Positions 1-64,000 of a DNA stretch of 64,000 nt are shown here, piece by piece. The position numbers and the translations under genes are program-made. Numbering within the stretch: the first letter of the stretch is position 1; every line of letters starts with the position of its first letter. The notes under the pieces are model-generated. The model was given only the letters and a program-made list of their open reading frames with translations. It had not been told where the DNA came from and did not search any database. Source of the DNA: Planctomycetes bacterium syqfu (GTDB taxonomy: Bacteria; Planctomycetota; Phycisphaerae; Phycisphaerales; Phycisphaeraceae); NCBI GenBank assembly GCA_020974905.1, contig CP087563.1, forward strand, positions 5,518,001 through 5,582,000. The letters run 5' to 3'.

Positions 1-333
1 ATCAACGGCAGTCTGCTCACCGCAGAGATTGGCAGTGGTGCGGCTCGCGCACGTTATGCCATCCGTATTTCAGAAGTCCCCGTACCCGCCAAGACGGTTT
101 TTACCGGTGAATGGCATTACGTGGCGAATCGTGCCAACTCGCTGGATTGCGTGATCATTGGTGAGAACATTGCACTGTCGCCCAACCGTGAGAAATACAA
201 CTACTGGCCTCACCCCGCATACACCACCTCGGGAGGCAACGGCCTGAACAATCTGAGTTTCCTTGATGGACATTGTCAATCCGTCAAGCCAGATGACAGT
301 TATGCCAACCAATATTTCTCATTAAATAAGTGA
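1..333 (+). CDS. Type IV pilin-like protein (pseudopilin), C-terminal part
   Basis: The reading frame is open from the first base of the window and ends with TGA at 331-333, so only about the last 110 residues are present. The visible part carries a His followed by a run ending in FLDGH (near 208-275), which matches the H-X9-DG-type ending of planctomycete prepilin-like proteins. The N-terminal methylation/cleavage signal must lie to the left of the window. A secreted GH42-like enzyme starts about 50 bp downstream on the same strand, so the two are probably co-transcribed. Similar pseudopilins stand next to secreted glycan enzymes elsewhere in this window. The family is clear; the specific role (fibre subunit or secretion pseudopilin) is not known. 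Confidence 0.75.
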   Translation: MNGSLLTAEIGSGAARARYAIRISEVPVPAKTVFTGEWHYVANRANSLDCVIIGENIALSPNREKYNYWPHPAYTTSGGNGLNNLSFLDGHCQSVKPDDSYANQYFSLNK

Positions 334-385
334 CATTGCAATTCGTGATCAAGCACAAACCTTAAAACCATCATTGGAAAAACAT

Positions 386-3300
386 ATGTCTTTCTCTAAA
401 CGAATCCGATTCGTGCTGTTGTTCGTCACGAGTTTATTGATCAGTCCTTTGCAGGCTCAGGATACACAACCTGCCGAGAATCCGATTTGGGCAGACGCCT
501 GTGATCAGATATCCCCCTGGCAGGTCAGCAAGCACATCACCGTTTCACTGGATAAGGATCAACTGACGCACACTGAGGGTGACGCTTCGCTGAAAGTGGT
601 CTGTTCACGCAGACCGGGCATGCTCGATGAAAAAGACTTTAACGGCTGGTATCGCTTCTTTCGTGCGCTGCCCAAGGTGAAGGTCTCGGCGGATGATGTG
701 TTGTGTTTTTCCTATCGTTATCAGGTGTATGAACCGTACTATCCCAAGTTGTACATGGTGCTGGTCGACACCGATGGCACGCGCGTGATGTTTGACTGGG
801 GACCGCGTGATGCAAAGGAAAATCAGTGGTATGACGTCCGCCTTCCCCTGTCTTCTGGCAAGCAGCAATCACCGGGCAAAGTCGAAGGCCTTGGCAAAAT
901 CCGTTTGATTGAAATCGCCTTTAACTATCGCTGGTTCCGACAGCACACCGACTACGTTCGCTGGATTGATAATCTCCGCTTTGAGCATCCGTCAACACAG
1001 GAACCATCACAGCCTCAGGCATCCAATGCCGCAGACACACCTGCTCAGCAAGGCAAGATCGGTAACCCCGGGCAAAAGCTTCCCGTTGACATCAAGCCCA
1101 TGGCAACGCAGCCGACCATCATTGTTGAGCATCAACCGACGCTCACACGCGACAATGCCATGTCGCTTTTGATGCAAAAGACACCGGATGTCACCACCAA
1201 CCAAACTGGCCAGGCACGTTTTGAGAGTTTTAAAAACTGGAATGGCCCGGGAGATTTTGCAGCCGACATCCGCATGTTCTGGAACGAGAAAGGGCTCTGG
1301 TTAGCCACACAGGTCAGTGATAATGATGTCGTCAGTCGTTCACTGAATCAGCATGACTTTGGTGATTGTGATTACTGGCGACTTTATTTTGACATGGGTT
1401 TGGAATCGGCAATCAATGGTGCCAACTACGATCAGAACGATTACATCTTTGCTGCAACGCCGACTTCTACGCGTAACAAACCCTTGATCAACTCCGTGAA
1501 TTACGGCGGTTTTGTGCATGCAATGTATGACGAGGGACGCATCTTTGATGTGCACACCATCGGCATCCAATCCAATCTCACCGATGCAGGCTATCAGATG
1601 ATGGTCCACATGCCTTCGGACTTGATGCGTGGTTTTGAGCCGCGTGTCGGCAAGCAGTTTGCCTTCACCTGCATCTGGGGGGACATCGATCAAACCGGTC
1701 GCGACTGTGAAACGGTTTGGCCGATTCCCGAGCGTGCTGACTATTGGCGTAACCTGGCAAATGGGCGCGACATTGTCCTCAGTGATGAACATGGTGGGGC
1801 AGCATGGCGATTGGCTGACAGCTACATCAATCGCGGTAAACCACTCACCGGCTATGTCACCGGCGTGTATCGCAATCTCTCGCAAAGCAACAAGCCGGTG
1901 CAGTTTAATCTCACCATCAAGGCGGTGGATCAGCGGGGAGTTGTCCAGGCGGTATGGGAAAAAGCCCTGCTACTCACCGCCAATCTCAACAGTTGGTCAC
2001 TGAACATGGAGACTGCCAAGCTCCCCGGCGGGCAGTATCAAATGATGGGCACCATCACCGGCGGCGCCTGGCAGTGGGAGTTGATGCCCTGGCCGGTAAC
2101 AGTTAACGGTCGCGAACAACAGGAATGGCTTGCCCAGCTTCAAGCACAATATCAGGACATTCGTGAGCGTAACAAGGAAGCACGCAAGCAGCTTCGCGAT
2201 ATCCGCAAGACCGTGGGCAGCACCGTTTACCTGGAGCCTTACTCCGCCGTCGTGCGTGTGATGGATAATGTCCTCAAGTTTCATTTTGAGAAAGAGCAGT
2301 ACACCCGCGCGGAGAAAATGCTGGTTCAGATGGAAGAGATCCTCTCCGTACTTGAACAGCGCATTAAGGAACCCAATCGTTGGGCAGGTCCGGGTTGGGA
2401 AGTCAGACGCCCGCAGTTGGGTGAAGGCAATATGCCCGAGATTGCTGATGGCGCTTTTATGCTCAATGGGCAGCCTCAGATGCTCATCGGTCTGATGGGA
2501 CGCCCGGTGCGCAACTTCCATCCCGATGTGATTGAGGAAGTGGGGTTCAACGGCATCACGCTGAACATGCAATACGATGACGTTGTGCCTGGAAAATTCG
2601 ATCAACCGGTTTGGCCCGAGGAATTGGAAAAGCAATTCAGGCATGACACACGGCAGTATCGTGACCTGGGGCTCAACATTTCCCATGTCATGATGAGCAT
2701 TCACGGTGCATCCGATTACGTCAAAACGCACCCGGTTCTCTCGCAGGCAACGGGCCATTTCCTGCCTTATGACATCGCCTCACCGGTCCTGCCTGAACTG
2801 GTTCATGCGTTTAGCAAAGTCGGTTATCCCAATGTGGATCGTACTCTGCCGGACGCCTTGAGCTACTGCCTGATTAATGAGCCTGCCTTTGAAGCACTCT
2901 CGCCTGCAGGCCTTGCCAAGTATCAACAGTGGCTTAAAAAGCAGTATGTCTCCATCGGGAAATTGAATCAGACATGGGGGCGTCGTTACAAAAACTTCGA
3001 TGAGATTCCTTCAACCCGTGACGATCAATCCGATGCCGCACGCTACGACTGGATTGTGTTTAATCAGACCGTGATGACGGACTTCCTTGGCTTGCTTCAT
3101 GATGTGGCCAACGCATACGATCCGTCCAAAAAGCCCAAGCACGTCAAACTCATGAGCACTACTTTCCGTGGCAATGAGAGCACGATCCTTGGCGGCGTTG
3201 ATGAGTTTGCCATTGCACAACATTTTGAAGTCATCGGATTTGATGGCGGATGTTCGCCGGTCTATCTGGACTTTGCTCGTGCATTGGACCCTGCAAAACC

Positions 3301-4174
3301 GCTGTATAACTCGGAGTTTCACGTCCACTGGGATGATGCAAACGACATGCGGTCAGAGATGTTCGAGGCAACCATCCGCGGGCTTGATGGTTCGACCAAG
3401 TGGCTTTGGGACCCACCATGGGGGGCGTGGGGTCGCATGAACAATTATCCATTGCAGCAGCCTTGGGGATTACTCACCTCGGGTCTGACGTCGCTGGATA
3501 TTCAGCGGCTTGCAATACCGCTTCATGCCATGAGTCGGGATAAGGCACAGGTTGCATTGCTCTACACGCAACCGGCCCGTGTGTTTAACCATGACCGTTA
3601 TGTCGAAAATCTCAAAGCCATTCACGAATCACTGCGTTGGAGTGGCATGCCGGTGGACGTGATCCATGAAGCCAATCTCCTGCAAGGGCGTGGCAAGGAC
3701 CTCAAACTCATCATCATGCCTTCCTCTGCCTGGATCAGTGAGCAGACGCACGATGCATTGCAGCAGTTTGCAGATGATGGTGGTCATGTGGTTGTGGTGG
3801 ACCCTGATACCAATTGGAAAGAACCCTATGGCAAGACGTTGCCTGCTCTCTCCGGGGGGAATATCCGTCAGGTGTCAGTTAAGGAGATGGATGAAGAAGC
3901 GTTGTTTGTTGCCAGCAATGATTGGCTCAAGGACGCAGGCGTGATCGCACCGTTGGTCATGACCGACCCTGTGCGTGGCGTGTCACATCGCGCGGTCACC
4001 GTCAACGGCACAGTCTGGGTGTATCTGAACAACACCACATCTCAAGCCCTCACCGTCACGCTCAATTACAACGGTCAACGTGTCCATGGCATGGATCGCA
4101 TTGCCCAGGAACCGGTCTCCAGTAAGATCGAATTACAGCCGCATCAAATCCGCATGGTCCAAATCCCCCAGTAA
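386..4174 (+). CDS. Secreted GH42-like beta-galactosidase-type hydrolase with CBM9-like domain
   Basis: The 1262-residue protein starts at ATG 386; a TTG four codons upstream is less likely because MSFSKRIRFVLLF opens a good signal peptide ending near QAQ. Residues about 30-200 look like a jelly-roll carbohydrate-binding module. About 255-445 resembles CBM9 (WNGPGDFAADIRMFW, then LWLATQVSDND). A charged helical linker lies near 582-612. The TIM-barrel catalytic part has LINEPAF with the candidate acid/base E832, and PLYNSEFHVHWDD with the candidate nucleophile E977. About 1055-1140 resembles the flavodoxin-like trimerisation domain of GH42. GH42 enzymes cleave beta-galactosides, but this protein is almost twice the usual length and the real substrate is open. 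It probably acts outside the cytoplasmic membrane. A GH29-like gene follows after a terminator. Confidence 0.75.
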   Translation: MSFSKRIRFVLLFVTSLLISPLQAQDTQPAENPIWADACDQISPWQVSKHITVSLDKDQLTHTEGDASLKVVCSRRPGMLDEKDFNGWYRFFRALPKVKVSADDVLCFSYRYQVYEPYYPKLYMVLVDTDGTRVMFDWGPRDAKENQWYDVRLPLSSGKQQSPGKVEGLGKIRLIEIAFNYRWFRQHTDYVRWIDNLRFEHPSTQEPSQPQASNAADTPAQQGKIGNPGQKLPVDIKPMATQPTIIVEHQPTLTRDNAMSLLMQKTPDVTTNQTGQARFESFKNWNGPGDFAADIRMFWNEKGLWLATQVSDNDVVSRSLNQHDFGDCDYWRLYFDMGLESAINGANYDQNDYIFAATPTSTRNKPLINSVNYGGFVHAMYDEGRIFDVHTIGIQSNLTDAGYQMMVHMPSDLMRGFEPRVGKQFAFTCIWGDIDQTGRDCETVWPIPERADYWRNLANGRDIVLSDEHGGAAWRLADSYINRGKPLTGYVTGVYRNLSQSNKPVQFNLTIKAVDQRGVVQAVWEKALLLTANLNSWSLNMETAKLPGGQYQMMGTITGGAWQWELMPWPVTVNGREQQEWLAQLQAQYQDIRERNKEARKQLRDIRKTVGSTVYLEPYSAVVRVMDNVLKFHFEKEQYTRAEKMLVQMEEILSVLEQRIKEPNRWAGPGWEVRRPQLGEGNMPEIADGAFMLNGQPQMLIGLMGRPVRNFHPDVIEEVGFNGITLNMQYDDVVPGKFDQPVWPEELEKQFRHDTRQYRDLGLNISHVMMSIHGASDYVKTHPVLSQATGHFLPYDIASPVLPELVHAFSKVGYPNVDRTLPDALSYCLINEPAFEALSPAGLAKYQQWLKKQYVSIGKLNQTWGRRYKNFDEIPSTRDDQSDAARYDWIVFNQTVMTDFLGLLHDVANAYDPSKKPKHVKLMSTTFRGNESTILGGVDEFAIAQHFEVIGFDGGCSPVYLDFARALDPAKPLYNSEFHVHWDDANDMRSEMFEATIRGLDGSTKWLWDPPWGAWGRMNNYPLQQPWGLLTSGLTSLDIQRLAIPLHAMSRDKAQVALLYTQPARVFNHDRYVENLKAIHESLRWSGMPVDVIHEANLLQGRGKDLKLIIMPSSAWISEQTHDALQQFADDGGHVVVVDPDTNWKEPYGKTLPALSGGNIRQVSVKEMDEEALFVASNDWLKDAGVIAPLVMTDPVRGVSHRAVTVNGTVWVYLNNTTSQALTVTLNYNGQRVHGMDRIAQEPVSSKIELQPHQIRMVQIPQ

Positions 4175-4237
4175 GTCATTTGCCAACCGACACAGCAAAC
4201 TATGCCGTTTTTGCTGCCCACGACAAGATAAATATTC

Positions 4238-4279
4238 AAACACCATCAGCATGCAGGGGTAATGCTGACGGTGTTTTTT
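4238..4279 (+). terminator. Intrinsic terminator after the GH42-like gene
   Basis: AAACACCATCAGCAT pairs with ATGCTGACGGTGTTT (one mismatch) across a 9-nt loop and runs into six T. It lies 64 bp after the stop codon of the GH42-like gene. Confidence 0.85.
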
Positions 4280-4414
4280 ATGTCCCCGTTTGCGTTGACG
4301 ATGAATTGATTATTCGTCCCCGCCCGGTAAGCTGTTGGCAATGATCGATACAGTGTCTCGGTGGTTTCCGAGTTGCACAAAATCCACGAACGCACGTTTG
4401 AAAGATGATTGGCC

Positions 4415-5359
4415 ATGGCAGAGATTCAATGGATGCAGGACGGCCCCTTTGGCATGATGGTTCATTATCTCAAAGGTATTTTCCCCAAAGATGGGCAACC
4501 CAACCCCGACTTTAACGTGCCTGTCAATCACTTTGATGTTCAGCGCTTTGCAGATGATGTCGCTAACACCGGAGCCCGTTGGTTGGTCTTTACTTTTGGT
4601 CAGAACACCGGCTTTTACGTCAGTCCCAGCAGCTATCTCGAATCATTGATCTCAGGTTGCTGCTCCAAGCGAGACCTCGTGGGTGAGATTGCAGATGCGA
4701 TGCACGCGCGTGGTCTGAAGTTTATCGCATATCTCCCAGCAGAGATTGATCTGCAGAGCGAAGCTATTCGCCAGGCATTGGGTTGGGAGGATGACGATCC
4801 AACCAAGTCGCTTTTTCAAGAACGTTACATGAAGATGATCCAATGCTGGTCAGAGCAACATGGTGATCGTATTGACGGCTGGTTTTTTGACGGCTGTTAC
4901 GATGCCAAAGACAAAGGCTTCATGCGCACGCGCAATTGGGATAACACGCGCTTTGATGCCGATGCCTGGGCTGCTGCTTTGCGTGCAGGTAATCCCAACG
5001 CGGTGTTTACGATGAATGGCGGTGTCGGGTATCTGCATCACATTCTGGAAAATCAGGATTTCGTCAGCGGTGAGTTTAATGATCTGAGTTTTCTGCCTGA
5101 CGGGCCGACAAGTTTTGGCATGCAGAACCAGGTGTTGACGTGGATTGACTGTTTCTGGATGCATAATCAGGAGCCCGGTGAAATGCCGCCCCCCAAGTAC
5201 ACCGACGAAGAGCTGTTCAGCTTTGTGGCGCATCACCGTCGGGTCGGCAGTGCGGTTACCTTGAACATCGGCATCTACGAAGACGGCACCCTGGCGCCCA
5301 AGACACTGAAACAATTGACACGTTTGTCTGATCATCTATCGCAGTGTGGCGTATCTTGA
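4415..5359 (+). CDS. GH29-like (alpha-L-fucosidase-type) hydrolase
   Basis: The 314-residue protein is read from ATG 4415. It opens with DGPFGMMVHYL, which resembles the FGxFxHW start of GH29 barrels. DGWFFDGCYD follows, where D159 sits at the position of the GH29 nucleophile. No signal peptide is visible, so it may act in the cytoplasm on imported oligosaccharides. GH29 enzymes release alpha-L-fucose from glycans; similarity is limited, so the sugar specificity is a guess. It lies between a secreted GH42-like enzyme and a BI-1 membrane protein and is separated from the former by a strong terminator, so it probably has its own promoter. Confidence 0.55.
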   Translation: MAEIQWMQDGPFGMMVHYLKGIFPKDGQPNPDFNVPVNHFDVQRFADDVANTGARWLVFTFGQNTGFYVSPSSYLESLISGCCSKRDLVGEIADAMHARGLKFIAYLPAEIDLQSEAIRQALGWEDDDPTKSLFQERYMKMIQCWSEQHGDRIDGWFFDGCYDAKDKGFMRTRNWDNTRFDADAWAAALRAGNPNAVFTMNGGVGYLHHILENQDFVSGEFNDLSFLPDGPTSFGMQNQVLTWIDCFWMHNQEPGEMPPPKYTDEELFSFVAHHRRVGSAVTLNIGIYEDGTLAPKTLKQLTRLSDHLSQCGVS

Positions 5360-5463
5360 TCGTTTGATAACAGTTTTAGAAAATTGACTGATCCTGCAGC
5401 GTCAAGCCACGTTGCCGGGTATCATGTTGGACAAGATGAACCACTAACCCGAGGGATACTCGC

Positions 5464-6183
5464 ATGAATAACAATTGGGATATGAATCTGTCCGAAGAAG
5501 CACTCCAGCCCGTCTCTCAGGCGCCGGCTCAAGCGCGTGCAACGTTTATCCGCAAGACCTATGTCCATCTGCTTTTTGCAGTGCTTGCCTTCGTCGGACT
5601 TGAAACGCTATTGCAGATGACGCCGGCAGCCCAAATGATGACACAGTCGATCATGGGCGCAGGGCGGTTCGGTTGGCTGATTGTCATGGTTCTGTTCGTG
5701 GGCGTGAGTTGGATGGCTGACAGTTGGGCACGCAACTCCGTGTCACTGGGTAAGCAATATATGGGCCTTGGTTTGTATGTCCTGGCCCAAGTATTGATCT
5801 TCGCCCCCATGCTTTTCATTGCCAATGAATATCATCCCGGTGTCATCCAGCAGGCTGCGATTTACACCATGATCCTCTTTGCAGGACTCACGGCTGTGGT
5901 CTTTTTGACCGGCAAGGATTTCTCATTCCTGGGCGGGATTCTGGGGATTGGGATGATCGCTGCCATCGGCTTTATCGTGATGTCCATCATCTTCGGCTTT
6001 GGTGTACCACTGCTGTTCACCTGCCTGATGATCGTGCTTGCCTGCGGTTACATTCTCTATGAAACCTCCAAGGTGCTTCACACGTACAACACCCGTCAGC
6101 ATGTCGCTGCGTCTTTGGCATTGTTTGCTGCGGTGGCCTTGCTCTTCTGGTACCTGCTGCAACTGTTTATGAGCCGTCGCTGA
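5464..6183 (+). CDS. Bax inhibitor-1/YccA family membrane protein
   Basis: This 239-residue protein has a short polar N-terminus (about 25 residues), then ARATFIRKTYVHLLFAVLAF and six or seven evenly spaced membrane helices. The C-terminus carries the family pattern ILYETSKVLHTY followed by a last helix. BI-1/YccA proteins are inner-membrane proteins; some conduct Ca2+ in a pH-dependent way, and E. coli YccA modulates the FtsH protease. No functional partner is obvious nearby. The gene ends just before a bidirectional terminator shared with the convergent DUF1566 gene. Confidence 0.9.
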   Translation: MNNNWDMNLSEEALQPVSQAPAQARATFIRKTYVHLLFAVLAFVGLETLLQMTPAAQMMTQSIMGAGRFGWLIVMVLFVGVSWMADSWARNSVSLGKQYMGLGLYVLAQVLIFAPMLFIANEYHPGVIQQAAIYTMILFAGLTAVVFLTGKDFSFLGGILGIGMIAAIGFIVMSIIFGFGVPLLFTCLMIVLACGYILYETSKVLHTYNTRQHVAASLALFAAVALLFWYLLQLFMSRR

Positions 6184-6211
6184 TCTGACAGTATTAATCA
6201 AAATCAAATCG

Positions 6212-6242
6212 AAAAAAGGCGCCCGCAATGGACGCCTTTTTT
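6212..6242. terminator. Bidirectional intrinsic terminator
   Basis: AAAAAAGGCG and CGCCTTTTTT form a perfect 10-bp stem with an 11-nt loop. The A and T runs make it work in both directions, serving the BI-1 gene on the plus strand and the DUF1566 gene on the minus strand. Confidence 0.88.
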
Positions 6243-6288
6243 CATTGGAGATCGTTCAAATCTTCAAGTCGATTGGCTCGAAGTCAAC

Positions 6289-7656
6289 TCATCGACGCGG
6301 AGGCGGGAAACCGCCACCTTGTGGTGGGCGACGATCAAAGCTGCTGCGACTTGAGCGGTCATCGCGGCTTGAACGATCTGCACCTGGACCCTGATTGCCT
6401 CCCATGTTCTGCGGGGAAAAGCTCGGGAGTGTGGATGTGCTGGGGGTGACGATCTGGACTTCATCCGGATTGATGTTACGCACCAGTCGGACATAGTTGT
6501 AGATGCGTACGTCATCGCCTTGTGGTCCGTGACCTTGTGCATAGCGACTTGCACTGCCACTCTTGGGATCACTTCGCTGAGCGCCAGCACCATGGACATC
6601 CATCCACTGTTTGGCCTGGTTACTCCGAGGCGGGGCAAAGTTACCCATCGCACGTCCGAAACAAACGTAGTTGGCGTTGGTGAAATCCGGTGCGTCGTAA
6701 TGCGTGGTGCTTGTCCAGAAGTAGGACTCGGTTTTGCTGATATCGAAAATCGGGTCGATGGCAGCTGAACGTTTGGAAGCATCTCGTGCTTGTGGTGCGC
6801 GGGTGTAATCAACAATGCTCTGCAGTTCCTTGGAATTGGGCAGACGCCAATCGCTGTAGCCTGCGGTCTTATTGGTTTGAGCATATTTCAATGCGGACGC
6901 CCAGTTCATGGCACGTTTTGAATCGGTCTTGGTCCACATCAGGCCGGTCGCCTGATCGGAGATGGTGCCGTCATTGTTGTCGACGAACTTGTTCTTGCCG
7001 TACTCGGGATTACCACGGACATAACGGACATAGCGTGAGAAGCGGCGATAGGGATAGCCTTTGATACGACCGTCTGCAAAGTTCACGCCGAAGACGGTGG
7101 GTTGGTTCCCCATGGTGGTGCTGACATATTCCGTTGCTGAGATATACTGCGCATCGATGATCCGACTGTTTGGGTTGGTGGCATTACCCCATTCGAAGTT
7201 GAAGTATTTTGTGTCGATGTAGGGCGTGGGGTTCTGACGTGTGACACAGCCGTTAAAGTCGATCAGTGAGTAGAGTTCCTTGATGGTGGGTAATCGCCAA
7301 TCGTTATAGCCACCGGTTTTGTTGGTTGATGCGCCGGACTTGGCCTGCTCGAAGTTCATATTGCGATGGAACTGTTTTTCCCACATCAGCCCGGTGACCA
7401 GGTCGGAGATCGTGCCGTCACCGTTGTCTTTGTAGCGTGGGGGATTGCTGCTGTATTGCGCATCCTGGCCGAAGTAGGTTGAGCCTTGTCGTGGGATGGA
7501 TTTGAGTTGCCCACGATTGCCAAAGATGTGCGATTGGTTGGTGTCAACGATGGGGTAGGGCCATGGGGTGGATTGGCTTTGGACTTGTGCTTGTGTGTTG
7601 ATGGTCAGGTTGGTTGCCAAAAGCACAACGATGAATCCGTAAGTGATTTTCTTCAT
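6289..7656 (-). CDS. Secreted protein with two DUF1566 (Lcl C-terminal-like) repeats
   Basis: The 455-residue protein begins with a signal peptide (MKKITYGFIVVLLATNL...AQA). It contains two copies of the DUF1566 pattern: DGTISDLVTGLMW...YNDWRLPTIKEL near residues 78-130, and DGTISDQATGLMW...YSDWRLPNSKEL near 228-285. The last about 45 residues are low-complexity, rich in Gly, Ser, Arg, Asp and Pro. DUF1566 is found in surface and secreted proteins of many bacteria and has no settled function. The gene is divergent from the PL8-like lyase, with about 160 bp between start codons, so the two may share a regulatory region. Its role in glycan handling is only suggested by position. Confidence 0.8.
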   Translation of the reverse strand: MKKITYGFIVVLLATNLTINTQAQVQSQSTPWPYPIVDTNQSHIFGNRGQLKSIPRQGSTYFGQDAQYSSNPPRYKDNGDGTISDLVTGLMWEKQFHRNMNFEQAKSGASTNKTGGYNDWRLPTIKELYSLIDFNGCVTRQNPTPYIDTKYFNFEWGNATNPNSRIIDAQYISATEYVSTTMGNQPTVFGVNFADGRIKGYPYRRFSRYVRYVRGNPEYGKNKFVDNNDGTISDQATGLMWTKTDSKRAMNWASALKYAQTNKTAGYSDWRLPNSKELQSIVDYTRAPQARDASKRSAAIDPIFDISKTESYFWTSTTHYDAPDFTNANYVCFGRAMGNFAPPRSNQAKQWMDVHGAGAQRSDPKSGSASRYAQGHGPQGDDVRIYNYVRLVRNINPDEVQIVTPSTSTLPSFSPQNMGGNQGPGADRSSRDDRSSRSSFDRRPPQGGGFPPPRR

Positions 7657-7819
7657 GATTCACTCCCATTTTTCTCTTCACACCAGCATCTCTTTGAGTT
7701 CAACGGGTCGATTCCTGGTTTATTGCAAAGTTTTTGCGGTTTGGTTTGACGATGTCTTGAGACCATGCCTACCATCCATGAATCCTTTTGTGTTTATGTG
7801 TGATCAAAATTGGGGAAAG

Positions 7820-9925
7820 ATGATGGATGTCTGGTCTGCGATCTGGTGTAAAAATTGGCTTTGTATCCTGGGGATTTGTGTGATGGTGCATGGGGTGAAT
7901 GTTGAAGCGATGGGACAGTCCAATGATTCATTGATGGATGATGAGCAAATGCGCCAGACCATCGAACGTGTCCTTGCTGTTGAATCCCAGCGTCGCGATG
8001 CCAGGACCATTGACTGGTATGTCATGAAGATGGATGAGAAAGGCAATTGGCCCGACATTGATTATGCCAACAAACGTCGCGCCAGTTGGACGCCCATGAA
8101 TCATACCCAACGACTTAAGGAGATGGGCCTTGTCTATCATGACATGAAGGCGGATGATCCAAAGCGTGCGTTACTCAAACAGAAAATGATCCTGGGCATC
8201 AATCGTTGGCTTGAGATGAAACTTCAGAGTCCCAACTGGTGGCATAATCAGATTGGTGTCCCACAGGGCTTTGCCTTGGCAGGCTTATGTCTTGGTGATG
8301 CGCTTCCCGATCAAACGCGCAAGCAAATGGTGTCACTATTCAAGAAGCATGTGCGGATCGGTATGACGGGTGCCAACAAAGTCTGGTTGTCTCAAAACGT
8401 GGTGTTACGCGGTTTGCTTGAAGGCAATGCAGCGGATGTCAAAGCAGGAATTGACAGCATCACCGATGAAATTTTTATCAGTCGCAAGGAAGGCATTCAG
8501 CCGGATATGAGTTTTCATCAGCATGGGCCGATTCTCATGTCCAACAGTTATGGTCTGGCTTTCCTGTCGACCAATCTTCGTTTCATGCAGATCGTCGAAG
8601 GGACCGCCAATGCGTTTTCCCCGGAGAAAAAGGCAATTCTCGTCAATCTGCTGCTAGATGGCACGGGTTTGATGACGTTTAAACGTCAAACATCACCTGC
8701 CACCATGGGACGTAGTTCCTCGCGCAAAAATACCTTGCAACGCAATCTGGCTGGATACTACCGTCAACTACTTGCCTGTGATCCGCCACGACGTGATGAG
8801 TTGGAAAATGCCTTGAAGGTGCTGGAAGACAAACAGCCGTATCCAGCCATCAATCGCATGTTCTATGCCTCGGATTTTATGATCCATCAGCAACCGGATT
8901 GGCATCTATCCATCAAGCTCTTTTCCAATCGGACGTACAACTCCGACGGCCCGGTAAACAGCGAAGGTTTGGAAAACGGCTACATGAGTCATGGCAGCGC
9001 ATTCCTGCAGCGTGGCGGACATGAATATCTGAACCTTGCTGGCGTGTGGGATTGGCAATACCTTCCCGGAACTACCGTTGCAGTTTCACCAACGTATCAA
9101 GGCAAGCTCAAGAAACACAACGGTTCGAACATCGCAGGTGGTGTCAGTGACGAGACGGTGGGAACACTTGGCTTTACGCTGAATCTCGACGGACTTCATG
9201 CCAACCTCGCGTGGTTTTGTTTTGACGATCGTTATGTCGTTCTGGGCTCTGCGTTGAAGCATGATCGGAACCTGCCCATCGTGACAACACTTGATCAATG
9301 CCATCTCAAAACAAAGGTCTTTGTGCCGGACTCCCAGGGCAAACCCATTGCGTTGACAGATGATGTCTCGGGCAAACTCCCGGATACAGACTGGCTTTGG
9401 CATGACAAGGTGCTTTACGTCAATCAAGGCCAAAGCACCACTAGCCTTGGACCACGTGTTCAGACGGGCAATTGGGGCAAGATCAATATCACCTACAAAA
9501 ACTCACCGGACGTCAAGGCGAATGTGTTTCGGGCATGGTTGGACCATACCGACAATCAGTTTGCTTACACGGTGTTTCCGAATGTGTCCGTTGAGCACGC
9601 TGCAGAAGTGGCTGCATCGTCATCGGTAAAGATCGTTTCTCAGAATGCATTCGCATTGGCGGTCTATCATCATGCCCAGAAGGTCGGTATGGCCATCTGC
9701 CAGCAACCTGGCACGGTACACTTTAATAATCAGTGGACAATCCGAACCGATCAACCCATTGCCCTGGTGCTGCGGGACCGTGGTGATCAAACTGCTGAGA
9801 TTCGGTTGGCATCATTGACTCAGGCTGACGATTCGGTCGTGCTGAGAGTCAATGACAAGTCCCGGTCTATCGCTTTGCCACAGGGACAAAAAGCCGGAGA
9901 AGGTGTATCGGTGATTTGGGAATGA
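7820..9925 (+). CDS. Secreted polysaccharide lyase family 8-like enzyme
   Basis: The frame is open upstream, but the start at ATG 7820 (or 7823) fits best. A GGGGAAAG ribosome-binding site lies at 7812-7819, and the product opens with a signal-like helix (CKNWLCILGICVMVHG). WWHNQIGVPQG near residue 139, NKVWLSQN near 186 and SFHQHG near 232 match the alpha/alpha-toroid of PL8 lyases. H235 and Y244 have the 9-residue spacing of the catalytic His and Tyr of hyaluronate lyase. PL8 enzymes cleave uronate-containing polymers (hyaluronan, chondroitin, xanthan) by beta-elimination. The C-terminal half looks like the usual beta-sandwich domains. At 701 residues it is of normal family length. Substrate cannot be told from the sequence. 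Confidence 0.8.
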   Translation: MMDVWSAIWCKNWLCILGICVMVHGVNVEAMGQSNDSLMDDEQMRQTIERVLAVESQRRDARTIDWYVMKMDEKGNWPDIDYANKRRASWTPMNHTQRLKEMGLVYHDMKADDPKRALLKQKMILGINRWLEMKLQSPNWWHNQIGVPQGFALAGLCLGDALPDQTRKQMVSLFKKHVRIGMTGANKVWLSQNVVLRGLLEGNAADVKAGIDSITDEIFISRKEGIQPDMSFHQHGPILMSNSYGLAFLSTNLRFMQIVEGTANAFSPEKKAILVNLLLDGTGLMTFKRQTSPATMGRSSSRKNTLQRNLAGYYRQLLACDPPRRDELENALKVLEDKQPYPAINRMFYASDFMIHQQPDWHLSIKLFSNRTYNSDGPVNSEGLENGYMSHGSAFLQRGGHEYLNLAGVWDWQYLPGTTVAVSPTYQGKLKKHNGSNIAGGVSDETVGTLGFTLNLDGLHANLAWFCFDDRYVVLGSALKHDRNLPIVTTLDQCHLKTKVFVPDSQGKPIALTDDVSGKLPDTDWLWHDKVLYVNQGQSTTSLGPRVQTGNWGKINITYKNSPDVKANVFRAWLDHTDNQFAYTVFPNVSVEHAAEVAASSSVKIVSQNAFALAVYHHAQKVGMAICQQPGTVHFNNQWTIRTDQPIALVLRDRGDQTAEIRLASLTQADDSVVLRVNDKSRSIALPQGQKAGEGVSVIWE

Positions 9926-9969
9926 TCGGCAAGCGCTTCGGTGACATGGCTGTGTTATATTGGTGAACA

Positions 9970-12324
9970 ATGAGCCAGTACAAGATGAATCCGTTGCATC
10001 CCCATGTCGACCGTCGCAATCTGATGTTGCAGGGTTTGTTTCTTGTCGCAGTGACGTATCTGATCTATAGCCCAGCTTTTTTTGGTGGGTTTATTTTTGA
10101 TGATGTCGGTCACCTGTATGAAGATCGGCGGATTCGTACATTTGCCGGACTCATCAAAATCTGGCTTCATCCCACGCAGGATTACCAACATCAATACTAC
10201 CCGTTGACCAGTACAACATTCTGGCTGATGCATCTGCTTTGGCAATTCAACACGCTTGGGTATCACCTGGTGAATATCGCGTTTCATGCCTGCAATGCGC
10301 TGTTGCTATGGCGATTGCTCATGTTACTCAAAGTTCCCGGCAGTTATTGGGCTGCCATGTTCTTTGCGGTTTGCCCGGTGAATGTCCAGTCGGTGGCATG
10401 GATCATTGAACTGAAAAACGTCCAATCCTGTTTCTTTTATCTGGCATCGGCTGTGACGTTTGTTCTGATGCATCAAGAGAAGGAGAAATTCCGATGGGGG
10501 ATGTATGTTTTTTCGATTGTGCTTTTTGCCTGTGCATTACTCAGTAAAGCTGCGACGAGTTCCTTGCCTGCAGCCTTGTTGTTGATTCTGATCTGGAAAC
10601 GTCAGGGGACATTTAAACGTGATGCACTACTGCTGATCCCATTTGTGATCATGGGTGGCGGCTTTGCAGTTTGGGTCAAGGGATTGGAAGAGAATCTCAG
10701 CGGTGCCGGGGTTGACCTGGGATTATCGCTGGCTGACCGTTGGGTGCTCTTTGGGCAGACACTTTGGTTTTACGCACGCCAGTTGGTTCTGCCGATCGAT
10801 CTGCGATTTGTTTATCTCAAATGGGAGGTCGATGCTGGGCAGGCGTTACAGTGGCTACCGACGTTGGGGGTGGTTATCACGATTGGTATTCTCGTGGGGA
10901 TGATCAAACGTTGGGAGGTTGGGCCTTTGATGGGGATGTTGTATTTCATCATTGCCATTGGCCCGTTGGCCTTTGTGTCGGTGGCGTACATGCGTTTTTC
11001 CTACGTTGCCAATCACTGGGTTTATTGGGCAAGCATGGGTTTTCTGGCTCTTTTTGCAACGGCCTTGTATCAGGTGCTACCCCACAGGACATGGCGTGTG
11101 GTGATCATGCTTGGACTCGTCTGCGCGTTTGGTGCTCGCAGTTGGGCGCATGCTCATTTGTACAAGTCAGCAAGCGACACGTGGACCCATGTTCTCAAGG
11201 CCAACCCATCGTTGTCACTGGCCCATTTGAACCTGGCGAACGGATTGCGTCATGAAGATGTTGACCGTTCGTTTAAACATTATCAACTAGCGTTGAAATA
11301 CAACCCGCACAGCTATCGTGCACGATTTGGTCTTGGGACGTTGTACCTGCAGCAAGGCCATCCTGAACTTTGCCGATTCTATACCAGCCAGGCCATTCTC
11401 TATAACCAGATCAGTCCCTATGTGCACTATCAGAACGCGCGATGCCTGATCGTATTGGGGCAGGTTGAGAAAGGACAGAAGGTTCTGGAGAAGGTGCTTA
11501 AGCGCAACCCCGATCAATTTGAATCCATTGTGCTTTTGGCTCATGTTTACCTGATTCAAAATCGTGTTGATGACGCAGCAGACCTGGCCGATCGCGCAGT
11601 GGAAATCGATCCGACCGACAAGCAAACTCTGGGAATCATTGGCATGATTCAGGCCCGGCAGGGCAGGTTCGAGCAGGCCAAGCAGAATCTGCTTAAAGCG
11701 ATCATCGACAATCCCAAGTTCAACGATGGTTTACTGACCTTAGGGGTGATCAATCATCAGCAAGGCAATCTGGGGGCGGCTCGGATGTATTACCAACGCG
11801 TGTTGGATAACCATCCACAAAACACGCCAGCCAACGAAAAACTCGGCCTGCTGCTCTGGGAACAGGGGCATTGGCAGGAGGCCATGGACCATTGCCTCAC
11901 CGCCTATCGTGCAGATCCATCGCGCGTACTGGCCGGGCGTCGTGCTGCCGATGCCATGGGGAATCTTGGTCAGGTTGACCAGGCATTGAATTTATATCGC
12001 GAAATTTACGAGCAGGGCGATCGCTCCCCCCAATTGCTCAATGAACTCGCCTGGACATTGGCACTCAAGTCGGACCCCAAGGCCGTGACGTTAGCTCAAC
12101 AGACGGCAAAGATGACCGATTATCAGGTCGCACTGGTTCTGGACACCTTGGCGACGGCCTATGCCGGGACGGGTGATTTTGATCAGGCGGTTCACTGGAC
12201 CCAAAAAGCCATGGAGATTGCCAAGACCAATGGTGAAAACCAATTGGCAATCGGTCTTGAGGCACGTCTCAAACGCTTTGAGCAGCATCAATCCTGGGCG
12301 AACTATTCACGTACGCCCAACTAA
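9970..12324 (+). CDS. TMTC-like GT-C membrane protein with TPR domain
   Basis: The 784-residue protein has about 10 membrane helices in residues 18-400 and a TPR region from about 400 to the end. The first loop carries FGGFIFDDVGHLY with D44-D45, then QYYPLTSTTFW and GYHLVNIAFHACNALLLW. These are the hallmarks of the GT-C glycosyltransferase fold seen in PMT and TMTC proteins, where the Asp-Asp pair is catalytic. Such proteins transfer sugars from lipid-phosphate donors to proteins on the outer face of the membrane. At least seven TPR-like repeats could hold acceptor proteins. A second protein of the same design lies at 49639-51624 on the other strand. Activity and acceptor are inferred, not shown. 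Confidence 0.8.
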   Translation: MSQYKMNPLHPHVDRRNLMLQGLFLVAVTYLIYSPAFFGGFIFDDVGHLYEDRRIRTFAGLIKIWLHPTQDYQHQYYPLTSTTFWLMHLLWQFNTLGYHLVNIAFHACNALLLWRLLMLLKVPGSYWAAMFFAVCPVNVQSVAWIIELKNVQSCFFYLASAVTFVLMHQEKEKFRWGMYVFSIVLFACALLSKAATSSLPAALLLILIWKRQGTFKRDALLLIPFVIMGGGFAVWVKGLEENLSGAGVDLGLSLADRWVLFGQTLWFYARQLVLPIDLRFVYLKWEVDAGQALQWLPTLGVVITIGILVGMIKRWEVGPLMGMLYFIIAIGPLAFVSVAYMRFSYVANHWVYWASMGFLALFATALYQVLPHRTWRVVIMLGLVCAFGARSWAHAHLYKSASDTWTHVLKANPSLSLAHLNLANGLRHEDVDRSFKHYQLALKYNPHSYRARFGLGTLYLQQGHPELCRFYTSQAILYNQISPYVHYQNARCLIVLGQVEKGQKVLEKVLKRNPDQFESIVLLAHVYLIQNRVDDAADLADRAVEIDPTDKQTLGIIGMIQARQGRFEQAKQNLLKAIIDNPKFNDGLLTLGVINHQQGNLGAARMYYQRVLDNHPQNTPANEKLGLLLWEQGHWQEAMDHCLTAYRADPSRVLAGRRAADAMGNLGQVDQALNLYREIYEQGDRSPQLLNELAWTLALKSDPKAVTLAQQTAKMTDYQVALVLDTLATAYAGTGDFDQAVHWTQKAMEIAKTNGENQLAIGLEARLKRFEQHQSWANYSRTPN

Positions 12325-12371
12325 ACCGACATCTGATAATCGATACCGACTGACCCTGTGACAAACAACTG

Positions 12372-12399
12372 TTGTCATGTCCGGATTTCTTGGTATCCT
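12372..12399 (+). promoter_or_regulatory. Likely sigma70-type promoter of the Ldh-2 gene
   Basis: TTGTCA at 12372-12377 and TATCCT at 12394-12399 are 16 bp apart. The AGGAAG ribosome-binding site at 12422-12427 and ATG 12434 follow at normal distances. Confidence 0.45.
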
Positions 12400-12433
12400 A
12401 TTCATTCGTACCGTTAAGAATAGGAAGAAAACC

Positions 12434-13528
12434 ATGAATTACGTTGTCCCGGTTCAAACGCACGATCAACTGGCTCAGGCCGCTTTTGCCGCCCGCAAGT
12501 TCAATCCGACTGAATGCGAGCAGGCAGCCAAGTTCTGCAACATGGCTGCCTGGCATGGCATCAAAACCCATAACCTCATCAAAGCACTCCACCTCGACCA
12601 CCTTTTCGGTTCAGGCAATACCACCAATCCCGGTTGCGTGCCCAACGCCACCATCATCAAGCGCACCTCCAAGTTCGAAGCTGCCCAGAAGTGGGACGCC
12701 CAGAAGAAACTCGGTCAGGCTGTCGCCTTCGAAGCCATCGAAGCCTGCGAAAAGATGGCTGACAAATACGGCGTGGGGATCGTCTCCGTCGACCAGGCCT
12801 TCCATTACCTCTGGGGTGGTGGCTACGTCATGGAATCGGCCAAGCGCGGTTACATCGCTTACACCAACTGCACCGCAGCACTGGCGGAAGTCGTCCCCTT
12901 TATGGGTAAAGGTGCTACGCTCGGCACCAACCCGCACTCGTGGGGCTTTCCCACCACCGATGCCATCGGCTTCCCCGTGGTGATCGACTGGGCAACCTCC
13001 ACCGTCGCCATGGGTCGCGTTCAGCAGTTCAAGCGTGAAGGCAAGCAGCTTCCCCCCAACGCGGCTGTCGACAAAGATGGCAAGCCCACGCAGGACCCCA
13101 ACGAAGTCTCCGCACTGCTTCCCTTCGGTGCTCACAAGGGCTACGGCCTGTCACTGATCAATGAACTGGTTGGTGGCTTCATCGGTGGCTCACTGCCGAC
13201 CTTGCGTTCACGTCCGGAAAATGCAGGTGTTGGCGAAAAGACCACACCCAACTTCTTCTTCCAGGTCATCCACCCCGATGCCATGGATTGTGGTGCCTTT
13301 GCTTGTGGCCGAAACCAGAAGTCCAACATCAAAGCCGTCATTGAAGATGTCCTGGGGCATGGCAATGAAAACTGCATCCTCCCCGGTCAGATCGAACACC
13401 AAGCTGCCGTGCAATCCGAAAATGCCGATGGCCTGATCTTTACCGAAGCTGAAATCAAGGAACTGAGCGAAGTTGCCAAGGAAGTGAATTTCACCTTCGA
13501 CATCGCCAGCTTCAAGACCATCGACTGA
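12434..13528 (+). CDS. Malate/L-lactate dehydrogenase family (Ldh-2) oxidoreductase
   Basis: The start is ATG 12434, with AGGAAG seven bases upstream, although the frame is open earlier. The 364-residue product has the family signatures NPHSWGFPTTDA, LLPFGAHKGYGLSLINEL and a C-terminal NFFFQVIHPDAMD segment. Ldh-2 enzymes are NAD(P)-dependent 2-hydroxyacid or imine dehydrogenases (malate, ureidoglycolate, 2,3-diketogulonate, Delta1-piperideine-2-carboxylate), with a Rossmann-unlike fold. No signal peptide, so cytoplasmic. A role in breaking down uronic or keto-sugar acids released by neighbouring lyases is possible, but the substrate cannot be read from the sequence. Confidence 0.85.
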   Translation: MNYVVPVQTHDQLAQAAFAARKFNPTECEQAAKFCNMAAWHGIKTHNLIKALHLDHLFGSGNTTNPGCVPNATIIKRTSKFEAAQKWDAQKKLGQAVAFEAIEACEKMADKYGVGIVSVDQAFHYLWGGGYVMESAKRGYIAYTNCTAALAEVVPFMGKGATLGTNPHSWGFPTTDAIGFPVVIDWATSTVAMGRVQQFKREGKQLPPNAAVDKDGKPTQDPNEVSALLPFGAHKGYGLSLINELVGGFIGGSLPTLRSRPENAGVGEKTTPNFFFQVIHPDAMDCGAFACGRNQKSNIKAVIEDVLGHGNENCILPGQIEHQAAVQSENADGLIFTEAEIKELSEVAKEVNFTFDIASFKTID

Positions 13529-13617
13529 GATCAACAGGTTCAGATCAAGAGCCACGCACGAAGTAAGCGGTTGCCTTGTTGCATCTGACGAATCGAACCT
13601 TTGTGCAAAGCCGTTTC

Positions 13618-13701
13618 GTCACTCCCGCGCAAGCGGGAGTCCAGTGGATAGATGCAAGCGTCAACTGCATGCCACTGGATTCCCGCCTTCGCGGGAATGA
13701 C
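13618..13701. repeat. Palindromic MITE-like repeat, copy 1
   Basis: Two 30-bp arms (13618-13647 and 13672-13701) are inverted copies with about 26 matches and enclose a 24-nt core. The arms start GTCA and contain TTCCCGC...GCGGGAATCCAGTGG-type sequence. The same arms occur at 23932-24021. Such GC-rich palindromes are dispersed in many bacterial genomes as small non-autonomous elements. Confidence 0.75.
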
Positions 13702-13854
13702 AAACGAGATGATTCGCGAAGATGATGAATCTGTTCTGAGTTATACAACAACACTCAATCACGACAATCCAATTTCATCCACTAAAGGCTGTGAACCGTG
13801 CAATAGGTTTGGCACGCTTTGCAGTCTTTTTTTATTTTCACAGCAATATTGCAT

Positions 13855-13886
13855 ACCGGACACCGAACTTGCATCCGGTGTCTGGT
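13855..13886. repeat. Strong hairpin in the gap 13529-13959
   Basis: ACCGGACACCG and CGGTGTCTGGT pair over 11 bp (one G-T) with a 10-nt loop. There is no T run on either side, so it is not a standard terminator. Together with the MITE copy it is the only structure seen in the 430-bp gap between the Ldh-2 gene and the convergent gene at 13960. Confidence 0.45.
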
Positions 13887-13959
13887 GAGTATGGGGTTGG
13901 CTGAATCCATCCGGCAATTCAATTGCCTGTGAGAATATTAAAGCGATTAATATGGATGC

Positions 13960-14451
13960 TTAGTTCGGTGCGGTGCAATCTCCCGAACCTCCATTGCAAC
14001 CATGGCATGAACTGCAACTTTTGACAGCACCGTTGCGTTCGGGTGTTGGCCAGTATTCCGGATCGTATGAGCCAAATTCCATCTTCAGGTGTTCAAGCGT
14101 GTCCTGGTAGAGTGCCGTGCCGTTGCGACTGGCCCATTGTCCGATCGTCGGAACGTGGCCTATGATAAACGGCCTTTGTAAGACTTTTCGACAGAAGCAG
14201 GAATATTCCGGGGTAAATAGCACAAAACAATGCCATGCTTCGTCAACAATTTTACTTGGCGCAAACTTTTTTTCGGGGTCTTTTTGATGATATTTATGAC
14301 AAATATAGAGGAATTTTTTTAATTCATGAAATAGTCTTTCTGCGCCGGCTTGATCCGTGTCAATTTCACGCAGAATATATTCAATCATATTTTTTGATTG
14401 ATAAGATTCCACGTCTTTCCAGGCAATGTCAGTTTTCTCCAGGGCGGGCAT
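13960..14451 (-). CDS. Glycine-rich-domain-like protein with Cys-rich tail
   Basis: The start is ATG at 14451: AAGGAG lies seven bases upstream, and the open frame further upstream shows no conserved character. The 163-residue product contains VDEAWHCFVLFTPEYSCFC and a later FIIGHVP, the pattern of the bacterial and plant glycine-rich-domain-containing proteins (GRDP-like), whose biochemical function is not established. The last 20 residues carry CSSCHGCNGGSGDC, which could bind a metal ion. No signal peptide or membrane segment. It stands alone, convergent with the Ldh-2 gene and separated by about 500 bp from its upstream neighbour. Confidence 0.6.
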   Translation of the reverse strand: MPALEKTDIAWKDVESYQSKNMIEYILREIDTDQAGAERLFHELKKFLYICHKYHQKDPEKKFAPSKIVDEAWHCFVLFTPEYSCFCRKVLQRPFIIGHVPTIGQWASRNGTALYQDTLEHLKMEFGSYDPEYWPTPERNGAVKSCSSCHGCNGGSGDCTAPN

Positions 14452-14950
14452 GTGTTCTCCTTTGTGAAAGTAGGGTGGTTTGTATATGTTTTTAATCTGT
14501 ATACAACGCGATAACCGGCTGGCCTGAACGCATGATGCATGCCCTCTTTGAGAGTTTGAGATTGCCTTTGAATTCAGGATGACATGTATTGTATCTCTTT
14601 GTTGAGATGTTCCGGATTCGTGATGATCATTGTCCCCACGTTTACGTTGATACGATTTAATGTGCCAGTTTGATAGGTTGTGACGTATCAATGCAATGTC
14701 ACAGTTGCTATTTTGAATGGAGTACTCAAAAGTCTGGCTGAACACTCCAGTGAAATGATTAGGAGCCAAATACAAACTTTCGTGTTCAGGTGTTACGCCA
14801 TGAAAGCATACGAATTTAGTTTGTATATCATCACACAGGTAAATATAGAAAACAATACTAACTTTCTCTCTACCCTTTGGTAACCTGATTTTGTCGAGTG
14901 ATTCAGCTCATATGATGTTGCTCGGTTATTGGATGTTTTGCCGCGCGTTT
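14452..14950. other. AT-rich gene-free stretch of about 500 bp
   Basis: No convincing gene was seen here. It holds the leader of the 14451 gene, including an inverted TTGTATA...TATACAA pair (about 14479-14504) that could be an operator, and AT-rich sequence towards 14890. No terminator was recognised after the aspartoacylase-like gene on the other side. Confidence 0.4.
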
Positions 14951-16066
14951 TCAATCCTCCGGCTCCTGTGCGGCGGGGGCCCAGCTGGCTTCGTTGTCGC
15001 TGGTGGCGATGTCGCGTTTGCTGATGCTGCTGGCCATGTCTTTGCGGACGCGGTGGTAGAGACCCGTTCGGCTGGATGCCTTGAGAATCTTGCGGATTTG
15101 CGTCATTGACTTGGTGGGGATGGCAACGTGACAGACCGGTTCGCCGGGCTTGATGGCAGGGAGCGTGGTCATGCCCAGGATAATGCCCTCCACCGGTGAG
15201 ACGAGGACGGACTGCTCCTGGCCGAAGACGTTGGCGTTGGTGGCGATGGGTTGACCTTCTTCGACAATCTGCCCGGGACTCACGTGAAAGCGCAGGATTC
15301 CGCCGATGCTGGCGCGGACCCAGATGCCTTGTTTGATCAGGGATTGGTAGGGCGGTTTGACCACTTCGCCTTCGAGCATGTCGAGCATGGTCAGCACGTT
15401 CTTGACGCCACGTAGTCCGACTTCATGGATGGATGGTTCGAGTTTGCAGGGTTCACCTGCTTCGAGAATCATGGTCGGGCAACCGGACTTGGTCGCTTCA
15501 CGTCGCAGTGAACCGTCCGGTCCCTTGCTGTCGAGCATGAGTTCACAGCCAAACGCACGACAAAGTCGACGGACTTCCGGATCACGAAAATCACCACGGA
15601 CGTTGGGATAGTTGGTTCGCGGCTGAGCAGCGGAATGCAGGTCGATACAGTAGTCGGCCTGCGTGATGAGTTGGCTGAAAATGATGTTGGCAAAGCGAGC
15701 GCTGAGTGACCCATTTTCGGTGCCGGGGAAACATCGGTTTAAATCCCGCCGATCCGGCATGTAGCGTTCCTGGTTTTCAAAACCAAACACGTTGACCACC
15801 GGGACAAGAATGAGCGTGCCTTTGAGCAGCTTGAGCACATCACTGTGCATCAGTTCGTGAATGATCCCCACGCCGGTGAATTCATCACCATGCACAGCAG
15901 CGGTGATCAACACCGTTGGACCTGCCTTGGCGGAGCGAATGACGCGAATGGGTAATTGGATCGGCGAACCGGTGTACTGTTGTGACACATCAAGCATCAG
16001 GTCAACCTGCTCGTTTTTGGCGATGGTGTGACCTGCGATAGTCAACTTCCGAATTTTTCTACGCAT
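14951..16066 (-). CDS. Succinylglutamate desuccinylase/aspartoacylase-like metallohydrolase
   Basis: The 371-residue cytoplasmic protein has the M14-type zinc site of the AstE/AspA family: H59-G-D-E62 in AAVHGDEFTG, and H144 in CIDLHSAA. NRCFPG near residue 110 is also typical. These enzymes hydrolyse an acyl group from an amino acid or peptide-like substrate. The gene is third in a minus-strand set after the retropepsin-like gene (17866-17402) and the RimK-like gene (17275-16097), only 30 bp from the latter. That arrangement predicts a shared job in building or trimming a glutamate-type side chain or peptide, rather than arginine catabolism. The exact substrate is unknown. Confidence 0.85.
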   Translation of the reverse strand: MRRKIRKLTIAGHTIAKNEQVDLMLDVSQQYTGSPIQLPIRVIRSAKAGPTVLITAAVHGDEFTGVGIIHELMHSDVLKLLKGTLILVPVVNVFGFENQERYMPDRRDLNRCFPGTENGSLSARFANIIFSQLITQADYCIDLHSAAQPRTNYPNVRGDFRDPEVRRLCRAFGCELMLDSKGPDGSLRREATKSGCPTMILEAGEPCKLEPSIHEVGLRGVKNVLTMLDMLEGEVVKPPYQSLIKQGIWVRASIGGILRFHVSPGQIVEEGQPIATNANVFGQEQSVLVSPVEGIILGMTTLPAIKPGEPVCHVAIPTKSMTQIRKILKASSRTGLYHRVRKDMASSISKRDIATSDNEASWAPAAQEPED

Positions 16067-16096
16067 GGACGTTGGGTCCTTGAGTCAAGATGGGGT

Positions 16097-17275
16097 TTAC
16101 CTTGCGCTGGTTTGGACTTTCTTTTTCTTTCGGGTGACTTTGCGGCTGGGCATGAGTTCTTTGAGTGTGATCAATTTGCCGAAGCATAACAGTTTGTCAC
16201 CCAAGAGTATTTTGAACGCAGCATCCGGAGCCGGGTGCAGGTTCCTGCCCCGTTCGACATCAAGCACCAGCACACCGCGTTCGCGCAGGCCGGAGGTCTC
16301 GATGGTTTTGTTAGCCAGTTTGGATTTCTGACTGACGCGCAGTTCGACCACACCGTAACCGGCTTTGATGGTCAGGCGCTGTTCGATGTCGACCGGCGGA
16401 TACTGCACGCGTTCCTCGATGAGATCGATCATCTTGCCAGCGATGTCCACGCCGGTGGCTTTCTCGATGCCTTCGAGGCCGGGGGACGCGTTGACTTCCA
16501 TGACTTGCGGGCCGTCTTCGCCTTCGAGCATGTCCACACCCGCGACGCGGAGTCCGAGGATATGGGCGGCGCGGACGGCGGTGGCGGCGTAGCGTTCGTC
16601 GAGTTCCACCGCTTCAGTCGACCCCCCACGATGGACATTACTGCGAAACTCCTGACCCTCGGCACGACGACGCATGGCTGCGACGACTTTCCCGCCAATC
16701 ACAAACGCGCGGATGTCCTTGCCTTTGGATTCGGAGACGAACTTCTGGACCAGCACGTGTTGCTTGGTGCTCTGCAGTGTTTCGATGATCGCTGCAGCAG
16801 TACGTTCCTGGTCTGCAAGAATCACACCGATGCCCTGTGAGCCTTCAAGGAGTTTGATGATGACCGGGGCGCCACCGACTTTTTTGATCGCAGGCAGCAC
16901 GTCGGCCTTTTCATGGACGAACGCTGAGGGCGGCATGCCGATGGTGTGACGGGAAAAGATCTGCAGTGATCGCAGCTTGTCGCGCGCGGTGGAGATGGCA
17001 TGTGACGGGTTGAGCGTGTAGACCCCCATCTGTTCAAATTGGCGGACCACGGCCGTGCCGTAGAGACCGATGGAAGCACCGACGCGCGGGATGACCGCGT
17101 GATAGGTTCCCACGGCCTTGCCCTTGTAACTCATGGCTGGGTGGTCACTTTCAACCTGCAAAGCGAACTTCAGCGGGTCAAGCGATTGAGCGATGTGACC
17201 ACGTTCCTTGGCCGCCTGTTTGAAACGACGAACGCTGTAGCCACGGGGGTTACGAGTGAGAATAGCTATTTTCAT
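16097..17275 (-). CDS. RimK-type ATP-grasp ligase with C-terminal RCK_C-like domain
   Basis: The 392-residue protein begins MKIAILTRNPRGYSVRR. It has the RimK ATP-grasp core to about residue 290, with IIKLLEGSQGIGV for ATP binding and EVNASPGLEGIEKATG for metal binding. RimK ligases add glutamate residues to a C-terminus, in E. coli to ribosomal protein S6. Residues about 305-375 (VVELRVSQKSKLANKTI ... LLGDKLLCFG) resemble the RCK_C/TrkA-C fold, a small-ligand sensor that is not part of the E. coli enzyme. The last residues are strongly basic. The neighbours are a retropepsin-like protease and an aspartoacylase-like hydrolase, a known association. The acceptor protein or peptide is unknown. 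Confidence 0.85.
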   Translation of the reverse strand: MKIAILTRNPRGYSVRRFKQAAKERGHIAQSLDPLKFALQVESDHPAMSYKGKAVGTYHAVIPRVGASIGLYGTAVVRQFEQMGVYTLNPSHAISTARDKLRSLQIFSRHTIGMPPSAFVHEKADVLPAIKKVGGAPVIIKLLEGSQGIGVILADQERTAAAIIETLQSTKQHVLVQKFVSESKGKDIRAFVIGGKVVAAMRRRAEGQEFRSNVHRGGSTEAVELDERYAATAVRAAHILGLRVAGVDMLEGEDGPQVMEVNASPGLEGIEKATGVDIAGKMIDLIEERVQYPPVDIEQRLTIKAGYGVVELRVSQKSKLANKTIETSGLRERGVLVLDVERGRNLHPAPDAAFKILLGDKLLCFGKLITLKELMPSRKVTRKKKKVQTSAR

Positions 17276-17401
17276 GAGGCCCTTAGTGTCAGATTAAGAT
17301 TGATCAATGACAATACCCACAGCATAATGCCGACAAGTGTTTCATGTAGAGAGTCGATTCTCTGAGACACGGTCATGGATGCCTGCGGGTTGTTATGTCT
17401 A

Positions 17402-17866
17402 TTATCCGGGTAAGTCGTCGGGAATGCTAGCGAGAAATGATTTACCCGGGTCAACGAGCATTCTCCGACGGATGGCCTGCCTGCCGATGAGCATGCGAAA
17501 TCCCATGGCATCGCGGTTGGTCAGTGTCATTTCGACCGGCCAGATTTTGCCCATCAGTGCGATTCGAACAATCACCACCGGGCGATAGGTTTGATGTCCA
17601 TTGGACGATTTGATCCATCGACTTTCATGGACCGGCATGGTGAAGGATTGGGCGCCTTGATGGGAGTCCTGGTAGGGCCAGACTTCAAAGTTTACGGTTT
17701 CAATACCGCTCTCATCGGTGAAGTGCTTGAGCTTATGGGCATGAATCGCGCTGGATCGAGCGCCGGTGTCGATCTTGGCTTTGATGTGCATGTCCGCAAA
17801 ATCCGGCAGACGGACCCATTCACGCCAACCGATCACGGGTTTGGGTTTGGCGGGGCGTTTAGCCAT
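17402..17866 (-). CDS. Retropepsin-like 'ATP-dependent zinc protease' family protein (RimB-like)
   Basis: The 154-residue protein opens with IGWREWVRLPDF and contains KIDTGARSSAIHA, where D33-T34-G35 is the aspartic-protease-like DTG motif of the RimB family (PF05618). Later VEMTLTNRDAMGFRMLIGRQ completes the single retropepsin lobe. Despite the database name, the fold points to a dimeric aspartic peptidase. In Pseudomonas the homologue RimB is encoded with RimK and influences its activity. Here it is the first gene of the trio and faces ugd across about 250 bp. No signal peptide, so it probably acts in the cytoplasm. Confidence 0.88.
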   Translation of the reverse strand: MAKRPAKPKPVIGWREWVRLPDFADMHIKAKIDTGARSSAIHAHKLKHFTDESGIETVNFEVWPYQDSHQGAQSFTMPVHESRWIKSSNGHQTYRPVVIVRIALMGKIWPVEMTLTNRDAMGFRMLIGRQAIRRRMLVDPGKSFLASIPDDLPG

Positions 17867-18114
17867 GTGAATTCCTGACGCTAGTTTGCATTTGGCGGTT
17901 AATCGTATGGTCTATATGTCCGAATAATACGACAGGAATCCATTTTTTGCATCCATTCTGACGTTTGAACTTTATTGGACGTTGCTTTGGGCCAAGCACA
18001 TGCTCTGATGGATGCGTACAATAAAGACTGAATGATTCAGGCAGCCCAGAAGATCGCTGACATGGGATGGAGGCAACATCGCAACCTGTCAGCCCAGACT
18101 CAGGAAATAAATTC

Positions 18115-19467
18115 ATGCGTATCACAATGGTCGGCACCGGTTATGTCGGACTGGTTACAGGAACCTGCTTCGCCAACTCCGGCAACCAGGTGACCTGTCT
18201 TGACGTGGACCCTCGCAAGATTGAAAAGCTCAACAACGGGATCAGCCCCATCTACGAACCGGGACTCGACGAACTGATTCAGCGCAACGCCAAGGCCGGT
18301 CGTTTGAAGTTCACCACGGATAAAGCCAAAGCCTATGCCGACGCCCAGATCGTTTTTATCTGCGTGGGGACTCCCAGTGACGAACAGGGGCGCGCCAATC
18401 TCCAGTACGTACTCGCCGCCGCCGAGGATATTGGTGACGCCATTGAAGCTGGCGAAGGTGATTCCGACGAACGCCGCGCCAAGATCGTTGTCGTCAAGTC
18501 CACCGTCCCCGTCGGCACCAACGCCAAGGTCAAAGCAGCCATCGCTTCCAAGACCTCCAAGTCGTTCCACATGGCATCCAACCCTGAGTTCCTCAAGGAA
18601 GGTGCAGCCATCAACGACTTCCAGAAGCCCGACCGCGTGGTCATCGGTTGTGACAACAAAGGGACCGGCGATCGTATGCGTGAACTCTACGAACCTTTCG
18701 TTCGCCAGGGCAATCCAATCTTTGTGATGGACATTCCCTCCGCGGAGATGGTCAAGTACGCATCCAATGCCATGCTTGCAACCAAGATCAGCTTCATCAA
18801 CGAAATCGCCAACCTTTGTGAAGCCTACGGCGCTGATGTCGACGAAGTGCGTCGCGGGATGTGCTCCGACAAACGCATCGGCAATCAGTTCCTTTACCCC
18901 GGTCTGGGTTACGGTGGATCCTGTTTCCCCAAGGACGTGCTTGCCTGTATCAGCATGGGTGATGAGTCCGGTCGCCCCACGGAACTGCTTAAGTCCGTGC
19001 ACCAGGTCAACCAGTCCCAGCGCAATGCCTTCATGTTCAAAATCGATCAGCAGTTTGGCGATGGCAGTTCGCCGGCAGATCTCTCGGGCAAGAAAATTGC
19101 CGTCTGGGGCATCGCCTTTAAACCTGGGACCGATGATATCCGTGAAGCGCCTTCCATCACCTTGATGCAGGGACTTCTGGCGCGTGGTGCCAATGTCGTG
19201 GCCCACGATCCGGTTGCCCATGAAACCTGTCAAGAGGTGCTTGGTGATGAGATCGTTTATGTGGATCAAGCCATGGACGCATTGGATGATGCCGACGCGC
19301 TGGTGATCTGCACCGATTGGGCGGAGTTCCGTCATCCTGAATTTGAGCAGATGAAAAAGCGCATGAAGCTGCCAATCATTTTTGATGGTCGAAATCTTTA
19401 CCGCCTGCAGACCATGGCCGAGGAAGGCTTTGTCTACTGGTCCGTCGGACGTCGTCAGGTCACGTAA
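18115..19467 (+). CDS. ugd: UDP-glucose 6-dehydrogenase
   Basis: The start is ATG 18115, with AGGAAA nine bases upstream; the earlier in-frame ATG at 18067 lacks a site. The 450-residue protein has the NAD-binding GTGYVGL at residues 7-13, NPEFLKEG, and the catalytic Cys in GYGGSCFPKD (C270). It makes UDP-glucuronate from UDP-glucose with two NAD+ in the cytoplasm. UDP-glucuronate feeds capsule and exopolysaccharide synthesis. The gene is divergent from the rim-like cluster and followed by a decayed methyltransferase. It is the most strongly codon-biased gene nearby, which also creates a long spurious antisense frame. Confidence 0.95.
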   Translation: MRITMVGTGYVGLVTGTCFANSGNQVTCLDVDPRKIEKLNNGISPIYEPGLDELIQRNAKAGRLKFTTDKAKAYADAQIVFICVGTPSDEQGRANLQYVLAAAEDIGDAIEAGEGDSDERRAKIVVVKSTVPVGTNAKVKAAIASKTSKSFHMASNPEFLKEGAAINDFQKPDRVVIGCDNKGTGDRMRELYEPFVRQGNPIFVMDIPSAEMVKYASNAMLATKISFINEIANLCEAYGADVDEVRRGMCSDKRIGNQFLYPGLGYGGSCFPKDVLACISMGDESGRPTELLKSVHQVNQSQRNAFMFKIDQQFGDGSSPADLSGKKIAVWGIAFKPGTDDIREAPSITLMQGLLARGANVVAHDPVAHETCQEVLGDEIVYVDQAMDALDDADALVICTDWAEFRHPEFEQMKKRMKLPIIFDGRNLYRLQTMAEEGFVYWSVGRRQVT

Positions 19468-19551
19468 TCATCCTGTGTGGCGTCGGCGTGTGTTGGTTTC
19501 CAGCCAAGCTAGCCAACAAGCCACCATTACCTTGATCACAAAGGAACGAAG

Positions 19552-20195
19552 ATGTCCTCGCAGGTTAAAGCGTTTTACGATGTTTTCAGCGAGCGATTCA
19601 TTCGTGATTTTGTGTTTGGCAATTTACGTGTTTAGCGACAAGTCGAATATTTCAGCCAAGCCATCCCCGCGGACACCAAGCGCATTCTCGTGATTGGTTG
19701 CGGGGCGGGTGAAAGTGCTTTGCATCTGGTTGAACATGTCGCGCCACAGACCAACATCCTCGCAGTGGATTTGGCTTCGAATAGCGTTGAGATTGCTCAG
19801 AAGCTTTTCCCACATCCCCAGATTCAGTATCAGCAGATGGATGTGATCACCGACACCATCGATGGAAGCTGGGATGTGATCGTGATGCCTGATGTGCTTG
19901 AGCATATCCCGCTGGATGGACGTGATGTGCTGTTTGAAAAACTCAACACATTGCTTTCCGATCGTGGGATTTTGTTGATCACCTGTCCTGCACCCAATGC
20001 ACGCCGATCACGACGCCGAGCAGAGAACACGCTCTCGCAGATTGTGGATGAAGACGTCTCGCTTGAAGACTTGATGCAGCCAGGATCACGCACTGCCGAT
20101 TGAGTTTCTACCGTTTAGCGAGCATTTGGCATCCCAATGATTATTTTCACGTATTCTGCCACCTTCATTGCAAGAAGGATTGCTATTTTCACTGA
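19552..20195 (+). pseudogene. Broken class I SAM-dependent methyltransferase
   Basis: ATG 19552 is preceded by AAGGAACG. The frame then reads through a plausible methyltransferase start into an in-frame TAG at 19633-19635. The same frame continues with motif I ILVIGCGAGESAL and VMPDVLEHIP, and ends at TGA 20101 with a short unnatural tail. Shifting to the third frame near 20090-20100 restores LSFYRLASIWHPNDYFHVF, which ends at TGA 20193-20195 and looks like a natural end. So the gene has one nonsense codon and one frameshift. No usable start exists after the TAG before motif I. It probably was a small-molecule or lipid/sugar methyltransferase. Confidence 0.8.
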
Positions 20196-20233
20196 CAGTT
20201 CCGCTTGTAGGTGTGAAAACCGCAACAATTTGA

Positions 20234-20339
20234 CACGGTTCAAATTTTTCAAATTGCCAATTGACTTGGCTTTGTTATTGTCCTAGAGTTTTACGTCAAT
20301 AACTGCTGTTATATCGAAAATGACATAATTTGAATCGTG
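20234..20339 (+). promoter_or_regulatory. Promoter and paired operator-like sites of the LacI-type gene
   Basis: TTGACT (20261-20266) and TAGAGT (20284-20289) are 17 bp apart. They are flanked by CACGGTTCAAATT at 20234-20246 and its inverted near-copy AATTTGAATCGTG at 20327-20339 (12 of 13 match). The second site touches the start codon region. This suggests self-repression by looping or by two dimers. Confidence 0.5.
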
Positions 20340-20346
20340 TGAATAA

Positions 20347-21372
20347 ATGAAGCCAACCACAGTCACCATAGCCCAGGAACTCGGACTTTCGCGATCGACG
20401 GTCTCAATGGCGTTGCGCGATCATCCCGCGATCAAGTCTGAGACCAAACGCCGGGTGCTGGAGGTGGCCCGGCGTTTGAACTATGTCCCCAACGACATCG
20501 CCCGCGCCATGACAGAAGGCCGGACGCGTGTGGTGGGGGTGCTCTGTCATCATCTTGGCGTTCAAACCAACAATCGCTTTTTTACTGAAGCTGCTGAACA
20601 GTTCGAAGCTGCTGATTACTTCATCAAGTATCTGTCCTGTGCATGGGACTTTGATGTGGATGTGGTGACCAATCGTTGTGTTCGTCAGAATCTGTGTGCG
20701 GTGATCGGCTTGCATGTCAACGAAAAGCACCTGTTTGCCCTGACTGATCGATTGGGTGAACATGGCATCCCACTGGCGGTGGTCAGTCGCTTGTTCTCTG
20801 ATCCGCGTGTGTTGGCGATCGGTTCGGATGATGCTGATGGCGTCAAGCAGATCATGGATCATTTGACCTATCTCGGGCATCAACGCATTGGTTGTATTGC
20901 CGGTGCAGCCAATTCATCAGCGTGCATGAATCGATTGGAATGTTATCGGCAGTACATGGCCAAGCATCAATTGCCAACGCATGATCAACATGCTGCGATC
21001 AGTGATTACTCGCCGGAGCATGTGAGCAATTTGGCGCGCGTGATGCTTTCCAATCCAACGCAGCGTCCCACAGCCATTTTCTGCACCAATGACAGCATGG
21101 CCTTGGCGGTGATTGGTGCTGCCAGACGATTGGGCCTGCGTGTTCCTGAAGATTTATCCGTGGTTGGTTTTTCCAATCTGAATTTTGCGAGTTTTACTGA
21201 TCCGCCGTTGACGACGGTCAAGCAACCCTTCGAGCAAGTCGCCATTGAGATGACCGAGCGTGTGCTTGGTGTTGTGCGTCAACAGGCAGGCGACTTTTCC
21301 AAAGCCAATCCCGGCCAGTTGCTATTGAAGCCGGAGTTGATCGTTCGTCAATCCACCGCAGCAGCCAGTTAA
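20347..21372 (+). CDS. LacI family transcriptional regulator
   Basis: The 341-residue protein starts with a LacI helix-turn-helix ([21 protein letters not shown]) and the hinge [17 protein letters not shown], followed by a periplasmic-binding-protein-like body ([10 protein letters not shown] ... [17 protein letters not shown] ... [10 protein letters not shown]). Such regulators bind an operator as dimers and respond to a sugar or sugar derivative. It is followed after 23 bp by a pseudopilin gene and then by a secreted GH-A glycosidase on the same strand, so it likely controls those two. There is no clear Shine-Dalgarno sequence before ATG 20347. Confidence 0.93.
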
Positions 21373-21395
21373 CCGTCTTAACAAGGAACTCAGCG

Positions 21396-22034
21396 ATGTT
21401 TGTGAATAAAACACGTGATTCAAGCGGTTTTACGCTCATTGAATTGCTGGTGGTGATTTCCATCATTGCCATGCTCATCTCAATTTTGTTACCAGCGTTG
21501 GCTGCGGCGCGAGCCTCGGCTTATCAAACACAATGTATGGCCAATCTCCGGCAGGTGGGGCTGGCGCATCATATGTATGCCAACGACTTCGACGGATACC
21601 TGGCTGGGATCACCAACTGGTCAACGCAGCTTCAGGCCAGCAGTTACCTGAACATTGCAGACGCCTCTTCCAAACCCAATGTCCTGGGATGTCCCGTTCA
21701 TCTTCGCCAACACAGTAAAGCCAACGGCCGGACCTACGGCATGAACGCACGTATCGGTTCCAGTGCCTTTCGCATTGCAGGCATTGCCAAAATTCAGGAT
21801 TGTCAAAAGCCCGGCAAGACCATGGTCGTTATGGATGGCTCGTGGCGTGAGTCCGGCAGCTTTTTCAATCTCCAGTTATTCCCCTCGGGCACCAATCGTC
21901 CCGAAGCGGTGCATCGACTTGAATACACCAATGTCGATTTTCTGGACAACCACGTCCAAACGATGCTTTGGGAGGATGTCCCCACCGCGGGAGACGGGGC
22001 CAAGTATGTCAATCAGTTCTGGGATGGCATCTGA
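21396..22034 (+). CDS. Type IV pilin-like protein (pseudopilin)
   Basis: The 212-residue protein has the prepilin signal [18 protein letters not shown] at residues 9-26, with cleavage expected after the Gly, and the following hydrophobic helix ending [30 protein letters not shown] is the conserved first part of the globular domain. The end ([14 protein letters not shown]) is a variant of the H-X9-DG motif in which the final DG is DN. It is exported and processed by a prepilin peptidase not seen in this window. It sits between a LacI regulator (23 bp upstream) and a secreted GH-A enzyme (56 bp downstream), likely in one operon. Confidence 0.88.
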
Positions 22035-22090
22035 TATTTGATAGTCATCTGGTATGAATTCTTAACTTCATGTGATGCAGGAATCTTTTC

Positions 22091-23803
22091 ATGTTTTCAA
22101 TGCGCTTTGTGATTACAGTATTGAGTTTGTTGTTGATTGCTTCGCCCGTCTTTGCTGAACCTCAGGCCATCGACGGCTTGGTCAATCAGCATAAAATCCA
22201 GGTTGTCAGTGAATCTGATAATCTCGAGACGATCTGCTTCCCAGGGGAATTGGTCGATGTCCTGTTTAGACTCAAACCACAGCATCAACTGCGTTGGGAG
22301 GATTATGATGCTGTTGAAGTGATCTTTGAAACGGTCGATTTGAATGATCACGTGGTAAGTCGGGGTACGGCAGCGAGCGTCAATGCAGGTAACGGTCTGC
22401 GATGGGTTCGTTTTGATCCTGCCATTCCTGAGTCATTGCGTGGTTGGTTTGACATCAAGGTCTATGTGGTTGGTAAGACGGGGAGGGATATGCAATGGTT
22501 GGGGCACGGGCATGTCACTGCTGCGATTCTCCTGCCTTTGAAGCAGCGTGTGCAGATGCCTTATGTGGGTGTGAGTATGCCTAACAGTGGTGGCGCTGGT
22601 TCGTACCTGTCTGCAGCCAATGTCATCGCGTTAAAACGTCTGGGGGTGCAGCAGATCCGGATTTTCCTGCGATGGAATAAAATTCAACCATATCAAGACC
22701 AGCAACCGGATTGGAAGTTGATTGATCGTATTGTCAACGTTGCCACGGATGCTGGGATGACGGTTTTGCCTGCGGTGGTGTCGACCCCGGATTGGGCGGT
22801 GGACCCGGCAGCATTGGCGGATCGCGGGCAGGGCAAACGCGGTGGTTTGGCACCGTTGCACACGATGCGTCCGGATATGAACAAGTGGCAGGCATTTTTG
22901 ACAGCATTGGTCAATCGTTACCAGGACCGCGTCCACGAATGGAGTATCTGGAACGAGCCCAATGCACTGAGTTCGCTCAACAAGCGTAGTGCCGAAGACT
23001 ATGCAATGATCGTCAAAGCTGCCTATGCCGTGATCAAGAAAGCGGATCCCAACGCGACCGTTGCTATGGCAGGGCTTTCAGGTCTCAAGGCCGATTACCT
23101 TGCAAGACTCACGAGATTAGAGGCTGCGCCGTGGATTGAAGCGGTGTGTGTGCACCCCTATCGCTATCACGAAGCAATCCCTGAATATGCGTTTGAAAAA
23201 TATGGTGATGGTTATGGCCGCCAATCATTGCTGGAGGATTTGGCTCAGATCGCTACAGTCAAAGCAGAAATGCCTGCGACATTATCAGGTAAGACCGTTC
23301 GGCCGACATGGGTGACCGAAGGCGGGTACAACACGTTACCTGGATTCCCACCCAAGTTGCATCAGGCTGTCTCACTCAAATCACAGGCACAGTATCTGGT
23401 TCGCACGATGGCTTTGGCTAACGTCGGGGGTGTCACTCGGTATTACTGGTGGCGTTTGTTCGACACCTACGGCGCGAACATGGGCATCCTCGGCAATCAA
23501 TCCGTCGGACATCAACCCAAACCGGCATACGTCGCATTGGCGGTATTCGAACGCATGGCAGGGGATATGCATGATGCAAGCCACCAGGTCAGCGGTGACA
23601 TCCACATGATCCATTACACGTCACGTGGCAAGCCGATGACGCTGGCATGGACGACTGCGGATCAACGATCGGTCAATCTGCTATCGGATCAGACATGTAC
23701 CATGACGGACATGATGGGTATGAGCACATCGGTGAGTGATGGTGTATTGCTACTGACATCTTCACCGGTGTATCTGTCGGGACATGTGCAGATCAAGCCA
23801 TGA
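22091..23803 (+). CDS. Secreted clan GH-A glycoside hydrolase (GH39/GH5-like)
   Basis: The 570-residue protein begins with a signal peptide (MRFVITVLSLLLIASPVFA). A beta-sandwich of about 140 residues precedes a TIM barrel that starts near VQQIRIFLRWNKIQP. The acid/base is E289 in EWSIWNEPN and the likely nucleophile is E410 in TWVTEGGYNT, at the ends of strands 4 and 7 as in clan GH-A. CVHPYRYHE between them is also typical. The family is closest to GH39-like beta-xylosidase or GH5-like enzymes, but the substrate is not clear. It is third in the LacI-pseudopilin-hydrolase set and is followed by a strong terminator. Confidence 0.8.
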   Translation: MFSMRFVITVLSLLLIASPVFAEPQAIDGLVNQHKIQVVSESDNLETICFPGELVDVLFRLKPQHQLRWEDYDAVEVIFETVDLNDHVVSRGTAASVNAGNGLRWVRFDPAIPESLRGWFDIKVYVVGKTGRDMQWLGHGHVTAAILLPLKQRVQMPYVGVSMPNSGGAGSYLSAANVIALKRLGVQQIRIFLRWNKIQPYQDQQPDWKLIDRIVNVATDAGMTVLPAVVSTPDWAVDPAALADRGQGKRGGLAPLHTMRPDMNKWQAFLTALVNRYQDRVHEWSIWNEPNALSSLNKRSAEDYAMIVKAAYAVIKKADPNATVAMAGLSGLKADYLARLTRLEAAPWIEAVCVHPYRYHEAIPEYAFEKYGDGYGRQSLLEDLAQIATVKAEMPATLSGKTVRPTWVTEGGYNTLPGFPPKLHQAVSLKSQAQYLVRTMALANVGGVTRYYWWRLFDTYGANMGILGNQSVGHQPKPAYVALAVFERMAGDMHDASHQVSGDIHMIHYTSRGKPMTLAWTTADQRSVNLLSDQTCTMTDMMGMSTSVSDGVLLLTSSPVYLSGHVQIKP

Positions 23804-23836
23804 TGTTGTTTGATTTGAAAAATGATGACAGCCATT

Positions 23837-23875
23837 AAAAACCGCAGGTGTCGAAAGTGACAACCTGCGGTTTTT
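23837..23875. terminator. Intrinsic terminator after the GH-A hydrolase
   Basis: AAAAACCGCAGGT and ACCTGCGGTTTTT form a perfect 13-bp stem with a 13-nt loop, 34 bp after the stop codon. A near-identical 39-bp copy is found at 24859-24897. Confidence 0.9.
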
Positions 23876-23887
23876 ATTTTGTGTTCG

Positions 23888-24055
23888 TTAGAGCAGTTCC
23901 AGTCATTAATCTCCATGCCGTCTTAGATTTCGTCATTCCCACGAAGGCGGGAATCCAGTGGTATGCAGCAGAAAATTGCAAACTCCACTGGACTGCCGTC
24001 TTCCGGGGGCGCGGGAGTGACGGAGGGTGGAGATTAATTGTTTGCACTGCTCTAA
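23888..24055. repeat. Palindromic MITE-like element, copy 2, with extended arms
   Basis: The inner arms (23932-23961 and 23985-24021) match the repeat at 13618-13701. Here the symmetry extends further out: TTAGAGCAGT at 23888-23897 and TTAATCTCCA at 23906-23915 are mirrored by TGGAGATTAA at 24028-24037 and ACTGCTCTAA at 24046-24055, with 8-nt spacers on both sides. The whole 168-bp unit is a nested inverted repeat. Confidence 0.75.
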
Positions 24056-24136
24056 ACATGCGGCTCTACCCAATAGCCAATGTTGCGACGCATCGCGGCG
24101 ACTTCAAACATGCGGCAGGTCATGACGCCATTTGCT

Positions 24137-24670
24137 CTAGGTGAGTTCGTTGCCGCAGTTGTCACAGAAGCGTGCGTCCAGATCATTTTCATTGTTGCAT
24201 TTTGTGCAGCGTTTGTTGGTGATCATTTCATTGCCACATTGATCACAGAACCGAGCATCGGCATCATTGGGATGATGACATTGACTGCACGCAATGGTGT
24301 TGATTGTGCCAACTTGTGGCTCGGTCAATCCTTCACGGATAGCAGAGGTAATGTCACGGACACCGGGCTGGGTGCCTTTGGCCATGTAGTTGAACGTGTC
24401 TTTACCCACGGGGGCCGTTTCGCTAGCAACGTACCGAAAGACGGCGCCCATGAACGCGAATTGTGTCATGACACCGCCAACAAATATCATCGGCATGCCT
24501 GCAAAGATCAGAAATGCAAAAGGAAATCCACTAAATGGGTCGGTAAAAATGTCGATCGCACCAACGATCACAAGAAGGATACCCATAGCCAAAATTAACG
24601 GCCCAACCACACACAGGACTTTGCGTAGCTGCGTATGACCTGGATTGATTTTTTCTGCTTCGTGTCTCAT
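24137..24670 (-). CDS. Membrane protein with double zinc ribbon
   Basis: The 177-residue protein has two membrane helices near residues 17-40 and 50-75. The C-terminal half has two zinc-ribbon knuckle pairs: CSQCHHPN...FCDQCGNE and CTKCNNEN...FCDNCGNE, both with CxxC spacing as in double-zinc-ribbon (DZR) proteins. The two ribbons are internal duplicates. The cytoplasmic side probably carries the ribbons. Its partner and role are unknown; such proteins often serve as protein-protein contact points. It stands alone between two copies of the same terminator. Confidence 0.7.
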   Translation of the reverse strand: MRHEAEKINPGHTQLRKVLCVVGPLILAMGILLVIVGAIDIFTDPFSGFPFAFLIFAGMPMIFVGGVMTQFAFMGAVFRYVASETAPVGKDTFNYMAKGTQPGVRDITSAIREGLTEPQVGTINTIACSQCHHPNDADARFCDQCGNEMITNKRCTKCNNENDLDARFCDNCGNELT

Positions 24671-24858
24671 GTGCTCCCCGTGATCAGATTGGTTTTGACT
24701 GTAATCATCATATTACGTTTGGAACTTCAGTGTTGGCAAAAATCGACTCGTTTTTCACATATCTGTCGTTCCACTCGGGGGAATGATGGTGAATATTCCA
24801 GATGATTCAGCGTTTGCCTGAAAGGTGTGTTGATCTTGCAAAATGACTTGTGAAATAA

Positions 24859-24897
24859 AAAAACCGCAGGTGTCGAGGGTGACAACCTGCGGTTTTT
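24859..24897. terminator. Intrinsic terminator of the Gfo/Idh/MocA gene
   Basis: The 13-bp stem is identical to that at 23837-23875; only two loop bases differ. On the minus strand it lies 70 bp after the stop of the oxidoreductase gene and ends in T5. Confidence 0.88.
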
Positions 24898-24967
24898 GTT
24901 TTTTAGATTCCTGATTGATACTGGTGATGTCATCAATCAAGCGCGTCGCAAGCAACGCGGCTAAATG

Positions 24968-26068
24968 TTACTTGATAAGGACTTCCTTGCCACCCTTGTC
25001 GGCGGATTCGTAGATGGCGCTGAGCATCTGCTGAACCATCAGACCGTTTTCGGCAGCGATGATGGTGGGGGTGCCGTTGAGCAGGTGGTCGGTGAAGTCC
25101 TGAAGCTTGGCGCGGAAAAAGCTGTTGGGACCATCGAAACCGCCACTGCCGTAGGGGTTGAGGAAGTCGGGCTTGATGGTGACCATGTGGCCGTTCTGGT
25201 CGGTGTAGACTTCGCAGTCACCGTACTTGCAGCCACCCTTGGTGCCCATGAGCTGGTAGTCCATCTCGTTCTTGGGCGCGATGTGAGCAGCAAAGGAGGC
25301 TTCGATGTGGAGCACCGCACCGGTTTCCATGCGGACGTGACCGATGGCAAGGTCTTCGACGGTGTAGGTCTTGTAGTCCCAGTTGGGCCAGGAGCTGACG
25401 ATGTCGACCTTGTCTTTCTTGTCACCAATGTAGGTGCTGGTCATGCCGACCGCCGCGACGGGCTTGGGGGCACCCATGGCATAGTGACACATTTCCAAAG
25501 CGTGCACACCGATGTCAATCATCGGGCCGCCGCCTTGGAGGTGCTTCTGACCGAAGACGCCCCAGTTGGGAATACCACGACGACGCAGGGCCTGGACGCG
25601 GGCGAACTTGATGTCACCGAAGACGCCTTCGTCGAACATCTTACGCATGTACTGGCTCTTGCCGGTGTAACGATGCTGGAAACCGATGGCCAGTTTCTTC
25701 TTGGCGGCCTTGGCGGCGGCAATCATCTTCTTGCATTCGGCGGGACTCATGGCCATGGGCTTTTCGACCAGGACGTGACAGCCGGCCTTGGAAGCGGCAA
25801 TGGACACGGGCATATGCTGACCGTTGGGAGTGCAGACGCAGACGACGTCAGGCTTGAGTTCCTTGAACATCTTCTTGCAGTCTTTGTAGCAGGCTTCTTT
25901 GGCAACACCGAATTCTTCAGCACGGTCATGTGCTTTTTCGATGATCAGGTCGCAGAGACCGACGACTTCGGCTTGCTCGATGTGCTTAAGCGCATTGAGA
26001 TGAGCGCCGGAAATCATGCCGCAACCGACAATGGCGTAACGCAGTTTTTTGTTTGACTTGGCTGACAT
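24968..26068 (-). CDS. Gfo/Idh/MocA family NAD(P)-dependent oxidoreductase
   Basis: The 366-residue protein starts with a Rossmann fold (YAIVGCGMISGAHL, residues 11-24) and has the family signature HVLVEKPMA with E102-K103-P104. The second half is the alpha/beta C-terminal domain, with GPMIDIGVHALEM near the usual catalytic region. These enzymes oxidise or reduce sugars, inositols or their derivatives. No signal peptide, so cytoplasmic, unlike the Tat-exported relatives common in planctomycetes. Codon use is strongly biased, which suggests high expression. The gene appears to be a single transcription unit ended by the terminator at 24859-24897. Confidence 0.92.
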   Translation of the reverse strand: MSAKSNKKLRYAIVGCGMISGAHLNALKHIEQAEVVGLCDLIIEKAHDRAEEFGVAKEACYKDCKKMFKELKPDVVCVCTPNGQHMPVSIAASKAGCHVLVEKPMAMSPAECKKMIAAAKAAKKKLAIGFQHRYTGKSQYMRKMFDEGVFGDIKFARVQALRRRGIPNWGVFGQKHLQGGGPMIDIGVHALEMCHYAMGAPKPVAAVGMTSTYIGDKKDKVDIVSSWPNWDYKTYTVEDLAIGHVRMETGAVLHIEASFAAHIAPKNEMDYQLMGTKGGCKYGDCEVYTDQNGHMVTIKPDFLNPYGSGGFDGPNSFFRAKLQDFTDHLLNGTPTIIAAENGLMVQQMLSAIYESADKGGKEVLIK

Positions 26069-26242
26069 TGGATAAGACTCCGTAGTGGCTATGGATTAAA
26101 GACCATGAAAGATAACGTCACAACACCGGCATGTACCGGTGAATGGCGATTCATTTTACAAACGTTTGGAATTTTTACACCCCTGACATCCTAATCCTGA
26201 CATTTTTTTTCATTTTTTGTTCAATTCAATGATTTGTTCGAT

Positions 26243-29020
26243 TCAGACTTCAGGCAGATTGGTTTGCTCATCCACTTCGATGAGCGTGTAATGGGTCTGA
26301 TCCGATTGGACAATCGTCAGTGAATAGCTGCATGCAGTACACGCCAGTGCCTGGGCCAATTGTGATACTGCGAGTTGTGATGGTTGGGCGTTGTCTATTG
26401 GCGGTTGGATCATGGCCAGCCCATTTCCTGATCCGGCACTCTTGCGGTTGTTCCATGCTGCAAACACATCAGCAATATCCACCCAGCCGTCACCATTGAT
26501 ATCGCACAGGTTGTCTGCTGTGGCATTGGTCCCTCCGCTTGGCGTTAATCGGTTATTCCAAATGTCAAAGATATCGTCGATTCCGACCAGTCCGTCTTCA
26601 TTGACATCGCCGATGCAATTACCGAAGTAGAACACGTAATCCGTCTGAGGATTAACCAGGCCATCAGCCAGGATGGTGACCTGCAGCCACTGGTCAGTAA
26701 TCGCCTCGTCATCCCAGATGATGGTGATGCGATCCGAGCCGTCGACACCTGCAGCGGTGCGTACGGTGATACTTGTTGGTGCCGGTGCGTTTTGCCAGCT
26801 GTCGGGGTCATTGTCGTTACCGACTTTAAACACAAAGTCGTCTGCGGATAGTTCGGTGCTCGGCAATTGCGAGGCATCAATCATGATGCCGTTAAGACCG
26901 TACATCTTGCTGGTGAAGTTGATGCCCGCGCCTGTGCTTCCCGCATCCAGTGCCTGACGTCCGGTATCGATGGCATTGTCATCCTCCGCATGATTGCCAG
27001 GTGTGTTGTTGTCATAGACACTGTGATTGTGAAAGACGTAGACTTCTTCGATGGTGCTACTGCCCCAGTGCATACCCGCATCGATATCCGAATTTGCCTG
27101 CCCAAGTTCCAACGTGATCACATCCGTGCGATGGGTGGTGGGATCGGCATCACTGTCGATGGTGTCATCGCTGCCCGCGTCCTTGGTGGTCAGCACGTAA
27201 TTTTCCGGCGTGATGAATTCGACGATGTAATCGCCTGCATCCAGTTGATCGAATGCGTAATAGCCGTTGGCGTTGGTGACCGTGGTCGCAAGAAATCCAC
27301 CATCAGCATCAAGCAGATTGACGGTGACATTCACAGGCAGTCCCCATTCGGTGTTTGGGTCGAGTACGCCGTTGCCGTTGAGATCGTGAAAGACATAGTT
27401 ACCAATCGAAGTGCTGTGCCCATAGACAACATAGACTTCACCAGCCTTGTAACGTATTTGAGTTGCATCTGCCGCACCGATGATGATGTCGTTGTACCCA
27501 TCATTGTTAATATCTGCCGCACTGACGGAATAGCCAGCATGATCATTGGCGTCCACCCCCGAGAATTCGGCGCCGTAGAGTGTTCCGTTGGTGATTTCGC
27601 TTAAGTCATGAGAGCCAGCGAGCGTTGGGGCACCGTAAATCAGAAACGCCTGTCCCGCACTGTCACCATAGGTTTGGCCGATGAGAAAGTCGTCGTATCC
27701 ATCGTGGTTGATATCACCCGCTGCAGCAACGGCGTGACCGGCGTATGCGCCCATTTCATTGCCGTGAAATGTCGCACCGGGGATTTCATTTCCGACTTTA
27801 CTCAGATCGTTATTGACACTCCATTCCGTCCCGCCAAAGATCAGGTACACCGTGCCGTAACGATCACCATCTGGCGCCGTCATGGCTGAGATGAGAAAGT
27901 CCTGGTAGCCATCGCCATTTACATCACCTACTGGGGCAAATGGACCGGAGGCTTGATCTTCCTGGTCGGTTGGCCCATTGAATTGAATGGTTTGTCCAAG
28001 TGTGCCGATGTTATGTGAACCGTTGAGATTTTCGGCATCACGTCCGTAAACCAGAAAGCTGATGCCAGCGTTGTTATTTGCGTATGGCGCTCCAATGAGC
28101 AGATCATCATAGTCATCACCGTTCAGATCACCTGCGAAGCTCAGGTAAGTTCCCAAGCCATGGCCGATACTGCCGTTGAGCGTGACGCCGTTGATCGTGG
28201 TACCAACGTTGGCAAGGCTATAGGCGCCTGAGAAGTTCGTACTTCCGCCATAGATCACATATACAGAACCTGACGTCCCGCCATTGATCTCTGTGGAGTA
28301 GGCACCAATGGCAATGTCATCATATCCATCGTTGTTGATGTCACCGCCTCCTGTCACAGCGATCCCCGCATAGTCGAAGATATTGATACCTCGGAAGACC
28401 GCGCCATCCAATGTCCCTGCATCAATGTCGCTGAGATTGATGTCTCCCGAAAGGTTGGTTGCATGGCCATAGACCAGATAAGCTGCGCCGGTGTATGTGT
28501 TTTCCTGATAGGCACCGATGACCAGGTCGTCAAAGCCATCGTCGTTGACATCACCTGCTGATGCGACACGGTACCCCAGCAAGTCATCATCGGACGTACC
28601 GATGAAGACCGCGCCTGGTAGCGACTCTGTCCCGACATTCGATAGATATTGATAATCAGGGAATTCACCTTGCTGACCGTAGATCAGGTAAGTTTGTCCT
28701 GCATCGTACTGCGGTCCAGGTGCTCCGATGAGAAAGTCTTCGATGCCGTCACCGTTCACATCACCTGCTGGACTGACCGATGTGCCTGAAAACTGTCCCT
28801 GTATTTCACCGTAGAAGGTAGTGCCATTGACTGCACCTGTTTGGATCTCGGCGAGATTGATTACGCCACTGAGTACGTCTGCTGAAAGCATGACACGTGT
28901 TTCAAGTTGTTCAAGCCAACTGTTGGCGTGAGGACGATGTGAGACTTTTGTGTTGAGACAATTTTGTATTTTTAAAAAAGTTGACTGAGCCTTACATACC
29001 AATTGATGGATGAGTTTCAT
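26243..29020 (-). CDS. Large surface protein: LEPR-XLL-like start, seven FG-GAP repeats, SdrD_B-like and dockerin domains
   Basis: The 925-residue protein has LETRVMLSAD at residues 39-48, a variant of the LEPR-XLL motif that marks many planctomycete extracellular proteins without a classical signal peptide. Seven repeats of the form GDxNxDGxxDxxIGA between about 60 and 520 predict an integrin-like seven-bladed beta-propeller with Ca2+-binding loops. About 555-645 resembles an SdrD_B/Cna-B domain (VNLLDADGGFLATTVTNANG). Near 803-863 two Ca2+-binding dockerin repeats occur (GDVNEDGLVGIDDIFDIWNN and DINGDGWVDIADVFAAWNN). A cell-surface or matrix role is likely. The gene stands alone. Confidence 0.85.
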   Translation of the reverse strand: MKLIHQLVCKAQSTFLKIQNCLNTKVSHRPHANSWLEQLETRVMLSADVLSGVINLAEIQTGAVNGTTFYGEIQGQFSGTSVSPAGDVNGDGIEDFLIGAPGPQYDAGQTYLIYGQQGEFPDYQYLSNVGTESLPGAVFIGTSDDDLLGYRVASAGDVNDDGFDDLVIGAYQENTYTGAAYLVYGHATNLSGDINLSDIDAGTLDGAVFRGINIFDYAGIAVTGGGDINNDGYDDIAIGAYSTEINGGTSGSVYVIYGGSTNFSGAYSLANVGTTINGVTLNGSIGHGLGTYLSFAGDLNGDDYDDLLIGAPYANNNAGISFLVYGRDAENLNGSHNIGTLGQTIQFNGPTDQEDQASGPFAPVGDVNGDGYQDFLISAMTAPDGDRYGTVYLIFGGTEWSVNNDLSKVGNEIPGATFHGNEMGAYAGHAVAAAGDINHDGYDDFLIGQTYGDSAGQAFLIYGAPTLAGSHDLSEITNGTLYGAEFSGVDANDHAGYSVSAADINNDGYNDIIIGAADATQIRYKAGEVYVVYGHSTSIGNYVFHDLNGNGVLDPNTEWGLPVNVTVNLLDADGGFLATTVTNANGYYAFDQLDAGDYIVEFITPENYVLTTKDAGSDDTIDSDADPTTHRTDVITLELGQANSDIDAGMHWGSSTIEEVYVFHNHSVYDNNTPGNHAEDDNAIDTGRQALDAGSTGAGINFTSKMYGLNGIMIDASQLPSTELSADDFVFKVGNDNDPDSWQNAPAPTSITVRTAAGVDGSDRITIIWDDEAITDQWLQVTILADGLVNPQTDYVFYFGNCIGDVNEDGLVGIDDIFDIWNNRLTPSGGTNATADNLCDINGDGWVDIADVFAAWNNRKSAGSGNGLAMIQPPIDNAQPSQLAVSQLAQALACTACSYSLTIVQSDQTHYTLIEVDEQTNLPEV

Positions 29021-29240
29021 TTCGGACCCCTGTGCTATCCAGTGATGAACATGTTGTGATTGCGTTTGAAACGGGCTGAAATGCGCATGATCACCCGCAA
29101 TGATATTTTATCAGGTATTTACCTGACTGTTCGTTTAATTGGATTTGATTTTGGCAATATCGATAAATTTTTGGTGGCCTTGCTCACAGGTCATTCAAAA
29201 GGATCGTCGGTGAGTTCATTGGGGATTGGCTGTAGATATC

Positions 29241-29274
29241 AAAAAGGGAATCTGCCAGATGACAGATTCCCTTT
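29241..29274 (-). terminator. Intrinsic terminator of the alpha-CTD/TPR gene
   Basis: AAAGGGAATCTG and CAGATTCCCTTT form a 12-bp perfect stem with an 8-nt loop and end in T5 on the minus strand, 57 bp after the stop codon at 29331. The rest of the gap 29021-29330 shows nothing recognisable. Confidence 0.88.
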
Positions 29275-29330
29275 GGTATGTTCAATTGTTGAGAACAAGC
29301 CTCGTATGGAGCCGGGGCTTTCAGGGGGGG

Positions 29331-30263
29331 TTAGGCGTCTAGTTGGCGGAGGCTTAAGCCGCGTTCGGCGAGTTTCTCGTTGATTTCCAGCAAGCTGGTC
29401 ATGCCGAAGTTCTTCACGCCCATCAGTTCAGCTTCGGTCTTGGTGATCAGGTCGCCGATGTAGTTGATGTTCAGCAGGGCAAGGGCCTTGCGGGCACGTA
29501 CTGAGAGATTCAGTTCAGCCACGGACTGCTGCATGGTTTCGTCACCTTCTTCTTCGCCGCCTTCAGCACTGCTGGCGATGTCGTTGTACATCTGCTGCTT
29601 CATCTGGTTTTGAGCCTGTTCACGGCTTTCACCCAGACGCAGGCCACGCTGAGCGAGCATGGTCTTGATTTCTTCCAGCGAAGCTTCGCCGAAGTTCTTG
29701 TAGCTGCGGAGTTCGGCTTCGGTGACGCGGAGCAGATCGCCCAGCGTGCGAATATTCATTTTACGCAGTGCATTGCGGGCACGCACCGAAAGATCGAAGT
29801 CGGTCACCGGGGTGTCGAAGAGTGCACGCTGTTTTTCAAGGTTGCGGTCTTCGTCTTCATCAATTTTCATGTGATTGGAAGCCTGCACGTCCTTGAGATA
29901 AAGCAATGCGCGTTCGTGGTTGGGATCGGTGGCCAGAACCTGAAGGATGCAACGTTCGGCCTGGGCATACTGGCCGCGGTCTTCATAGAGAACAGCCAGG
30001 TTCATCAGGGCGTTTAACGGGGGACGTTCACACTGGCAAGCCTGCTCATAAAGGTGCAAAGCTTCGTCTTCTTCACCCACCAGGTCCAGGTTGTAGGCAA
30101 GACGGAAGCAGGTTTCAGGATTATCCGGGTCTGCGGCATAGGCAGCTTCATAAGCTTCAATAGCACCGAGACGATCGCCATTGCTTTCAGCTTCCAAAGC
30201 GGTGTTGATGTAACGTTGAGCCGAGACGGTATCGCGGATATCGAGGTTGGCGTATGTATCCAT
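29331..30263 (-). CDS. TPR protein with two RNA polymerase alpha C-terminal domains
   Basis: The start is ATG 30263, with GGGAG six bases upstream; an in-frame TTG four codons earlier overlaps that site. The 310-residue protein has TPR-like helices at about 15-125, then two alphaCTD folds at 157-211 and 252-310, joined by an acidic, Gln-rich linker. Both show LSVRAR (equivalent of E. coli R265) and the helix-hairpin KNFG. The first also keeps N at the position of N268. The RNA polymerase alpha N-terminal domain is absent, so this is not rpoA. AlphaCTDs bind UP-element DNA and activators, so this may be a DNA-binding adaptor or transcription regulator. That role is inference. Confidence 0.85.
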   Translation of the reverse strand: MDTYANLDIRDTVSAQRYINTALEAESNGDRLGAIEAYEAAYAADPDNPETCFRLAYNLDLVGEEDEALHLYEQACQCERPPLNALMNLAVLYEDRGQYAQAERCILQVLATDPNHERALLYLKDVQASNHMKIDEDEDRNLEKQRALFDTPVTDFDLSVRARNALRKMNIRTLGDLLRVTEAELRSYKNFGEASLEEIKTMLAQRGLRLGESREQAQNQMKQQMYNDIASSAEGGEEEGDETMQQSVAELNLSVRARKALALLNINYIGDLITKTEAELMGVKNFGMTSLLEINEKLAERGLSLRQLDA

Positions 30264-30268
30264 TGCTG

Positions 30269-30324
30269 CTCCCAAGTGTCATGCAAAAAAGCCCAAGTTC
30301 ACTGCCAATTTCAGTTCACTTGGG
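30269..30324 (-). promoter_or_regulatory. Terminator-like leader with alternative ribosome-site pairing
   Basis: In the minus-strand transcript, CCCAAGTG (30324-30317) can pair with ACTTGGG (30298-30292), which is followed by T6 (30290-30285), giving a terminator. It can instead pair with CACTTGGG at 30278-30271, which overlaps the GGGAG ribosome site (30273-30269) of the alphaCTD/TPR gene. The two pairings exclude each other. This looks like an attenuator or a terminator of an upstream short transcript. Confidence 0.45.
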
Positions 30325-30893
30325 TCGTAAATTCCACCAATCAAACTGCTCAAAAAGCCATACCTTGCACGCATACAAGAACCTATGACTCACCGAGACA
30401 AGTTTTGAACCCAAAATCTTAATCTATCAGGGGATTCTGTCAAGTTTGGGAGGGGGGTCAACCATCTCAAACGTCTTCCCCGCACGGCATCAGGCGAGCC
30501 GCGTCGTGTCGACGCGGGATTGAGTGAAGCTCAACATGGGGTTATGTTTCATGACTGATATTCAGTTTTGATCCAGGATCGACCCCACCGCGACACGCAT
30601 TTGCCCTATACACATCTTCAACCGGTTTGGGTTTTAGTTGGAGCATCGGTTCATGGGTGGTGATTGCAGACTTCTCGTGTCAATCCTCACATGCGCCATC
30701 GGGCGTTGCACAAGGCAGCTTTGCGCGTGTATTGTTCATGGCGTCAGAGCAGTCCATTTTCACCGTCATGCAACGCAACATCTTCGAACCGATACCTTGA
30801 TTTGTTGTGGATAAGGGGAAGCCGACACAACGCGGCTTGCCCGAGTGAGGATATGTCGTGAATGGAATTGATCTTCAAGGCAACATACCCAAT
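30325..30893. other. Gene-free stretch of about 570 bp
   Basis: No protein gene, tRNA or known RNA family was recognised. A terminator for the tRNA pair lies at its right edge and the leader hairpin of the alphaCTD/TPR gene at its left edge. Both face the minus strand, so a short untranslated RNA between them cannot be ruled out. Confidence 0.35.
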
Positions 30894-30927
30894 AAAAAAC
30901 CCCGCCAAGCTGAGAACTTGTGGGGTG
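30894..30927 (-). terminator. Terminator of the tRNA-Thr pair
   Basis: On the minus strand CCCCACAAG, a short loop and CTTGGCGGGG form an interrupted 8-bp stem followed by T6. It lies 17 bp after the tRNA-Thr(TGT) 3' end. Confidence 0.65.
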
Positions 30928-30943
30928 GGTCTGTTCCTGTGAA

Positions 30944-31016
30944 AGCCACCAGCCGGACTCGAACCGGCGACCTGCGGTTTACAAAACCGCTGCTCTACCA
31001 ACTGAGCTATAGTGGC
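30944..31016 (-). tRNA. tRNA-Thr (anticodon TGT)
   Basis: The 73-nt sequence folds as a complete cloverleaf: acceptor GCCACTA pairs with TGGTGGC, D-arm AGCTCAGTTGGTAGAGCA, anticodon arm GCGGT-TTTGTAA-ACCGC, and T-arm GCCGGTTCGAGTCCGGC. The anticodon TGT reads ACA (and, by wobble, other ACN codons). A37 follows the anticodon, as needed for t6A. The CCA end is not encoded. It is the second gene of a two-tRNA unit. Confidence 0.96.
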
Positions 31017-31061
31017 AATGTCGGGTGACACGTTGCTACCAACTGTCTCACCCATGAAAAA

Positions 31062-31133
31062 AGCCAGCTTGGGGATTTGAACCCCAGACCTATGCTTTAC
31101 GAAAGCATTGCTCTACCACTGAGCTAAGCTGGC
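31062..31133 (-). tRNA. tRNA-Thr (anticodon CGT)
   Basis: The 72-nt cloverleaf has acceptor GCCAGCT, D-arm AGCTCAGTGGTAGAGC, anticodon arm ATGCT-TTCGTAA-AGCAT and T-arm with GGTTCAAATCC. The anticodon CGT reads ACG. The CCA end is not encoded. A run of six T follows the discriminator directly. It is 45 bp upstream of the tRNA-Thr(TGT) gene on the same strand. Confidence 0.96.
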
Positions 31134-31393
31134 GACGAGCCGCACATTATACGCACGAAATCGCGATTTTGGCAAGTCTACTTTGCAGACCAATGCACAT
31201 TCACACACTGGCTGGTATTCATCAGTTGTTGCGTCGGATATTCTGCTGCATGGGCAGGCATTTTTCGCTTTCTGATGATCAATTGGGCAGGATTGATATC
31301 AAAAGATGAATAGATCTCATTTGGTATGGCTTTTGCATCTCTGTGTGATGTCATCCTGCGCCTGTTGTCAGGATCGCAGGAAAGGTAAGTACC

Positions 31394-31885
31394 ATGACAA
31401 CCATCACCCTCAAGCCCATCGGCCAGATCAATACGCCACACCAGCAAGCCAGTGGCACACCGGTTCAACCCTGTCGCGCGGTGGGCTACACCGGCACGTT
31501 GACGCTCAATGACCCAGCCTTTGCTGAGGGGTTGGTGGACCTGGACGGGTTTGATCGTATCTGGGTGATTTACTATTTCGACCGTGCTGCCGATGCGAAG
31601 ATGACCGTTGTGCCTTATCGCGATGACAAACCGCATGGTCTCTTTGCCACCCGAGCGCCTGCTCGCCCCAATCCTATTGGGATGTCCTGCGTGAAACTCG
31701 AAAAGATTGACGGGCTGACGCTGCATCTTTCGGATGTGGACATGCTCGATGGCACGCCGGTGCTTGATATCAAACCTTACGTCCCGACGTATGACAATTA
31801 CCCGGTCACGCATTGCGGTTGGACGGACGATGTGCCCAACCGTGATGACATCGTGGCTGACAGTCGTTTTGAGAAACAGACATGA
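31394..31885 (+). CDS. trmO: tRNA (t6A37) N6-methyltransferase TrmO family
   Basis: The 163-residue protein matches the TrmO (YaeB/TsaA-like) beta-barrel: KPIGQINTP at the start, DLDGFDRIWVIYYFDRA in the middle and the signature FATRAPARPNPIGMS at residues 84-98, followed by DMLDGTPVLDIKPYVP. In E. coli TrmO methylates t6A37 of threonine tRNAs with SAM to give m6t6A. It is encoded divergently, 260 bp from two tRNA-Thr genes. AAGGTAAG precedes ATG 31394. The next gene, an sdhC-like one, starts 33 bp after its stop and may be co-transcribed by chance. Confidence 0.92.
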   Translation: MTTITLKPIGQINTPHQQASGTPVQPCRAVGYTGTLTLNDPAFAEGLVDLDGFDRIWVIYYFDRAADAKMTVVPYRDDKPHGLFATRAPARPNPIGMSCVKLEKIDGLTLHLSDVDMLDGTPVLDIKPYVPTYDNYPVTHCGWTDDVPNRDDIVADSRFEKQT

Positions 31886-31918
31886 CATGCCCGCGCATGC
31901 AATGAGGAGATATTCGCC

Positions 31919-32746
31919 ATGACACAGTCCGCCACTGCAAACAACATCACCGACAAACCCGGCCATGGACACACTTCCGGGGGTGGTCACGGTTCCGGGA
32001 GCGGTTCCGGGGGCACTTCCGGGGGCGGGGGGCATCGTTGTGGTCACAAGGTTTGCCCGCGCAAGATTCACTCGGTCGCGGGGATGCTCTTTGGCGTGAT
32101 GATGGTGCAACACTTTTTATTGAACATGCTCACGATGTGGCCTTCTCGGTTTGATGCAGCGGTGGGGCGGTTACATGACATGGGCATCCTCCTGCCGATC
32201 CTGAGTCTGTTGCTGGTGATCCTGCCGTTGGGGGTTCATATTGTCTATGGCATTCGCATGCTCAAGTCCGCCGGCCTTAAATACAACACAGGCAAGCATC
32301 ATCGTGGCAGTGATTTTCGTCACCTGCTTCAGCGGCTTTCCGCGGTGGTGTTATTGCTGTTTATCGTCTTTCACCTTGCCACCATTCACCGTTGGGGTTT
32401 GCATCAGGTGCATCGGATCACCGGCTGGAGCATGCTCGACCGCTATGCCGACAGCGGCTTGTTTAATGCGTCGGATGCGTATGCTTCGACCGCGACAGCC
32501 GTGGGGCATTTCTTTTCCGACAGCGCGCCGATGGCTGCAGGGAATCTGCTCATCAGCGGGTTGTATCTCGCTGCCATCTGGGCCACCGCGTATCACCTGG
32601 GTAACGGCTTTGCGACCACCGCCATGGTCTGGCATATCCCCAAGACGCCGGCGCAGGAAAACAAGTGGTCCATCGCAGGGGGCATCTTTGGCCTATGCAT
32701 CGGCATCATCGGCACCATGGCATGGGTTGGACTGATGTTCCATTAA
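31919..32746 (+). CDS. Succinate dehydrogenase cytochrome b558-type subunit (SdhC-like)
   Basis: The 275-residue protein has five membrane helices with haem-ligand histidines in the expected places: RKIHSVAGMLFGVMMVQHF, HIVYGIRM, LLLFIVFHLATIHRWG and ATAYHLGNGF. This is the single-subunit, two-haem anchor type found in Bacillus-like Sdh and fumarate reductases. The first 45 residues are an unusual His/Gly/Ser-rich stretch (HGHTSGGGHGSGSGSGGTS) followed by CGHKVC. The sdhA and sdhB genes usually follow directly; here a non-coding stretch and an IS110 element follow instead. GGAG precedes ATG 31919. Confidence 0.85.
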   Translation: MTQSATANNITDKPGHGHTSGGGHGSGSGSGGTSGGGGHRCGHKVCPRKIHSVAGMLFGVMMVQHFLLNMLTMWPSRFDAAVGRLHDMGILLPILSLLLVILPLGVHIVYGIRMLKSAGLKYNTGKHHRGSDFRHLLQRLSAVVLLLFIVFHLATIHRWGLHQVHRITGWSMLDRYADSGLFNASDAYASTATAVGHFFSDSAPMAAGNLLISGLYLAAIWATAYHLGNGFATTAMVWHIPKTPAQENKWSIAGGIFGLCIGIIGTMAWVGLMFH

Positions 32747-32859
32747 ATGCTGCTGATGTATTCCATGCTGATGTGAATTCAAACTACACGTGCCATTCCC
32801 CAAAAGCCGCGATGCTCCCGCGTCGCGGGTTGCCTTGACGTTCACGTTTGTTCGTGGCG

Positions 32860-33025
32860 CTTCTGTGTTCAAGACATTTTTAGCCACAGATGCACACAGA
32901 TGAACACAGATTAAGGCATGGGAAGACGTGTGGTTTAACGCGTGATGATTGGGTTGATTTGAAATAATGAAATTTAAAACAATCTCACGCCCGCTTCGCT
33001 CAAGACGCAAAGACGCCAAGTGATT
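32860..33025. repeat. Dispersed-repeat remnants between sdhC and IS110
   Basis: The stretch contains TTTTTAGCCACAGATGCAC with a following ACAGATGAACACAGAT, and GACGCAAAGACGCCAAG. Sequences of this kind recur in many planctomycete and related genomes in non-coding DNA. No gene is visible from 32747 to 33256 apart from the IS110 end. Confidence 0.4.
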
Positions 33026-33029
33026 TCAT

Positions 33030-34260
<1,231 letters not shown>

Positions 34261-34300
34261 CTTGTTTTTTTTGCTCATGACTTGAACGCGCCAAGTTATA

Positions 34301-35398
34301 ATGCTGGGCATGTTCACCTGCGCATCACCAGCGTCATTCGGTTTTCAATTCTTGTTTTCAGTCATCTTGTTGATGGTCGTCTCATCGTCACACGCAGGTG
34401 AGACTGGCACATCACCAACACATCGTGATCCGTGGCTTTGGCCGTTTGCTCAGGATTCGATCTGGAACATGCCCATTGGCTCGGACGCAAAATATGAGTC
34501 GGCGAATCTCGGGCCAGCTAAGCATGTTGGCGTGGATATCGAGTATCACGTCAAGACCACCAACGATGATCCGACGGTCCCGATTTATTCACCCAGTGGT
34601 TGGCAGACACGTTGGCCGGGCAAGCGCGTGATTGGTCAGTGTGTGATCCCCGCTGATCTGGTGATTGAAGAGGCCCGCAAGCATTACACACCCAATGCCG
34701 TGACGGTGATTTTGCAGCCCGATGGTCGCACGATTGTGCAACTCCAACCGGCTTGTCGCCCCGATCCAACAGCCAAGCGCATTGTCGGTTACCGGTCATC
34801 ACCCAATCTCGATCTCTACGGCCAGGGCATCGGCGGTTCACATTTTGGCAGCGGACTCTCCGGCATCGGTGGTTCGATCCGTAAAGGTGAACTCACCCGT
34901 GATGCACCTATTCGTCATGCATTGAAAATCAATCTATGGGCCAAGCGCTATCTCTATTACGGTGAGGATCGCAAAGGCTTTCGTTGGCCGGCAGACCGAG
35001 CCGACAGCTACGCAGCCAAGCAGTACGGCGGGAAGAATCCGCAGTTGGTCATGGGGTCACTTTTGGCGATCAAACCCGATGTCACCTATGAACAATTAAA
35101 CATCCAAACCGCCGTCGGCAAAAAACTCTTCGATGCCCTGCAACACTACGGCGCTTACGTCGCCGATGATACTGCATGGGATGCGCATGACCTATGCTTG
35201 GAAGTTGGCGTGATCGAGGAAGTCAAAGAGGCAACGGGTTTGAAAATGGCTTCAAGCAGCGGCCCTATGTTCGATGAGATCAACCGCCTTGTCTCTGCTT
35301 TATGCATCATCACCAACAACACGCCCCAATCCATCGGCGGAGGCGGTGAGCCTTGCTTGCCATTGGCTGCGACGTTGATTGATCCGACTGGTAAGTGA
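34301..35398 (+). CDS. Secreted protein of unknown function
   Basis: The 365-residue protein starts with a signal peptide (FQFLFSVILLMVVSSSHA). I do not recognise a family with certainty. It has DPWLWPFAQDSIWNMPIG near the mature start, a Gly/Ser-rich central segment (GQGIGGSHFGSGLSGIGGS), then RHALKINLWAKRYLYY and HYGAYVADDTAWDAHDLCLE. The pattern of a His-containing core and conserved Asp pairs suggests an enzyme, possibly acting on polysaccharide, but that is a guess. It lies just after the IS110 element and is convergent with the 3D-domain gene, 5 bp apart. Confidence 0.6.
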   Translation: MLGMFTCASPASFGFQFLFSVILLMVVSSSHAGETGTSPTHRDPWLWPFAQDSIWNMPIGSDAKYESANLGPAKHVGVDIEYHVKTTNDDPTVPIYSPSGWQTRWPGKRVIGQCVIPADLVIEEARKHYTPNAVTVILQPDGRTIVQLQPACRPDPTAKRIVGYRSSPNLDLYGQGIGGSHFGSGLSGIGGSIRKGELTRDAPIRHALKINLWAKRYLYYGEDRKGFRWPADRADSYAAKQYGGKNPQLVMGSLLAIKPDVTYEQLNIQTAVGKKLFDALQHYGAYVADDTAWDAHDLCLEVGVIEEVKEATGLKMASSSGPMFDEINRLVSALCIITNNTPQSIGGGGEPCLPLAATLIDPTGK

Positions 35399-35403
35399 GA
35401 AGT

Positions 35404-36087
35404 TCAGTCTGCGTATTCCCAAACCGTCACCGGCAATTGCTTCACACCCCATCGCGTCGCAATGGCATGGGTCGGGTAGAGCACGTCCAAACGCTGGCCC
35501 TTGATCTTGCCCCCGACATCCAGCACGGGAACTGGTTTGGAACCGTTATACCCCGGCACGGTTAGAATGGTCCCAAACGGCAGCAAGCGCGTGTCGGCAG
35601 CAACGAGTTTGCCTGCGTTGGTCCAGACGCTGTATCCGGATGCGGTGATGCCGTCGGCCCATTTGCCACAGGAACGCTCGTCGGGACTGTATGCCGTGAC
35701 GGTCATCATGATGGTCTTGACGGGGCGTAGCGGGCGACCGTTGTACGTCATGGTCAATGCTTCGGATTCAACGGTTACGCTTGGCGATTGCGTTTGGAAA
35801 TGGTCAACCGAGGGCACCTGCATGGCTTGGCCGGTGACATGATGATGCAACTGCACATCAGGCAACAACAGGTCCGCCGGTTCAGTCGGGACGGGCATGT
35901 CCACGGGTTGGAGTTGCATGAGCATCGGCGGCTGCTGCGAACTGTTGGCACTTTCGGGGCCTGCCATGGGGAACAGAACGATGCAAAGTCCGACCGCGCC
36001 CAGCAGCAGGGTGTAACACAGCCCCATGGTCAGCATGCCACGTAGCGATCGCTTGGATTGACGGGATTGGTAGCCAGGTTTGAGCAT
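35404..36087 (-). CDS. Membrane-anchored 3D-domain (RlpA-like fold) protein
   Basis: The 227-residue protein has one N-terminal membrane helix (MLTMGLCYTLLLGAVGLCIVL segment, residues about 19-40), a Pro-rich linker and a C-terminal 3D domain. The domain shows TVTAYSPDERSCGKWADG, LVAADTRLLPFGT and LDVGGKIKGQRLDV, giving the three conserved Asp. 3D domains occur in MltA and in stationary-phase survival muralytic proteins (YocH/Sps), where the double-psi barrel cleaves or binds peptidoglycan. It would act in the periplasm. No partner gene is apparent. Confidence 0.82.
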   Translation of the reverse strand: MLKPGYQSRQSKRSLRGMLTMGLCYTLLLGAVGLCIVLFPMAGPESANSSQQPPMLMQLQPVDMPVPTEPADLLLPDVQLHHHVTGQAMQVPSVDHFQTQSPSVTVESEALTMTYNGRPLRPVKTIMMTVTAYSPDERSCGKWADGITASGYSVWTNAGKLVAADTRLLPFGTILTVPGYNGSKPVPVLDVGGKIKGQRLDVLYPTHAIATRWGVKQLPVTVWEYAD

Positions 36088-36311
36088 GGTGTTTGTCCAA
36101 CTCCGATGAGTTAACAGTCACTTGCCTTCCCTGGCGTCCATCTTTTCGAGCATCACAGTGTAGTCTGATAACCGCTTGAAGGTCAATGCCAATATGACAT
36201 CAACCCGCATGCCTCCAACGCTACCTGTTCGTTGAAGACATGTCCGGTTTGTGTATGGCTTGTCGCAAAGCCCTGGCGAATCAGAGATTATGTTACCTGG
36301 TTGTGCGCAAC

Positions 36312-37460
36312 TCAATATCGATTCTGTTTGCCCACGGAAAGCTTGGCTAAATCCAGTTTTGCCAGGATGTCCGCAATCTGCTTACCCGCATGCCCATCAC
36401 CATACGGATGCTTGCGGCACTTGGGTGGATTCGTCAACGCCTGCATGATCGCTTGCTGCACGGACTCTTTGCCATAATCGCAGTCGATGACGTTGGTCGG
36501 TTTTTCACGTCCATTCTGACGTGGGCCGATGTTCACCACCGGCACGCCATCTTTGCGGACGGCTGCGGCTTCGATGAGTCCGGCGGATGAATTGCCCACC
36601 AAGACTGCTGCACGTTTGAGCAGCGCAATGAACTGTTCGCGTTTGAGATGCGGCACGACTTTCACGCGGCTGCCTTCAATCGCTTTGCGAATTCCCTCAC
36701 AGCCCGGGTCCTGATTGGGCATCACCACCATGAACGGCATCTTGCCCAGCGCCTTGATCGTCGCACGCATGTGCTTGGCTTCCTGCGTCTCGGGTAAACC
36801 CACCGGGTGTTGTAACACCATCGCGTAAGGTTCGTCCGGCGCAAAGCCGCAATTCTCCAGTACGTGATCGTCCGCAGCCTGCATGTCCGCCAAGGCATCA
36901 ATCGCCGGTGATCCGACATTGAAAACCAACTCCTCAGGTTCACCCAGTCGGACAATGCGGCTGGCGCTTTGCTTGCTTGCTGGAAAGTGAATGTGCGCCA
37001 GTTTGGTGATGGCATGACGCATCGCTTCGTCAGCTACGCCTTCAGCACGATCCCCGCCGTGAATGTGTGCAACATGCAGTCCGCCGACACTTGCTGCCGT
37101 TGCACCTGCCATGGCTTCAATGCGGTCACCGAGCACCAATACCACGTCAGGACGCAGGCGACTCATGACTGCGCCAAAGCCGATGATACCCATGCCCAGC
37201 GCAATGCTGTCTGCAATGCGGCCGGACTCTGACGGACGTTGCATGGGGATTTGCCCGTCGATGCGAAAGCCTGCATCGGTGATATCGCATTCGGTGTTTT
37301 GAACCAGATGCAGACCGCCGACGAGGACTTTGAGGTTTAGTAACGGATGGTCTTTGATGGCTTGCATCACCGGTTTGAGCAAGCCGAATTCAGCGCGCGT
37401 GCCGGTGAAGACCGCGATGTTTTTTTTCTTGATGCGTTTGGTGGACTTCTTTTTGGACAT
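36312..37460 (-). CDS. Hydrolysing UDP-GlcNAc 2-epimerase family (NeuC/LegG-like)
   Basis: The 382-residue protein has FTGTRAEFGLLKPVM at residues 18-32, GDRIEAMAGA at 111-120 and AHIHGGDRAEG at 131-141, the marks of the hydrolysing NeuC branch rather than WecB. It would turn a UDP-HexNAc derivative into a 2-epimer sugar plus UDP, the first committed step to sialic-, legionaminic- or related nonulosonic acids. The start codon follows the stop of the cytidylyltransferase gene without a gap, so translation is probably coupled. The basic start (SKKKSTKRIKKK) is unusual. It is the last gene of the four-gene operon. Confidence 0.9.
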   Translation of the reverse strand: MSKKKSTKRIKKKNIAVFTGTRAEFGLLKPVMQAIKDHPLLNLKVLVGGLHLVQNTECDITDAGFRIDGQIPMQRPSESGRIADSIALGMGIIGFGAVMSRLRPDVVLVLGDRIEAMAGATAASVGGLHVAHIHGGDRAEGVADEAMRHAITKLAHIHFPASKQSASRIVRLGEPEELVFNVGSPAIDALADMQAADDHVLENCGFAPDEPYAMVLQHPVGLPETQEAKHMRATIKALGKMPFMVVMPNQDPGCEGIRKAIEGSRVKVVPHLKREQFIALLKRAAVLVGNSSAGLIEAAAVRKDGVPVVNIGPRQNGREKPTNVIDCDYGKESVQQAIMQALTNPPKCRKHPYGDGHAGKQIADILAKLDLAKLSVGKQNRY

Positions 37461-38183
37461 TCAGATTTTCCCTTGAGATTGGCGATGTTTCAAGACAGCC
37501 TGGGCTTTGAGCAGGTCCAGTTCATCGTCGATATCCACGATGTCATTTTCCTGCGTGACAATGCCACGGCGGTCGGTCCCCAGAAAATTGTGCGGGTGTG
37601 CTTCATCCACGTCAAACAGACATTCACGTCGGACCACCAGCACGCCGGAGTTGAGCATGTAGACAGGCGGTAAATCCTGGCGTCGGTAGATTTCGTTGGG
37701 GATGTAAGGTTCGATGACGTCTTGATCATCGCCGGTGAGTTTGCGCATCCACAGGGGATGGGTTTTGCCCACGTTGTAGACGGTTTGCACACTGTCGCAT
37801 CCGGTTTCGATGAGTTTATCAATCGCGCGGTCGGTCAGGTCATCGGGGCGCAGCGCGACGTTGGCATAGAGGATCGCAATAACCGACGCCTGCTTGCCGG
37901 ACTCGTTTTCCCATGCGCTCACGCCATTACGCACAGCCGCATCGACGGTGACCAGATCGCCGGAAAGTTCATCAGGACGTTTGTAGGAGTGAACACCATA
38001 GCTGCGTCCCACATCAAGAATCGCTTCGCCATCGGATGAAAGGATGACCGCTTGGGGTCGCTTGCTTTGCAGCGCATGTTCGACGGTCCACGCGGTCAGT
38101 GGCTTGCCACCAAGCTCGCGCATGTTTTTATGTTTGAGCCCCTTGCTGCCGGCCCGACCGATGATGACTGCGATGGTGGTCAT
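37461..38183 (-). CDS. CMP-nonulosonate cytidylyltransferase (NeuA/PseF/LegF-like)
   Basis: The 240-residue protein begins IAVIIGRAGSKGLKHKNMRELGGKPL, the nucleotide-binding signature of acylneuraminate cytidylyltransferases (GRAGSKGLKHKN at residues 9-20). DDELDLLKAQ closes the fold. It activates a nonulosonic acid with CTP to the CMP sugar used by glycosyltransferases. It lies between a nucleotidyltransferase/SPASM fusion gene (112 bp upstream, with an inverted repeat in the gap) and the NeuC-like gene (0 bp). A NeuB-type synthase, needed for the step between NeuC and NeuA, is not in the window. Confidence 0.88.
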   Translation of the reverse strand: MTTIAVIIGRAGSKGLKHKNMRELGGKPLTAWTVEHALQSKRPQAVILSSDGEAILDVGRSYGVHSYKRPDELSGDLVTVDAAVRNGVSAWENESGKQASVIAILYANVALRPDDLTDRAIDKLIETGCDSVQTVYNVGKTHPLWMRKLTGDDQDVIEPYIPNEIYRRQDLPPVYMLNSGVLVVRRECLFDVDEAHPHNFLGTDRRGIVTQENDIVDIDDELDLLKAQAVLKHRQSQGKI

Positions 38184-38187
38184 GTGT

Positions 38188-38290
38188 CAGGGAGTAGGGA
38201 ATAGGGAGTAGGGAGTAGGGAAAGGCATTGTTCATGCGTTGCTTCCCCTTGTCTTGTCCTACTCACTACTCCCTACTCACTTACTCCCTG
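38188..38290. repeat. Large imperfect inverted repeat of GGAGTAGGG units
   Basis: The left arm 38188-38221 is a run of GGGAGTA-like units. The right arm 38257-38290 is its inverted near-copy (ACTCCCTACTC units). A 35-nt loop lies between. It fills the gap between the SPASM-fusion gene and the cytidylyltransferase gene inside the operon. Confidence 0.7.
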
Positions 38291-38295
38291 TTCAA

Positions 38296-39939
38296 TCACG
38301 GCCGATGCCATTCGTGACATTGGCTGCAGAGTTCAAGTGAATCAATCTCGCCTGCAGCATGTTGCTCGCAGAGCGTTTTACCCTTGTTTTCCCAGAGTTG
38401 TGGCAGACTCACAGTGTTATCCGACACATCACCCAAGGGTGCCTTGGCAAGCCAGTCCTGATCGCATTGGGCGACCTTGCCATCACTGTGAATCGTCACA
38501 CGCCGCGAAAGCTGACGACAGGCAAAGCGCGTCGGCGGGGCCATCCGCACCGGGCTTAACTCCGGCATTAGCCCGCAACCCGATTGGGCAGGCAGGATCA
38601 CCGCCTGATGTGTGTAATGCATCCAGCGATCAAAGAACGTCTCCATGTCCTTGAGATTTTCAGCGGTCTTGATCAGGTGAGGTACGATCCACGGGACACC
38701 GGCTTGCGTGGTCGCGTCGGGCAATTGCCAACGACGGTTACGCTCGTTGATCATCCACTGCAAATTGTCTGTCACATGCTTGAAGTTGTATTCGTCACTG
38801 ATCGGACTGCACAATGATTCATACGTTGCAGCCGTGTCCGCATTCAGATGGACCGCGACAATATCCACCGGCAGATGCAGCAGCTTGTCCACATCTTCCA
38901 TCGGTCCCTGCAGATCCGTCTTGATGCAGATGCCAAACACGCCATACTCTTTTGCTAGCTTGATCGCATCAACCCAGTGTTCATAAAGCATCGCATCACC
39001 CAGCCCGCCAAACGTGACCAGTGACATCGAAGGCAACTGTTTGAGTATGCCTTGAAGTACATCCATTGACATTGGCTCGCGGTCAAGGTCAACATAATGC
39101 TGTGGCATGAGTGGCCCCTTGCACACACGCTGGGGTGTCAACTCAATATGCACTTCGCGCGGCATCTCGGTCGGGACTTGCAACGTGCCCGCAATCTCAG
39201 CGGCAGTCGCTTGATCCCAATCAATGTCCATGGCATTGATCATGGCAATGCTGCGGTCGTTGTCATAAATCAAACGCTGGGCGATATTGCGCACCGCCGG
39301 TTCGATGGCATAGCAGATGTCGCGGCCAATGGGGTCCGCTTGGGGATGCGAAGGGACATAAGCGAGCATGCTGCCCAGTGTCGCCCCGTCATTCGCTGCC
39401 AGCTGTTTGAGGAGTTGGGTACAGATGACAATGCCCGACAAACCTGGCGGAGACTGGTTGAACGTCATCTGCATGTCGTTGGGATGTTCCAGGTGAATAT
39501 CCAACGTTTTCTGACAGTACGTCGGATCAACCAACGGCCAATCACCCCCGACAAGTATGGCAGCGTCGGTCTTGTTGGCAACGGCAGCGTCATGAACCGA
39601 CTTGATCGGCAGCAGTTCGTCGTAGCAGGTCATGCCCCCCAAACCGCCACGCCAGTTGTTCATCGCCCATTTGCGGGCGGATTGACGTAACGCCGTGAAC
39701 TTATCGAACACCTCACCCTTGTGAAAGACCAACGGCTTTTTGTTCTGGCTGACAATGTCGGAAAGATCCTGATCCGCCGGGTGCACAATGATGATTTTCT
39801 TGACCGACTTGATCTGTTCAAGGCGGTTGACTGTGCGCTGCAAAACCGTCTGGCCCCCAAGCCTGTCTTCAAGATGCGAAGGCAAGCCCATTCGGCTTTG
39901 TTGTCGGTCGGCAATCACAATGGCATGCGTGTTGGGCAT
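38296..39939 (-). CDS. Nucleotidyltransferase fused to a degenerate radical-SAM/SPASM-like domain
   Basis: The start is ATG 39939; the frame is open further upstream but would run into the maf gene and the hairpin between them. Residues 1-240 form a GT-A-type nucleotidyltransferase (IVIADRQQSRMGLPSHLEDRLGG; AAILVGGDWPLVDP). Residues about 260-480 read like a radical-SAM barrel (HIELTPQRVCKGPLMPQ; SLVTFGGLGDAMLY), but of the CX3CX2C cluster only C273 remains. A SPASM-like tail follows, with several Cys (FACRQL...VAQCDQDW...LCSQCHEW). It lies between maf and a cytidylyltransferase gene, so a role in nonulosonate or surface glycan modification is likely. The reaction is unknown. Confidence 0.7.
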   Translation of the reverse strand: MPNTHAIVIADRQQSRMGLPSHLEDRLGGQTVLQRTVNRLEQIKSVKKIIIVHPADQDLSDIVSQNKKPLVFHKGEVFDKFTALRQSARKWAMNNWRGGLGGMTCYDELLPIKSVHDAAVANKTDAAILVGGDWPLVDPTYCQKTLDIHLEHPNDMQMTFNQSPPGLSGIVICTQLLKQLAANDGATLGSMLAYVPSHPQADPIGRDICYAIEPAVRNIAQRLIYDNDRSIAMINAMDIDWDQATAAEIAGTLQVPTEMPREVHIELTPQRVCKGPLMPQHYVDLDREPMSMDVLQGILKQLPSMSLVTFGGLGDAMLYEHWVDAIKLAKEYGVFGICIKTDLQGPMEDVDKLLHLPVDIVAVHLNADTAATYESLCSPISDEYNFKHVTDNLQWMINERNRRWQLPDATTQAGVPWIVPHLIKTAENLKDMETFFDRWMHYTHQAVILPAQSGCGLMPELSPVRMAPPTRFACRQLSRRVTIHSDGKVAQCDQDWLAKAPLGDVSDNTVSLPQLWENKGKTLCEQHAAGEIDSLELCSQCHEWHRP

Positions 39940-39956
39940 AATCTTTCGTGTTTCAA

Positions 39957-39986
39957 AAAGCCGTGATCTTGACGGATCACGGCTTT
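39957..39986 (-). terminator. Hairpin with T run between maf and the fusion gene
   Basis: AAAGCCGTGATC and GATCACGGCTTT form a perfect 12-bp stem with a 6-nt loop. On the minus strand it continues into T5. It sits in the 52-bp gap inside an apparent operon, so it may lower expression of the downstream genes. Confidence 0.6.
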
Positions 39987-39991
39987 GCGCT

Positions 39992-41911
39992 TTAAACGCG
40001 GGTCTTTTCTTTCCGATGTTGCTTGTACAGATCACGGGTGCGTGCAAGGGCGTCGCGGAAAATCTGCTGCCCTTCATCGCAAGCCTGAATCAACCACTCA
40101 AGGTTTTCAATGTCGCGATCGATCTGACGCCGTTGGACTTCGTACTGATCCATGTCCTGGTGATGAATCGCACGGTCTGCACGGGCACGCTTAAAGGCAC
40201 CGATGGTGTTCAGTTCATTCACCAGCGTGAACGTGTCCTCAAGCATGTCGACTTTCTTCTTGTTCTTCTCAATCTTGTCATGAATCTCACATGCCTTGGC
40301 ATAGTTGCGCTGATGCTTCTTCATCGACTCAAGCAGGGGGACCGTTCGCTGACTTAACGAACGTATCTCTTCGACTTCGGCTAAGCGACGTTCAAGCAGC
40401 TTGACCATTTTGGCAAGACGATTCGTATCAAAATCACGCGAAGGGACCGGCATCCTGGGGACCGGCTTGGTGGCGTAGGCATCCAGTGCATCGACCAAAG
40501 TCATCGGCGTGGTGTTGGCGATGGCCAGACCACCTTCAGTGCAGTCGAGAATCTGCTGTGTTGATTTGGCAAAGTCACGCTCGAATTGCTTGAGATAGGT
40601 GACCATCTGTTCGTCGGTGAAGATGGGCTTGCCATACATGTCATCCTGGCGCGACAGCAGGCCACGATGCCGGACGATGCGTTGCCACTCCATCATCTCA
40701 AGCGTGTTGAAGCTGTTGAGTTCGGTCGCCCAGACGTCATGGATTGCCGTGCCGGGACAGTAGTAAAGTCCGTCGGAGAAGCCAAGGTCCTGGCCGATGA
40801 GCATGATCGGATCACACCCCATGTACTGCGCCAGATACACCGACAGATGCGCGACGGTGGCGCCAGCTTTGATCGGCGTGATCGGTTTGGCGTCCTCGCC
40901 GAGCATGCGATCCATGTAATTGCTCTGCGTTACGCGCACCGGGCCTGGGAAACTGTCGAGAATGCTGCTGTTGGCTTTGGCTTCGGCAACGAGCGTGATG
41001 TCATCGACATTGCCAATGCCTTCATAGAACCGACTGGAGATCGCGTGGTAATCCAATGCCGTGACAAAGTCCGGTCGGACGCCTCGGGCAAGCAGCGGTT
41101 TGAGTGTTGTTTGAGCTGAGATGACGATCACGTTTTTACGGATGTCCGGATTGGTCAGCAGGTCGATGTTCTTGGCAAGTGATGGGCCTGCACCGACACA
41201 GATTGCCGGATAGCCTTCTGCTGCCAGATAGAGTTCGTTGGTGTTGGGACCTGCGCCGTAGTAGGCCAGGTTCATGGTATTGTTACGCACGGTGCGCGAG
41301 GAGTTGACCAGCGCGGTGGCAACGTTGGTTCGGAAGAAGGCTAACGCTTCGGTGACCAGGCCGCCAAACTCATGAATCGCAGCCGAGTCGAGTTGGCGGG
41401 TGGTGGGGTGCGTGATCAGTTGCGTGCCCTGGGTCATGATGCTGCCAAAGCCTTCGATGCGCCCCAGCAGTCCCGAGCGGTCCATGGTGGTGTCGGCCAG
41501 CAGGACATTGTGGCGTCCCAACCATGCTGTGTGATCTATTTTGGATAGCACCGCTTTGAGTAGACTCAGGTTCGGTTCAAAGACGATGATTAACGAACGA
41601 TTGTCGTTGAGTTCAACAGCGGCTTTGGCAACGTGGTACCCAAGCCCCATGCCCAAAAAAACGGCAGCGGCATGCTTGGTCGGATCAAGTTGACTATTGA
41701 GTTTGTCGGCTTCGGCCATGGGATCGAAGCGCGACGCCAGGGAGAGCTTGCGACCCGCATGTTCCAACGTGGCGGTGAGTGGTCCGGCTTTGGAGGCTGC
41801 CCAGGTGAGTTCCATGGGCGGGGCGTCCTCAATGCGTTTTGCCATCTCCGGTTCGGTGATCGCCAACTGCTTGAGATTGGCGCGCAGAATGTCCGTTGAG
41901 TTTGCCATCAT
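39992..41911 (-). CDS. Maf/MptE-like (DUF115) flagellin-glycosylation-type protein
   Basis: The 639-residue protein has an N-terminal Rossmann-like region (AAVFLGMGLGYHVAKAA) and the central MptE-like/DUF115 domain (AICVGAGPSLAKNID, VISAQTTLKPLLARGVRPDF, LIGQDLGFSDGLYY). A helical C-terminus of about 150 residues follows. Maf proteins transfer pseudaminic, legionaminic or related acids from CMP to Ser/Thr of flagellins in Campylobacter, Helicobacter, Aeromonas and Clostridium. It is first in an operon with nonulosonate-pathway genes, which strengthens the call. The acceptor could be flagellin or another surface protein; none is visible here. The start may be either of two adjacent ATG codons. 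Confidence 0.85.
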   Translation of the reverse strand: MMANSTDILRANLKQLAITEPEMAKRIEDAPPMELTWAASKAGPLTATLEHAGRKLSLASRFDPMAEADKLNSQLDPTKHAAAVFLGMGLGYHVAKAAVELNDNRSLIIVFEPNLSLLKAVLSKIDHTAWLGRHNVLLADTTMDRSGLLGRIEGFGSIMTQGTQLITHPTTRQLDSAAIHEFGGLVTEALAFFRTNVATALVNSSRTVRNNTMNLAYYGAGPNTNELYLAAEGYPAICVGAGPSLAKNIDLLTNPDIRKNVIVISAQTTLKPLLARGVRPDFVTALDYHAISSRFYEGIGNVDDITLVAEAKANSSILDSFPGPVRVTQSNYMDRMLGEDAKPITPIKAGATVAHLSVYLAQYMGCDPIMLIGQDLGFSDGLYYCPGTAIHDVWATELNSFNTLEMMEWQRIVRHRGLLSRQDDMYGKPIFTDEQMVTYLKQFERDFAKSTQQILDCTEGGLAIANTTPMTLVDALDAYATKPVPRMPVPSRDFDTNRLAKMVKLLERRLAEVEEIRSLSQRTVPLLESMKKHQRNYAKACEIHDKIEKNKKKVDMLEDTFTLVNELNTIGAFKRARADRAIHHQDMDQYEVQRRQIDRDIENLEWLIQACDEGQQIFRDALARTRDLYKQHRKEKTRV

Positions 41912-42111
41912 GCTGGTAAGTGTTATCGGAACATAGGTCGCGAGGGCTTGAAAAGCAACGATTTGGGATATCGAATTTTAATGACCAGTACATCAGAACC
42001 GTTATTTGTCCGGTATTGAATTTGCATGAGATCATTATGAGCAAGGCAACTTGCATAAAAATCAGGCTTGGTGAATTTATCATACTTTTTGAAAAATTCT
42101 AAGAAAGGGAA

Positions 42112-42140
42112 TTGAAATCGAACCGATTTGGTACTATATT
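42112..42140 (+). promoter_or_regulatory. Strong sigma70-type promoter of the isc operon
   Basis: TTGAAA (42112-42117) and TATATT (42135-42140) are exactly 17 bp apart, about 110 bp before ATG 42258, in the otherwise AT-rich, gene-free 345-bp gap between maf and the isc genes. In E. coli the homologous regulator binds over this promoter. Confidence 0.6.
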
Positions 42141-42257
42141 GGGTTGTGTAAGAGAAATTGAGAATGAATGCCAAGCGCAGATGAGCAAGGTCAGCGAATG
42201 ATCAGACGCTTTTGAGCTTGAAGATCGTTGATTTGAAAATAAGGTAACAGGCTGCGG

Positions 42258-42809
42258 ATGCTGACTTTAAACCGCAAAACCGAATATGCCCTCGTCTCCC
42301 TGTGTTACTTGGAGCAGCAACGCCAGCAGGGTCGGCCGTTGGTCAGTGCTCAGCGGATTGCTGAGACTTTCAGCTTGCCGTTGCCTTTGCTGATGAACAT
42401 TCTCAAGCAACTGCGACGGGCCGGTTTTGTCAATTCGACCCGTGGCTCGACCGGCGGATACGCGTTGGACCGAGATGCGTCGGAGATCATCCTGCTGGAG
42501 GTGTTGGAGGTTATGGAAGGGCCTATTAGTTTGACACCTTGCACAACGCTTCATCAGTGTGCCTGTGATGATCTCGAAACCGGATCGGTGGAAGCTGAGG
42601 AATGCGAGTTGCTCGGATACTGCCCGGTTCAGAACGCGATTGGTCGACTGCACAATCGAATTGAAGCGTTTTTGAAAGATGTTTCCCTTGCTGACCTAGT
42701 GGACAGTTCCGTGGACGTGCCGGTCAATGCAGTGGGCTATGAAATAAAAAATGGTCACGCCAGGCAAGATTTGGTGTCGGCCGTCAGTGACGAGTTGGAA
42801 TTAAAATAG
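42258..42809 (+). CDS. iscR: Rrf2-family iron-sulfur regulator, IscR-like
   Basis: The 183-residue protein has an Rrf2 winged helix (TEYALVSLCYLEQQ; QRIAETFSLPLPLLMNILKQL; NSTRGSTGGYALDRD). The Cys-rich loop (CTTLHQCACDD ... EECELLGYC) around residues 95-122 could bind a [2Fe-2S] cluster, as in IscR. IscR represses the isc operon when it carries a cluster. It is the first gene of iscR-iscS-iscU-iscA. It has about 40 residues of extra C-terminal sequence compared with the minimal Rrf2 fold. Confidence 0.9.
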   Translation: MLTLNRKTEYALVSLCYLEQQRQQGRPLVSAQRIAETFSLPLPLLMNILKQLRRAGFVNSTRGSTGGYALDRDASEIILLEVLEVMEGPISLTPCTTLHQCACDDLETGSVEAEECELLGYCPVQNAIGRLHNRIEAFLKDVSLADLVDSSVDVPVNAVGYEIKNGHARQDLVSAVSDELELK

Positions 42810-42849
42810 GTACGAGAAAAATCCTGCCGACCCATAGGAGTAAACGGCA

Positions 42850-44070
42850 ATGTCAATCAAGTTTCCCATTTATCTGGATCACAACGCCACCACGCCCGTC
42901 GACGAGCGTGTCCTCGAAGCGATGCTGCCTTACTTCACCGAGAAGTTCGGCAATGCCGCCAGCCGTAACCATGCCTTTGGTTGGGAAGCGGAAAAGGGTG
43001 TTGACCTGGCCCGTGAACAGATGGCTGATCTGATCGGTGCTGACCCCAAGGAAATCATCTGGACCAGCGGTTCAACTGAATCCAACAACCTGGCTATCAA
43101 GGGTGCTGCGACGATGTACGCTCGCAAGGGTAAGCACATCATCACCGCTGAGCATGAACACAAAGCCACGCTTGACCCGTGTAAGCGTCTGGAAAAAGAA
43201 GGTTACGAAGTGACCTATCTGGATCCGCCACTCGATGGTGTGATCACCGCGGATATGGTCAAGGATGCCATCCGCGAAGACACGGTACTCGTCTCTCTGA
43301 TGTGGGCCAACAATGAAATCGGCACCATCAACGAGATTCCCGAGATCGGCAAGATCTGTAAGGAAAAGGGCATCGTCTTCCATACTGATGCAACGCAAAT
43401 GGTCGGCAAGCTCCCCATCGATGTCGAAGAAGCGGGGGTTGACCTGCTCAGTGCATCGGGTCACAAGTTCTACGGTCCCAAGGGCATCGGCTGCTTGTAC
43501 GTCCGTCGTCGTCGCCCGCGTATTCGTTTGACTGCCATCATTGATGGTGGTGGCCATGAACGTGGTATGCGATCCGGCACGCTCAATGTCACCGGCATTG
43601 TTGGCATGGGCGCAGCCGCTGCACTGTGCAAAGCCGAGATGTCCGACGATGCGATCCGCCTGGGCAACCTGCGTAACAAACTCGAACAGACCATCACCGA
43701 TCAACTTGACGGTGTTGCCATCAACGGTGCGTTGGATAAGCGTATCCCGCATACCAGCAACATCAGCTTCGCCTGGGTTGAAGGTGAATCGTTGATGATG
43801 GCGATCAAGGAAATCGCCGTCTCCTCCGGTTCAGCATGTACCAGTGCATCACTCGAACCCAGCTACGTGCTTAAGAGTCTGGGTGTCGGGGACGACCTGG
43901 CTCACAGTTCACTGCGATTCGGTTTGGGGCGCAAGACCACCGAGGAAGAAATCGACTACACCGCACAGAAGGTTGTCGAAGGCGTCAAGAAACTGCGTGA
44001 ACTGAGCCCGCTTTACGAAATGCACCTGGAAGGCATTGACCTGTCCACCGTGGAATGGGCCGATCACTAA
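42850..44070 (+). CDS. iscS: Cysteine desulfurase
   Basis: The 406-residue PLP enzyme shows [17 protein letters not shown] at the start, K206 in [13 protein letters not shown] for PLP, and the active-site C330 in the group-I loop [14 protein letters not shown]. It takes sulfur from cysteine as a persulfide and hands it to IscU. AGGAG lies about 7 bp upstream of the start. It is separated by 40 bp from iscR. The gap of 197 bp to iscU contains a hairpin and a tandem repeat. Confidence 0.95.
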
Positions 44071-44098
44071 GCCAGTTGTTTGAATACAAGAACACAAG

Positions 44099-44127
44099 CC
44101 GTCAGATGAGCAACGCGAATCTGACGG
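44099..44127 (+). promoter_or_regulatory. Hairpin in the iscS-iscU gap
   Basis: CCGTCAGAT and ATCTGACGG form a perfect 9-bp stem with an 11-nt loop, 28 bp after iscS. No T run follows, so it is more likely an mRNA processing or stability element than a terminator. Confidence 0.4.
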
Positions 44128-44220
44128 GTCTCCGAAAAGCGTGAGACACAAGAATACGAGAAGGAAAAGGACGGGCAGGCTATAGCGGATCAAGTGGATG
44201 GTAAGCATGTGAATTACCTA

Positions 44221-44248
44221 GTCCCTGGTCCCTAGTCCCTGGTCCCTA
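44221..44248. repeat. Tandem 14-bp repeat before iscU
   Basis: AGTCCCTGGTCCCT occurs twice in direct tandem and ends 20 bp before the start codon of iscU, just upstream of its AAGGAG ribosome site. Confidence 0.7.
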
Positions 44249-44267
44249 AAACAAAAAGGAGTCAGTC

Positions 44268-44672
44268 ATGGCTTATAGCGAAAAAGTTGTAGATCACTAC
44301 GAACATCCCCGTAACGTTGGTTCACTGGACAAGGCTGCTGAAAACGTTGGTACCGGCGTCGTCGGCGCCCCCGAATGTGGTGACGTCATGAAGCTGCAAA
44401 TCCAGGTCGATCAGGCTACAGGCAAGATCACCGATGCCAAGTTCAAGACCTTTGGTTGTGGCAGTGCCATCGCCTCGTCCTCCCTGGCCACCGAATGGGT
44501 CAAGGGCAAGACCGTCGACGAAGCGCTTCAGATCAAGAACACCGACATCGTCAACGAATTGTCACTGCCCCCGGTGAAAATTCACTGCTCCGTGTTGGCC
44601 GAAGATGCCATCCGCAGTGCCATCGCCGACTACAAGAAGAAAAACCAACCCGCCGAAGCAGCCACTGCCTGA
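44268..44672 (+). CDS. iscU: Iron-sulfur cluster scaffold protein
   Basis: The 134-residue protein begins MAYSEKVVDHYEHPRNVG and has the three cluster-ligand cysteines C37 (PECGD), C64 (FGCGSAIASSS) and C107 (IHCSVLAEDA), with D39 also conserved. The Leu-Pro-Pro-Val-Lys motif that HscA recognises is present (LPPVKIHC), although no hscA/hscB genes lie in this operon. It assembles [2Fe-2S] clusters from IscS-derived sulfur. AAGGAG precedes ATG 44268. The iscA gene follows after 47 bp. Confidence 0.96.
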   Translation: MAYSEKVVDHYEHPRNVGSLDKAAENVGTGVVGAPECGDVMKLQIQVDQATGKITDAKFKTFGCGSAIASSSLATEWVKGKTVDEALQIKNTDIVNELSLPPVKIHCSVLAEDAIRSAIADYKKKNQPAEAATA

Positions 44673-44719
44673 GGTTGCATTGAGCCAAACAATATTTGTA
44701 ATTTGGAGTAAAACACACC

Positions 44720-45052
44720 ATGGCCATCACACTCACCGAAACCGCTGCACGTGAGATCAACACCATCATCGAACAGCAGAAACTCGACAGCGAAAAAACC
44801 CGCCTGCGCGTTGGCGTCAAGGGTGGCGGCTGCTCCGGTTTCTCTTATCTCCTGGACCTCACCGAACAGGAGAAGGAAACCGACGAGTTGTTCGAACTGC
44901 ACGGCATCAAAGTCGTCTGCGATCCCAAGAGCTATCTCTACCTCAATGGCACCACCATTGACTTTAAAGATGAAATCATGGGCCGCGGCTTTGTGTTCAA
45001 CAATCCCAACGCCAACACCACCTGCGGCTGCGGCAGCTCATTCAGTGCCTAA
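44720..45052 (+). CDS. iscA: A-type iron-sulfur carrier protein
   Basis: The 110-residue protein has the A-type carrier signature: C38 in GGGCSGFSY and C102/C104 in TTCGCGSSF. It receives clusters from IscU and inserts them into apo-enzymes. IscA and ErpA cannot be separated by these motifs; the operon position favours IscA. It is the last gene of the operon. A structured non-coding region with a strong terminator follows. Confidence 0.93.
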   Translation: MAITLTETAAREINTIIEQQKLDSEKTRLRVGVKGGGCSGFSYLLDLTEQEKETDELFELHGIKVVCDPKSYLYLNGTTIDFKDEIMGRGFVFNNPNANTTCGCGSSFSA

Positions 45053-45124
45053 ACCCGCAAGCCTGTAATCCGTGTGCCTCATCACGTGTTACACAACAAT
45101 TTGCGATCACTTCCGGCGTCGCGT

Positions 45125-45284
45125 TTTGCCGACAGTGAACCCAATCCCAGCGCTTCCACTTTAGGGTCCAGGAAGCAGCGAAGCATGGGAACAGGTCCAG
45201 GTAACAGGGTGTGTGAGTTCTCACTCCCACCTAACCATGTGTCCCGCCACCACGCTCCAGTCCAACTGGGGCGTGGTTTTTTTT
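45125..45284 (+). ncRNA. Candidate structured RNA downstream of iscA
   Basis: After iscA the sequence can fold into three hairpins: TCCCA/TGGGA with an inner GCTTCC/GGAAGC (about 45147-45194), GTGAG/CTCAC near 45212-45223, and the terminator at 45248-45284. The piece GGGTCCAGGAAGCAGCG resembles the conserved top of bacterial SRP RNA, but the tetraloop is missing, so I do not call it ffs. It could be the 3' UTR of the isc operon or a separate small RNA. Confidence 0.3.
45248..45284 (+). terminator. Intrinsic terminator after the isc operon
   Basis: CCACGCTCCAGT pairs with ACTGGGGCGTGG (one G-T) over a 5-nt loop and is followed by eight T. It probably ends the isc transcript and any small RNA before it. 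Confidence 0.88.
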
Positions 45285-45305
45285 GATGTGCCAAACAATG
45301 CGTTA

Positions 45306-46184
45306 TCAATCGGACGCGCTTAATGGGGCAAGGTTTTCGGGGGACCGATCACAGATATGCAGATACGCCGACACGCAGATCATGCACGTTAAAGGTGTCA
45401 TGAACAAGCTCAATGCTTCACCGACATAGGGGACAAACGAAGCGCCGAAATCCATCGCCAAAATCAGGCACGTGAGGACGAAGTGCAGGCCGAAGCCGTT
45501 TTCCATCACCATCGCCTTGCTTTGTCGCATGGATTCGAACACGCCCAATTTGCGGTCAACCATCAGTTCAAAGCAGTAAAACCAGATCGTAAACAGTAAT
45601 AACCCCGGGATAATCAACAGCGCCATGCCGATCAGTTCGCAGACTGTCGTCAGAAAGAACAGGCCAAGCAGCGGCCAGAATTGTTTGAAGCCGGCAAAAA
45701 GGTCACCTAATTCAGCTTTGTGATCCGGCTTGCGACAGGCTTTGATACACATGAACATATAACCACCGAAAATAGGCCCGGCGAGGATCAGCAGCGAGAC
45801 AATCATCAGGGCGTGAGAGATCAGCGCGCCCAGAACCAATACCAGGAAGTTTTGTCGATACATTTCCAGGGCTTCGTTGAAAAATGTGCCGATGCTAAAT
45901 GGCGAAGGGGGAGGGGCAGGCACAGCCTCGGAGATTTGTGTGACTGATATGGATTCCGAATAGGAGTCCGGCGGCCCCAGTGTTTCAATGACCTGCGCCA
46001 TATGCGCCAGCGTCACCGGTTCGTCATCCAATTCGCTCAACGCTTCCTCGATATGTTGTTGGACATTGAGGATGATCTCGTTGATTTCTTCCTCTGGCAG
46101 ATTGGCCAGTTGTTGTCGAAGACGGGTCAGGTAATCTGCTTCGAGATGCTGGGCTTCCCCGGTTCTGGTTTTCATCAGATTCAT
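45306..46184 (-). CDS. HAAS-domain integral membrane protein
   Basis: The 292-residue protein starts with a helical HAAS-like domain (YLTRLRQQLANLPEEEINEII ... VIETLGPPDSY, residues about 18-95), typical of proteins controlled by PadR regulators. Five or six membrane helices follow in a DUF975-like arrangement (LLIIPGLLLFTIWFYCFELMV, KAMVMENGFGLH). Its start codon overlaps the stop of the padR gene (ATGA), so the two are translationally coupled. The function is unknown; such pairs often respond to envelope stress or toxic compounds. Confidence 0.75.
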   Translation of the reverse strand: MNLMKTRTGEAQHLEADYLTRLRQQLANLPEEEINEIILNVQQHIEEALSELDDEPVTLAHMAQVIETLGPPDSYSESISVTQISEAVPAPPPSPFSIGTFFNEALEMYRQNFLVLVLGALISHALMIVSLLILAGPIFGGYMFMCIKACRKPDHKAELGDLFAGFKQFWPLLGLFFLTTVCELIGMALLIIPGLLLFTIWFYCFELMVDRKLGVFESMRQSKAMVMENGFGLHFVLTCLILAMDFGASFVPYVGEALSLFMTPLTCMICVSAYLHICDRSPENLAPLSASD

Positions 46185-46519
46185 CCTTTGTGTTCAATCA
46201 TCAAGTCTTTGACATGTTCGTTGATCTGGTTCCATGTTTGATTGATTTGCTTGACGCGTTTGCGTCCTTGCGGGGTCAGGTGATAGATGATTCGTGGCGG
46301 GCCGTTGGTGGATTCTTCAATGACACTTTTAAGCAGACCTTCACGTTTAAGGCGGTTGAGCAGCGGGTAGATAGTGCCAACGGTCACCACCAGCCCAGGG
46401 ATGGCAGTGAGGCGTTTGACCAATTCATAGCCATGAGCCTGCTCTCTGGCGAGAATGTTGAGCAGGCACAGTTCAAGGAGTCCCTTTTTGACTTGGGTCA
46501 GCCATTTGTCATTGCTCAA
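46181..46519 (-). CDS. PadR family transcriptional regulator
   Basis: The start is set at TTG 46519, because GGAG lies seven bases upstream and a near-perfect promoter (TTGACA/CATAAT) occupies the further-upstream open frame. The 112-residue protein has the PadR winged helix: LLELCLLNILAREQAHGYELVKRL, VTVGTIYPLLNRLKREGLL and RIIYHLTPQGRKRV. PadR proteins are repressors that respond to phenolics, antibiotics or other small molecules. It is coupled to the HAAS membrane-protein gene by an ATGA overlap. Confidence 0.9.
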   Translation of the reverse strand: MSNDKWLTQVKKGLLELCLLNILAREQAHGYELVKRLTAIPGLVVTVGTIYPLLNRLKREGLLKSVIEESTNGPPRIIYHLTPQGRKRVKQINQTWNQINEHVKDLMIEHKG

Positions 46520-46549
46520 GAACTCACTCCGGATATGTTGGAATAGGCT

Positions 46550-46579
46550 ATTATGCACTGCAAGATACTTGGCTGTCAA
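46550..46579 (-). promoter_or_regulatory. Sigma70-type promoter of padR-HAAS
   Basis: On the minus strand TTGACA (46579-46574) and CATAAT (46555-46550) are 18 bp apart. The transcript would start near 46543, about 25 nt before the TTG start. Confidence 0.7.
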
Positions 46580-46673
46580 TGCTATGTCTCCAGCCGGGGC
46601 GTGGTTTTTTTATCGACAGGGGCGCTGACTGCTGAGGTATACTGAATAAACACTTCAAACAAGGGGAAAAACA

Positions 46674-47141
46674 ATGCTGCGGTGAAAATATTTCTGGTTT
46701 GCATTGTTGTTTTTGGTGCTGGTTGTGTAGTACCTGTCGGTGTCTCTGCCAGTCAAGCGACGGTTGCGTTGGATTGATGCCAATACCGCATCAGTGAAAT
46801 CACAAATGATCTGGTTTAGTCGATGGGAAGCTGATCCAGTCATCAAAGCCTCTGCATTGGAGACGTGGGCACGTGAACATGATCTGTTTGAAGGATATGC
46901 TTGGGAAAGTATTTCAGGTGACTCTCAAACCATCTGGGGAATTACCGTCATTAATTACTGCAAAATCACAATGCCGTTGATTTGGGGTTTACGGGATAAG
47001 GCGTCAGATTTATTTATTGAAAATGCAACTGAGCAACAACTGTCATCATTCATGCATGCGATGAATCATGGGACTGATCAGCAACGTGAACAGACATGTG
47101 AGCAAGCGTATGAAATCATGTTTCCCAAGCAAAAGCAATAG
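46674..47141 (+). pseudogene. Small membrane-anchored protein gene with two nonsense codons
   Basis: ATG 46674 has the strong ribosome site AAGGGGAA. The same frame reads MLR, TGA (46683-46685), a hydrophobic stretch KYFWFALLFLVLVV, TAG (46728-46730), then YLSVSLPVKRRLRWIDA and a further 120 residues of ordinary protein to TAA at 47139-47141. The hydrophobic anchor and the soluble part fit together in one frame, so the two stops look like mutations rather than a wrong frame. The downstream part could still be made from the GTG at 46740, giving 133 residues. No family was recognised. Confidence 0.6.
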
Positions 47142-47227
47142 CTGCATCACCACGTGATGCTGAAGCTGCAAAGCAGATTGCTGGGTGATGGAATTCTTGA
47201 ATTTCAATATTTCACACACAATTCACC

Positions 47228-47256
47228 TTGACAAAATGTAAAGTCTGCTTTACATT
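47228..47256 (+). promoter_or_regulatory. Promoter with embedded operator for the membrane/XRE pair
   Basis: TTGACA (47228-47233) and TACATT (47251-47256) are 17 bp apart. The palindrome TGTAAAG-TCTG-CTTTACA (47237-47254) fills the spacer and overlaps the -10 box, an arrangement expected for repression by the XRE protein encoded downstream. Confidence 0.65.
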
Positions 47257-47292
47257 GATTCCCGGTCAAGCAACTCAGAGATTTGGGGCAAG

Positions 47293-47697
47293 ATGACGCC
47301 GTTTGAGAAACATGCCTGGTTTAATTTGGTGGTGTTTGTCGTGACGTTGATTGTGGTTGTCCCCATGCTGTTTTTGGTTCAAGGCAATTGGTATCTGTCG
47401 GGTTTTGCACTGTTGGGATTGTGGGTTCTGGGGCCCGTCTTTTATCCAAGTCAATCTTTGATTGATGAGCGGATTCGAGCGATTCAGAATCATGCCACAC
47501 GCATCGCCTACTGGGCTTACTGGGTTTTATTTGTGCTTGGTGGGCTGGCGATGTGGTTCTGGCAATATCGTCAACAGACGCTGGGACCGACGGTGATACC
47601 GATACTGGTTCTCGGGGGTCTGGTGTTGTATGTGTTGGTCCATTCCGGGGCGACCATCATCCTGCACCGCCTGGAGAACTGGTATGCCGGGAGTTGA
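47293..47697 (+). CDS. Small four-helix membrane protein paired with an XRE regulator
   Basis: The 134-residue protein has four hydrophobic helices (about 11-30, 34-50, 72-90 and 98-118) and a short basic-aromatic end. It overlaps the next gene, an XRE-family regulator, by 14 bp. Membrane-protein/XRE pairs of this layout (DUF2178-like) are common in bacteria; the function of the membrane partner is not established. GGGGCAAG precedes ATG 47293. Confidence 0.7.
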
Positions 47698-47908
47698 TTT
47701 GATCAACGACATCCGAAGGCTGCGTCGCGAGAACGGCAAGATGACGCAACAGGAACTGGCTGATCACGTACAGGTCAGTCGGCAGACGATCATTGCGCTC
47801 GAATCCGGCCGCTACGCACCTTCGCTTGTCCTGGCTATGCGTATCGCAAACGTCTTTAACGTCGGGGTCGAAGACGTGTTTCAGTTGGCAGACGAATCTG
47901 AAGAATAA
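47684..47908 (+). CDS. XRE family (YgzD-like) small transcriptional regulator
   Basis: The start is ATG 47684, inside the end of the previous gene, with GGAG eight bases upstream; earlier in-frame codons give no sensible protein. The 74-residue product is almost only a helix-turn-helix ([29 protein letters not shown] read in two parts) followed by [14 protein letters not shown]. Such proteins act as dimeric repressors, often of their own operon. The palindrome at 47237-47254 is the likely operator. Confidence 0.9.
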
Positions 47909-47929
47909 ACCTGTTCCGGAGGATCCAAA

Positions 47930-48727
47930 ATGCAGAAAACGCTTCTTGTTATCAACACCATTTTTATCATGGCAGTGGGCGCTTTTGTCTTGCCTTTGTT
48001 TCTGGATGTGCGTGATGTGAGTATGCAGGTTCAGGATTTGAGCCAGCGCAATGAGCAAACTCTCGAGCAAGCCGCGACACAAGCCGATCAATTTCAGAAA
48101 AGTATGCAACAAGCTCAACAGGAATTGATCCTGAAGGTTGATCAGTTCGAAACAACCAAAACCGCTCAGGATGAAAAAATTGCTGCGGTTCAAAAACAAC
48201 TCGACGAGCTTGTGACAGAACTTAAATTAATCAATCAGGGCAATACGGATGTGGTGACCAAGGCCAACAATCTCGAAAAGCAGGTTGCTGAAATCGCATC
48301 CATGCAGGGCACGATGTACGACAAGATATTGGGTGAAGTCCTCAAGTCAGTGGACAAGAATCTTTCGACTTCCAACAGCCGTCCTGCGACACAGCGTGTG
48401 GTGATGCCGATCGCCAAGAGTGAATCGATTGAAGGCAGTTGGCTGTTGGTGTTGCCCGCTGGCTTTCAACGCCAGGTTGCATGGAAGCAGGTTTCACCGG
48501 TTGATTATCAATTCAGTTCACCCGGAAGTAGTTTTACTGGGACGTATCAGAAACGTGGCGATCAATTGGTATTGGTCTCTGCATCACAATCGCGTTTGAA
48601 TGGACATTTCATCTGGCAAATCGATAACGCACACGCCATGCGCTTGATCAAGTCGCCACCCACAAGCATGATTGGCTCAGACTATACGGGTGCCACACTT
48701 GTTCGACGGGGGGCATCGACGAACTGA
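47930..48727 (+). CDS. Membrane-anchored coiled-coil protein
   Basis: The 265-residue protein has an N-terminal membrane helix (residues 5-25), a long Gln-rich coiled coil (about 30-150) and a C-terminal globular part of about 90 residues starting at SIEGSWLLVLPAGF that looks like a small beta-barrel. CGGAGG precedes ATG 47930. The globular part is probably outside the membrane. It follows the XRE gene by 21 bp and may be in the same operon. No family was recognised. Confidence 0.65.
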   Translation: MQKTLLVINTIFIMAVGAFVLPLFLDVRDVSMQVQDLSQRNEQTLEQAATQADQFQKSMQQAQQELILKVDQFETTKTAQDEKIAAVQKQLDELVTELKLINQGNTDVVTKANNLEKQVAEIASMQGTMYDKILGEVLKSVDKNLSTSNSRPATQRVVMPIAKSESIEGSWLLVLPAGFQRQVAWKQVSPVDYQFSSPGSSFTGTYQKRGDQLVLVSASQSRLNGHFIWQIDNAHAMRLIKSPPTSMIGSDYTGATLVRRGASTN

Positions 48728-48843
48728 TTGCATGCCGGATCACTGAATTCGACATAAAACCAGAGGAATTGTGGCTGGTTTGGCTGACGCCTGGCCGTTA
48801 ACTTGATTGGAGTTATCAAACTCCAACCCAAGGTTTAACGCTC

Positions 48844-49521
48844 ATGTCCAAAACCATTCGCATTCTCCCTGCTGGCGATTCAATCACGGCATCGCACGAC
48901 GAACTTCGTGGTGGCTATCGTGGTCCGCTTCAAGATTTGCTCGATGAATTTGAAGTCGAACATCAATACGTCGGCACACGCACCGATCGCAGTGCAGGCA
49001 TTCGTGACGGGGCGCATGATGGGTATCCGGGTTGGAGCATGACGCAATTGCTCAATGGTGATGATACGCCACCATGGGGTTCGCTGAGCAGTCTAGCAGA
49101 CAGTGTGAAAAAGTTTGAGCCCGATGTGATGCTGCTTCTGTGTGGCACGAATCCGATTTACCTTGGCGAACCCCAGCCGGTCATGCAGACGATGCGTGAT
49201 CTCGTGGACAACATGTTTGCTACGCGCCCGACCATGCATCTTTTCCTGGGGTCGATTCTGCCGATCATGCCCGGTGAAAAACCGTGGAACATGACGGTGC
49301 CTCAGTCGATTCTCAAGCGTGTCAAGCAGTACAACATTCTCCAGGCCGGTCTGGTCGCTGAGTATGCTGCTCAGGGTAAGTCGATTCATTTTGTGGACCA
49401 CTATCCCATTGCCAATGGCGCGACGGATCTTGGTGAAGATGGTGTGCATCCAGCTGCCAACGTGTTCCCGCGTATGGCTTGGGCATGGTTTGCTGCGATG
49501 AAAGCAGCAGGTTTGTTTTAA
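48844..49521 (+). CDS. SGNH/GDSL-type hydrolase
   Basis: The 225-residue protein has the block I motif PAGDSITAS with S13 as nucleophile, LLLCGTNPIY with the block III Asn, and EDGVHP with D199 and H202 at the end. These are the SGNH catalytic residues. It resembles sialate-O-acetylesterase and rhamnogalacturonan-acetylesterase-like enzymes, which remove acyl groups from sugars or lipids. No signal peptide is visible. The substrate is unknown; an acetylated glycan is plausible given the surroundings. Confidence 0.88.
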   Translation: MSKTIRILPAGDSITASHDELRGGYRGPLQDLLDEFEVEHQYVGTRTDRSAGIRDGAHDGYPGWSMTQLLNGDDTPPWGSLSSLADSVKKFEPDVMLLLCGTNPIYLGEPQPVMQTMRDLVDNMFATRPTMHLFLGSILPIMPGEKPWNMTVPQSILKRVKQYNILQAGLVAEYAAQGKSIHFVDHYPIANGATDLGEDGVHPAANVFPRMAWAWFAAMKAAGLF

Positions 49522-49638
49522 GCCGATAGCACGATTACCATTTGTGTCATGAGTCTGTCTATGCTCAAAGTAACTGTGATGCAATTCAACACGGTGATTG
49601 TGATTCAAATTGAAAAACCGTCCCAGACTCAATACCTG

Positions 49639-51624
49639 TCATTCGCTCTGAGGTGAGTTACTTTTTGGATTAAGCATTTGCTCGGCACGCTTGAGATTGT
49701 CTTTGGCCTGCTCTAACTTTGGATCAGCCTGGACTGCGCGTTTAAAGTAGGTTGCGGCCTGTTTGACGTGACCTTGCTTGGCAAGCACAACGCCCATGCT
49801 GTTGAGGATTTTGGCATCACTTGGATGTTGAATGAGATAGCGTTCGTACATCCTCTGGGCGCGTTGCAGTTGGCCAAGTTGTGAATAGCTGTAACCAAGT
49901 TCCGAATACAACGCATCGCTTGGCTGTTTGGCAATGAAAGGTTGGAGTAATTCAGCAGCCTGTTGATGTTCTTGCTTGAGATTGCAGATGCCTGCCAGGT
50001 TCAAAGCTGCACTTTCATTGTCAGGATTTTCAGCAAGGGCCATGCGCAGATAGGTGATGGCTTTGTCATACTGCTGAGTTGTCTTGTTCACCAGCCCCAG
50101 TCCCAGCAGCGCTTTGTTTCGAAATTGGGAGTCGTTGATCGCGGTCATGTAGTAGTTGGTTGCGCGATCATACCTTTGAAGATTCATCTCGATATAGCCA
50201 AGATTGATATGGGCAAGGCGATTGCTTTGTGGCGCGTTGATGTGGTATTGGTAGCATTGCCAGGCCGGTGCCCATTGCTTTTGGCTTTCGTAAATTTCAC
50301 CCAGATGAATCCAGCATTCCTTGGATCGGGTGTTTTGGTCAATCTGATGTTGCCAGAGAACCACGGGATTGTCATAAAAATGTGACAGCTTCATGGTCCA
50401 GGGCAGGTAACAAACACAGGTGATCAAACTCAGTGACAGGGCGGCGAGTAACGCCTGTTTTTCCGAGCATTTGATGGTAATGACAAGACGATAGACCGCA
50501 ACGACCGGCAAAAGCAGAGCAATGATGCTGAGGATGGAAATGCGACGATCCGCAGCCACTTCGCTGACCAGCGGCAGAACACTGGAGGTCGGGCCAAGCA
50601 GCAGGAAAATACACAGGATGCTGCAACTGAGTTTGGGAAATTTGATCAGTGACAGACAGCCCAACACAAACAGCATGGCCAGACTGAAGAATTCAAGGCG
50701 AACCTGCGAAAAGCCGCGGACGATCGGCCAGTCATATGACAGGCAAAGTCCAGCTGGCCAATAGCAGTTGATCAGGTAATGCCAGATCACCTGGGATTGG
50801 GTCATCAGGTATTCAAAACGCGAAACACCAAAGCCGGTCCCGGTACAACTTGGATTGGGATTGTAGAGGATGATCGCGCCACAGATGGACCATGTGGCAG
50901 CGAAGATGGCCAGATAGGCTTTGGGCTTGGATTGGTAGGCTTTGCGAAAACTGCCGTTGAGAAAAGCGTAGTCAATCAACAGCAGTATTGGTGGAAGTAC
51001 TGCTGCATTTTGCTTAAAGCCCATACTCACCACGCAGGCTGTGAACATCATCACCAGCCAGCGTTTTTTGCCTGTGAGATGATGGCGAATCAGGCCGTCG
51101 ATTGAGAGGAAGATACCCAGTGCTGCAAACTGCTCAGAGCGTTGGGTGATGTAGAGAACGCATTCGGTTTGCACCGGATGCAGACTCCATGCCAGACTCA
51201 CAAGTAAGGCCAGCCAGTCGGTGAGATAGCGATTTTTTTCAGAGCTGTTCAAACATATCGGCAAAAAACGGCTGAGTAAGCCAAGCAGTACCCATGCGAT
51301 GATGATCTGCAAGACGATGTTGGTCCAACGATAGGGTTCTGGATTCAAGCCATAGAGTTTGTAGTCGATGGCGAAACTCAGGTTAATCAGCGGTCTGCTG
51401 GAGTAGGTCGTATCCCGCTTGCCTTTGAGAACCGCCCACCATGAATCCTGATGAAAGGTCGGATTCTTTTCAATGGCAATGCTGTCATCAAAAATAAATG
51501 GCCCGTGTACCCCCTGTCCAAAGACCCAGAGAATCAGTCCTGCAATGAGTATGCGAAACACCAGCATGCGAAGCGGGTCGTTACGCATGGCAGGTGGTCT
51601 TGAATTCTCGATTGCATCATTCAC
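49639..51624 (-). CDS. TMTC-like GT-C membrane protein with TPR domain (second copy)
   Basis: The 661-residue protein repeats the architecture of the 9970-12324 gene: GPFIFDDSIAIEKNP with D46-D47 in the first loop, SSRPLINLSFAIDY, WTNIVLQIIIAW, about 10 membrane helices, and six or more TPR units after about residue 420 (AHINLGYIEMNLQRYDRATN, SVLGKQP-type loops). It should glycosylate proteins outside the membrane using a lipid-linked sugar, by analogy to TMTC/PMT enzymes. Sequence identity to the first copy is low by eye. The gene is alone on the minus strand. Confidence 0.78.
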   Translation of the reverse strand: MNDAIENSRPPAMRNDPLRMLVFRILIAGLILWVFGQGVHGPFIFDDSIAIEKNPTFHQDSWWAVLKGKRDTTYSSRPLINLSFAIDYKLYGLNPEPYRWTNIVLQIIIAWVLLGLLSRFLPICLNSSEKNRYLTDWLALLVSLAWSLHPVQTECVLYITQRSEQFAALGIFLSIDGLIRHHLTGKKRWLVMMFTACVVSMGFKQNAAVLPPILLLIDYAFLNGSFRKAYQSKPKAYLAIFAATWSICGAIILYNPNPSCTGTGFGVSRFEYLMTQSQVIWHYLINCYWPAGLCLSYDWPIVRGFSQVRLEFFSLAMLFVLGCLSLIKFPKLSCSILCIFLLLGPTSSVLPLVSEVAADRRISILSIIALLLPVVAVYRLVITIKCSEKQALLAALSLSLITCVCYLPWTMKLSHFYDNPVVLWQHQIDQNTRSKECWIHLGEIYESQKQWAPAWQCYQYHINAPQSNRLAHINLGYIEMNLQRYDRATNYYMTAINDSQFRNKALLGLGLVNKTTQQYDKAITYLRMALAENPDNESAALNLAGICNLKQEHQQAAELLQPFIAKQPSDALYSELGYSYSQLGQLQRAQRMYERYLIQHPSDAKILNSMGVVLAKQGHVKQAATYFKRAVQADPKLEQAKDNLKRAEQMLNPKSNSPQSE

Positions 51625-51715
51625 AAGGTGTGTCTTTCATCCAGCGGGTATACGTTGAACAATATACCTGCCAAATGCGACCCGGATAAGATGGTGGGGT
51701 GTCGAATGAGTAATT

Positions 51716-53320
51716 TTAACCGTCAGCTTCGATGCCCAGGTCTTTGACCTTTTTGTTGAGCGTGTTGCGGTTGATGCCCAGAAAGTCGGCTGCCCGGGTT
51801 TTCACACCACCGGTGTGTTCGAGGGCTTCGGTGATCAGGGCGCGTTCGACTTGATTGACGACGATCTCGTAAATCTGGCCTTCGTTCATTTCGTATTCAC
51901 GAATGGCTTGCTCGGCGAGGCGGCCTGCGGTGGTTTCCAGTGATTCACTCGAACCCGTGCCACGGACCTGTTGAGCGAACATGCGGATTTGCAGGGGCAG
52001 TAACTCGTCGGTGAACTCATCACTACTTGAAAGCACGACCGCGCGTTCGACACAGTTTTCCAACTCGCGCACGTTACCCGGCCAGGGATAACGCAGCAGG
52101 GTGTTGAGAATCTCCCGACTCATGCGATGGAGATTGCGGCTGTTTTCCTTGTTGAAGCGATCCAGGAAAAAATCGATCAGACGCGGGATGTCCTCACGAC
52201 GGTTACGCAGTGGCGGGATGTTGATCGTCACCACATTCAGTCGGTAGTAAAGGTCTTCACGGAAATCGCCTGAGCGAACCGCTTCTTCCAGATCAAGATT
52301 GGTTGCAGCAATCACACGCACGTCAACCTTCACAGAGTGATGATCACCCACACGCTCAAACTCACGTTCCTGGAGCACACGCAGGAGCTTGACCTGGAGT
52401 TGTGGATCCATCGTGCCGATTTCGTCGAGGAAGATCGAGCCACCATCCGCAGCTTCAAATCGGCCGGTCTTGTCTTTGACGGCACCGGTGAAGGCGCCCT
52501 TGACGTGGCCGAAGAGTTCGGATTCCAGAAGTTGCGGGGACAGGGCGCCACAGTTCACGCGGATCAGTGGTTTGTCCTTACGCGGTGAGTTGTAGTGGAT
52601 CGCCTTGGCAATCATTTCCTTACCGACACCGGTTTCACCGAGCAGCAGGGCGGTGGCGCGGCTGGTGGCAACCTGGCTGACGGTCGCTAAAACTTCTTCC
52701 ATCGCCGGCGATGAGCCGATGATATTATCAAAGTGGTAGCGCTTGCCCAGGTTGTCGCGGAGTCGTTCGTTCTGCTCGATGAGCTGATCGGTTTCGACTT
52801 TGACGATCTGGTGCAGTCGGATGGTCTGTGAAAACGAGCCGGCAATGATGGTCAGCAGGCGTGCATCTGCAGCCAGCGACATTTCGTCGGTGTAGGGTAT
52901 ATCGACGGAGATGGTGCCAGCCACGCCGGTTTCGCCCTTGACGGGGACACAGATGAAGCTGATGGGGCGCTTGTCATTTTCGTTGATCAGTTTTTCGCGA
53001 CCGGTTCGGTTGAGGAAATCCTGGTCCTGCGAAATGTCTGCAATGACACGCGGTTCACTGGACTTCATCACCTGACCGGTGATGCCTTCGCCCAGTGCGT
53101 AGCGTCCCTTGGCCATCTCCTCGGGACTGAGGCCGACCCCGGCGATGATGCGCATCTGCTCGGTGGCATCGTCCCAAAGTGTTAAGGAGGCTCGTTTGAT
53201 GCCCATTTGGTCAACAAGGACACTCATGGCATGTTGAAATACTTCGTTAAGCTCCAATCCTTCGCCCAGGATTAAGCTTATTTTTTCGAGGATGTCTAAT
53301 TCTTGTTCAGGTCTGGTCAT
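51716..53320 (-). CDS. NifA-like sigma54-dependent regulator with GAF domain
   Basis: The 534-residue protein has an N-terminal GAF domain (about 15-165), a sigma54-interaction AAA+ domain with Walker A GETGVGKE, the GAFTGA loop at 275-280 and DEIGTM, and a C-terminal Fis-type helix-turn-helix (LEHTGGVKTRAADFLGINRN). It would activate promoters bound by sigma54 RNA polymerase; the GAF domain senses a small molecule, redox state or nitrogen signal. A possible promoter (TTGCCA/TAAAAT, 16 bp spacing, 53357-53330) would give an almost leaderless mRNA, with only a weak ribosome site. No target was identified. Confidence 0.93.
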   Translation of the reverse strand: MTRPEQELDILEKISLILGEGLELNEVFQHAMSVLVDQMGIKRASLTLWDDATEQMRIIAGVGLSPEEMAKGRYALGEGITGQVMKSSEPRVIADISQDQDFLNRTGREKLINENDKRPISFICVPVKGETGVAGTISVDIPYTDEMSLAADARLLTIIAGSFSQTIRLHQIVKVETDQLIEQNERLRDNLGKRYHFDNIIGSSPAMEEVLATVSQVATSRATALLLGETGVGKEMIAKAIHYNSPRKDKPLIRVNCGALSPQLLESELFGHVKGAFTGAVKDKTGRFEAADGGSIFLDEIGTMDPQLQVKLLRVLQEREFERVGDHHSVKVDVRVIAATNLDLEEAVRSGDFREDLYYRLNVVTINIPPLRNRREDIPRLIDFFLDRFNKENSRNLHRMSREILNTLLRYPWPGNVRELENCVERAVVLSSSDEFTDELLPLQIRMFAQQVRGTGSSESLETTAGRLAEQAIREYEMNEGQIYEIVVNQVERALITEALEHTGGVKTRAADFLGINRNTLNKKVKDLGIEADG

Positions 53321-53467
53321 AGTGTGCCTATTTTATAGACATTCATAAATCTGGCAAGGCGGTTGGTAAGTCTTGAGACGAAAACTTGCCCGAATATGGA
53401 TACTATTCCAATTGTAACGTGAAAACACAGTTTGTTAAAGCTGGTTGATTTGAGGTTAAATGTTGGT

Positions 53468-54010
53468 ATGAATAGCATTTATGTTAATACAAAGTCTGCT
53501 TTGGTGTTGTTGATGGTTTTCGGGGCATTATGCGGTTGTCAGTTCAAAGGCGATGCCGTAACGCCAAAGAATCAGGCAGGGCCTTCTGCACTTGATACGC
53601 AGGGGCTCTGGCAGCCTGTCCCACATGATGTCAGGATTTACCCCTCATCACGATTCATTCTCACCGGACAGCGTCCTGCCTTGGAAGCACGTGTCGAACT
53701 CAAGGACGAAATGGGGGATTCGATCAAGGCGGCTGGCAGCTTCCATTTGGAACTGCTCAAGGAAACCGGGGCTCGCAGACAGGCTATGCAGGAGAAGCTC
53801 TACAGTTGGGATGTCCCCCTCAAAACCATGGCAGATCAACAATCCTATTTTGACTCCGTGACCCGAACCTACCGATTTGTTCTCCGGCTGGACCGCGAGA
53901 TTGCACCGGATGACCAATTGGCGTTGGCCCTCACTTTCAAGCGGTTGGATGGGACCTTGCTCAGAACGCAGGCCGTCCTTGGGCCTGATGGTGTGCGATT
54001 TGGGCAATAA
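53468..54010 (+). CDS. Lipoprotein of unknown function
   Basis: The start at ATG 53468 gives a lipoprotein signal peptide (LVLLMVFGALCGCQ) with the lipidated C24; the upstream open frame has no conserved character. The mature part of about 155 residues has two beta-rich segments (RPALEARVELKDEMGDSIKA; TYRFVLRLDREIAPDDQLALA) and looks like a small extracytoplasmic beta-sandwich. It is divergent from the NifA-like gene. No family was recognised. The Cys and hydrophobic core make the anchor call safe. Confidence 0.75.
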   Translation: MNSIYVNTKSALVLLMVFGALCGCQFKGDAVTPKNQAGPSALDTQGLWQPVPHDVRIYPSSRFILTGQRPALEARVELKDEMGDSIKAAGSFHLELLKETGARRQAMQEKLYSWDVPLKTMADQQSYFDSVTRTYRFVLRLDREIAPDDQLALALTFKRLDGTLLRTQAVLGPDGVRFGQ

Positions 54011-54087
54011 GCAGACCGATTCTTATCTTGATGTTGGTGGACTCATAGTCGAGTATGCATGTGATAACGCTGGGCTCAAATGTGGAT

Positions 54088-55686
54088 TTATTCGATTGAA
54101 CCGGGTTCGACATTGGCCAACGCTTCTTCTGCAGTGAGTTTTTCCATGCTGAGTTTATGGTAGGTTGGCTCGACGGTCTGGGTTTGCATGATGATGGTTC
54201 GGAAGTGATCCAAATCACTGGCGATGCGTGGTATGCCCACGATGTCGGTGAAGCCTGTCGGGTTTTTAAAGCCATCAACATACAGATGCCATTGCTGACC
54301 GATCCGTGCCGCCCACGCCAGGTGTGTGCCACGTTTCAAGTACATCGGCTGTGTCATTTCGTCAAATTCCCCGACCATTTGGTTGTTGAGATACAAGCGA
54401 ATAAATGAACCGCTTTGCGTGAGGTATAGCAGTTGTTCAAAGTCCGGCGAGAATTGCAATGAGCCGGGAACAACCGGGTCGATTGCAGGGCCCGGTTTGC
54501 CATGATCTACAACGCACCATTGATCGTTCGTCTTGGCGACATAGACAACGCGTCGGGCATTGGGTGTCATGAGGATATCGGTGGTTTGTATGGCCTGATA
54601 GGCATCGAGTAACTGACCATCTGCGGTCAGATGTTCCCCTGCGTCCGTACGCGTGACATAAAAGAGTTGGATATTCTTGGGACCATACTGGATTGTATCG
54701 GGCAGGACATAGCCGTTGATCGGCAGGAGTTGGCCGTTGCGGATGATCTGCGTATGGCTACCGACTGTTAGCCTTGCAGCCCAGGTATTGGGGTGATCTG
54801 CGAATACCAGTTTGACGGGTGTTGTCGAATTGGCGTTGTCGATCGGGGTGTTGTTGCAATGGAGTTGCCAGTTGTTGTCATGTGTACGCAACCAGCCGTA
54901 GAGTTTGTGGGTTTTGGGATGGAACTGCAGGCTTGATGCGTCGTTTGCCACGCTCCACGGTTCGTTGTTTTGCACGACATACCATTGGCCGTTGTATTTA
55001 GCGATGTAGGCTAATTGTTCAGATAAATCGTCATAGACAGGTGCTTCGACGACTTCCTCGTACGGACCTGCGGTTTTGTCGTTGATCTGGGCATACCAAT
55101 GCTGACCACGCCGGGCGAAGTAGGCGATTTGTCTACTATCCGGGCTGAAACGAATGCTTTGTTCGTTGATTTCGTCAAATGGAGGCCCGTCTTTGCCGTT
55201 GACACAGAGTTGTTGTTTGATGGGTGATTTGAAGATGGCTGCCCAGCCATAACCGTTGGGGCTGGGGATGGGGTCGGAAACGAATTCCCGGAAGTTGTAG
55301 GGGCGATGATTTCGGACGATGTACCAGGGACCGAGTTCTCTTGCTCGGTAATAGAGTTGGTTGTGATTTTCTGAAAAGGCAAGCTCGCCAACTTTACGAT
55401 AGACACGACTGGGGATACCGTCGAGGACGACAATAATCCCGATCCCACGTTGCATCTTGTAGGCGATATGCGTGCAGTCGGGGCTGATAATCATCGATTC
55501 TGGAATGATGCGCCATCCGCCTTCGACTTTGGGAATGGTTTGAACCTTTTCCTGCCAATAGCCGTAATCAGTTGGCAGAATATGGGTTTGGGTTCGTGGT
55601 TGTGACCATGCCTGTGAACATAGCAGCGTGATCAGCAGTCCCAGCAAAATGGGACGTCCATTGAGATGAATTTCTGACTTGGTCAT
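54088..55686 (-). CDS. Secreted WD40/TolB-like propeller protein
   Basis: The start is ATG 55686, with GAGG eight bases upstream. The 532-residue protein has a signal peptide (ILLGLLITLLCSQAWSQ) followed by about ten repeats of an ISPD/FSPD...IAY/LAY type (for example SIRFSPDSRQIAYFARRGQ and LQFSPDFEQLLYLTQSG), interleaved with short phrases such as WYVVQNN and VYVAKTND. This is typical of TolB/WD40-like beta-propellers. The role is unknown; ligand or polysaccharide binding is possible. It is convergent with the lipoprotein gene. Confidence 0.65.
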   Translation of the reverse strand: MTKSEIHLNGRPILLGLLITLLCSQAWSQPRTQTHILPTDYGYWQEKVQTIPKVEGGWRIIPESMIISPDCTHIAYKMQRGIGIIVVLDGIPSRVYRKVGELAFSENHNQLYYRARELGPWYIVRNHRPYNFREFVSDPIPSPNGYGWAAIFKSPIKQQLCVNGKDGPPFDEINEQSIRFSPDSRQIAYFARRGQHWYAQINDKTAGPYEEVVEAPVYDDLSEQLAYIAKYNGQWYVVQNNEPWSVANDASSLQFHPKTHKLYGWLRTHDNNWQLHCNNTPIDNANSTTPVKLVFADHPNTWAARLTVGSHTQIIRNGQLLPINGYVLPDTIQYGPKNIQLFYVTRTDAGEHLTADGQLLDAYQAIQTTDILMTPNARRVVYVAKTNDQWCVVDHGKPGPAIDPVVPGSLQFSPDFEQLLYLTQSGSFIRLYLNNQMVGEFDEMTQPMYLKRGTHLAWAARIGQQWHLYVDGFKNPTGFTDIVGIPRIASDLDHFRTIIMQTQTVEPTYHKLSMEKLTAEEALANVEPGSIE

Positions 55687-55920
55687 AACAACCTCGGCAT
55701 CATTTTTTTGCCCTGACCCCATGTCAGACAGTTGTTTCTATCGTCGTTTTCATCACTGTCTGTAATGCTGAATCATTTTAAATCTAGAAAAAATACCTCC
55801 ATCAGTTCGCATAATCAGAACTTCAAATGCAACACATTGATGAAATAAAGCATTCAAGTGACCGGTATGACATGAATTTGGCAATTTTTTAGTCTGAAAA
55901 CTTGTCTTGTAGGGGTGAGG

Positions 55921-55942
55921 TGTTATTATGTTTATTAACAGT
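55921..55942. promoter_or_regulatory. Operator-like palindrome upstream of the pseudopilin gene
   Basis: TGTTA...TAACAGT, an imperfect 20-bp palindrome plus two bases, is identical over all 22 positions to a site at 59532-59553 before the second GntR-like gene. It lies 93 bp upstream of ATG 56035, in the otherwise gene-free 348-bp gap after the propeller gene. Confidence 0.6.
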
Positions 55943-56034
55943 GATACACGTTCTTTATTATCTTCTTCAATCTCTTGTGCACTGTTTGCTTGTGATTATC
56001 GTTTGTTTTAATTGGCGTGGATTGGGGTGTTGCT

Positions 56035-56730
56035 ATGGCACGTGATAAAATTGCCGTTCGGACTGGATTTACGTTAATTGAATTGCTCGTTGTGATCAGC
56101 ATCGTGGTCCTGCTGATAGCGATTCTCCTGCCAGCACTTGGCAAGGCACGGGAAGCAGCACGGGCTACCAAGTGTCTGGCGAACCTGCGGTTTCACTGTG
56201 TTGCCCAGGCAGCTTACAACGCGGACTTCAATGAATATGTGGTGCCTGGCAATAACTGGTCATCAAATTCGCACTACCGCAGTTCGATGGGACTCAAGTC
56301 AGACGGTACCAGTTCCTGGCCTCTTGGGATGTTTTGTCCCGGGGCGACACGCGCTATTCGCCTGGCGACAAGTGATAAGCAAAATATCGGTATGTCATAT
56401 GGTTACAACAAAGAGCAGATACGCCGAGATCAGTACAAGCCGTATAAGACCTACTATTTTCGGATTCTCGACATGAAGCGCCCGGGCAGGAAGTTTCATG
56501 TTGCAGACGCCGTTTCCACGACAATCACATTCGATCGTAAAAGCAATTACAAAACCGAAGAAAACGTGACCAGCACGCGAGACCGGGCCTGTGCCTGGCG
56601 TCATCACGAGTGGCAGATCATGCAAACCGGTTTCTACGACGGGCATGCTGCGTACTACACTCGCACAGATATGAACACCACCCTTCATGGTTATAATGCT
56701 GTTGCTAATCTCTGGCTGTACTGGAAATAA
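56035..56730 (+). CDS. Type IV pilin-like protein (pseudopilin)
   Basis: The start at ATG 56035 puts the signal [18 protein letters not shown] near residues 10-27, with cleavage after Gly; GTG 56017 is a less likely start. The 231-residue protein continues with [22 protein letters not shown] and ends in a H-X9-DG-like segment ([15 protein letters not shown]) near 210. No regulator or enzyme gene is directly beside it; the shared operator upstream is the main link to the GntR-like module at 59.6 kb. A terminator follows at 56986-57017. Confidence 0.88.
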
Positions 56731-56985
56731 CCTACATCCTGACGTTTTTGGGTTTTGCTTGGTTATCGCATTTTTCAACTCAAGTGTCGCATCTGACGCG
56801 CACGCAAGTCTGCGTGCGGCTATTGAAAAGACCGTTCAACAGCCGTGAACTGACAGCTCGTGCGTTCCCCTGTACTCACTACGCTTGAACGAAAAATGCT
56901 CTAATCCCCTGTGATTCGTCTGAAGAACCTGATGGGGCATCAGGTGTGGCGTGGTTTTGTAAACTCTCAAATATGATTCGATTTT

Positions 56986-57017
56986 GCCATCTTGGTTTTC
57001 AGGATGGCTTTTTTTTT
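56986..57017 (+). terminator. Intrinsic terminator after the 56-kb pseudopilin
   Basis: GCCATC and GATGGC form a 6-bp stem with an 11-nt loop, followed by nine T. The distance to the pseudopilin stop is 256 bp, so the transcript has a long 3' end or another unit lies between. Confidence 0.7.
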
Positions 57018-57044
57018 GCTCTCTGATGCTTGATTCCTCTTAAT

Positions 57045-57066
57045 CTGTGCATATACTCATGCACAG
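57045..57066. promoter_or_regulatory. Perfect palindrome upstream of the first GntR-like gene
   Basis: CTGTGCAT and ATGCACAG are perfect inverted repeats with a 6-bp spacer, 120 bp before the gene. The 22-bp size and the ACAGT end resemble the sites at 55921 and 59532, so it may be the self-operator of this regulator. Confidence 0.55.
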
Positions 57067-57186
57067 TTATTGATGTTTTTAATATACAGACTGCCTGATT
57101 CATTTTCAGTTATACGAATTTCTTGATGAGTTTCTCTGGTTTTCAGCATCTGTGTATTGGTTGCTGTACAGTTGGCTCAATATGGA

Positions 57187-58266
57187 ATGACTATGTCCAA
57201 GTTGCATCGCGAAAGTCCGATCCCGCTGAACTATCAACTCACTCGGCAGTTTGAAACCGAGATTATCGAGGGGCGATGGAAGGTGGGGCAAAAGATCCCA
57301 TCCGTCCGCCAGCTCACCGAACTTTACGATGTGAGTGTGCCCAGTGTCCGCAAGGCACTGGGGCATCTGGTCAGTGAGGGGGTGATCGAAACCATCCCCG
57401 CCAGTGGCAGTTATGTCCGTAAACGTCCGTCATATCGCAAGGCAGAGAGTACACACACGCTGGTATTCATGTTGACCAATGCGTCGCAGCTGAAGATGAG
57501 TTACTACATGCGAACCTTGCCCGAGGTAGCCAAAGAGGCTTCGAAAGTCGGCTTGGGGGTGGAGTTCAACCATTTGAATTCGGACATCAACAACACGCTT
57601 CGCACCTCACAGCCCAGTGGCGTGATCTGGTGCGGTGGCGGTGAGATGGACTACATTCGGGATCTGATTGAACGCCAGGTGCCTGTGGTTGCCATTGGTG
57701 ATGGACCGGATATTGAGGGGGTGACGCGCATCGTCAACGACGACTTTGACGGTGGTTGTCTTGCGGGGCGTCATCTGCTTGGTTTGGGCCATCGGAAGCT
57801 GTTGGTCTTTCAACGTGATTCTTCATTGCCTTACGTTCGGCGTCGTCTTGCTGGATTTCGTTACATCACCGAAGACTATGCTGACGCGCAGTTGCAGACA
57901 GTAGCCTGTAATGATGAGGATGCAGACATCGTGGCTCGACGGATTCTTCAAGCCGATGAGCTTCCGACCGCGATCTTCGCCACGTCCGACCGTCTGGCTC
58001 ATACACTCATGCGGCAGGCCGCCTTAATGGGGGTCGACGTGCCCGGACAGATAAGCGTGATGGGGTTTGGGGATGAACCGTTCGCCGAATTCATGACACC
58101 AGCCTTAACGTCGATATGCATCAACCATCAGCAACTTGGACAGGCGTGTGTGGATGTGCTTTGGAATGGACAATCGCAGGCAAAGGGGGATTGGATACGT
58201 GAGATTAAATTGAATGTGCAGCTTGTTGAGCGTTCTACGACCGCAAGCAGATATGGGAGTGAATGA
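57187..58266 (+). CDS. GntR/LacI-hybrid sugar-responsive regulator, copy 1
   Basis: The start at ATG 57187 (MTMSKLHRESPIPLNYQL) aligns with the paralogue at 59569. The 359-residue protein has a GntR winged helix (residues about 10-75: IPSVRQLTELYDVSVPSVRKAL, VSEGVIETIPASGSYV) and a LacI-type ligand body (LVFMLTNAS ... VVAIGDGPDIEGVTRIVNDDF ... ISVMGFGDEPFAEFMTPALTSI). Such hybrids are dimeric regulators that respond to sugars, as in AraR. Its stop overlaps the start of a pseudopilin gene (ATGA), so the pair is made together. The likely operator is the palindrome at 57045. Confidence 0.9.
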   Translation: MTMSKLHRESPIPLNYQLTRQFETEIIEGRWKVGQKIPSVRQLTELYDVSVPSVRKALGHLVSEGVIETIPASGSYVRKRPSYRKAESTHTLVFMLTNASQLKMSYYMRTLPEVAKEASKVGLGVEFNHLNSDINNTLRTSQPSGVIWCGGGEMDYIRDLIERQVPVVAIGDGPDIEGVTRIVNDDFDGGCLAGRHLLGLGHRKLLVFQRDSSLPYVRRRLAGFRYITEDYADAQLQTVACNDEDADIVARRILQADELPTAIFATSDRLAHTLMRQAALMGVDVPGQISVMGFGDEPFAEFMTPALTSICINHQQLGQACVDVLWNGQSQAKGDWIREIKLNVQLVERSTTASRYGSE

Positions 58267-58943
58267 TGAAAGTTTTGGATCGTTGTGATCGTACAGGTTT
58301 TACGCTGATTGAATTGTTGGTGGTGATCAGCATTATCTCGCTGCTTATCGCCATCCTGCTGCCGGCATTGGCCAGTGCTCGCATGAGTGCGATGCAGATC
58401 CAGTGTGGCTCAGGGATCAAACAGATCGGCGTTGCCTATGTCATCTACGGGGAAGATAACGAGCAATATTTCCCGCATCCGCGTGGGACCTACAAAGACA
58501 GTGGTGGAACCTTGAGAAAGTACGACACCACCGCGCCGAATAATGCTCGGTTCAACTGGTACATCGGACGCTACATCGATAACTCCTGGTGGCAGGATAA
58601 TCGTGATAACCTGGCGCGATATTTTTGGCATCAGAGCGTCCAATGTCCCGAACGCGATGCGGACAAGGGCAATCACTTTGGTATGGTCAATCAGTACGAA
58701 GGCTACTACTGGCAGGTCATCAATCAAAGTGAAACCATTCTCATGGGCGATGCCAAGAGCTATTTCTTTATGGAATCTTCTGGCGGGAATTTCCAGTACA
58801 GACACATGGACCGGGCAGGCAACTTCACCGGCAACCTCAATCTCCTCATGGGCGACATGCACGTCAAAACCATCCCCGAGCACGCCAACCTGCTCGTTCA
58901 GCCCTGGAGTTCCAGTCCCATGCTGGTGGTCAAACGGCAGTGA
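58263..58943 (+). CDS. Type IV pilin-like protein (pseudopilin), tandem copy 1
   Basis: The 226-residue protein has the signal [19 protein letters not shown] at about 12-30 and ALASARMSAMQIQCGSGIKQIG next. Residues such as YFPHPRGTYKD and WYIGRYIDNSWW recur in the paralogue at 60646. The end has YRHMDRAGNFTGNLNLLMGDMH, a longer variant of H-X9-DG (H to GD). Its start overlaps the stop of the GntR-like regulator gene. It should be exported and cleaved by a prepilin peptidase. Confidence 0.88.
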   Translation: MMKVLDRCDRTGFTLIELLVVISIISLLIAILLPALASARMSAMQIQCGSGIKQIGVAYVIYGEDNEQYFPHPRGTYKDSGGTLRKYDTTAPNNARFNWYIGRYIDNSWWQDNRDNLARYFWHQSVQCPERDADKGNHFGMVNQYEGYYWQVINQSETILMGDAKSYFFMESSGGNFQYRHMDRAGNFTGNLNLLMGDMHVKTIPEHANLLVQPWSSSPMLVVKRQ

Positions 58944-59417
58944 CGTTCGGCATGATCCATCCACGTCCCAACACCTGCCGAGCAGGATAGGACTACGTGC
59001 AGTAGGCATTCCCGGTGAAGACCGCTGGCGGTGCCTTGTACCTGAGTTGCGCACAATTGCATCAGCGAGCTACTCGTGTCGAGTCTGTCCTGCTCACAAA
59101 GATATGGCTTGCGATATCCATTTAAGCTGCAATGATCCACTGGCAAGCATCACCATTTGAAATGCTTAATTTTTTCAGATTGAATTAGCCGTGTTGCGAT
59201 GCAACACTGGGGGCTGGCGTGATCCAGACTGTTTGTCAGCCTTGCGCCCCAACATCTTTGTCAGGACAGGCAGGAAGAATGGGCGAAAACGGCAACGGCG
59301 TAAACAGGACAGGGGCTTGATAATTGTGAATCGGGTGGTCTGTGGTGACCTTTGATTTGGGAAAATGCATAATTTTCTCCAGTTCCCCAGAACAGTTGTG
59401 TTTTGCTCTCTTACTTC

Positions 59418-59439
59418 TGTTTACAATGATGTTAACAGT
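59418..59439. promoter_or_regulatory. Degenerate operator-like site
   Basis: TGTT...GTTAACAGT has the same length and the same outer bases as the 59532 site (TGTT start, TTAACAGT end) but a different centre. It may be a second, weaker site for the same regulator. Confidence 0.4.
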
Positions 59440-59531
59440 TGTTTTAAGGTCCTGTGAACAGTTACAAAGTTGGATTTTAAACAGGTATATGGCATATTTT
59501 CATTGGGAAGACTTGCCTTGGATGACTTGCC

Positions 59532-59553
59532 TGTTATTATGTTTATTAACAGT
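59532..59553. promoter_or_regulatory. Operator-like palindrome before the second GntR-like gene
   Basis: The 22-bp site is identical to the one at 55921-55942 and ends 15 bp before ATG 59569, so binding here would block the ribosome-site region and transcription start. Self-repression is likely. Confidence 0.65.
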
Positions 59554-59568
59554 TGAACTCAGAATATC

Positions 59569-60633
59569 ATGACACAATTACACCGTGACAGTCCGATTCC
59601 CTTGAACTATCAGCTCTCTCAACAGTTGGAAGCTGAAATTGTTGAATCACGTTGGCAGATCGGGGCCAAGATCCCGTCAGTTCGCCAACTCACGGAGCGC
59701 TACGGCGTGAGCATGCCGGTGGTCCGACAGGCCTTGCAGCATCTGGCCAGCGAAGGCGTCATCGAAACTCTGCATGGCAAGGGATCGTTTGTCCGTAAGC
59801 GTCCGGAGCAGCGTGCTTCGGTTTCTGCCCAGACGCTGGTATTCATGTTGACTGATGCGACACCGATGAAGATGAATTACTTTTTGCGTGTCTTGCCGGA
59901 GGTTGAGAAGTCTGCGGTGATGCATGGTTTAAGTGTCGAGTTCAACCAGTTTAATCCTGAGATTGCCAATGCGACGATCAATCAATCTCGTCCGCGGGGT
60001 GTGATCTGGTGTGGTGGTGGTAACACGCATTACGTCGAAGATATGGTCCGTCGCCAGTTGCCGGTTGTGGCAGTGGGTGATGGTCCGGATGTTGAGGGCG
60101 TGACGCGCATCGTCAACGATGACTTTGAAGGCGGCTACATCGCTGGTAAATATCTTTTCGGCTTGGGGCATCGTCATGCCTGCGTGATTCAGCGACAGGG
60201 ATCATTGACCTATGCCCGTCGTCGTCTGGCCGGTTTCCGACATGCGGCAGAGGAGTTCTCAGGCACGCGTGTGGATGTCATGGCCTGCGATGGTGCCGAT
60301 GCCACCGAAATCGCAACCGACATGCTCGACGTGGCGGATCGCCCCACAGCGGTCTTTGGCACATCTGATCGTCTGGCACATGCGGTGATGCGTGTGGCCA
60401 ACGAGATGGGCATGCGCTTGCCTGAAGATTTGAGTGTGATGGGGTTTGGCGATGAGCCGTTTGCCGAATTCATGATGCCTGCATTAACGTCGATCCGAAT
60501 CAATCTGACGCAGTTGGGTCGAGCTTGCGTGCAGGCGCTTCTGGATAAACAGTCGGGGAATGCGAACGATTGGGTTCGTGAAATCAAGTTGGATGTCCAG
60601 CTTGTGGAACGTTCCTCGGCACAGCGGATTTAG
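59569..60633 (+). CDS. GntR/LacI-hybrid sugar-responsive regulator, copy 2
   Basis: The 354-residue protein is a close paralogue of the 57187 gene: MTQLHRDSPIPLNYQLSQQL at the start, IPSVRQLTERYGVSMPVVRQ in the winged helix, and GDGPDVEGVTRIVNDDFEGG and VMGFGDEPFAEFMMPAL in the ligand body. The strong similarity along the whole length shows a tandem duplication. It is followed by a pseudopilin gene (12 bp) and, further on, by a PL9-like beta-helix enzyme. No Shine-Dalgarno sequence is obvious before ATG 59569. Confidence 0.92.
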   Translation: MTQLHRDSPIPLNYQLSQQLEAEIVESRWQIGAKIPSVRQLTERYGVSMPVVRQALQHLASEGVIETLHGKGSFVRKRPEQRASVSAQTLVFMLTDATPMKMNYFLRVLPEVEKSAVMHGLSVEFNQFNPEIANATINQSRPRGVIWCGGGNTHYVEDMVRRQLPVVAVGDGPDVEGVTRIVNDDFEGGYIAGKYLFGLGHRHACVIQRQGSLTYARRRLAGFRHAAEEFSGTRVDVMACDGADATEIATDMLDVADRPTAVFGTSDRLAHAVMRVANEMGMRLPEDLSVMGFGDEPFAEFMMPALTSIRINLTQLGRACVQALLDKQSGNANDWVREIKLDVQLVERSSAQRI

Positions 60634-60645
60634 AGGGTTAACACC

Positions 60646-61290
60646 ATGAAAAGCATTGACCAGGGCCCCGTCAGAGGGTTCACGCTTATCGAATTGCTTG
60701 TGGTCATCAGTATTGTCGCCTTGTTGATCGCAATACTCCTGCCTGCGCTTGCCACAGCAAGACTCAGTGCCCAGCAGACCAAGTGCGCTTCAGGACTCCG
60801 GCAGATCGGCATCGGGTTTGTGCTTTACGGTGAAGACTACGAACAGTATTTCCCACATCCCAAGGGTTACAGCGATGCCTGGAACAATGGAGACACCCGT
60901 TACATGTGGTACATCGGCCGCTACGTCAACAGCAATTGGTGGACGCGAAACAGAGGTAGTGCTGCACGCTACAACTTCCCCACTGAAGTGAAATGTCCCC
61001 ACCGGGCAACATCGGCTTACAGCTTCGGGATGAACTACTACTACACCGGCCAGTATTGGAAAGTGATCAACGCTTCGAGTACCGCTTTACTTTCCGATGG
61101 CAACAGCTTTTACATGTTCCCAAATCGCTGGAAGAAAAATTACATTTACCGTCACATGGATCGTGATGGTAGCAATACCGACAACATGAACGTGCTCATG
61201 GGGGACATGCGTGTGATTACCATCCCGCATCGCGAAAAACGGATCACCACCCCGCATGAGAAGTGCAAGTTCGTCAAGACCAAAAAGTAA
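60646..61290 (+). CDS. Type IV pilin-like protein (pseudopilin), tandem copy 2
   Basis: The 214-residue protein has [18 protein letters not shown] near residues 9-27 and [21 protein letters not shown]. It shares [19 protein letters not shown] and [20 protein letters not shown] with the pseudopilin at 58263, so the pair arose by duplication of the regulator-pseudopilin unit. GAGGG precedes ATG 60646. A secreted PL9-like enzyme gene starts 141 bp downstream. Confidence 0.88.
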
Positions 61291-61431
61291 GGATAACCCA
61301 CCACCAGCTTGACAGTCGGCAAGCCCCACAAACCAAACCCTATCCATGCTCTGTCCCGTGAGACTTCACGTTGACACGGCTGGATCAACATACTCCCAAT
61401 CTGTGTTCTCGTTTTACTGGAAAGAATCGTT

Positions 61432-63969
61432 ATGAGTACCTTTCGTTTCAATGTCCACACCTGTCTGACCCTTTTGGCAGCATCGCTGATGGCAACACTC
61501 ACCGCATCTGCCGCGGACCTGTACATGTCCCCGACAGGCTCAGGCAACAAGTCCGGCAACGCATGGGACAATGCCATGCAGTACACCGACGCCAAGTCGT
61601 TGGAAGATGCTTATGGCAAACTCCAGCATGGTGATACCCTCAACCTTGCTGCCGGTGAGTACAAAGGCGGAACCATCACCCTCAAGAATGATGGCAAAAG
61701 TGAAAAAGACATCATCACCATCAAGGGCCAGATCAAAGACGGCAACATGCCCACCTTCGTCGGTGAATGGGGCAAGCATGATGCCAACAAGGGATTCACC
61801 TTGTTTAACGTCGAAGCCGGTTCGCGTTGGATTGGCATTCAAAACATCGCAGCCCGCAATGTCCGCGGCTTTTTCTGGACCAATTCCCCCGGCAACATCA
61901 CCGGCATCCGCATCAAAAACGTTGAAGTCCGCGAAACGCGCGACGGCTTTATTTTCACCGGTGGTGCTTCGGCATCTGAGCCTGAGACAGGCAGCAATGA
62001 CATCCTCGTCGAAGATGCCAAGGTGATTCACTATTCCAAACGCGGCTTTCGCATTCGGGATGGTGTCTACAACGCCACCTTCAAAAACTGTGTCGCCGAT
62101 GCCGGTGGCAAAGAGTGGGCAACCGAACCGTTCCACATGGGCTTCTCCAGCCAAGGCGGTTCGGGAGGTTCAGGTGTCTACGATCATGACATCACCTTCA
62201 TCGACTGCATTGCCATGAACAACTACCACGATGCTGGCAGTGGTTACTGGAATGCGGACGGTTTCTGCGCAGAACGCAATTGCTACAACATCACCTACAT
62301 CGGTTGCATCGCTTACGACAACACCGATGGTGGTTGGGATGACAAGTCTGCCAACCCGCTGCTCATCGGTTGTGTTGCTTTGCGTAACAAGCGTAACCTT
62401 CGCTTCTGGAGCAATGATCCGGGCGTGGTGCTGTATCGCACAGTCAGCGGCTATCCCTACAAGCGTGGCGGGAACTCCAGTTCGGTCTGCATGTGGACCG
62501 GCGGCATCGCCAAGATTTTCAAATCGACTTTCTTTGGTGATCGTCCAGGTTGGGAACTCTCACGCTATCGCGCTCCAGCAGAAGTCGAAGCAGCCTTGCG
62601 TGCGTTCCATCACGATAGTGTCGTCGTACTCTCCGATGGTAATCAGGCAGACAAGCGTATCATTCTCGATAACACCAAGGTCATGAGCACGGAAGAATCG
62701 GCCAAGGTTCTGCCCGACTTTGCGTATGGTCAATCTGAAAAATATGAAATCGGTACGGCACTTGATGGACTCGGATCAGGCAGCAATCAAGGCTATCACT
62801 CCAGTTGGCGCAGCGAAGATTACATGACCATCGGCCGTAAACTTCAGCCGGCAATCGTCAAGCAGGGCAAGCTCCTCGATGCCAAGCCGATCAATGTTTT
62901 CATCGACAAAAACCCCACCGGCTGGTACTTCTCCGGCTGGCGTGTCGTGGACATGAAGCGCATCAAAGGTCAAGGCATTGATGGTTCAGATTGTATGGGA
63001 CTCGTTGCCAAGGCAACGGCCAACGGTGCAGGCGGTACCTACCGCACCAAGCGCGCAGGTTGTGATATCAACCTAGCTGACCGCGAAAAAGCCGACTGGC
63101 ATTTCAGCTTCATGATCAATACCAACGGCAATAGTAATGTCCCCAAAATGGCAGCCAAAATCTTCTCTATGGACAACTCCGAGAAGACCAAAGACATCAC
63201 GCTGGCTGGCAAGTTCGACCCGGCCGTGCAGGGGTGGCAGCAGATCTCCATCCCCGTCAAAGACTTTGAAAGTGGCAATACGCCATTGACCTCCTTCGCA
63301 GGCTTCTATGTCCGTGTGGATGGTTCAATCAGTAACCCCATCCTCTTTGACGACATCAAACTCACACCCGGTCAAGCCGAGGCCAAGACCATCGCAGCTG
63401 CACCGACAAGTTCCGCTGCTTCAGCCAGTAGCCCGGTGTCCACGGCCAGCGATGAACCTCAACTCGCGGACATCCCCAAGGGCGATGCCAACAGTCTCAA
63501 GTCCATCACCGTCTATGACAACAAACGTGACTCCGGTTGGTATCACAGCGGCTGGAGTGGTGGCAAGATGAAAGACTTTGCTGGCAAAGGTCCCGATGGC
63601 AGCAACTGTATCGGTATCACCGGCACCCCCGGTCAGGGTGGCGTCACCTTCCGTACCAAACGCGAAGGCACCGACCATGCAACACCCGATTCGGATCAGG
63701 GTAAATGGGCACTGCAATTTGTCATGAGCTCGACAATGAATATGAAGATCAAACTCCTGAGCCTGGAAAAAGGCGTTGACAGCAAGGAAGTCTACACGTC
63801 CAAATACAAAGCTGGTGATGAAGTCAACGGCTGGCAGAAGTACAGCATCCCACTCAAGGATTCGATGCCAACAGCACAACGCTTCTCCGGCATTGCCATC
63901 CGCGTCCCCAAAGGTATGTCCGAGCCGATCATGATCGACAACATGACTTTGGAACTCTTGCCCAACTGA
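61432..63969 (+). CDS. Secreted PL9-like right-handed beta-helix protein with two C-terminal binding domains
   Basis: The 845-residue protein starts with a signal peptide ending near TASA and then ADLYMSPTGSGNKSGNAWDNA, typical of PL9-like enzymes. Residues about 30-420 form a parallel beta-helix with YWNADGFCAERNCYNITYIG near 272 and YDNTDGGWDDKS near 296, the Ca2+-site pattern of PL9 pectate lyases. The Lys that serves as base in Pel9A after the DGF motif looks replaced (DGFCAER). Two similar domains follow, at about 480-640 (GWYFSGWRVVDMKRI) and 680-845 (GWYHSGWSGGKMKDF), probably carbohydrate-binding jelly rolls. It is the enzyme part of the second GntR-pseudopilin module. Confidence 0.72.
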   Translation: MSTFRFNVHTCLTLLAASLMATLTASAADLYMSPTGSGNKSGNAWDNAMQYTDAKSLEDAYGKLQHGDTLNLAAGEYKGGTITLKNDGKSEKDIITIKGQIKDGNMPTFVGEWGKHDANKGFTLFNVEAGSRWIGIQNIAARNVRGFFWTNSPGNITGIRIKNVEVRETRDGFIFTGGASASEPETGSNDILVEDAKVIHYSKRGFRIRDGVYNATFKNCVADAGGKEWATEPFHMGFSSQGGSGGSGVYDHDITFIDCIAMNNYHDAGSGYWNADGFCAERNCYNITYIGCIAYDNTDGGWDDKSANPLLIGCVALRNKRNLRFWSNDPGVVLYRTVSGYPYKRGGNSSSVCMWTGGIAKIFKSTFFGDRPGWELSRYRAPAEVEAALRAFHHDSVVVLSDGNQADKRIILDNTKVMSTEESAKVLPDFAYGQSEKYEIGTALDGLGSGSNQGYHSSWRSEDYMTIGRKLQPAIVKQGKLLDAKPINVFIDKNPTGWYFSGWRVVDMKRIKGQGIDGSDCMGLVAKATANGAGGTYRTKRAGCDINLADREKADWHFSFMINTNGNSNVPKMAAKIFSMDNSEKTKDITLAGKFDPAVQGWQQISIPVKDFESGNTPLTSFAGFYVRVDGSISNPILFDDIKLTPGQAEAKTIAAAPTSSAASASSPVSTASDEPQLADIPKGDANSLKSITVYDNKRDSGWYHSGWSGGKMKDFAGKGPDGSNCIGITGTPGQGGVTFRTKREGTDHATPDSDQGKWALQFVMSSTMNMKIKLLSLEKGVDSKEVYTSKYKAGDEVNGWQKYSIPLKDSMPTAQRFSGIAIRVPKGMSEPIMIDNMTLELLPN

Positions 63970-64000
63970 TTTTTTCAAATGATGCGTCATCAATTTTAAC

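Follow-up and report, generated by a model that had tools for sequence, protein, structure and literature searches.

The closest named family to the protein described here is spiro-SPASM (TIGR04321), which has the same domain order and length, and to which the 547-aa protein aligns colinearly over its full length (residues 29-545 versus positions 21-506 of the 510 in the model). TIGR04321 is matched by all 28 family rows of the alignment that we used for column conservation, with a best E-value of 1e-46, but the score of 88.9 bits obtained here lies below the curated cut-off of 250, which is exceeded in none of 294 Planctomycetota genomes. The name of the family points to spirochaetes, whereas the proteins considered here are from Planctomycetota and are linked to Maf and nonulosonate genes; both were compared through the model only. 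A second NCBIfam model, TIGR04347, the 'pseudo-SAM/SPASM protein' (pseudo_SAM_Halo), represents, judging by its name, an earlier case of a radical-SAM/SPASM protein that lacks a functional radical site. Its name suggests haloarchaea, and it is matched weakly by five of the 28 rows, far below TIGR04321. Cluster-less radical-SAM/SPASM proteins thus already exist by name in NCBIfam, as TIGR04347 and plausibly also as TIGR04321. To our knowledge, the architecture of a nucleotidyltransferase, a cluster-less radical-SAM part and a SPASM domain is known only as a computed NCBIfam model. In the literature library searched we found no paper with the term 'spiro-SPASM' and none on cluster-less radical-SAM/SPASM proteins or on Maf and flagellin glycosylation in planctomycetes. 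The best solved relative of the barrel and the SPASM part is the 2-deoxy-scyllo-inosamine dehydrogenase BtrN (PDB 4m7t), which has the same cysteine pattern for a single auxiliary cluster. However, BtrN is an active radical-SAM dehydrogenase with a CX3CX2C motif, all three cysteines of which are missing from the 547-aa protein. The N-terminal domain shares its fold and motif order with the SpsF/KdsB-type cytidylyltransferases (PDB 6oew and CMP-Kdo synthetase, 1gq9), but lacks their conserved P-loop Lys/Arg and carries a WRGG/DE signature of its own. The Maf flagellin glycosyltransferases (PF01973/PF20157) are the operon partner and are fused to the protein in several lineages, but they form a separate domain and occur without it in 20 genomes.

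The gene was found by an open frame search on the minus strand, complement(38296..39939), of a window comprising 64,000 nucleotides of contig CP087563.1 of Planctomycetes bacterium syqfu, a member of the Phycisphaeraceae in the phylum Planctomycetota. The features of the gene and its neighbours are, in positions of the window:

38296..39939, minus strand: coding sequence of the nucleotidyltransferase-like, pseudo-radical-SAM and SPASM protein (open frame; homologues in relatives; dN/dS)
39220..39939, minus strand: GT-A or cytidylyltransferase-type domain, residues 1-240, with a degenerate P-loop (PF12804; profile versus PDB 6oew and CMP-Kdo synthetase; P-loop columns)
39616..39675, minus strand: family signature R-x6-WRGG-x7-DE, residues 89-108 (most conserved stretch)
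38545..39165, minus strand: radical-SAM-derived barrel, residues 259-465 (profile match to BtrN, PqqE, BlsE and MoaA; Foldseek)
39085..39144, minus strand: former CX3CX2C loop, residues 266-285, now ELTPQRVCKGPLMPQHYVDL (cluster positions R271, G275 and M278; alignments)
38299..38544, minus strand: SPASM domain, residues 466-547 (PF13186; four Cys as in stand-alone radical-SAM homologues and BtrN)
39992..41911, minus strand: Maf/MptE-like flagellin glycosyltransferase gene, directly upstream in the same direction (PF01973, 122.5 bits; PF20157; conserved adjacency)
37461..38183, minus strand: CMP-nonulosonate synthetase gene (PseF-like), downstream (PF02348; TIGR03584, 85.5 bits, below its cut-off)
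36312..37460, minus strand: NeuC-type UDP-GlcNAc 2-epimerase gene, downstream (TIGR03568, 345 bits, above its cut-off)

The fusion of a nucleotidyltransferase to a radical-SAM-derived barrel without cluster cysteines, as proposed in the first-pass annotation, is borne out; the GT-A fold and the barrel lie in one 547-aa frame. The domain order is an N-terminal cytidylyltransferase-type domain, the radical-SAM barrel and a C-terminal SPASM domain, with a sub-threshold Radical_SAM Pfam match between PF12804 and PF13186. The fusion is, however, not unusual as had been thought, but the standard architecture of a Planctomycetota-wide family resembling spirochaetal spiro-SPASM and no oddity of one genome. 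Homologues are present in 52 of 61 relatives. Relatives from named records are Phycisphaeraceae or Phycisphaerales MAGs. A plasmid search for close relatives returned only distant matches, annotated as radical SAM or molybdenum cofactor proteins, from Lawsonia and a deltaproteobacterium.

The canonical CX3CX2C motif was claimed to be missing, and it is indeed absent from the protein. It was further said to be reduced to a single cysteine, C273, but this does not hold, because the cluster positions are occupied by R271, G275 and M278 and all three cysteines are gone. When the protein is aligned with true radical-SAM homologues and with BtrN, C273 lies two residues off the first cluster position and aligns with a residue that is no ligand; being out of register and a cysteine in only one of the 28 rows, it was rejected as a surviving cluster ligand. 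The protein therefore lacks the CX3CX2C for the SAM-binding [4Fe-4S] cluster that marks the active enzymes of the radical SAM superfamily. The loss extends to the homologues, as the first-pass annotation had proposed to check: cysteines and P-loop residues were counted in 59 distinct full-length members, and not one of these has a cysteine at any of the three cluster positions, nor an intact CX3CX2C at the site. The motif is kept in 18 of 21 matches that cover the C-terminal part only, the other three being contig-edge fragments of the Cys-less family itself, and stand-alone radical-SAM relatives within Planctomycetota retain it as well. In a tree calculated from the barrel and SPASM parts without the loop columns, all 22 Cys-less proteins fall on one side of a branch with a support of 99/98 (100/97 with the loop columns included), so that a single loss suffices. 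The cluster site is thus absent throughout the sampled family, which is consistent with one loss at or before the family root. Since the homologues share an identical Cys-less state, it is a family trait with one apparent origin, well beyond chance, and not a sequence error. An error or a decaying gene in one genome is practically excluded by the same state in 59 distinct homologues, by stop-free frames and by a dN/dS of about 0.1 (some 0.10-0.13 over the full gene). In the barrel taken separately, dS is at or close to saturation, and dN does not exceed that of the rest of the gene. As judged from these substitution rates, the barrel with its loop is under purifying selection, and strong selection has maintained the protein ever since the cluster was lost.

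The partial TIM-barrel of the radical SAM superfamily is recognisable by profile and fold matches to BtrN, PqqE, BlsE, MoaA and anSME, the latter kind of match depending on models of low confidence. With the family profile, BtrN was found in the PDB with an E-value of 8e-13 in both barrel and SPASM, followed by PqqE, BlsE, MoaA and others. All 46 Foldseek hits below 0.001 of the barrel-SPASM model are radical-SAM enzymes, and those of the full-length model are mainly cytidylyltransferases and radical-SAM enzymes. As the structure models were made from a five-row alignment and are weak (mean pLDDT 57 and 60), the fold assignment rests mainly on the profile search; neither profile nor Foldseek pointed to another fold than a radical-SAM barrel. 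The GG-type strand that had been predicted is present as GGLGD at residues 311-315. The conservation of this strand and of barrel motifs (G312, G314, T341) could speak for a working radical-SAM domain with a cluster held by other ligands, as could the loop of most Phycisphaerales, which shows its own conserved signature ELTPxR...GPxxPQHH with two His in the alignment. However, this His pair is missing outside the Phycisphaerales, where the loop consists of other Cys-free sequences. Moreover, the cluster positions are free of Cys in every member, and the barrel has no widely conserved Cys except C455 close to its end, which is retained in part (in 15 of 28 rows). In one lineage (family f2) the barrel motifs are hardly recognisable while the GT-A part is still there. 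We therefore regard a working radical-SAM domain as very improbable. The earlier suggestion that the protein may hold a cluster in another way is unsupported for the radical cluster, as no Cys is conserved at its positions and some lineages also lack the SPASM cysteines. The other suggestion, that the barrel may have been turned into a binding domain, is the best-supported reading of the barrel.

The match of the SPASM tail to PF13186 reaches 29 bits against a cut-off of 21.5, and a Cys-containing tail was correctly recognised from the sequence. The cysteines follow the pattern CX9-15GX4C ... CX2C, here C474-X12-G487-X4-C492 ... C538-X2-C541. BtrN and the stand-alone homologues share this arrangement, which corresponds to one auxiliary cluster, so the tail itself can, by its cysteine pattern, still hold one auxiliary cluster. 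All four (474, 492, 538, 541) are intact in 45 of the 59 full-length homologues and all are lost in nine, which means that Fe-S is not essential; the losses fall mostly in proteins fused to Maf, among them L080, L081, L082 and L128-L132. In L129-L132, the f2 lineage, the Maf fusions are 1124-1205 aa long with a kept GT-A domain, and barrel and SPASM are hardly recognisable, which represents an end stage of decay. The retention of the four cysteines in the 45 members might be explained by a redox or electron-transfer component, in which the SPASM cluster feeds a neighbouring radical enzyme or senses oxygen or iron to tune glycosylation. One related operon does have, between its PseF-like and NeuB genes, a B12-binding radical-SAM gene (L065:6990-8471) whose Radical_SAM match is normal, but no recurring radical enzyme is seen in the operons, and the nine members without the cysteines keep both the gene and the Maf link. 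We consider such a role to be improbable, although less so than a working radical site.

In the N-terminal domain PF12804 (NTP_transf_3, MobA-like) scores 30.8 bits against a cut-off of 27, PF02348 stays below its cut-off, and the family profile finds the cytidylyltransferase 6oew and CMP-Kdo synthetase in the PDB. The position of the catalytic P-loop Lys (Lys27 of 6oew) is H22 in the 547-aa protein; this column has R in 23 of 59 homologues and is otherwise varied, many members having no basic residue, so that the conserved P-loop Arg/Lys of NTP binding is lacking. Other residues of the domain are invariant or nearly so, namely R89, W96-R97-G98-G99, D107-E108, D138, PPG164-166, D202, R222 and D226, with R89, R97 and G99 found in 28 of 28 rows and G99 in 59 of 59 members. 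This pattern suggests that ligand binding was kept and nucleotidyl transfer lost. Because of the near-invariant polar residues R89, R97, E108, D138, R222 and D226, some unusual transferase activity is conceivable. The GT-A domain could then be catalytically active, as a second CMP-sugar synthetase or as a glycosyltransferase that acts on flagellin or nonulosonate, with the pseudo-radical-SAM/SPASM part only as scaffold or acceptor-binding module. In line with this, its strongest similarity is to cytidylyltransferases, and D133 and D138, in this order, are reminiscent of the GDxPLxD stretch in that fold. However, the nucleotide-binding P-loop is not conserved, D133 is kept in just 37 of 59 homologues, and the adjacent gene provides a distinct PseF-like CMP-sugar synthetase. 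An active transferase is thus unlikely, but it is the alternative that we take most seriously.

The gene was said to belong to a Maf/nonulosonate operon, and it sits between the Maf-like gene and the nonulosonate genes. Of 40 related loci, 31 have Maf immediately upstream, and nine of these 31 encode both proteins as a single reading frame of 1124-1471 aa in which Maf always comes first. PseF, NeuB and NeuC genes adjoin in most loci at the level of Phycisphaerales; flagellins and NeuB are encoded elsewhere in the source genome. Linked Maf and CMP-nonulosonate genes together with a flagellin in the genome, as expected for Maf-dependent glycosylation, are therefore all present. Carriers, i.e., genomes with a full-length or GT-A-bearing member, number 32 among the 294 Planctomycetota genomes and are spread over some 20 family-level groups. 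A Maf/MptE gene is found in 32 of 32 carriers versus 20 of 262 non-carriers (Fisher p 2e-29, shared ancestry ignored), including carriers in which the two genes do not adjoin, and flagellin in 31 of 32 versus 130 of 262 (Fisher p 3e-8, shared ancestry ignored). The scan scored four candidates per genome, and for the 20 Maf-bearing non-carriers all candidates were scored, among which no GT-A-bearing member was found. Maf therefore does not always need such a partner.

Three further observations concern these neighbourhoods. An Fe-S assembly set (Rrf2/IscR-like regulator, IscS, IscU and IscA-like, named by eye from the translations) lies divergently beside the Maf operon at 42258-45052 of the window. 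It was rejected as an operon-linked partner, as it is absent from all 40 related loci, and its vicinity is probably accidental. In several deep-branching lineages a protein of about 200 aa without Pfam match is encoded directly upstream of Maf (L067:12704-13303, L068:3771-4385, L071:12864-13511 and L137:817-2817). These copies are homologues of one another, with E-values from 1e-6 to 1e-23, FliS adjoins in L068, and the protein is possibly a flagellin-related helper. Five genomes of the same class (family f9; G197, G212, G261, G309 and G333) are flagellated and have neither Maf nor the 547-aa-type protein; most of them have short flagellins of about 280 aa, whereas those of carriers are often about 500 aa long.

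As the protein never occurs without Maf, is usually encoded just after it, is fused to the Maf C-terminus in several loci and has both sets of catalytic residues lost or degraded, the most plausible explanation is that it serves as an adaptor of Maf, binding the donor or flagellin. We therefore favour, with a probability of roughly 0.6, a non-catalytic pseudoenzyme partner or adaptor of the Maf-type flagellin glycosyltransferase, and the 547-aa protein probably assists Maf as a helper or docking factor. It would descend from a radical-SAM/SPASM enzyme that was joined to a cytidylyltransferase-type domain of the GT-A fold. SAM cleavage by the barrel would be impossible, and the SPASM tail would in most members hold one [4Fe-4S] cluster as a structural element. 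The GT-A domain may bind nonulosonate, its CMP form or flagellin, with transferase chemistry absent or much reduced. The sugar donor would be made by the neighbouring PseF-like and NeuC enzymes together with the NeuB encoded elsewhere in the genome, and the adaptor, located beside Maf in the cytoplasm, would position CMP-nonulosonate and flagellin. In Aeromonas, flagellin is a direct binding partner of Maf and receives its glycans in the cytoplasm, before being passed on to its chaperone (PMC4065374).

We found no description of such an adaptor role for radical-SAM-derived proteins, nor any prior account of the Planctomycetota branch, of its strict association with Maf and the fusions between the two, or of the stepwise disappearance of both clusters. 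More tentatively, and with slightly less than even chances, a double pseudoenzyme consisting of a dead nucleotidyltransferase, a dead barrel and a structural Fe-S tail undergoing loss could be a dedicated Maf adaptor subunit in Planctomycetota, and possibly, by homology, also in the spirochaetal spiro-SPASM proteins. A radical-SAM barrel without its radical site has been retained phylum-wide, and the decay can be followed in stages from the radical site to the auxiliary cluster and finally to a barrel that is hardly recognisable. Through strict co-occurrence with Maf and fusion to it, an orphan architecture gains a concrete, testable function; the findings also suggest that the Maf glycosyltransferases of some phyla work with an accessory subunit.
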